From: a virus
Reading direction: 5' to 3' (one strand)
Virus record (IMG/VR): IMGVR_UViG_3300047585_000215
Coordinates: 1 to 22,373 of that record
Length of the DNA: 22,373 nt
Part shown: positions 1 through 22,373 of the stretch, one piece after another
Layout: each line of letters starts with the position of its first letter
Position numbering within the stretch: the first letter of the stretch is position 1
Notes under the pieces: model-generated
Told to the model about the DNA's origin: nothing
Databases searched by the model: none
The model's input: only the letters and a program-made list of their open reading frames with translations
Translations under genes and position numbers: made by a program

Positions 1-1
1 C

Positions 2-1270
2 AGCCGGCAGGCTCCGGCAGGGCTGAGCCAGGCCGTGCAGGACGTCGTTGACGAATTCTGCGACGTCAACGATTGGATCGGCGATCGCGAACGCGAGCTG
101 CATAACCGCGTGCGGCGGGACGGCGAGGCCTTCACCGCCCTTTACCCCGACAAGAACGGCATCGCCCGCACGCGGTTCATCGAGCCCGAGCGGGTCACCG
201 AACCAGGCAACGCCACGGACTTCGAGGATTGGCTGGCAGTTGAGGTGCACCTCGATTGGGTGTTCGGCATCGTCACGTACGCGTCAGACATTGAGACGGT
301 CATTGGTTACCACGTCTTGTGGAATCCCGAAGGGACCGATTTCGATTTCCTCCCCAACAACGACCTCGAGCTGGCGCTGCGGCTGGGCAGCGGCCTGATC
401 GAGCACATCAAAGTCAACACCGACCGGAACGTGAAGCGCGGGCTCCCGGATATGTGGGCCGTGCTCACCGATTTGGTCGGCGAAAACAAACTCCGCGACG
501 CGGTGGCGCTCGGCTCGGCCATGCGGGCGGCCGTCCCCTGGATCACGCAGATGCCGGTCGGCACGACGCCGCAAATGGCCCAAAACCTGGCCATCGCGAA
601 TGCGAATCCAGTCACGACCGGCGCAAGCGCGAAGGGAAAAGTCAGAATTCAAAAGGGGAGCGTGTTCACCGTCCCGAAGGGGCAGGAATACAAACCGCTG
701 CCGGATGGGCAGGAAGAGTCATCGGTCGCCGCGGCCCAGTACATCATGCGGGCCGTCGGCACCCGCTGGAACATGCCCGAATACATGATTTCGGGCGACG
801 CCAGCAACGCCAACTACTCGTCGACGCTGATTGCCGAATCACCCTTCGTAAAAGCCCGGGAGGCCGACCAGAGATTTTTCTGCAGCCGCTTCCGGCGGAT
901 CTTCCGCAAGGTATTGGCAATCGCGGCGCAGGCGGGACGGTTCGCGCAGTTCGATATCGAGGACGTCGATACGCTGCTCGCGCTCGTCGAGCTGCAAATC
1001 GTCCCGCCGACGGTGGCGACTCGCGACGAGCTAGCAACGGCCCAAGCAGCGGCCGTCTACAAACAGCTGGGCATCCTCTCGAACCGCACGATTGCCGCCA
1101 AAGCAGGCGAGGACTACGAAACCGAACGCAAGCACATGGAAGAGGACGGGGACGTGCAACAAGCAGATCAAAGCCTGGGTTCACCACAAAGTCACGAAGG
1201 CACCAAGGACTCACACCTCAAAGCGAGTGATCCTTCGATCGCCGATTCAATCAAGCCGGTCGGCTCGTGA
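2..1270 (+). CDS. Phage portal protein (5' partial)
   Basis: The frame is open from the left edge, so the start lies upstream; 422 residues are visible. The portal is the dodecameric ring at one capsid vertex through which DNA is packaged and ejected. Support is the position directly before protease and capsid, and a portal-like middle and C-terminal half: an acidic helix with ERELHNRVRRDGEAF near the visible start, then GTRWNMPEYMISGD, NYSSTLIAESPFVKAREA and a helical FRRIFRKVLAIAAQAG, followed by VPPTVATRDELATAQA (the wing and crown region of lambda/HK97-like portals). The last about 30 codons (from 1174) run through a mobile-repeat-like sequence, so the present C-terminus may be a late extension. 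Function is by motif and context, not a search. Confidence 0.8.
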   Translation, partial: SRQAPAGLSQAVQDVVDEFCDVNDWIGDRERELHNRVRRDGEAFTALYPDKNGIARTRFIEPERVTEPGNATDFEDWLAVEVHLDWVFGIVTYASDIETVIGYHVLWNPEGTDFDFLPNNDLELALRLGSGLIEHIKVNTDRNVKRGLPDMWAVLTDLVGENKLRDAVALGSAMRAAVPWITQMPVGTTPQMAQNLAIANANPVTTGASAKGKVRIQKGSVFTVPKGQEYKPLPDGQEESSVAAAQYIMRAVGTRWNMPEYMISGDASNANYSSTLIAESPFVKAREADQRFFCSRFRRIFRKVLAIAAQAGRFAQFDIEDVDTLLALVELQIVPPTVATRDELATAQAAAVYKQLGILSNRTIAAKAGEDYETERKHMEEDGDVQQADQSLGSPQSHEGTKDSHLKASDPSIADSIKPVGS

Positions 1271-1329
1271 ATTCTGGCCTCAACATCTCTCGCCAATCCC
1301 TCTTCGTGACTTTGTGTCTTTGTGGTGAA
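1180..1329. repeat. Inverted pair of ttcaccacaaag-type repeats
   Basis: The left arm ttcaccacaaagtcacgaag (1180-1199) lies inside the portal C-terminus. The right arm (1302-1329) reads in reverse complement as ttcaccacaaag, then acacaaag, then tcacgaag, so it is the same motif with 8 extra bases. The arms are about 100 nt apart and flank the portal stop codon. Motifs of this type are scattered between genes in many environmental bacteria; that similarity is from memory. Confidence 0.7.
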
Positions 1330-1356
1330 ACTCCGCTCGCCCTCGAGTGAAAACGT

Positions 1357-1971
1357 ATGCTGAACAACGTCATCTCAGATCCCCTGCTCGGCCGATTCAC
1401 GGTGCGGGGATGGTATTCGGTCGGAGCCGTCAGCGGAGCTGTCGCTGGAAGCGTTGCCGGGAACGGGCAATTCTTCTCGATGCTTTGGGAAGACAGTACG
1501 TACTCGGCCCTCGTCACACGGATCACCGTCGCCGCCAAGTGCGAGGCTTTTTCGTCCGGCATCGGCGCGGACTTCCAGGCGATCATCGGACGCGGCGCAA
1601 CCGCGGCCCCCTCGGGCGGGACGGGGATTGTCCCCGGCAGCTCGACCGCCTGCCAGGCACTGTCGAGCCAAGATTATCCGGCTTCGCTCTTCAACTCCGA
1701 GGGCGATCTGCGGATCGCCTCGACGGTCGCGCTCACTGCCGGCACGCTCACGCTCGACACGACGGGCATCGGCTACGCGGCGGTCGCCGGCAACGCTGTC
1801 GGCGTCGGCGGGACGTACGACCTCTATCGCTGGGGCGTGCACCCGGCTCGTCCGCTCCTGCTGGCCAACAACGAAGCTCTCATCATCCGGACACCGGGCG
1901 GTTGGGGCGCGTCGAACACGTGGCGCGTCGGCGTCACCGTCGAATGGGCCGAAGTGAAGGCGGGTGGATGA
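1357..1971 (+). CDS. Unrecognised 204-aa putative virion protein
   Basis: No family recognised. The protein is rich in Gly, Ala, Ser and Thr with alternating hydrophobic stretches, so probably beta-sheet rich. It starts MLNNVISDPLLGRFTVRGWY and ends TWRVGVTVEWAEVKAGG, a plausible final strand pair. It has no cysteine pair motif beyond isolated residues, no coiled coil and no long membrane helix. It sits between portal and protease, where phages sometimes carry a decoration or minor head protein, and its stop overlaps the protease start (ATGA at 1968-1971), implying translational coupling. The ATG at 1357 is the first after the repeat-rich gap; only a weak purine stretch precedes it. Role in the virion is inferred from position only. 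Confidence 0.65.
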   Translation: MLNNVISDPLLGRFTVRGWYSVGAVSGAVAGSVAGNGQFFSMLWEDSTYSALVTRITVAAKCEAFSSGIGADFQAIIGRGATAAPSGGTGIVPGSSTACQALSSQDYPASLFNSEGDLRIASTVALTAGTLTLDTTGIGYAAVAGNAVGVGGTYDLYRWGVHPARPLLLANNEALIIRTPGGWGASNTWRVGVTVEWAEVKAGG

Positions 1972-3230
1972 CCACGATGCACACCAATGGCAACAGATCC
2001 GTCCTGCTCGAAGAGCGCGTCGCCATCGGCAAGGCGCCTCCGGGCGGACGAGTGGATCGCAAAGCGAAACTGATCCGCGGCGTGAAGATCTTGGGCTTTC
2101 ACTCGCGAAATCCGGGCTCAGTCCTGGGCAAGGACTTCGCCGACATGGCGGGCTACGACTACGACCCGAGCGCGATCAAGCAGGCGTTGTCCCTCTACGA
2201 GGGGGCGCCGGTGAATCTCGATCACCTCGAATCGAAGCGGGATCGAAACGGCATGCGGGTGCCGGACGGTTCACGCCATGTGAAAGAGCGATTCGGCAAG
2301 CTGCTGAACGTCAGGGTCGAATCCGACGGGGCCTACGCCGACATTCGCTACCTCGACAATCATCCGCTGACGCCGATGGTGCTCGAGGCGGCCGAGGAAA
2401 TGCCCGACGTTTTCACAATGTCGCATCACGCGCACGGCGAAGTCGATAAGGGGGACAACGGCAGGGGCAAAGTTACCCAGATCAACCAGGTTCATTCGGT
2501 CGATCTGATCGCCGAGCGGCCGGGAACCACCACCTCTTTGTTTGAGAGCAGCCCGATGGATGACGACAGCGCCACGACCAACAAAGGTTCCGCGGGCAAG
2601 CCGCCCGCAGCGACTAACAGCGACGGCGACTCGCGCGACGCGTTCTGCCAGGATGTGATGGCCGCCTGCGGAAACGACGACCTCGATCTGCCGGGGACAG
2701 TCTTTCAGGTGCTGCAGGCCATCGTCAAAGTCGCGAATTGCTCATCGGAAGACGATCCGAACGCTGCGACGGGCAGCTCGGAGAGCGACGATGCCGCGGT
2801 CACCGAAGACGAGGAGGCAGAGGCGGAGGAGTCAGCTGACGACGGCAGTGGCGATTCGTCGATGCAAGAATCGCTCCGCCGTTCGCCGCGAATCGCTGGG
2901 TTGCGGAAGCGGATTCGACTGCTCGAATCGCGCGAGAGGGCCTGCCTGCTCCTCGCAGAGCGCGGGCTCACCCTCACCCGCGAATTGATCACAGCGGTGG
3001 CCGCGCAGAGAGACCATCAGGCCCAACAGGCGCTGATCGAGTCGCTGGCCGCCGCGCATCCGGAACTCTCGTCGAGTGCGACTTTCGGGCGACGGGCACA
3101 GAAGCCGCTAATGAGCCGGCCCCGGAGTGCGGCTCCCTTTCCTCTCTCGTCGAACAAATCGGGTCGGCTTGGTCCGGCGGATGCGACGCACGAGCTACTT
3201 CAATCGCTTGGAAGGGCCCGGTTGCAATAA
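1968..3230 (+). CDS. Head maturation protease fused to scaffold-like tail
   Basis: 420 aa from the ATG at 1968, which overlaps the previous stop; the frame is open further upstream but that part is opposite a better gene. Residues about 30-195 look like a prohead serine protease: GAPVNLDHLESK (H86), DVFTMSHHAHG (S152, with H153/H154) and VHSVDLIAERPGTTTSLFES (171-194), the last resembling the conserved HSVDLVA segment of T4/Mu-type prohead proteases. After residue 196 the chain is acidic and Ser/Asp/Glu rich (about 255-300), followed by a basic helical part (301-350) and a low-complexity basic end. Such protease-plus-scaffold fusions build the procapsid core and then trim scaffold and capsid N-termini. 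The catalytic assignment is by eye. Confidence 0.75.
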   Translation: MTTMHTNGNRSVLLEERVAIGKAPPGGRVDRKAKLIRGVKILGFHSRNPGSVLGKDFADMAGYDYDPSAIKQALSLYEGAPVNLDHLESKRDRNGMRVPDGSRHVKERFGKLLNVRVESDGAYADIRYLDNHPLTPMVLEAAEEMPDVFTMSHHAHGEVDKGDNGRGKVTQINQVHSVDLIAERPGTTTSLFESSPMDDDSATTNKGSAGKPPAATNSDGDSRDAFCQDVMAACGNDDLDLPGTVFQVLQAIVKVANCSSEDDPNAATGSSESDDAAVTEDEEAEAEESADDGSGDSSMQESLRRSPRIAGLRKRIRLLESRERACLLLAERGLTLTRELITAVAAQRDHQAQQALIESLAAAHPELSSSATFGRRAQKPLMSRPRSAAPFPLSSNKSGRLGPADATHELLQSLGRARLQ

Positions 3231-3262
3231 CGATGACCTTCGTTCTCTCGGCTGAGCGATTC

Positions 3263-3410
3263 AAGGAGCCGCGCACGCAGTCAGGTCTTCTTTCTCCACC
3301 GATGAAAATACAAATTGCTCGAATGGCAAAGCCGAATACACCGCTAACTTCGCCCGCGGCCCCTGAACTCCCCGCGCACAACACACCGCTTACTGCGTGC
3401 GCGGCTCCTT
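3263..3410. repeat. 148-bp element with perfect 19-bp terminal inverted repeats
   Basis: The left end aaggagccgcgcacgcagt (3263-3281) is the exact reverse complement of 3392-3410. The element fills most of the 251-bp gap between the protease and the next gene (3231-3481), which otherwise shows no gene. It contains no reading frame of note. The right 28 nt (3385-3412) recur with one mismatch at 13,966-13,993. The structure resembles a MITE or REP-like palindromic element, and it could also form a long hairpin in the transcript. I see no convincing target-site duplication. Confidence 0.8.
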
Positions 3411-3481
3411 AAGTTTCGCGCGACCTGGCATAACTCGTCTCAAATCCCCTGCACTCGCAGCTTTCTCAAGGGCATACGACA

Positions 3482-4297
3482 GTGGCAAAAACTCCGAACG
3501 TACCGATTCACGCGCCGTTTCTCGTCAATGCGTATGGATTCTTTGACGACTTCACCGAGTTTTCGTCGGCCTCCACGACGGGCCGCTGGACTTCAACCAG
3601 CACGGGCGGCACCAACTCCATCCAATCCAGCGGCAATGTTGCCGGCGGGATCTTGGGGCTCGTTCCGTCAGGAGGCAGCCCGGCGGCCAACGACGCCGCG
3701 TACATCAGCGGGACGAACGCCCTCTTTCAGCTCGTGGCCGACTGCCCGATCTTCTTCGAGGCGATGATCCAATACTCGGAGGCAAACACCAACTACGCCA
3801 ACGTCTGCGCGGGGCTCTTCTCCGGCACAGTGACGAACTCCCTGCAGTCGTCCAGCGGCGGGCCGGGCGGCAACTTCTTCGGCGCGATGATCTACAAGCA
3901 AGGGCACGCCAGCGGCTCGCCCGTCTGGTCGACCGTCTCGAGCCTCGGCACAACGCAGACCCTCAACACGTCAAAGAACGCGGCCGGCATCTCGAGCTTC
4001 GTCAAGCTGGGCCTGCTCATCGAGCCGGTCGTCGGCGGCACGCAGCAGTCAACCGCTCAGACGCTGACGGTGAGCTACTTCCTCAACGATCAACCGCTCT
4101 TGCAAAACGTCTCGGCCGGCTCGGGCTACTACCCGATCAAGGACACGGTCAGCTTCACGTCGCCGGTGACGACCTACCTGTACCCCGTCGTCGGCGTGAA
4201 GAACGGCGCCACGGTCGGGGGCGGCATGGAGAACGTCTACATCGATTATGTGCAGGTGTGGCAGAAACGTGCCCCGAACACGAACAGCCCCGATTAG
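3482..4297 (+). CDS. Putative virion protein with ConA/LamG-like jelly-roll fold
   Basis: 271 aa from a GTG at 3482. The pattern resembles concanavalin A-like lectin/glucanase jelly rolls found in some phage structural proteins: FFDDFTEFSSASTTGRW at the start, repeated amphipathic strands, and a closing strand MENVYIDYVQVWQKR typical of LamG-type domains. It is Ser/Thr/Gly rich, with no signal peptide or membrane segment. Between protease and capsid it may be a capsid decoration or surface-binding protein that holds sugars of the host envelope. No catalytic motif (such as ExDxxE of family 16 glucanases) was seen, so a binding role is more likely than hydrolysis. Fold and role are inference. 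Confidence 0.6.
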   Translation: MAKTPNVPIHAPFLVNAYGFFDDFTEFSSASTTGRWTSTSTGGTNSIQSSGNVAGGILGLVPSGGSPAANDAAYISGTNALFQLVADCPIFFEAMIQYSEANTNYANVCAGLFSGTVTNSLQSSSGGPGGNFFGAMIYKQGHASGSPVWSTVSSLGTTQTLNTSKNAAGISSFVKLGLLIEPVVGGTQQSTAQTLTVSYFLNDQPLLQNVSAGSGYYPIKDTVSFTSPVTTYLYPVVGVKNGATVGGGMENVYIDYVQVWQKRAPNTNSPD

Positions 4298-4329
4298 CCG
4301 CCCGTGGCGACTGTGCAGGCCGCGTTGAT

Positions 4330-4348
4330 CGGCCGGCTCCATTGGCCG
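4330..4348 (+). other. Small GC hairpin in the 150-bp leader before the capsid gene
   Basis: cggcc (4330-4334) pairs with ggccg (4344-4348) over a 9-nt loop. The rest of the 4298-4447 gap holds a T-run (4405-4411) that does not follow a strong stem, and the palindromic leader described separately. No promoter could be identified with confidence, although a long leader before the capsid gene would suit one. Confidence 0.3.
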
Positions 4349-4423
4349 GGCCAGCCGCTTTGGTGCGTTACCCGTCGGCAGACCCACTAGCCCTGAGCGC
4401 ATAGCTTTTTTAGCGACACCCAC

Positions 4424-4441
4424 GCGGCCAGGCCGCAGGAG
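4424..4441 (+). promoter_or_regulatory. Palindromic leader with strong RBS, copy 1
   Basis: gcggccaggccgcaggag combines a GCGGCC-a-GGCCGC palindrome with AGGAG (4437-4441), placed 6 nt before the capsid ATG. The identical 18 nt precede the next gene at 5741. This is the strongest Shine-Dalgarno sequence in the window, fitting the most abundant virion protein. Confidence 0.65.
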
Positions 4442-4447
4442 AGAAAA

Positions 4448-5692
4448 ATGGCTTACAACGAACGTTTTCACCGCGACTTGCGGAAACAGCTGGAAGACCG
4501 ACGCACCCGGGGCAAAGAGGACGACTTCTGGACCGGCCTCAAGGGGGCCATCGAGTCCAAGCAGATCTCGCCCCACGAATTCTCCATCCGCGGATTGTTC
4601 GAGAATTTCGTCGAGACGCGGGCCAACGGACAGCGCGTCGGGCCCGAGCTCGTCAACAGTTTTAACCCGTCCCGCGGCGGCGGCCGCACGCTGTTGGAAG
4701 AGGCCGGCAATGCCATCAGCACGGCCAACTTTTCCAACATCACCGGGCAGATCATGTATTCGACGCTGCTCGATCGCTACAAGGATCGCTCGTTCATCGC
4801 CGACAAGCTAATGACGACCGTTCCGACCGAGTTCAACGGCGAGAAAATCCCCGGCATAAACCGCATCGGCGACGAGGCGGAGTCGATCGGCGAAGGCAAA
4901 GCCTATCCGACCGCCTCGTTCAGCGAGTCGTGGATCCAGACGCCGCAGACGACCAAGCGCGGCATGATCGTGCAGGTCACGCTCGAAACGGTCTTCTTCG
5001 ACCGCACGGGGCTCGTGCTCGAGAACGCCGGCGAGGTCGGCTACTGGATGGGCGTCAATAAAGAGAAGCGGATTCTCGACCACATCCTGGGCGTGACGAA
5101 TTCCTACAACTTCCTGGGCACGGCCTACAACACGTATCAGTCGTCGTCGCCGTGGGTCAACGTGCAGGCGACCAACCAGCTCATCGACTTTGTGTCGATC
5201 AATTCGGCCTTGCTGCTGTTCGACAAGATGAGCGACCCGTTCACCGGCGAACCGATCGCCGTGATGGCGGACACGATGGTCGTCCCCTCGGCGTTGCATC
5301 CGACGGCGATGGCTTTGCAGCGGGCGACCGAGGTCTGGGCGGCCCCCGGCCTCACGACGGACACGCCCAGTACCGCGGGCGGCACCTGGTCCACTCATGC
5401 CCCGAATCCGGCCGGCTATCCCTCGGCCTTCGGCGGCAAGGTCCCCGTGAGCCAGTTCGAAGTGCTCTCGAGCCCTCTTGTTTATGCGCGCGACTCGAGC
5501 GCCACGAGCTGGTTCATCGGGGATTTCAAACGGGCCTTCATGTACATGGAGAACTGGCCGATTCAGGTCATCCAAGCCCCGCCGGGCAACGAAGCCGAAT
5601 TCACCGAAGACGTTGTCGCTCGCTTCAAAGTCACCGAACGCGGCACCATCGCCGTCCGCGACCCGCGGTACGTGGCGAAATGCACCGCCTAA
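4448..5692 (+). CDS. Major capsid protein (probable HK97 fold)
   Basis: 414 aa, the shell-forming subunit. A charged helical N-terminal arm (residues about 5-35, and a further segment to about 80 ending GGGRTLLEEAGN) is the part that a prohead protease would remove. The core begins NITGQIMYSTLLDRY (97-111) and continues with FIADKLMTTVPTEFNGEKIPG, IGEGKAYPTASF and TKRGMIVQVTLETVFFDRTG, a pattern of Mu/HK97-like capsid proteins: an E-loop-like stretch, then a long spine helix with VNKEKRILDHILG. The end FTEDVVARFKVTERGTIAVRDPRYV resembles the P-domain end of such proteins. A strong RBS and position after the protease agree. Assigned by pattern and synteny, without a search. Confidence 0.82.
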   Translation: MAYNERFHRDLRKQLEDRRTRGKEDDFWTGLKGAIESKQISPHEFSIRGLFENFVETRANGQRVGPELVNSFNPSRGGGRTLLEEAGNAISTANFSNITGQIMYSTLLDRYKDRSFIADKLMTTVPTEFNGEKIPGINRIGDEAESIGEGKAYPTASFSESWIQTPQTTKRGMIVQVTLETVFFDRTGLVLENAGEVGYWMGVNKEKRILDHILGVTNSYNFLGTAYNTYQSSSPWVNVQATNQLIDFVSINSALLLFDKMSDPFTGEPIAVMADTMVVPSALHPTAMALQRATEVWAAPGLTTDTPSTAGGTWSTHAPNPAGYPSAFGGKVPVSQFEVLSSPLVYARDSSATSWFIGDFKRAFMYMENWPIQVIQAPPGNEAEFTEDVVARFKVTERGTIAVRDPRYVAKCTA

Positions 5693-5702
5693 TAGGCGGC
5701 TT

Positions 5703-5719
5703 GTGCGGCCTAGCCGCAC
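5703..5719 (+). repeat. GC palindrome between capsid and next gene
   Basis: gtgcggc-cta-gccgcac is a perfect 7-bp stem with a 3-nt loop, 11 nt after the capsid stop codon. It may protect the capsid transcript end or weakly terminate; no T-run follows. It belongs with the other GCGGC/GCCGC palindromes of this window. Confidence 0.5.
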
Positions 5720-5740
5720 GAGATTCTTACTCGCAAACGA

Positions 5741-5758
5741 GCGGCCAGGCCGCAGGAG
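5741..5758 (+). promoter_or_regulatory. Palindromic leader with strong RBS, copy 2
   Basis: The 18 nt are identical to the capsid leader at 4424-4441, again ending AGGAG, here 5 nt from the ATG at 5764. This fixes the start of the 259-aa gene; the same frame is open much further upstream, inside the capsid gene, but that part is a shadow. Confidence 0.65.
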
Positions 5759-5763
5759 AAAAC

Positions 5764-6543
5764 ATGACACTTCAAGACTGGGCCAAGACCCACAAGCTCG
5801 AGACCGCGAAGGTTGTCTCCGCGGTGAAGAAATTAATCGCGGAAGGAAAGCTCGACGAGGAAACCGCGCAGACGGCGGCCGCCGAAATCGATGACCGGGC
5901 CGACCACGCGCTGCAGGCCCACTTCCAGATTGGCACCTCCAGTCGAGTGGCTGGGGTCGAGCGCAGTTCGCTCCCGCAATCCAGCGATCTGCCCAAAAAC
6001 CAGGATGGTTCGGCCCCAGCCACCCAGTCATGCAGCGAAAAACCCTACGTCTTCGCTGGCGAGGATCCGGCGCGGCCCGGCGAAAGCGTCGTCGAGCGGC
6101 TCGTGCCGGTGAAGCTCTTTGCCGTCGCCCGCGGCACCGATTCGATGGCGATGTTCCTCTACGGCATCGACGAGGCCGACGCGATTGGGCAGTACGTCGC
6201 GATCAAGAACCTCGGAACCCAGTCGCATCGGCACCGGTTCAAGTGCGAATGGTGCGACCCGCCGCAAATTCACCTCGCGACGCGGATGAAGAACGACAAC
6301 GGCCAGCAATTCGGCCCCAGCGGCTATTACCACATCGTCGAAAGCTGCGAAACGAAAAAGGAATCGCGGACGGTCACCGACTCGCAGGGGCGAGAACAGT
6401 CCCAGCAATTCTGGATGGGTGCGCAGCAACTTCCCTGGACGAAGGCGAGCTACGAGGCCGAAAGCCGGCGCTTCCTGCCGAACGCCTGCCTCCGCTGGAA
6501 CCGCGACGCGTACCAGTTCGAGCTCTCGTCGAGCGCGGCCTGA
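5764..6543 (+). CDS. Unrecognised 259-aa protein downstream of capsid
   Basis: No family recognised. Residues 1-55 form a charged helical segment (MTLQDWAKTHKLETAKVV onward, rich in Lys/Glu/Ala). Residues about 56-95 are a Ser/Pro/Gln linker. The folded part (about 95-259) contains VPVKLFAVARGTDSMAMFLYG, a FKCEWCDPPQIH motif with C161/C164 that could be half of a metal site, and a C-terminal ACLRWNRDAYQFELSSS strand pair. It shares the capsid gene's unusual leader and strong RBS, so similar expression is likely and a head-surface or connector role is plausible. Two further cysteines (C195, C242) could complete a metal site. Role unknown. Confidence 0.7.
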   Translation: MTLQDWAKTHKLETAKVVSAVKKLIAEGKLDEETAQTAAAEIDDRADHALQAHFQIGTSSRVAGVERSSLPQSSDLPKNQDGSAPATQSCSEKPYVFAGEDPARPGESVVERLVPVKLFAVARGTDSMAMFLYGIDEADAIGQYVAIKNLGTQSHRHRFKCEWCDPPQIHLATRMKNDNGQQFGPSGYYHIVESCETKKESRTVTDSQGREQSQQFWMGAQQLPWTKASYEAESRRFLPNACLRWNRDAYQFELSSSAA

Positions 6544-6600
6544 ACGGCAGGAAACGCGTGTGCCGAAAGAAGCCCCGACAACTCAAACGATCCAGGTGCC

Positions 6601-6843
6601 ATGAGCGGCCTCCCCAGTCCCCAGGATTTGACGAACTTGCTCGCTCGCCGAAGCGCGATCTATGCGCAGCTGGCGGCGATGACGACGACCACGCCGGGCG
6701 GCGGACCCAATACCACCGGCGAAGGCGTGAGCGTCGACCAGGTTGGCTTTCGCAAGTCGCTGCTCGATGAGCTGGACCGGCTCAACGACCAGATTTCCGT
6801 CATCGGTGGACCGTACCAATTTCAGACCCGAGGGCACGTCTAA
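6601..6843 (+). CDS. Small 80-aa putative head-joining protein
   Basis: Short, mainly helical: PSPQDLTNLLARRSAIYAQLAAM forms a first helix, a Thr/Gly-rich loop follows (residues 27-43), then VGFRKSLLDELDRLNDQIS forms a second helix. This two-helix plan and the position after the capsid resemble gpW-like or other short head-tail joining proteins, but no diagnostic motif is visible. It ends 3 nt before the next GTG start, suggesting coupled translation. Confidence 0.6.
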   Translation: MSGLPSPQDLTNLLARRSAIYAQLAAMTTTTPGGGPNTTGEGVSVDQVGFRKSLLDELDRLNDQISVIGGPYQFQTRGHV

Positions 6844-6846
6844 GCC

Positions 6847-7206
6847 GTGAGCACGATCAAATCGATCTTGGAAGCCGAATACGTCTCGTGGGTCGATACC
6901 CAGGCCGTGACCTGCACGCTCTTCGCGGCTTCCGGAGGCGGCGGCAACGGAACGACGGTCAGCATTTCTGCCGTGTCGCAGCTCAAAGAAGCGGAAGCCC
7001 AGCGAGTGTTCGGCGAGTTTCGCCACGACAGCAGCACAAAGGTCTGGACCGTGCCTGATGCTCTGCTCAATCCGTCCGCCAACGGCAACGTGCTCAACAA
7101 CGGTGACATCATCCAAGATGCGAGTGGAGCGAACTGGCGAATCGAGCATGTCGCTTTGGTCCGGATGGACACCCAATGGGTCTGCCTGACCGTGAAACAA
7201 CTCTAG
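6847..7206 (+). CDS. Putative head-tail adaptor/closure protein, 119 aa
   Basis: GTG start at 6847, 3 nt after the previous stop. The N-terminal part is helical (MSTIKSILEAEYVSWV) and the rest looks like a small beta barrel. It closes with NNGDIIQDASGANWRIEHVALVRMDTQWVCLTVKQL, a pattern like the strands of head-closure and stopper proteins (a GD-I-x-D-x-x-G-x-x-W run followed by alternating strands). Size and position between capsid and tail genes fit. Note that the expected next genes (tail terminator and tube) are about 9 kb away. Family assignment is inference. Confidence 0.55.
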   Translation: MSTIKSILEAEYVSWVDTQAVTCTLFAASGGGGNGTTVSISAVSQLKEAEAQRVFGEFRHDSSTKVWTVPDALLNPSANGNVLNNGDIIQDASGANWRIEHVALVRMDTQWVCLTVKQL

Positions 7207-7306
7207 GGCAGCGAAACAGCTCCAACGCAGCGAACGCGAACGACCGACTCTGAATCAACCGTCTGACCCGCAACTCCTGACCAATCTCGAAAAGTCCGCA
7301 ATCCAC

Positions 7307-8863
7307 ATGGGCACGCCCTCCCCTCCCACAATCTGGTTTGGCCCGCCGACGGCACCGCCGATCAGCGCCGGAACGGTGACGGTTCAGAACGGCCACCTTG
7401 CCGTCGGGCAGCAGCGTGCCACGTTCTTCGGCGTCAACGTCGATAACTGGGCGATCCTCGGGATGGTCACGATGCAGAACGGCCATCCCGCGCTCAATAC
7501 GAACTCGACCGAGCTGGTGGCCGCCCAGCTCGATAACCTGGTCAACGCCGGCGTGCGAGCAGTCCGCGTTCACGGACTCGACTGCTTCACCGGCTGCAAT
7601 CTGTTCTGCTGCGGCAACGGACCGCAGACCGGATCGCGGCAACTCGACCCGATCAGCCTGCAGGCTCTCGGCTGGTTCTTTAATGCGTGCGGCCAGCGCA
7701 ACCTGCGGATCGTCCTCACCCTGCACTACCAGCGCGTGCTCGGGCCGTCCGACGTCCCCTCCTGGGCCTGCCCGACGTTCGCCGAGTGCACTTCGCAAAG
7801 CTATCTCGGCAACCCCGTCGGCTGCATGCATCCTTGGATGTGGTTCGACGCCGGCTTGATGCAACTGCAGGCCGAGTTCAACCAGCAGCTGTTGCGCTGG
7901 GTGAATCCCTATACGAATCTGGCGCTGGGTGACGACCCCACCTTGATGGCCGTCATCTTGCAGAACGAACATTCGCTCGCCAAAGACAATCCGTGGTCCT
8001 ACACCGCGCATCCCGTGCTGAACGGGATCTTCAATGCGGCCACCGCTGCGTGGTGCCAGGCCAACGGCGTCGTGGCGAACAAATTCGGGAATGCCCAGCA
8101 CCAAGAGTTCTGCGTCGCCACCGAGACGGCCGTGCTGACCGCTCAGGCCGCGAACGTCCGCAGCCTGACGCATGCGCTCGTGGTGGCCGGCACTTATTAC
8201 GGTGACGCTCCTTACGCGAGTCTGGCGGCACCCGCAGCCGTCGGCGATGCGATCGATTTTCACTTCTACAGCCGCTACTCCCCGACTGACACAAACGGAT
8301 TCCTCAACGGTCAAACCGCGTCATCCGCAACCGCGGCGAGCGACCGCACGCGATTCGCCGCCGTGGCCGCCGGCTGCGGATGGGGCGGCAAGCCGCAGTT
8401 CTGCACCGAGTGGGGTCCCGTCGGCCAGTACTCCGGCAATCCGGTCGATCCGGCGGCCGAGCGCTCGCAGGTGACCGCGGCCCTCGTCAAAGCGGCGATC
8501 GCACAAGACCTCGACGCTGTCTTTTTGTACTCGTGGCTGCACTCGCAGGTCCAAGGGGAGGGTTCGCCCTACTGGACGCCAACCGTTTACGACTTCCGCG
8601 TCGATCCCGTGATGGCGAGCGGATTGCCGTCGCACGCGGCCTGGTTCCACGACCTGTCGCTGCGTCCGTCCGCGACGATCACGCCGAGCGTGACCAGCGT
8701 CTCCGGCGCTCCGGCCACCGTCACCTTCACGCCGACCGCGGGCGTCTACGGGGCCACGGTCACGAACGCGGCCGGGCAGTCGGCTTACGAACAGTACGGC
8801 CCGTATACCGATCCAGCGCTTTATAGCGTCCCCGCCGGCACGAAAGTGCAGGTGGCCGCATGA
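7307..8863 (+). CDS. Glycoside hydrolase, clan GH-A type, in virion gene cluster
   Basis: 518 aa. It hydrolyses or binds polysaccharide with a (beta/alpha)8 barrel. Clan GH-A hallmarks are visible in order: a start strand ATFFGVNVDNW (38-48), AGVRAVRVHGLD (81-92), NLRIVLTLHYQ (132-142), the acid/base motif MAVILQNEHS with N220-E221, DFHFYS with H319 and Y321, and the nucleophile strand PQFCTEWGPVG with E368. A small beta domain (about 455-518) follows the barrel. There is no signal peptide or membrane helix, so the product is not exported by Sec; together with its place in the structural operon this suggests a virion component such as a tail or capsid depolymerase. Substrate cannot be told. 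Many cysteines (such as C93, C97, C101, C102) are unusual for a cytosolic enzyme. Confidence 0.75.
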   Translation: MGTPSPPTIWFGPPTAPPISAGTVTVQNGHLAVGQQRATFFGVNVDNWAILGMVTMQNGHPALNTNSTELVAAQLDNLVNAGVRAVRVHGLDCFTGCNLFCCGNGPQTGSRQLDPISLQALGWFFNACGQRNLRIVLTLHYQRVLGPSDVPSWACPTFAECTSQSYLGNPVGCMHPWMWFDAGLMQLQAEFNQQLLRWVNPYTNLALGDDPTLMAVILQNEHSLAKDNPWSYTAHPVLNGIFNAATAAWCQANGVVANKFGNAQHQEFCVATETAVLTAQAANVRSLTHALVVAGTYYGDAPYASLAAPAAVGDAIDFHFYSRYSPTDTNGFLNGQTASSATAASDRTRFAAVAAGCGWGGKPQFCTEWGPVGQYSGNPVDPAAERSQVTAALVKAAIAQDLDAVFLYSWLHSQVQGEGSPYWTPTVYDFRVDPVMASGLPSHAAWFHDLSLRPSATITPSVTSVSGAPATVTFTPTAGVYGATVTNAAGQSAYEQYGPYTDPALYSVPAGTKVQVAA

Positions 8864-8877
8864 CGCAGCACACTTGC

Positions 8878-9933
8878 TCAACGCTTCAGCGCGATCTGCA
8901 CGTCCTTGGCGATGCTCGCCTGGAACTTTTCGACGCCGGCGGAATTGAGATGCAGCCCGTCCCACATCAGGGGAGCATCGTAGGTTCGCACGATCGGCCG
9001 CACGACCGTCGTGTGCGGGTAAGTCGATTCGAGCTCGCCGGCCAAAGTCTCCAGCGGCCCGAAGTTCCGGGCGCGAGCCACGTCGGCGGAGACCGGAGCG
9101 AATTCGACGACAAGCGTGATGCCCGCCTCCTCACAGATTTGCGCGATGCGCTCCACGCCCCCTCGCCACTCCTCGCGAATGACGACGTCGCCTCCGCCCC
9201 CCAATCCCTTGGGCGGCCCGTGGCTGCCGGGCAAGCCGAAGAATCCCCGGCCGTCGAGCGTTTTGCGCTGCAGCGTGTGGTACGTCTCCTCCTCCTTGAT
9301 CCCCTTGAGCGGAACGTCTCGCACGTCCCGGCCGTGCAAGCGATCGACGAAGGCCGGCTGCCAGACGGACCACATGCCTCGCTTGCAGAAGTACGAAATC
9401 CGCTCGAGCGGCGGCACGACCTCGGCCACTTCGGGCCCGTAGTTCGCGGCAAACGTCTTCGGGAGCGGACCGCCAATCCGGGCAGCCTCATCCTCAAAGC
9501 AGGTCGGCGAAACGCAGAGCACGACGGCCCGCAGCGTCGCATGATGCAACAGGTACGCCTTGAGCGTGATGACGAACCCCGACGCCCCCACTCCGCGAAG
9601 GCTGCCCAGGTTGTATGCGACCAGGCCGGTCATGCGCTCGAAGACGCGGGGATCAGCCCCGGTGTGACACGTGCTGTCGCCCAGAAAGATCACGTCATTC
9701 TGATCGGTCGTCCGCAGCGCGTACTCGACGGGACAAACCGCAATGGCTTCATCAGCAGTCGGCCGTTCCCCCCGTTGAAAGAATCGCAATTCGCGGTCGA
9801 CCCCCGCACCCACGCGATAGGCAACCGCCCCCAGAGCGACAATCGAGAGCGCCGTCACCGCCAAGACCAAACCAGCCAGCCAAATCCGGTAGAAAGTGCC
9901 TCTCGAGTTGGTTGCCTGGGTCGCCATGACCAT
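8878..9933 (-). CDS. Membrane-anchored SGNH/GDSL hydrolase-like protein A
   Basis: 351 aa on the strand opposite to the phage operon. Residues 14-42 form one hydrophobic segment (RIWLAGLVLAVTALSIVALG) with a charged N-terminus, so a type II anchor with the domain outside the cytoplasm is likely. The SGNH motifs are present: NDVIFLGDSTCH with S87, VAYNLGSLRGVG (block II-like), and WDGLHLNSAGVEKF with D325 and H328. Members of this superfamily remove or transfer acyl groups, including O-acetyl on cell-wall and exopolysaccharides (AlgX/DltD-like); no MBOAT partner is visible here. An ATG at 9927 is an alternative start. Its stop lies 14 nt from that of the hydrolase gene, convergent. It is a paralogue of the next gene and a probable moron. 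Confidence 0.75.
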   Translation of the reverse strand: MVMATQATNSRGTFYRIWLAGLVLAVTALSIVALGAVAYRVGAGVDRELRFFQRGERPTADEAIAVCPVEYALRTTDQNDVIFLGDSTCHTGADPRVFERMTGLVAYNLGSLRGVGASGFVITLKAYLLHHATLRAVVLCVSPTCFEDEAARIGGPLPKTFAANYGPEVAEVVPPLERISYFCKRGMWSVWQPAFVDRLHGRDVRDVPLKGIKEEETYHTLQRKTLDGRGFFGLPGSHGPPKGLGGGGDVVIREEWRGGVERIAQICEEAGITLVVEFAPVSADVARARNFGPLETLAGELESTYPHTTVVRPIVRTYDAPLMWDGLHLNSAGVEKFQASIAKDVQIALKR

Positions 9934-9997
9934 TCATTTTATTCGCCGACCCAGTCCTGCGCCATCGGCTACCGGCTAGATCCGTCTTTACGCATCA

Positions 9998-10044
9998 ATG
10001 ACCGGAGGTCATCCTCGCCGCGGAAAGCCCCCTCCCGTCCGCGG
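9998..10044. other. Two small inverted repeats between the SGNH genes
   Basis: atgacc-gga-ggtcat (9998-10012) is a perfect 6-bp stem, and ccgcgga (10,018-10,024) pairs with tccgcgg (10,038-10,044). They follow the stop of the upstream minus-strand gene (10,054) and could attenuate or bind a protein, but neither is followed by a T-run on the minus strand. Confidence 0.3.
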
Positions 10045-10053
10045 ACTGCCGCA

Positions 10054-11064
10054 TCAGCGATGGATGGCCGATTCATTCCCCAGAACCGCACGCACCTCGT
10101 TCCCGACGGTTGGCATGAAGCGATCGACACCAGCGGAATTCAAGTGCATCGAATCCCACTTGAGGGACCGATCCCAGGCAACGATCGTGGGGCGTGCTAC
10201 GCATGCGCTCGGGCAGGACGACTCGAAGTCGTCAGCCCAAGCGTCGAGCTTGGAGAAGTCCCGCAAGTGGCGGACTCCATCCCAGATCGGGCCGAATCGC
10301 ACGAGCAACTTGGCACCGCTTTTGTGGCACACCGCGGCGAGTCGCTTCAGGCCGTCTTTCCATTCGTCGAGAATGAACGTCCGAGGCGCAGGCATCTCGA
10401 CAGCCCATCGCCCACCATGCTCGCCGGGCAGCGCAAAAAATCCACGCGACGCATGCATTCGGCGTTCGAGGGTATGGAAGATTTCTTTCTCCATCCCGCG
10501 AAGGGGCTTATCGAAAAACGGGATGCCTTCCCGGCGCCCGCTCAATTCGAGTGACCCGCGACGAACAAAGTAGGGAACAGACTCGCTCAGCGGAACCACG
10601 TCCGCCACCTCAACCCCATAGTTCGCCACCAACCGACGCACCACATGTCCGCCCGCCGATCCAGAATTGACTTCGAACCTCAGTGGCGAGACCACCAGCA
10701 CGACCAGCCTCGGTGCCGGGTGGCGATCAACGTAGGCTTCTGCCGTCAGCAGAATTCCGAGCGGGCCGATACTCCCGAGGCTTCCGCAGTTGTAAGCCTT
10801 CACTCCAGACATCCGCGCGGGGTCGACCTCATCGTGGCAGGTCGAGTCACCCAGAAAGACCACATCGTTCGCCTCGTCGGAGCGCAGCGCATATTCGACT
10901 GGAAGACTGACGAACGCCTCATCGATTGTCGGCGCAAGACGCGGATCGAGAAATCGCATCAGCGGCTCGGCGAGCTGACCGACACGGTATACCGTGACGC
11001 CGGCAACAGCGACGACAGTGCCCGCGACTACGACCACGAAGAAAGTCGATCTGACGCGCCCCAT
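10054..11064 (-). CDS. Membrane-anchored SGNH/GDSL hydrolase-like protein B
   Basis: 336 aa from the ATG at 11,064; a TTG at 11,100 would add 12 residues but is a weaker start. It has a hydrophobic N-terminal segment (residues about 8-27 of this form, FFVVVVAGTVVAVAGVTVYR) and the same plan as its neighbour: DVVFLGDSTCHDE (S74), VKAYNCGSLGSIG, VANYGVEVADVVPLSE, GFFALPGEHGG, and a closing WDSMHLNSAGVDRF with D304 and H307. The shared blocks ANYGxEVAxVVP, FFxLPGxHG and HLNSAGVxxF show that the two arose by duplication and then diverged strongly. Likely role is acyl removal or transfer on an envelope polymer; substrate unknown. It reads away from the 115-aa gene, leaving about 98 nt for divergent control. 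Confidence 0.75.
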   Translation of the reverse strand: MGRVRSTFFVVVVAGTVVAVAGVTVYRVGQLAEPLMRFLDPRLAPTIDEAFVSLPVEYALRSDEANDVVFLGDSTCHDEVDPARMSGVKAYNCGSLGSIGPLGILLTAEAYVDRHPAPRLVVLVVSPLRFEVNSGSAGGHVVRRLVANYGVEVADVVPLSESVPYFVRRGSLELSGRREGIPFFDKPLRGMEKEIFHTLERRMHASRGFFALPGEHGGRWAVEMPAPRTFILDEWKDGLKRLAAVCHKSGAKLLVRFGPIWDGVRHLRDFSKLDAWADDFESSCPSACVARPTIVAWDRSLKWDSMHLNSAGVDRFMPTVGNEVRAVLGNESAIHR

Positions 11065-11162
11065 GCTCGCGATTTTCGCGCACCACTCGGCCGAACGCAA
11101 ATTTTTCCGGGGGGCAGCGTGACTACCTATCCCCGCGACGTCGGCTCCCAGACGGAAATTAT

Positions 11163-11510
11163 ATGCCTAAGGAACTATTTACCTTCTGTATCCTCGCGAC
11201 GGTTGATGATCTCGAGCGTGCTCGACCGCTCTGCCTCGAATGGATTAAACGCTGGCAGCCGCAAACGGCTCAAATTGCGGCTGAAATGCTGCCCACTCCG
11301 CTGAGCCCAACGGGAAAAGCCCCAGCAACGCATCAACTGTGTGCCATGTGTGGCACGCGCGCGGAATTCGACGACATGCAAACGTTCATTGCCACGCACG
11401 GAGTTCCGGTCGACGCCACGCTAGTCGGCCGCCAGGAAGATAAAAGCCTCTTCACGATCGAGACCCGCGACAAATGGCTGCCGACACGTGGCCTGAAGGT
11501 AATCGGCTAA
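11163..11510 (+). CDS. Unrecognised 115-aa protein with a CxxC motif
   Basis: No family recognised. The sequence begins MPKELFTFCILATVDDLERARPL, giving one strand and one helix, and a HQLCAMCGTR motif (C60, C63) sits before a helix FDDMQTFIATHGV. The end, FTIETRDKWLPTRGLKVIG, forms two likely strands. A single CxxC could be part of a zinc site shared between subunits or a redox pair. It is followed immediately (TAA then ATG) by the 486-aa gene, so the two are probably co-translated; it could be a chaperone or partner for it. Confidence 0.6.
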   Translation: MPKELFTFCILATVDDLERARPLCLEWIKRWQPQTAQIAAEMLPTPLSPTGKAPATHQLCAMCGTRAEFDDMQTFIATHGVPVDATLVGRQEDKSLFTIETRDKWLPTRGLKVIG

Positions 11511-12971
11511 ATGGCCGTTCAGATCCAACGCTGGACACAGCTCACGCCTACGTCGAATCAGACAGTGAGCTTCACAACGAGCTTCACGCCGTCGTGTGTG
11601 ATCCTACGCGCGAGTATCAACACGTCTGCGGGGCTCGCAGCGGGCATGTCTATATGCTTCGGAATGGCGGCAGGAAGCAATCAGGTCGCCTTTTCGACGC
11701 GGGCGACGGATAACAGCACGTCGCCCAGCGTCGCGAACTCTCAGAATGTAGGCGACCTGCTCATACTATACGATCCGAGCGCGACCGGCACGGTGCTGGC
11801 GGCGGCTGCCATCAACGGCGGTTTGACGTCGACCGGCTTCGGTCTTCAGTTCACTACCACATCGGCGACACAATACGAGTACACAGTCTACGCGATTGGT
11901 GGAGATGTATCATCCGCGGAGATGATTGCCCTTTCCTCGCCAGGGAGCACCGGAAACCATGCCTACAGCACGACGCTAGGCACGCCGACCGCCGCACTAT
12001 TCGCATCTGCGAACGCGACTACGAGTGGTACGGGTGGCAACGCCTCTGTGAACGGAATGATGCTCGGTTGGGCTGCGTCGAGTTCGTCGCAAGGCGTCTC
12101 GATGACCGAAGGCACCACTTCCGCGAAAAATGGCGAGCAGCTTACCAATGCGTGCATTTGCACTGGCGCCGGCCTAGTCGTCGGCGCGCTGTCATCGTTC
12201 GGCAGCAATAGCTGCACGATCAACTTCTCGTCGACCGGTAGCGGCGTATACACGTGGGGCCTGTTCCTCTACGGATCGTTCAACGTCGTCGCATTCTCGA
12301 ATAATTCTCCCACGAGCAACGGTAACCAGTCGAACTCGCTCTCTTTCTCGCCAATGTTCGCTCTCGTGCAGACGCTCGGGGCGGTGGTTAGCGGCTCCTC
12401 GCAAGCCGTCACCTGTCAGTCGATCGGAACCTGTGACAGCAACGGCAACGCTGACACATACGTCGGAGTTTGGGTCAATCCGCCCAAGTCCGGGGACAGC
12501 GTGGCGAAAAGCTGGTATTCGGCCGGCGTCCTGCTGAACGGTTTCAATTCGTCGGCAACGAGCATCGTCGAAGCATCCGTCGCAAACCTGACGAACGGAG
12601 TGACGGCTGACTTCACGACAACGCAATCGGGCACGCAGTATCAGTACATCGGGTTTGCGATCGGAAGCCTCGCGGTTACTGATACGGGTGAGTTCAGCGA
12701 CGACTGCTCGTCAATGTGGGGCACGAGCCTGCACCGCACCATGATGGTTCTCAGCCGGGTGAAATCTGCGCTGGACGCGCGCAATTGGTGGCCAGCGCGT
12801 CCGGCGATCTCCTTCGCCCAGGGAATCTTGCGCCGAATCATCCTCGCGATGCAGACGATCAGTTCGCAAATGACGGACGCGATCAGTAATGGCAACTTCG
12901 CGTTGCTTCTAACGAGGCCACTCCGACAGCGCCCCACCGGGCGCAACGCAACAAGCTCTTACCGCAATTAA
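11511..12971 (+). CDS. 486-aa beta-rich protein with internal repeats
   Basis: Ser/Thr/Gly/Asn rich, of the type seen in tail fibres, decoration or host-binding proteins. Two units resemble each other: residues about 16-131, with SFTPSCVILRAS and closing TTTSATQYEYTVYAIGG, and about 266-387, with SFSPMFALVQTLG and closing TTTQSGTQYQYIGFAIGS. The middle (132-265) may be a third, degenerate unit closing FSSTGSGVYTWGLFLYGS. The last 100 residues (388-486) are different: basic and helical, with SRVKSALDARNWWPARPAIS and RRIILAMQTISSQMTDAI, perhaps an attachment domain or a frameshifted end. No enzyme motif, signal peptide or collagen-like repeat. Role in the virion is inferred. Confidence 0.65.
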   Translation: MAVQIQRWTQLTPTSNQTVSFTTSFTPSCVILRASINTSAGLAAGMSICFGMAAGSNQVAFSTRATDNSTSPSVANSQNVGDLLILYDPSATGTVLAAAAINGGLTSTGFGLQFTTTSATQYEYTVYAIGGDVSSAEMIALSSPGSTGNHAYSTTLGTPTAALFASANATTSGTGGNASVNGMMLGWAASSSSQGVSMTEGTTSAKNGEQLTNACICTGAGLVVGALSSFGSNSCTINFSSTGSGVYTWGLFLYGSFNVVAFSNNSPTSNGNQSNSLSFSPMFALVQTLGAVVSGSSQAVTCQSIGTCDSNGNADTYVGVWVNPPKSGDSVAKSWYSAGVLLNGFNSSATSIVEASVANLTNGVTADFTTTQSGTQYQYIGFAIGSLAVTDTGEFSDDCSSMWGTSLHRTMMVLSRVKSALDARNWWPARPAISFAQGILRRIILAMQTISSQMTDAISNGNFALLLTRPLRQRPTGRNATSSYRN

Positions 12972-12997
12972 CACCTCTTTCCTGAAAAGGATGTACC

Positions 12998-13465
12998 ATG
13001 CCCGAGCCCTATGATTCGACAGCGTCTGTCACCGTCGGGACGAACCTGACGATGCAGAACCTGTACCAGACCCTCTCCACTCCCACCACGCGGGGGAAGG
13101 TCGGCGAAGTTGACATTTCGTGTCCGGCCACGCCGGCCGACCAGATCGCCGAGTTCTTCTTCAACCGCACCACCACCGCCGGCTCCGGAGGCACCGCCAT
13201 CACGCCCGCTCAGGACGATCCGGGCGGACCGGCGGGGCAGTTCGGCGCGAATGCCGGCAGCTTCAGCACCGAGCCCACCTACACCTCGGGCAAGACGCTC
13301 TGGCGGCTTAACTGCCACCAGCGCAACACCGTCCGCTGGATCCCGCGCGACGGCAAGGAAGCCATGCTCATCGCCACGCAAAACAATGGCCTGGGCCTGC
13401 GTTCGCTGTCGTTCTCGTCGGGCACGGGCGTGGCCTACGACTCGACGATTTCCTGGATCGAATAG
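12998..13465 (+). CDS. Unrecognised 155-aa putative virion protein
   Basis: A clear RBS (AAGGA at 12,987-12,991, 6 nt before the ATG) fixes the start. The sequence is small-residue rich, with a likely beta core: ASVTVGTNLTMQNLYQTL, LWRLNCHQRNTVRWIP, KEAMLIATQNNGLGLRS and a last strand VAYDSTISWIE. The terminal W-I-E strand recalls the VEWAEVK end of the 204-aa protein at 1357, but the likeness is too short to claim homology. No known family recognised. Context suggests a minor structural protein. Confidence 0.6.
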   Translation: MPEPYDSTASVTVGTNLTMQNLYQTLSTPTTRGKVGEVDISCPATPADQIAEFFFNRTTTAGSGGTAITPAQDDPGGPAGQFGANAGSFSTEPTYTSGKTLWRLNCHQRNTVRWIPRDGKEAMLIATQNNGLGLRSLSFSSGTGVAYDSTISWIE

Positions 13466-13483
13466 CGCCGTGTCGACCGTGCG

Positions 13484-13603
13484 GATTTCCGAATGACGAA
13501 GGAAACGACCGAATGACCTAAGTACGCACAAGACCCATCGCCGCGCGAGCCCGTTCGGGCGGCGAGCTGCTTGCGTCATTCGTGCTTCGTCATTCGGAAA
13601 TTC
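13484..13603. repeat. Inverted pair of gaatgacgaa-type repeats around a hairpin
   Basis: The left part (13,484-13,517) reads gatttccgaatgacgaagg, then aaacgaccgaatgac. The right part (13,575-13,603) reads in reverse complement as gaatttccgaatgacgaag, then cacgaatgac. Both therefore carry two gaatgac units in opposite orientation. Between them, gcccgttcgggc (13,549-13,560) is a tight hairpin. The element fills the 166-bp gap between the 155-aa and 81-aa genes, which holds no reading frame of note. It may form a long cruciform or hairpin. Confidence 0.65.
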
Positions 13604-13631
13604 CAGGCCACAGTTCTCAAGGACAACCCCG

Positions 13632-13877
13632 ATGCCAGAAACAACCGCCCCTCTGGGCTACGAGTTCATTTGTGTGGCGATCGACCCGGAAGAAATCCAC
13701 CAGGGTCACGAGTTGATCGCCGAATGGCGGACTGTGACGTTGATGGCCAAGAACGTCGGCGGCAACGGCAAAGGGGGCGCCGTCGGCGGGTTTCAACTCC
13801 CGCTGATGGAAGTCGCCGACTCCCAGGCCTTCGAGGTCGGCAAGTCGTACCTGCTCAGCATCGCCCCCAAGACATAA
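13632..13877 (+). CDS. Unrecognised 81-aa protein
   Basis: The product starts MPETTAPLGYEFICVAIDPEE and ends FEVGKSYLLSIAPKT; an Asn/Gly/Lys loop (KNVGGNGKGGAVGG) splits it. Alternating hydrophobic residues suggest a small beta fold. No cysteine pair, helix of note or known motif. It lies between two inverted-repeat elements, so it may be transcribed with its neighbours but is physically isolated. Evidence for coding is an intact frame, no better alternative on either strand and good spacing; expression and role are unknown. Confidence 0.5.
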   Translation: MPETTAPLGYEFICVAIDPEEIHQGHELIAEWRTVTLMAKNVGGNGKGGAVGGFQLPLMEVADSQAFEVGKSYLLSIAPKT

Positions 13878-13884
13878 GCAGGCC

Positions 13885-13991
13885 AAAGAGCCGCGCACAA
13901 AGGAAGCGGTCACTTCGCGCGATCGCACCTGTGTTGCGACGTTCGCCGTTCCCATCGCGCGAAGAACCGCTGACTGCGTGCGCGGCTCCTT
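13885..13991. repeat. 107-bp imperfect palindrome related to the 3263 element
   Basis: aaagagccgcgcac (13,885-13,898) pairs with gtgcgcggctcctt (13,978-13,991), 13 of 14. Further in, gcggtcacttcgcgcgat (13,906-13,923) pairs with atcgcgcgaagaaccgc (13,954-13,970) with one gap and one mismatch. The right 28 nt match 3385-3412 with one difference. It fills the gap before the gene at 14,006 and has no reading frame. Confidence 0.75.
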
Positions 13992-14005
13992 AAAGGCATC
14001 GTCCA

Positions 14006-14293
14006 ATGTCCACCCAGATTTACGAATCGGCCGTTGTCGAAACCCAGGAGTTCGGCAGCGACAAGATCACGCGGCAGAAGATGGTGATGTGCATCCACTG
14101 CGGAATGCACTTTCTGGAGCCGCGGGACGGCTTCTTCTTTTGCGACAGCTGCGTGGGGCCGGTCTGCGGCTCGAAGAACTGCCGCGAAAAATGCGTGCAT
14201 CTGGAACAGTGGATGGAGAACGTCGAAGCGGGTCGGCCGGAAAACTACAAGCCGTCCCGCATCTTCGTCCCCTTTAATTACGGAATTCGCTGA
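14006..14293 (+). CDS. Small seven-cysteine putative zinc-binding protein
   Basis: 95 aa. Cysteines at 29, 32, 46, 49, 54, 59 and 63 give CIHCG, FCDSC, VCGSKNC and REKC, with H31 and H65 near by, enough ligands for one or two zinc ions (ribbon, treble-clef or RING-like). The N-terminal 25 residues and the C-terminal NYKPSRIFVPFNYGIR tail look unstructured. No exact family recognised. Zinc proteins occur in phages as transcription or packaging helpers and as small structural clamps; here the genes on both sides are structural-type, so a virion or assembly role is possible. Function unknown. Confidence 0.65.
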   Translation: MSTQIYESAVVETQEFGSDKITRQKMVMCIHCGMHFLEPRDGFFFCDSCVGPVCGSKNCREKCVHLEQWMENVEAGRPENYKPSRIFVPFNYGIR

Positions 14294-14382
14294 GCCCGTA
14301 ACTCCGACGCGAGTGGGTTTCGGGATCGACTGGTTGCAGAAACGCTGACTCGCGAACGCGCGCCTAGTCTGCAAGAGATCAA

Positions 14383-15645
14383 ATGCGACGCAAGATCTAC
14401 TATCCGGCAGCGGCAGTCGAGCAAGGACTGCTGCAAATCAATCCGGGCGACGTCTTCTCCGAAACAGAGGAGAATCCGACGCTCCGCCGGGTGCGGCATC
14501 GCCGTTCGTATCCGGAGTCGATCGAGGCCGAGCAAGGACTGCTGCAGAACGTACCCGGCGACGTGTTCAGCGAAACCGACAGCCGGATGATGCCCCGGCG
14601 ATATCGCCATCGGCTGACCCATCCGGCCCCCGTCGAGTGCGAGCTGGGGCTGCCGGTTCCGACCGACGTTTTCTCCGAAACGCAGGAGAATCCGCGGTTG
14701 CGACGAACCTCGCACCGTCGGACGTACCCTGCTCCGGTGGACTGCGAGCTCGGCTTGCAGCTGCTCGGCGACGTGTTCAGCGAAACCGACGCGCTGCCGC
14801 GACACGTGCGAGCGCGGCACCATCGCAGCTATCCCGCGCCGGTGGAATGCGAGCTGGGCCTCCCCCTGCCCGGCGACGTGTTCAGCGAGACCGACGCGCG
14901 GATGATTCCCAAGCGGTCCCGCAATCGTCACATCTATCCGGAGCCGATCGAAACCGAAAAGAGGCTGCTACAGAACTGGCCGGGCGACGTGTTTTCGGAT
15001 CCGGTGCCGTACGCGATCTTGAAGCGGATTCGCCGCCGGCGCAGCTTCCCCGACCCGGTCGACTGCGAACACTGGCACGAGATCTATCCGGGCGACACCT
15101 TCACCGAAACGCAGGATCGCCCGGTCGCGATGCGGCTGCGGCACAAGAACATCTATCCCGAGCCGGTCGAGAACGAGCTAGGTCAACTGCAATGCTGGCC
15201 GGGCGATGTCTTTACCGAAACTGACCTGCGGATGATCCCGCGGGCCAAGCGGGTCTACCCCGAGCCCGTCGAGCAAGAACAAGGACTGCTGCCCGACTTC
15301 CCGGGTGACGTCTTCGCGGAGACCGACTGCCGGATGATTCCCCGCTGCAAGCGCAGCTGGGACGACCTGGCGATGCCGGACGCGTTCGCCCCCTACACGG
15401 GCCAACCGCCGATCGACGACGGACCGTTCTCCGACTGCGACCCGTGGCACGCCCGCCACAACGCCAACCGGATTCGCCCTTGGCTCCAGCCGGGGCTCGA
15501 AGCACACGAGATGACAGTGACGGTCCAGCGGCACCTGGGCGCGTTCTCCGGTGCGAAGGGCGGCTACTTGACCGTCCAGGCGACGCGGAGTGCCCGCCAC
15601 TTCACCGCCGTTCCCACTCGACAAGGCAACCTAACGGTCGACTGA
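14383..15645 (+). CDS. 420-aa protein of nine charged 34-37-residue repeats
   Basis: Unlike any family I recognise. Residues 6-325 are nine tandem units of 34-37 aa, starting at 6, 42, 79, 114, 149, 184, 221, 257 and 291. The consensus is YPxPVExELGLL, then three variable residues, PGDVFSETD, then xRMxPRRxRHRR. Each unit thus has a Pro-rich acidic front, an invariant-like GDVFxET core and a strongly basic end. Units 3-5 carry a cysteine (PVECELG, PVDCELG), as do some later ones. The tail (326-420) is Pro/Trp rich (NRIRPWLQPG), then beta-like (GAKGGYLTVQATRSARHFTAV). No signal peptide or membrane segment. It sits among small virion-type genes, so a fibre, spacer or nucleic-acid or polysaccharide-binding rod is possible; function unknown. 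Confidence 0.7.
   Translation: MRRKIYYPAAAVEQGLLQINPGDVFSETEENPTLRRVRHRRSYPESIEAEQGLLQNVPGDVFSETDSRMMPRRYRHRLTHPAPVECELGLPVPTDVFSETQENPRLRRTSHRRTYPAPVDCELGLQLLGDVFSETDALPRHVRARHHRSYPAPVECELGLPLPGDVFSETDARMIPKRSRNRHIYPEPIETEKRLLQNWPGDVFSDPVPYAILKRIRRRRSFPDPVDCEHWHEIYPGDTFTETQDRPVAMRLRHKNIYPEPVENELGQLQCWPGDVFTETDLRMIPRAKRVYPEPVEQEQGLLPDFPGDVFAETDCRMIPRCKRSWDDLAMPDAFAPYTGQPPIDDGPFSDCDPWHARHNANRIRPWLQPGLEAHEMTVTVQRHLGAFSGAKGGYLTVQATRSARHFTAVPTRQGNLTVD
14398..15357 (+). repeat. Nine tandem in-frame coding repeats of 102-111 bp
   Basis: The DNA encodes the nine protein units and still shows nucleotide similarity: the 20-mer acgtgttcagcgaaaccgac occurs at 14,561-14,580 and 14,771-14,790, and with one mismatch at 14,876-14,895. 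Unit lengths (34-37 codons) change only by whole codons, so the array is selected as protein. Partial DNA identity suggests expansion by recombination. Confidence 0.85.
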
Positions 15646-15646
15646 C

Positions 15647-15988
15647 ATGGCGTCCGCACAACTTTTCGTCGGCAACGACAACGATGTCTACCTGCAAGGT
15701 TACTTGCTCGCGGCAACCGGGGCGCCAGTAACCGACGCGCTGCCCGCCTTCACCGTCCACCTGTTGGGAGGCTTCGACGAAGACGGCAACCCGATTCCGG
15801 GCGAACCGATCCCCGGCCTGACGAATGTCTCCATGCCGGCCGTCAACGCGGTTCCGGGAGACTATCGCGGACTCTTGTCGGGAACCGAGGGGCTCACCGA
15901 GGGGAGCCAGTACTACATCACCGTCACTTTCACCAACTACAACGATTTCTTCGAGGGCTGGTTCACAGCCGCCACGCGTACGACTTAG
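15647..15988 (+). CDS. Unrecognised 113-aa beta-rich protein
   Basis: Begins one base after the stop of the repeat-protein gene. The sequence looks like a single immunoglobulin-like or carbohydrate-binding beta sandwich: AQLFVGNDNDVYLQGYLLAATG, FTVHLLGGFDEDGNPIPG, and SQYYITVTFTNYNDFFEGWFTA, with an acidic Asp/Asn-rich turn (DEDGNP) that could bind calcium. No family could be named. Tight spacing to the repeat protein suggests that the two act together, for example as a rod and its cap or receptor-binding tip. Confidence 0.6.
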   Translation: MASAQLFVGNDNDVYLQGYLLAATGAPVTDALPAFTVHLLGGFDEDGNPIPGEPIPGLTNVSMPAVNAVPGDYRGLLSGTEGLTEGSQYYITVTFTNYNDFFEGWFTAATRTT

Positions 15989-16053
15989 CGACGCACGTCT
16001 TTGTCGATCCCCGCTTCAATCGGACATCTGTCCGCCGAGATCCCATCCCGTTT

Positions 16054-16083
16054 CGGCCGGCCTCTGAGCGCTGGCCGCGTTTT
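16054..16083 (+). terminator. Possible weak terminator before the tail module
   Basis: cggcc (16,054-16,058) pairs with ggccg (16,073-16,077) and a short T-run (16,080-16,083) follows. The stem is short, so only partial termination is likely. A tight inverted repeat, cggaca-tc-tgtccg, lies at 16,021-16,034. Together they separate the accessory block from the tail genes. Confidence 0.3.
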
Positions 16084-16100
16084 AGCAACTCAAGCGTGAA

Positions 16101-16113
16101 GCGGCTAGCCCGC
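16101..16113 (+). repeat. GCGGC-type palindrome next to the tail-terminator start
   Basis: gcggctagcccgc precedes the ATG at 16,121 by 7 nt. It is an imperfect member of the palindrome group also seen at 4424, 5703, 5741 and 18,242. No Shine-Dalgarno sequence is visible here, so the leader itself may matter for initiation. Confidence 0.4.
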
Positions 16114-16120
16114 AAAAAAT

Positions 16121-16585
16121 ATGGCAGACGCGGTTGTCTATCGAGCGATGGAGGACATTCAGAGCGCGATTCAAGGCGCGATCACGGGCGGCACGCTGGT
16201 CGGCCTGAGCACCTCGAACGTCGTGATTCAGAAGGTGCCGAGCGATCGGAACCAGTCGCTGCCGTGCGTGATCATCGCGTTCGCGAGCGAAGAGTTGCCG
16301 CCCTCCGGCGTCAACGACCAGGACGACGTGACCTACAACATCCTGGTCGCGCTGGTCAACAACGACAACCAGAATCAGTTTGCGAATTACGAGCAGGAAC
16401 TCAACTGGCGGCAGAATGTGCGGCGACTGTTTCACATGAAGCAGCTGGGTCCGCTCACAACCGAGAGCATTAAAACGTTTGTCAAGCCCCTCGTGACCGT
16501 CGATCCGTCCGCGTGGTACGCGAACTTGTTCCTGTCGATGCTCTTGATTCAGGCGACGTGCCGCGAAGTGCGTACGCAGGGATGA
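16121..16585 (+). CDS. Putative tail terminator/completion protein, 154 aa
   Basis: The size, position ahead of the tail tube, and layout fit the ring that caps the tail tube and joins head and tail (lambda gpU or similar). The sequence starts with a helix MADAVVYRAMEDIQSAIQGAI, then strands NVVIQKVPSDRNQSLPCVIIAFASEE and DDVTYNILVALVNND, then helix ANYEQELNWRQNVRRLF and a closing strand SAWYANLFLSMLLIQATCREV. This alpha-beta-alpha-beta order is shared by the gpU-like family. The stop overlaps the next ATG. Moderate confidence because the family has little sequence conservation. Confidence 0.55.
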   Translation: MADAVVYRAMEDIQSAIQGAITGGTLVGLSTSNVVIQKVPSDRNQSLPCVIIAFASEELPPSGVNDQDDVTYNILVALVNNDNQNQFANYEQELNWRQNVRRLFHMKQLGPLTTESIKTFVKPLVTVDPSAWYANLFLSMLLIQATCREVRTQG

Positions 16586-16905
16586 ACCCGATGTCCGAAC
16601 CGCAAATGTTGATCTACGCCCAATGCGGCCGCCGTCACTATCCGACCGACGACCTGGCCGCCAACGTCGCCGCCTACCGGCAAGCGTTCGGTTTGCCCGA
16701 GACGACCAGGCTGGTTGGCCGCGTGCATCGGAAGTTCGACACAGCTCGGAATCCGATCGACGCCGGCGAACCGATCGAAGTCGCATTGGCCAGCGCAGCG
16801 GAATTGACAGCTAAAGCCGCGAGAAACCAGGCCCGCCCCGCGACCAAGCCGAGCCCCACCAATCTCGGACCGGGCACCAAGCCGAGCGAGGAGGCCCAGC
16901 CGTGA
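16582..16905 (+). CDS. Unrecognised 107-aa tail-region protein
   Basis: The ATG at 16,582 overlaps the previous stop (ATGA); an ATG at 16,591 is an alternative. The folded part is short, QMLIYAQCGRRHYPTDDLAANVAAYRQAFGLPET then LVGRVHRKFDTARNPIDAGEPIEVAL, followed by a Lys/Ala/Pro-rich tail. No known family. It overlaps the next gene as well, so the two are translated in step with the tail genes. Confidence 0.6.
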   Translation: MNPMSEPQMLIYAQCGRRHYPTDDLAANVAAYRQAFGLPETTRLVGRVHRKFDTARNPIDAGEPIEVALASAAELTAKAARNQARPATKPSPTNLGPGTKPSEEAQP

Positions 16906-17216
16906 CGACTGCCCCCATTCCCGTTGAACAGTTGGGCAACTGGCTCGGAGACCTCCTCGCCGCTCTCAACAATCTCGACGGGCAGACCGCAGACGACGAG
17001 AGTTCCACCGCCGTCCTCGACGGCGCGACGACGGTCCCCTCCCCGTTTCAGCCGACGTCGGCCAAGTGTCTCAAGACCGTCGCCCAAACTTTTCCCCGAT
17101 CCGGCAGCTCCCATCGGAGTGCCGCGAAACCGACACCGGACTTCAACAATTCGCCAACCGCGCGGGCCGCAGCGCGGCTGCGGGACCAGATCATTCACAA
17201 CCTCGGCACGCGTTAG
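16902..17216 (+). CDS. Unrecognised 104-aa low-complexity protein
   Basis: GTG start at 16,902 overlapping the previous stop (GTGA). Only the first 30 residues (VEQLGNWLGDLLAALNNLDG) form a likely amphipathic helix; the rest is Ser/Thr/Pro/Ala rich and ends with a second helix, ARAAARLRDQIIHNLG. It might be a small assembly factor or linker between terminator and tube. No family recognised, and the coding call rests on the overlap and absence of a better frame. Confidence 0.5.
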   Translation: MTTAPIPVEQLGNWLGDLLAALNNLDGQTADDESSTAVLDGATTVPSPFQPTSAKCLKTVAQTFPRSGSSHRSAAKPTPDFNNSPTARAAARLRDQIIHNLGTR

Positions 17217-17306
17217 CCCACGCTTGACCCGGCAGATCGGCGCGAATGCCGAGCCCGCCGGGCAATCGGTCACGCTGCGTCGGCACCACAAAGGACAAGA
17301 AAGATA

Positions 17307-18224
17307 ATGACCGCTTCCATCGGCTATGCCTCACAGATGGCGCTTTCCGCGACGTCGTCGTTTTCCAGTTCGTCGCTGTGGCTGGAATTCGTCAGCGAAT
17401 CGATCACCGCGCAGCGCACCTTCAGCGACAGCCCGGGCATTCGCGGCACCCGTTCGTACTCGCAGGAACGCGTGCGGACGATGCCGTACAAAGTCAGCGG
17501 CACAGTCAACCTGCTGTGCGACATTCACAGCATGGACACGCTCTTGGGATACATCCTGGGCACGGGGCCGACGTCTTCGGTCTACTCCCTCACCGACACG
17601 CTGCCGTCCTTCTATTTGATGATCGATCGCGTGGCCCAGGTCTTCACGTACGGCCCCTGCTACGTGGGCAAGGCGACGTTCAGCGCCTCGCCGCAAGACG
17701 CGCAGCTCAAGTGTGCCCTCGAGGTCGAAGCCGAAACCGAATCGGTGGGCTCGGCCGGCTCGTTCCCCAGCGGCATGACGGTCGACACCAACCGCCCGTT
17801 CATCTACTCCGATGCGGCCTTCAACGTTCTGGGAAGCACGAGCGTCTCGGGATTCAGCTGGGAGCTGACGATCGACAACAACCTGCTTGCCGACCGGTTC
17901 GTCAACGAACTCACACGCTCGCAGATTCCGACCACGGATCGGCACGTGACGGTGAAGATGAGCACGCCGTGGACGAGCGCACAAACCTCGCTCTACAACA
18001 TCGCGGCCGCCTCGTTCGGCGCGGCGACGGCCGTCTTCTCGAATGCCGAGGAAACGATCAGCTCGACCCAGTCGGTGCTGACGTTTTCGACTCCGTACCT
18101 GATGTGGCCGGGCAAGTCCCCCGTCGTCAGCAAAAAGGGGGACGAAATCAAGCTCGAGATCGACGCCAAAGCCGCGAAGACCGGATCGTCCCTCGAACTC
18201 AGCGTCACCAACGCCCACGGGTAG
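17307..18224 (+). CDS. Major tail tube protein
   Basis: 305 aa, with an AAGGA-type RBS (17,291-17,295) about 11 nt upstream. Stacked hexameric rings of this protein form the tail tube through which DNA passes. The sequence is beta-rich, with LWLEFVSESITAQRTF, SYSQERVRTMPYKVSGTVNLL, GYILGTGP, ALEVEAETESVG, SGFSWELTIDNNLLA and RHVTVKMSTP, a two-sheet barrel with long loops. The place directly before the frameshifted chaperone and tape measure is the usual one for tubes. A final beta-strand region (residues 262-301) could be an extra surface domain. Assigned mainly by synteny. Confidence 0.7.
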   Translation: MTASIGYASQMALSATSSFSSSSLWLEFVSESITAQRTFSDSPGIRGTRSYSQERVRTMPYKVSGTVNLLCDIHSMDTLLGYILGTGPTSSVYSLTDTLPSFYLMIDRVAQVFTYGPCYVGKATFSASPQDAQLKCALEVEAETESVGSAGSFPSGMTVDTNRPFIYSDAAFNVLGSTSVSGFSWELTIDNNLLADRFVNELTRSQIPTTDRHVTVKMSTPWTSAQTSLYNIAAASFGAATAVFSNAEETISSTQSVLTFSTPYLMWPGKSPVVSKKGDEIKLEIDAKAAKTGSSLELSVTNAHG

Positions 18225-18335
18225 GCACAGCCTACCTTCCTGCGGGCAAGCCGCATGTGGCCGCCTTGCGCGTGGCATCCGGGCAGCGTTCTTTATTTGA
18301 CCTTGGACTTTGAACCTTGGACTTTGGACTAAAAA
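18225..18335. repeat. Repeat-rich gap between tail tube and chaperone
   Basis: The gap holds gtagg-cacag-cctac (18,221-18,235, overlapping the tube stop), gcgggcaagccgc (18,242-18,254), and two direct copies of ccttggacttt (18,301-18,311 and 18,315-18,325) just before the chaperone ATG. No gene is present. A ccttggacttt repeat so close to a start replaces any normal RBS. Confidence 0.55.
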
Positions 18336-18725
18336 ATGACCATCGGTTTCATCGACGACGGATACACGGTTTCGGGTTACGTGAAGGAGGCTCCGGGCCT
18401 GCACGCGGCCGTGGCGTTCACCTACCGGGCGGCAACGGCCGGCGATCGGGCCGCCGTTTATGGCAACGGCTTCGACAATCTGCAGGCTGACAAAAAGGTC
18501 GAGCGCGTGGCTGCCTTTCTTGCCAAGGCGATCAAGAACTGGGACTTGAAGAACGCCAAGGGCGAAGCCGTGCCGCACGACGGCGCGACCTTGCGCAAGT
18601 TGCCGGTGACGCTTTACGACCGGCTGCAGGCGATCGTGTTTCAGCTCGAGCCGTCGGATTCGCAGCCGTCGCACGAGTCGTCGGACGAATCGCAATCGGT
18701 GGAGGCCGGCGCCCCAAACTCGTAA
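18336..18725 (+). CDS. Tail assembly chaperone, upper frame (gpG-like)
   Basis: 129 aa. It binds the tape measure during tail assembly and is absent from the finished tail in related phages. It lies between tail tube and tape measure, is helical (NLQADKKVERVAAFLAKAIKNWDL, TLYDRLQAIVFQLEPSD) and ends in a Ser/Asp/Glu tail, all usual for the upper product. The slippery CCCAAAC sits at codons 126-128, immediately before the last sense codon and stop. No Shine-Dalgarno sequence is evident upstream; a ccttggacttt repeat lies there instead. Confidence 0.7.
   Translation: MTIGFIDDGYTVSGYVKEAPGLHAAVAFTYRAATAGDRAAVYGNGFDNLQADKKVERVAAFLAKAIKNWDLKNAKGEAVPHDGATLRKLPVTLYDRLQAIVFQLEPSDSQPSHESSDESQSVEAGAPNS
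18713..18719 (+). promoter_or_regulatory. Programmed -1 ribosomal frameshift site (CCCAAAC)
   Basis: In the upper frame the bases read C CCA AAC TCG TAA, an X XXY YYZ heptamer ending 3 nt before the stop codon. A -1 slip reads CCC AAA CTC GTA AGC GGG GTG and continues through the lower frame to 19,123, giving a predicted fusion of about 262 aa. The -1 frame has no stop from 18,608 onward. An 8-nt spacer leads to a stem: ggggtgt (18,728-18,734) with atacccc (18,748-18,754), seven pairs including one G-U. Signal, spacer and stem all have usual geometry. Confidence 0.75.
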
Positions 18726-18730
18726 GCGGG

Positions 18731-19123
18731 GTGTTGCTACTCAAGCGATACCCCCAGGTTGCCCGCCGAGACTGCCAGAAATGTCACGAATGGCTCTACA
18801 ACGAGAAGACCGGCGCGATCGACACGACGGCCGACGGCAAGCCGCTGCGCCGGCCGGCCAAAGGCTTCGTTTCGGTCCCCCCCTGCCGGCAAAAGGAAAA
18901 CGGCTGCCCCAAGGGGACGCCCGAGCAGCCGAAATCGCTCACCCGGCAAAACCAAAAGGCCTACGCCCACTACCTGCAATGTAAGGCCACCGGCCAGTTC
19001 CCGGACGACTCGATCGTGAAATACCACGCCGGCCTGATCCGCGAAGTTGAAGAGTACATCGAAGAAGCCCGGCACGAGCACCTGGAAGAACTGCTCGAAG
19101 CCGTGCTGACGAGGACGATTTGA
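18731..19123 (+). CDS. Tail assembly chaperone, lower frame (gpT-like) with Cys cluster
   Basis: Most likely made only as the -1 frameshift extension of the upper gene (joined at 18,719); GTG 18,731 is a possible but poorly supported independent start. From that GTG the product has 130 aa. Residues 15 and 18 (RDCQKC) and 52 and 59 (PPCRQKENGC) give four cysteines fit for zinc, not typical of known T domains. The C-terminal part is a charged helix, REVEEYIEEARHEHLEELLEAV, that could contact the tape measure. Its stop overlaps the tape measure start by one base (TGATG). Confidence 0.65.
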   Translation: MLLLKRYPQVARRDCQKCHEWLYNEKTGAIDTTADGKPLRRPAKGFVSVPPCRQKENGCPKGTPEQPKSLTRQNQKAYAHYLQCKATGQFPDDSIVKYHAGLIREVEEYIEEARHEHLEELLEAVLTRTI

Positions 19124-21276
19124 TGCCGAATGCTCTCGACACGATCGGCCGCGCACTGGCCGGCCCCCCCGACAAGTCGAGGGTCATGGAACTCAAGCTG
19201 AAGATGGTCGCAGACAGCGGCAACGATGCTGTCCTCAAGCAGCTTACGACTCAAGTCCACGACGCTTTCGACAAAATGGTCAAGGACACCGAGCATCTCG
19301 GCGAGAAGCTCGTTAAGAAGTCGCACGGATGGGCTAAGTCGATCGGCGAGTCAATGTCCAAGGCGCTCGAGAAGGCGAGCGCCCAAGTCGAGAAGCTTGA
19401 AGCCAAAGCGTCGTCTCAACGAGAGTCACCGAAGACAGAAGGCTCCTCGCCCGAGAGTCGTGAGTCCAAGCACTCGGAGAGCGAACCTGAGGCGCATCCG
19501 GAGCCGGCGAAGCCGTCTAACAACCCACAAGCCGAGGCATCGGGACGCTCCCAGGAAGTCTCTAAGGAGAAAAAGAGCGAGGAACCAGCCGGAAAGGAGA
19601 AAACGTCCCGGGTCGAGAACGTCCTGATCGTCGCCGAAAAGGGCGTCAGTTTCACGAAGCATGTGTCTGCGGCCTTCGATTCAGAAAAAGGAAAGCTCGA
19701 AAGGGCTGAGGAGGTTGTCGGAGCCGCCAAAGATGCCCACGAGCTCTACAAGACGGGCAAGGAACTCTTTGACTCATTCAAAGGAGGAGCGAAAACAGCC
19801 GCGACTGTTGCCAACACAGCGGAAACGGCGACAACTGCTGTCGGCCTGGGCGGTACCATCAAGAATCTCGGCGGCACAGCATTGGCCGGCCTTGGTGGCT
19901 GGGGCGGAATTGGGGCGGCGGCCCAAATCGCGGGCATCGGCGCAGTGGCTGTGGCCGGCGGCGTGGCTCTCCACGACGGTGTCAAGCTTCTCCTAAATAA
20001 GGTCGGCTTCCTGGGCGGCCACTTCGACACGCTGTCGGGCACGGTGCTTGAATGGAATGAGTCCACGAAGCGAAGCGCGGAAATCGAAAAGAAGATCGCC
20101 GAAACGCAGGAGGCCCACCAGCAGGCGCTCGAGCAGATGCAACGCAATCAGCAGAACACCCGTTCTGTGTACGAGGCACGCGCGCGGATCGAAGAAGCCG
20201 AACAGTTCAAACGAGAAGCTGTCGGCATGGTTCCGACCGCAGCCCGCTATGCGAAGCGCCTCGCGAGTGACAAGCAACAAGTCGGAACCGAGCGCGAGTT
20301 GCAAAAGGAGGACAAAGCTTTTGCCCGCGACGATCGGCTCTTCGCCAAAGAGAGGTACGCGGCAAAGTTTGACGAGAAAGGACGAGCGCAGGATTCAGCG
20401 GCGGATGTCGCCAGCAAGACGAAGCAGAACAACGAACAACGGAAATCCAAGGCCCTCGGTCCAGTAGACCTCCAGGAGCAGCTGCTGCAGGAAGAGAAGG
20501 CCGTCAAATTGGCTAATGACCTGCGTAACCTCGCAAGAGACCGCTCCGCGGAATTACAAAATCAACTTCAAACGATGGAACAGCAAGTTCGAGCCGCCAA
20601 ACACCAAGTCGCTGCCGCCCAAGAGCAGGTCAAGGCCGAGCAGGACAAGGTAAATTCGCAAAAGGCGCACCTGTCCATGCTCGCGCAGGGCGAACAGAAA
20701 TCGGCAGCAACGATTCTGAAGAAATTCAACCAAACAAAGCATCTGAATCGTGATGATGCCCTGACGCTGCAAAAGCTGGGGATCACTCAAGGCGAGATTG
20801 GAAGGGCTATCAACGCGACTTTGGCGAAGGGCCTCGATCCGGAGTTTGCCAAGCAATTCAAAGCTGCAGGCGGAGAAGAGGGCTTGGACCTGGCCCAACA
20901 ACATCTTAAAGATTCAACCGAAGATCTGGCCGCGGCGCAGAAAGAAGCGGAAGACACTTTCGATGACTTGATGGATTCGATTTGGGATTTCGCGGGTGCC
21001 ACCGACACTGCTGTGGCCGCGCTAAAGAAATATGAAGGCACCAAAGCCGACAAAGAGGGCTATAGTCGTCCGGACGATCTTCGCCCGGGTGAGAAGCCGA
21101 AAGAAACGCAAAGCGCCGTTCAGACCGTTAAGGACGCAATCCAAGCCAGCCAAGCTGATTTCGCCGCCGCCATTAAGGAGATCGGAAACGCAATGGCGAC
21201 CGGCGCAAAGAAAAACGCCGCAGATCTCCGAGGCGTGGCGGTACAGCTCAACCAAGCGCACAAAGTGGGCAGCTGA
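19123..21276 (+). CDS. Tape measure protein
   Basis: 717 aa from the ATG at 19,123, which shares its first base with the previous stop; the TTG three bases upstream is a poorer start. Such proteins set tail length and enter the host membrane on infection. Residues about 20-97 are helical and charged, 98-162 a Ser/Glu/Pro/Lys linker, 225-285 a Gly/Ala-rich hydrophobic stretch (LAGLGGWGGIGAAAQIAGIG) likely to cross a membrane, and about 305-600 a long coiled coil with many Gln/Glu/Lys heptads. No peptidase or lysozyme domain is seen. At roughly 0.15 nm per residue the tail would be near 108 nm, a moderate siphovirus length. Confidence 0.82.
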   Translation: MPNALDTIGRALAGPPDKSRVMELKLKMVADSGNDAVLKQLTTQVHDAFDKMVKDTEHLGEKLVKKSHGWAKSIGESMSKALEKASAQVEKLEAKASSQRESPKTEGSSPESRESKHSESEPEAHPEPAKPSNNPQAEASGRSQEVSKEKKSEEPAGKEKTSRVENVLIVAEKGVSFTKHVSAAFDSEKGKLERAEEVVGAAKDAHELYKTGKELFDSFKGGAKTAATVANTAETATTAVGLGGTIKNLGGTALAGLGGWGGIGAAAQIAGIGAVAVAGGVALHDGVKLLLNKVGFLGGHFDTLSGTVLEWNESTKRSAEIEKKIAETQEAHQQALEQMQRNQQNTRSVYEARARIEEAEQFKREAVGMVPTAARYAKRLASDKQQVGTERELQKEDKAFARDDRLFAKERYAAKFDEKGRAQDSAADVASKTKQNNEQRKSKALGPVDLQEQLLQEEKAVKLANDLRNLARDRSAELQNQLQTMEQQVRAAKHQVAAAQEQVKAEQDKVNSQKAHLSMLAQGEQKSAATILKKFNQTKHLNRDDALTLQKLGITQGEIGRAINATLAKGLDPEFAKQFKAAGGEEGLDLAQQHLKDSTEDLAAAQKEAEDTFDDLMDSIWDFAGATDTAVAALKKYEGTKADKEGYSRPDDLRPGEKPKETQSAVQTVKDAIQASQADFAAAIKEIGNAMATGAKKNAADLRGVAVQLNQAHKVGS

Positions 21277-21426
21277 GTGCGTCGCAATCCGCCTCACTGG
21301 AGTGACGCCCCCATCCCGTTGAAAAAGGCACTTGTTGAAGTCACGACCCGCATTACTAATGCGATCCTCACATGGCCCGTTTGAACCGCCTTGTAGCCCC
21401 GCAGACAGAAGGGCATGCACCAAGCG
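21277..21426. other. 150-bp gap between tape measure and antisense gene
   Basis: No gene on either strand. tcact-gg-agtga (21,294-21,305) and cgcatt-act-aatgcg (21,349-21,363) are small inverted repeats. On the minus strand the second is followed about 20 nt later by a T-run, so it might help end the antisense transcript, but the spacing is poor for an intrinsic terminator. Confidence 0.35.
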
Positions 21427-21732
21427 TCATTTGCTCCCTTTGTTAGCCTTTTGGGCATCGCTCAACTGTTTCAAATAGGCTTCCTGATGCTCGTGCGACA
21501 TGCGATCCATCATTTCTGCGTCGGGATTCTTCGGCGTGGGCAGTACGTAGTCCCTGACGACCGTCCAGAGAATTGGCACAAGAATGACGGCTGCGACAGC
21601 GCCAATAACAAACTTCGCGATCAGATTTATGGGAGTGCTGCGGATCTTCCGACCGCATTGAGGGCACGTGTACGCGTTGCGACTGACGTTCGCGCCGCAA
21701 TCGGGACATGGCATCAGGTTCGAGCTGTTCAT
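21427..21732 (-). CDS. Zinc-ribbon, single-pass membrane protein (antisense moron)
   Basis: 101 aa. An RBS-like AAAGGG lies 7 nt upstream. Residues 9-26 form a short zinc ribbon, CPDCGANVSRNAYTCPQC (C9, C12, C23, C26), followed by a basic stretch (RKIRSTP) and one hydrophobic helix (about 35-62, INLIAKFVIGAVAAVILVPILW). The C-terminal tail is charged and helical (DAEMMDRMSHEHQEAYLKQL). The inside-positive rule suggests that the ribbon faces the cytoplasm. Small zinc-ribbon/TM proteins of this type are common in host genomes with mostly unknown roles. Alone on the minus strand in the tail operon it is probably a moron expressed in lysogeny; an envelope or superinfection function is a guess. 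Confidence 0.75.
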   Translation of the reverse strand: MNSSNLMPCPDCGANVSRNAYTCPQCGRKIRSTPINLIAKFVIGAVAAVILVPILWTVVRDYVLPTPKNPDAEMMDRMSHEHQEAYLKQLSDAQKANKGSK

Positions 21733-21803
21733 CGCAAAACCCTTTCGTTCGATTTAGCGTTCGTGTGCCCAAGGGTCGGGCACGATTCCTTGACAATGCA
21801 CGC

Positions 21804-21845
21804 GCCTTGAGAGAGTACCTCGCACTCGCCTTGAGAGATTACCTC
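21804..21845 (-). promoter_or_regulatory. Two 18-bp direct repeats upstream of the zinc-ribbon gene
   Basis: gccttgagagagtacctc (21,804-21,821) and gccttgagagattacctc (21,828-21,845) differ at one base and are spaced 24 bp start to start, slightly over two helical turns. They lie 72-113 bp before the minus-strand start, so could be operator sites for a dimeric regulator. The 225-bp gap (21,733-21,957) also has to serve the + strand gene at 21,958. A promoter cannot be fixed with confidence. Confidence 0.5.
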
Positions 21846-21957
21846 TCAGAATTTCACCGTTGCAAGCGGTTGGGCCATTCGACTTCAGGTATCGCGTTGC
21901 TCGCATCAGGCACTTCGCGGCGAGTCTCAATCTACCAGCGCCGATAGTCTTAAATCC

Positions 21958-22373
21958 ATGATCGTCAAATACGGCCCTTATCAGCACAGTCAGAACGAAG
22001 TCAGCATTCGCATTACGCGCGAGCCGATGCGTTCGCAGGCCGGCCTCTTCTATGCCTACAAGGAACGTTGGGACTGCCAGGGACTGCTGCTGAACTACGC
22101 GACGCAGCAGAACCTGACCAATGCCATTCAACAGTTGACCGCGGCGTACTCCGTGGATGGCAACAACCTGGTCCTGTACCTGGACAACGGAATCACGCCG
22201 ACCGCGCACGCCCTGATCAGTGCCAATTGCAACGGCGGAACGCGGATCGTGCAAGCGCCGAGTTTTCCCGACACGCTGGGCACGGCCGAGTATCAGCCTT
22301 CGGCGGGGCGAAGCTACTCGTTCGCGATCGAGGGGGAAATGGCCCTAACCAGCGCGGACGTCATCGTCAAGTT
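21958..22373 (+). CDS. Tail protein after the tape measure (3' partial)
   Basis: ATG at 21,958 with an open frame to the window edge, 138 codons. It begins MIVKYGPYQHSQNEVSIRIT and contains AGLFYAYKERWDCQGLL, LTNAIQQLTAAYSVDGNNLVLYLDNG and ending SYSFAIEGEMALTSADVIVK, a beta-rich pattern. The next gene after a tape measure is usually the distal tail or a hub protein, so that is the likely role; the sequence has features of a baseplate-type beta domain, but no motif decides. No strong Shine-Dalgarno sequence precedes the start. It could equally be a different tail component since it is truncated. Confidence 0.6.
   Translation, partial: MIVKYGPYQHSQNEVSIRITREPMRSQAGLFYAYKERWDCQGLLLNYATQQNLTNAIQQLTAAYSVDGNNLVLYLDNGITPTAHALISANCNGGTRIVQAPSFPDTLGTAEYQPSAGRSYSFAIEGEMALTSADVIVK

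Follow-up and report, generated by a model that had tools for sequence, protein, structure and literature searches.

The repeat gene P0001 of an uncultured siphophage-like virus encodes nine tandem, charge-alternating units followed by a C-terminal region that is shared with two related phages, in which the same C-terminus is joined to unrelated N-terminal sequence. We tentatively favor the reading that P0001 belongs to the virion as an accessory protein at the neck, with the repeats serving as an exchangeable arm for weak surface contact; on sequence comparison this seems the most plausible role, although the case for it is well short of firm. The repeat is an orphan within a familiar architecture, and the exchange of modules on a common C-terminus was absent from the original prediction; both make the gene worth following. 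The DNA analyzed, referred to as the window, was the 22,373-nt virus record IMGVR_UViG_3300047585_000215, positions 1 to 22,373. It was compared to two related contigs, IMGVR_UViG_3300037846_000332 (loci L002 and L006), the capsid protein of which is 96% identical to that of the window, and IMGVR_UViG_3300037366_000146 (locus L005).

Structure and selection of the repeat array

P0001 and its parts are as follows.

14383..15645, plus strand: repeat gene P0001, open frame of 420 amino acids (aa)
14398..15357, plus strand: array of nine units in tandem, 34-37 residues long (aa 6-325), each with an acidic YPxPVExE...PGDVFxET front and core and an Arg/His-rich end
15358..15492, plus strand: Pro-rich linker (aa 326-370), 18% Pro, on the disordered side of charge-hydropathy
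15493..15645, plus strand: conserved C-terminal region (aa 371-420 and stop), LGxFxGAKxGxLTVxxTRxxxxFTVxPTRQxNLTV

The frame has an ATG start and a TGA stop, and it was judged to be correct because its GC content by codon position (0.69/0.47/0.80) resembles that of the neighboring genes. The repeats are confined to residues 6-325, with residues 326-420 being non-repeat, and the unit borders lie at residues 6-42, 43-79, 80-114, 115-149, 150-184, 185-221, 222-257, 258-291, and 292-325 (lengths of 37, 37, 35, 35, 35, 37, 36, 34, and 34). The original prediction of nine units of 34 to 37 residues was borne out both by a unit profile, which recovered 9 domains at 52.8-75.3 bits each but was built from the same units and matches them by construction, and by self-comparison of the protein, for which the top ungapped score was 293 at a period of 35, compared to 45 or less in 30 shuffles (z = 57). 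Degeneration was seen in units 1 and 6 (AAAV in place of PVE; SDPVP in place of SETD). At the DNA level, Tandem Repeats Finder detected only two 105-bp copies, at 74%. The strict alternation of acidic and basic blocks that had also been described was found throughout, with 9/9 fronts carrying a net charge of -3 to -6 and 9/9 ends a net charge of +3 to +6. Charge segregation was above that of 1000/1000 shuffles, and charge autocorrelation at 30-40 residues was above that of 2000/2000 shuffles.

We then compared the units to each other at synonymous and nonsynonymous sites. Between units, pS was about 0.60 and pN/pS was 0.58 overall. By part, pN/pS was 0.26 in the GDVFSET core, 0.36 in the front, and 0.97 in the Arg/His-rich end, the last value being limited by the unit alignment, which is least certain in that end. 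The core and front are therefore constrained as protein by purifying selection, whereas the basic end seems to be kept mainly as a charge pattern or composition and less as a sequence. Thus, the earlier claim that the periodicity is under protein-level selection holds for the core and front and not for the whole unit. The array is old, as judged by the strong divergence at its synonymous sites and by the lack of any recently duplicated pair of units; recent expansion of the array is ruled out by the pS of ~0.6 between units, the best pair of which shares 71% of residues.

The charge pattern bears on the possibility that the Arg/His-rich ends bind a polyanion, either packaged DNA or an anionic host polysaccharide. 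There are nine regularly spaced basic clusters, each with a net charge of +3 to +6, the array of L005 is different but likewise Arg-rich, and putative polysaccharide binding would fit the neighboring genes. However, the acidic front balances each cluster, the repeats have a pI of 5.93 and a near-zero net charge, and conservation within the unit is lowest in the basic end. From the sequence, polyanion binding therefore appears improbable, and DNA binding, one of the roles first suggested, is not favored.

Structure prediction with AlphaFold2 gave a mean pLDDT of 34 for the full-length protein and 54 for three units, values that are confounded by the three-row alignments used (with the two locus-mates and with the other two triples, respectively) and are no proof of disorder. 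The models contained no strands and only one three-residue helical stretch. The composition of the repeats falls on the disordered side of the charge-hydropathy line, and the TOP-IDP score of the array was 0.172, compared to 0.05-0.08 for the capsid, stopper, terminator, and tube proteins. On these predictions, the array looks extended and mostly non-globular. A self-assembling rod or fiber, as had been proposed, would require the acidic fronts to stack electrostatically on the basic ends of neighboring units or chains. The strict alternation and near-constant unit length are consistent with this, but AlphaFold2 provided no confident secondary structure at an alignment depth of three rows, the Pro content of the array is high (11.6%), no solved structure matched by sequence, and the composition is on the disordered side. 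The rod is left unsupported by these results, and we consider it quite improbable.

As anticipated, the unit matched no known family in Pfam, PHROGs, NCBIfam, the PDB, or phage records. The best matches of P0001 were below threshold in Pfam (DUF4037, 19 bits versus a cut-off of 22.1) and in NCBIfam (TyeA, 14.2 versus 25.9), the best in PHROGs had an E value of 0.012, and no stretch passed by itself in any of the three. The PDB yielded 0 matches at E values up to 1 with either P0001 or the unit profile, tblastn of P0001 against 50,697 phage records yielded no relative, and a direct search of IMG/VR with P0001 yielded no confirmed relative. When IMG/VR DNA was searched by pattern, PGDVF[ST]ET gave two chance matches without repeats and the core-plus-front pattern gave none; as a control, each pattern matches the window four times. 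The unit profile, searched against 397 genomes from a single planctomycete order, gave six single weak matches (E values of 0.0007-0.009), without tandem copies, which is about the number expected by chance. A profile of the beta-sandwich protein encoded next to P0001 gave none in the same order, and P0001 gave none at an E value of 1e-4 in 392 genomes of the phylum. A weak match of P0001 in genome G018 (L036, E value of 9.4e-4) was rejected, as it contains no units. By these searches the repeat unit is an orphan, that is, unique within what was searched, since some collections may omit records very near the window. Orphan repeat proteins are common in uncultured phages.

The C-terminal region and its partners in related phages

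Although the original prediction described the repeats correctly, it overlooked residues 326-420, with the conserved C-terminus, which proved to be the most informative part of the protein. The last ~45 residues of P0001 are homologous to the ends of the proteins encoded at L006 8787-9890 (E value of 4.9e-8) and L005 9192-9872 (E value of 4.7e-6), with 38-48% identity over 50 aa among the three. Both of these proteins share with P0001 their position, the C-terminal region, and the downstream beta-sandwich gene, but the remainder of each differs: that of L006 consists of an FN3 domain (Pfam E value of 4.2e-10) and a Pro-rich region, and that of L005 contains its own Arg-rich repeat array with a period of 42 (~42 residues; z of 6.9). 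Because only the C-terminus is shared, these two locus-mates were missed by the direct search and were revealed by synteny only. When unit profiles of the three proteins were compared, the cross-scores were below zero and were equalled by 17-115 of 250 shuffles. We had considered that the L005 and L002 arrays might be diverged copies of the window unit (aromatic-x-Gly ... Arg-rich ... Pro), and this was not supported by the profile comparison. A 12.5-bit unit match in the window C-terminal region was spurious and arose from the overlap of the last unit with it. The occurrence of the same C-terminus with an unrelated remainder at one locus shows that the N-terminal modules are exchangeable, and the conserved C-terminal piece thus carries swappable modules, the repeat array being one of several alternatives.

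Downstream of this site, gene order is constant, with the following genes in sequence in the window, L005, and L006.

15647..15988, plus strand: partner gene of 113 aa for a probable beta-sandwich protein, with 60-64% identity to its counterparts in L005 and L006
16121..16585, plus strand: presumed tail terminator gene of 154 aa, with 73-81% identity to its counterparts in L005 and L006

The partner gene begins at the next ATG, one base past the P0001 stop, in agreement with the earlier description of a beta-sandwich gene at that distance; its product had a weak PDB match to carboxypeptidase D (E value of 0.024). At the nucleotide level, L002/L006 aligned with the window over the capsid, stopper, and glycosidase-like genes and then from the beta-sandwich gene onward, with a gap at 8971-15660. 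The pN/pS values were 0.61-0.82 for the conserved C-terminus, 0.38-0.53 for the beta-sandwich gene, and 0.20-0.34 for the terminator.

We suggest that the ~45 conserved residues at the C-terminus attach P0001 to the particle, perhaps together with the downstream beta-sandwich protein, and that the nine charge-alternating repeats would then form an extended, mostly non-globular, multivalent arm. Since the same C-terminus is accompanied by FN3 or another Arg-rich array in the relatives, this arm would be an exchangeable module, and it would most likely serve for weak multivalent contacts with the surface of the host or with its glycans. The exchange of modules on the common C-terminus, the constant downstream genes, the glycan-linked neighbors described below, and the extended-looking array all count for such a neck appendage. 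Conversely, the conserved C-terminus evolves faster than the genes for the beta-sandwich protein and the terminator and is thus less constrained than a piece used for attachment would be expected to be, the family searches found no known sugar-binding domain in P0001, and two minus-strand genes lie in the same stretch of the genome.

Gene neighborhood and host

The remaining genes to which P0001 was related by position are as follows.

4448..5692, plus strand: major capsid protein (MCP), Pfam Phage_capsid_4, E value of 1.2e-12
6847..7206, plus strand: presumed head-tail stopper, 119 aa, with an ortholog in L002
7307..8863, plus strand: glycosidase-like protein, 518 aa, weak Pfam Cellulase (GH5) match, E value of 0.0012, below the cut-off
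14006..14293, plus strand: Cys-rich protein, 95 aa (CIHCGMHF...FFCDSCVGPVCGSKNCREKC), immediately preceding the repeat gene
17307..18224, plus strand: tail tube protein, Pfam Phage_tube_2, E value of 2.2e-12

The profile matches of the capsid protein upstream and the tail tube protein downstream confirm that P0001 is located between head and tail genes. The stopper and terminator roles were presumed from gene order and size, without profile matches; weaker matches of the stopper are located after the MCP in planctomycete prophages. The Cys-rich protein had no relative among the loci compared. A small zinc-ribbon protein with a hydrophobic segment (21427-21732, minus strand; Zn_Ribbon_1 E value of 1.8e-5, just under the cut-off) is encoded amid the tail genes.

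The capsid protein recovered 21 loci in species-representative genomes, all of which are planctomycete by title and many of which are Pirellulales, the cultured Botrimarina hoheduenensis and Lacipirellula limnantheis among them. P0001 itself gave no match in the genomes of the cultured strains L. limnantheis I41 (L033) and B. hoheduenensis Pla111 (L031). Resting on these MCP relatives, Planctomycetota is therefore well supported as the host phylum. In tblastn searches against the 50,697 phage records, no relative was found for the portal, capsid, tail tube, or glycosidase-like protein, and the adhesion machinery of this phage is therefore unexplored.

The presumed stopper and terminator are separated by a variable accessory stretch of ~9 kb (7.2-16.1 kb); in the more distant contig L010, a stopper-sized gene directly adjoins the terminator. 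The stretch contains the two minus-strand genes (8878-11100) and so is not a purely structural operon. These genes, at 8878-9933 and 10054-11100, are adjacent paralogs inside the plus-strand structural operon. They share 42% identity over 312 aa as well as the conserved motifs FLGDSTCH and WDxxHLNSAGV, and neither has a match in Pfam; we take the motifs to suggest an SGNH-hydrolase-like or acyl-modification role. The accessory stretch of L002 includes a possible recombination endonuclease VII/HNH-type gene (13033-13686, plus strand; weak Pfam E value of 0.031), close to the module-exchange gene. The variability of the stretch and its minus-strand genes would be expected if P0001 were a non-virion accessory (moron) gene that is active in the infected cell and is located in the structural operon by chance. 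We find this very doubtful, as the same C-terminus and partner gene occur at the same place in three phages, in the company of FN3, CBM96, and glycosidase-like proteins.

That company was observed at several loci. A separate FN3 protein is encoded in the L005 accessory stretch, and in two planctomycete prophages (L015 12265-13587 and L030 12373-13728), the terminator homolog is fused to a large N-terminal extension, which in L015 holds a CBM96 domain (Pfam E value of 5.5e-9); L030 has the same fused layout. The FN3 and CBM96 domains occur at this position in relatives only. The glycosidase-like protein is present in all three related contigs, where the weakly GH5-cellulase-like gene follows the presumed stopper (window 7307-8863, L002 7759-9435, and L005 2704-4671), and its product is a candidate virion-borne glycosidase. 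The presence of FN3, CBM96, and GH5-like genes argues that this gene position repeatedly gathers glycan-related or Ig-like modules. In two Thermoguttaceae loci (L029 11181-12257 and L028 11137-12078, both plus strand), the capsid gene is followed by a gene for a short-repeat protein (periods of 21 and 26 residues), the start of which is Ig-like in look.

Known systems and implications

In architecture, the nearest precedent is the lactococcal neck passage structures (NPS), which are formed by accessory proteins of the neck in which one end is conserved and the carbohydrate-binding parts vary (PMC6669499). P0001 would resemble them in being accessory, in its association with the head-tail joint, and in combining one conserved end with exchangeable parts. 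In NPS proteins, the conserved end is a BppU-like N-terminus, accompanied by coiled-coil trimers and carbohydrate-binding modules (CBMs), whereas P0001 has a conserved C-terminus and a charge-alternating array, and no sequence relation was found between them. The BppU-like N-terminal domain is absent from P0001 (the repeats begin at residue 6, with no family match), and the beta-sandwich neighbor had no BppU match in Pfam or the PDB. We therefore did not assign P0001 to the NPS proteins, because a BppU-like N-terminus and a CBM were sought and not found.

A second likeness, also in architecture only, is to CsoS2 of alpha-carboxysomes, a disordered, highly repetitive protein that is essential for assembly (PMC11365436). 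Both would be disordered, repetitive, and multivalent, with conserved motifs; CsoS2 differs in function and context, and it had no sequence match to P0001 in Pfam or the PDB. By analogy, P0001 might be a disordered assembly scaffold in which the repeated PGDVFxET serves as a binding site for part of the virion (a capsid, connector, or tail protein) in head-tail joining. This is the main rival to a neck appendage, and it is suggested by the location of the gene between head and tail genes and by the presence of one short conserved motif per unit in an array that otherwise drifts, is charged and rich in Pro, and has no predicted fold. However, head-tail proteins are well conserved across these phages and the array is not shared at all, and a general assembly factor should retain its binding motif in a phage with a capsid protein that is 96% identical. 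We therefore regard the scaffold as rather unlikely.

Within the favored reading of P0001 as a neck appendage, a bolder and distinctly unlikely version is that it represents a new class with a fixed C-terminus and interchangeable arms, one of which is a disordered, charge-alternating polymer that acts as a reversible electrostatic glue to the planctomycete surface and not as a folded adhesin. If the favored reading is right, a single gene position in these phages would be a module-exchange site at which folded adhesins and disordered charged repeats take each other's place on the same C-terminal piece, and the use by a phage of a disordered polyampholyte for host contact would become directly testable.
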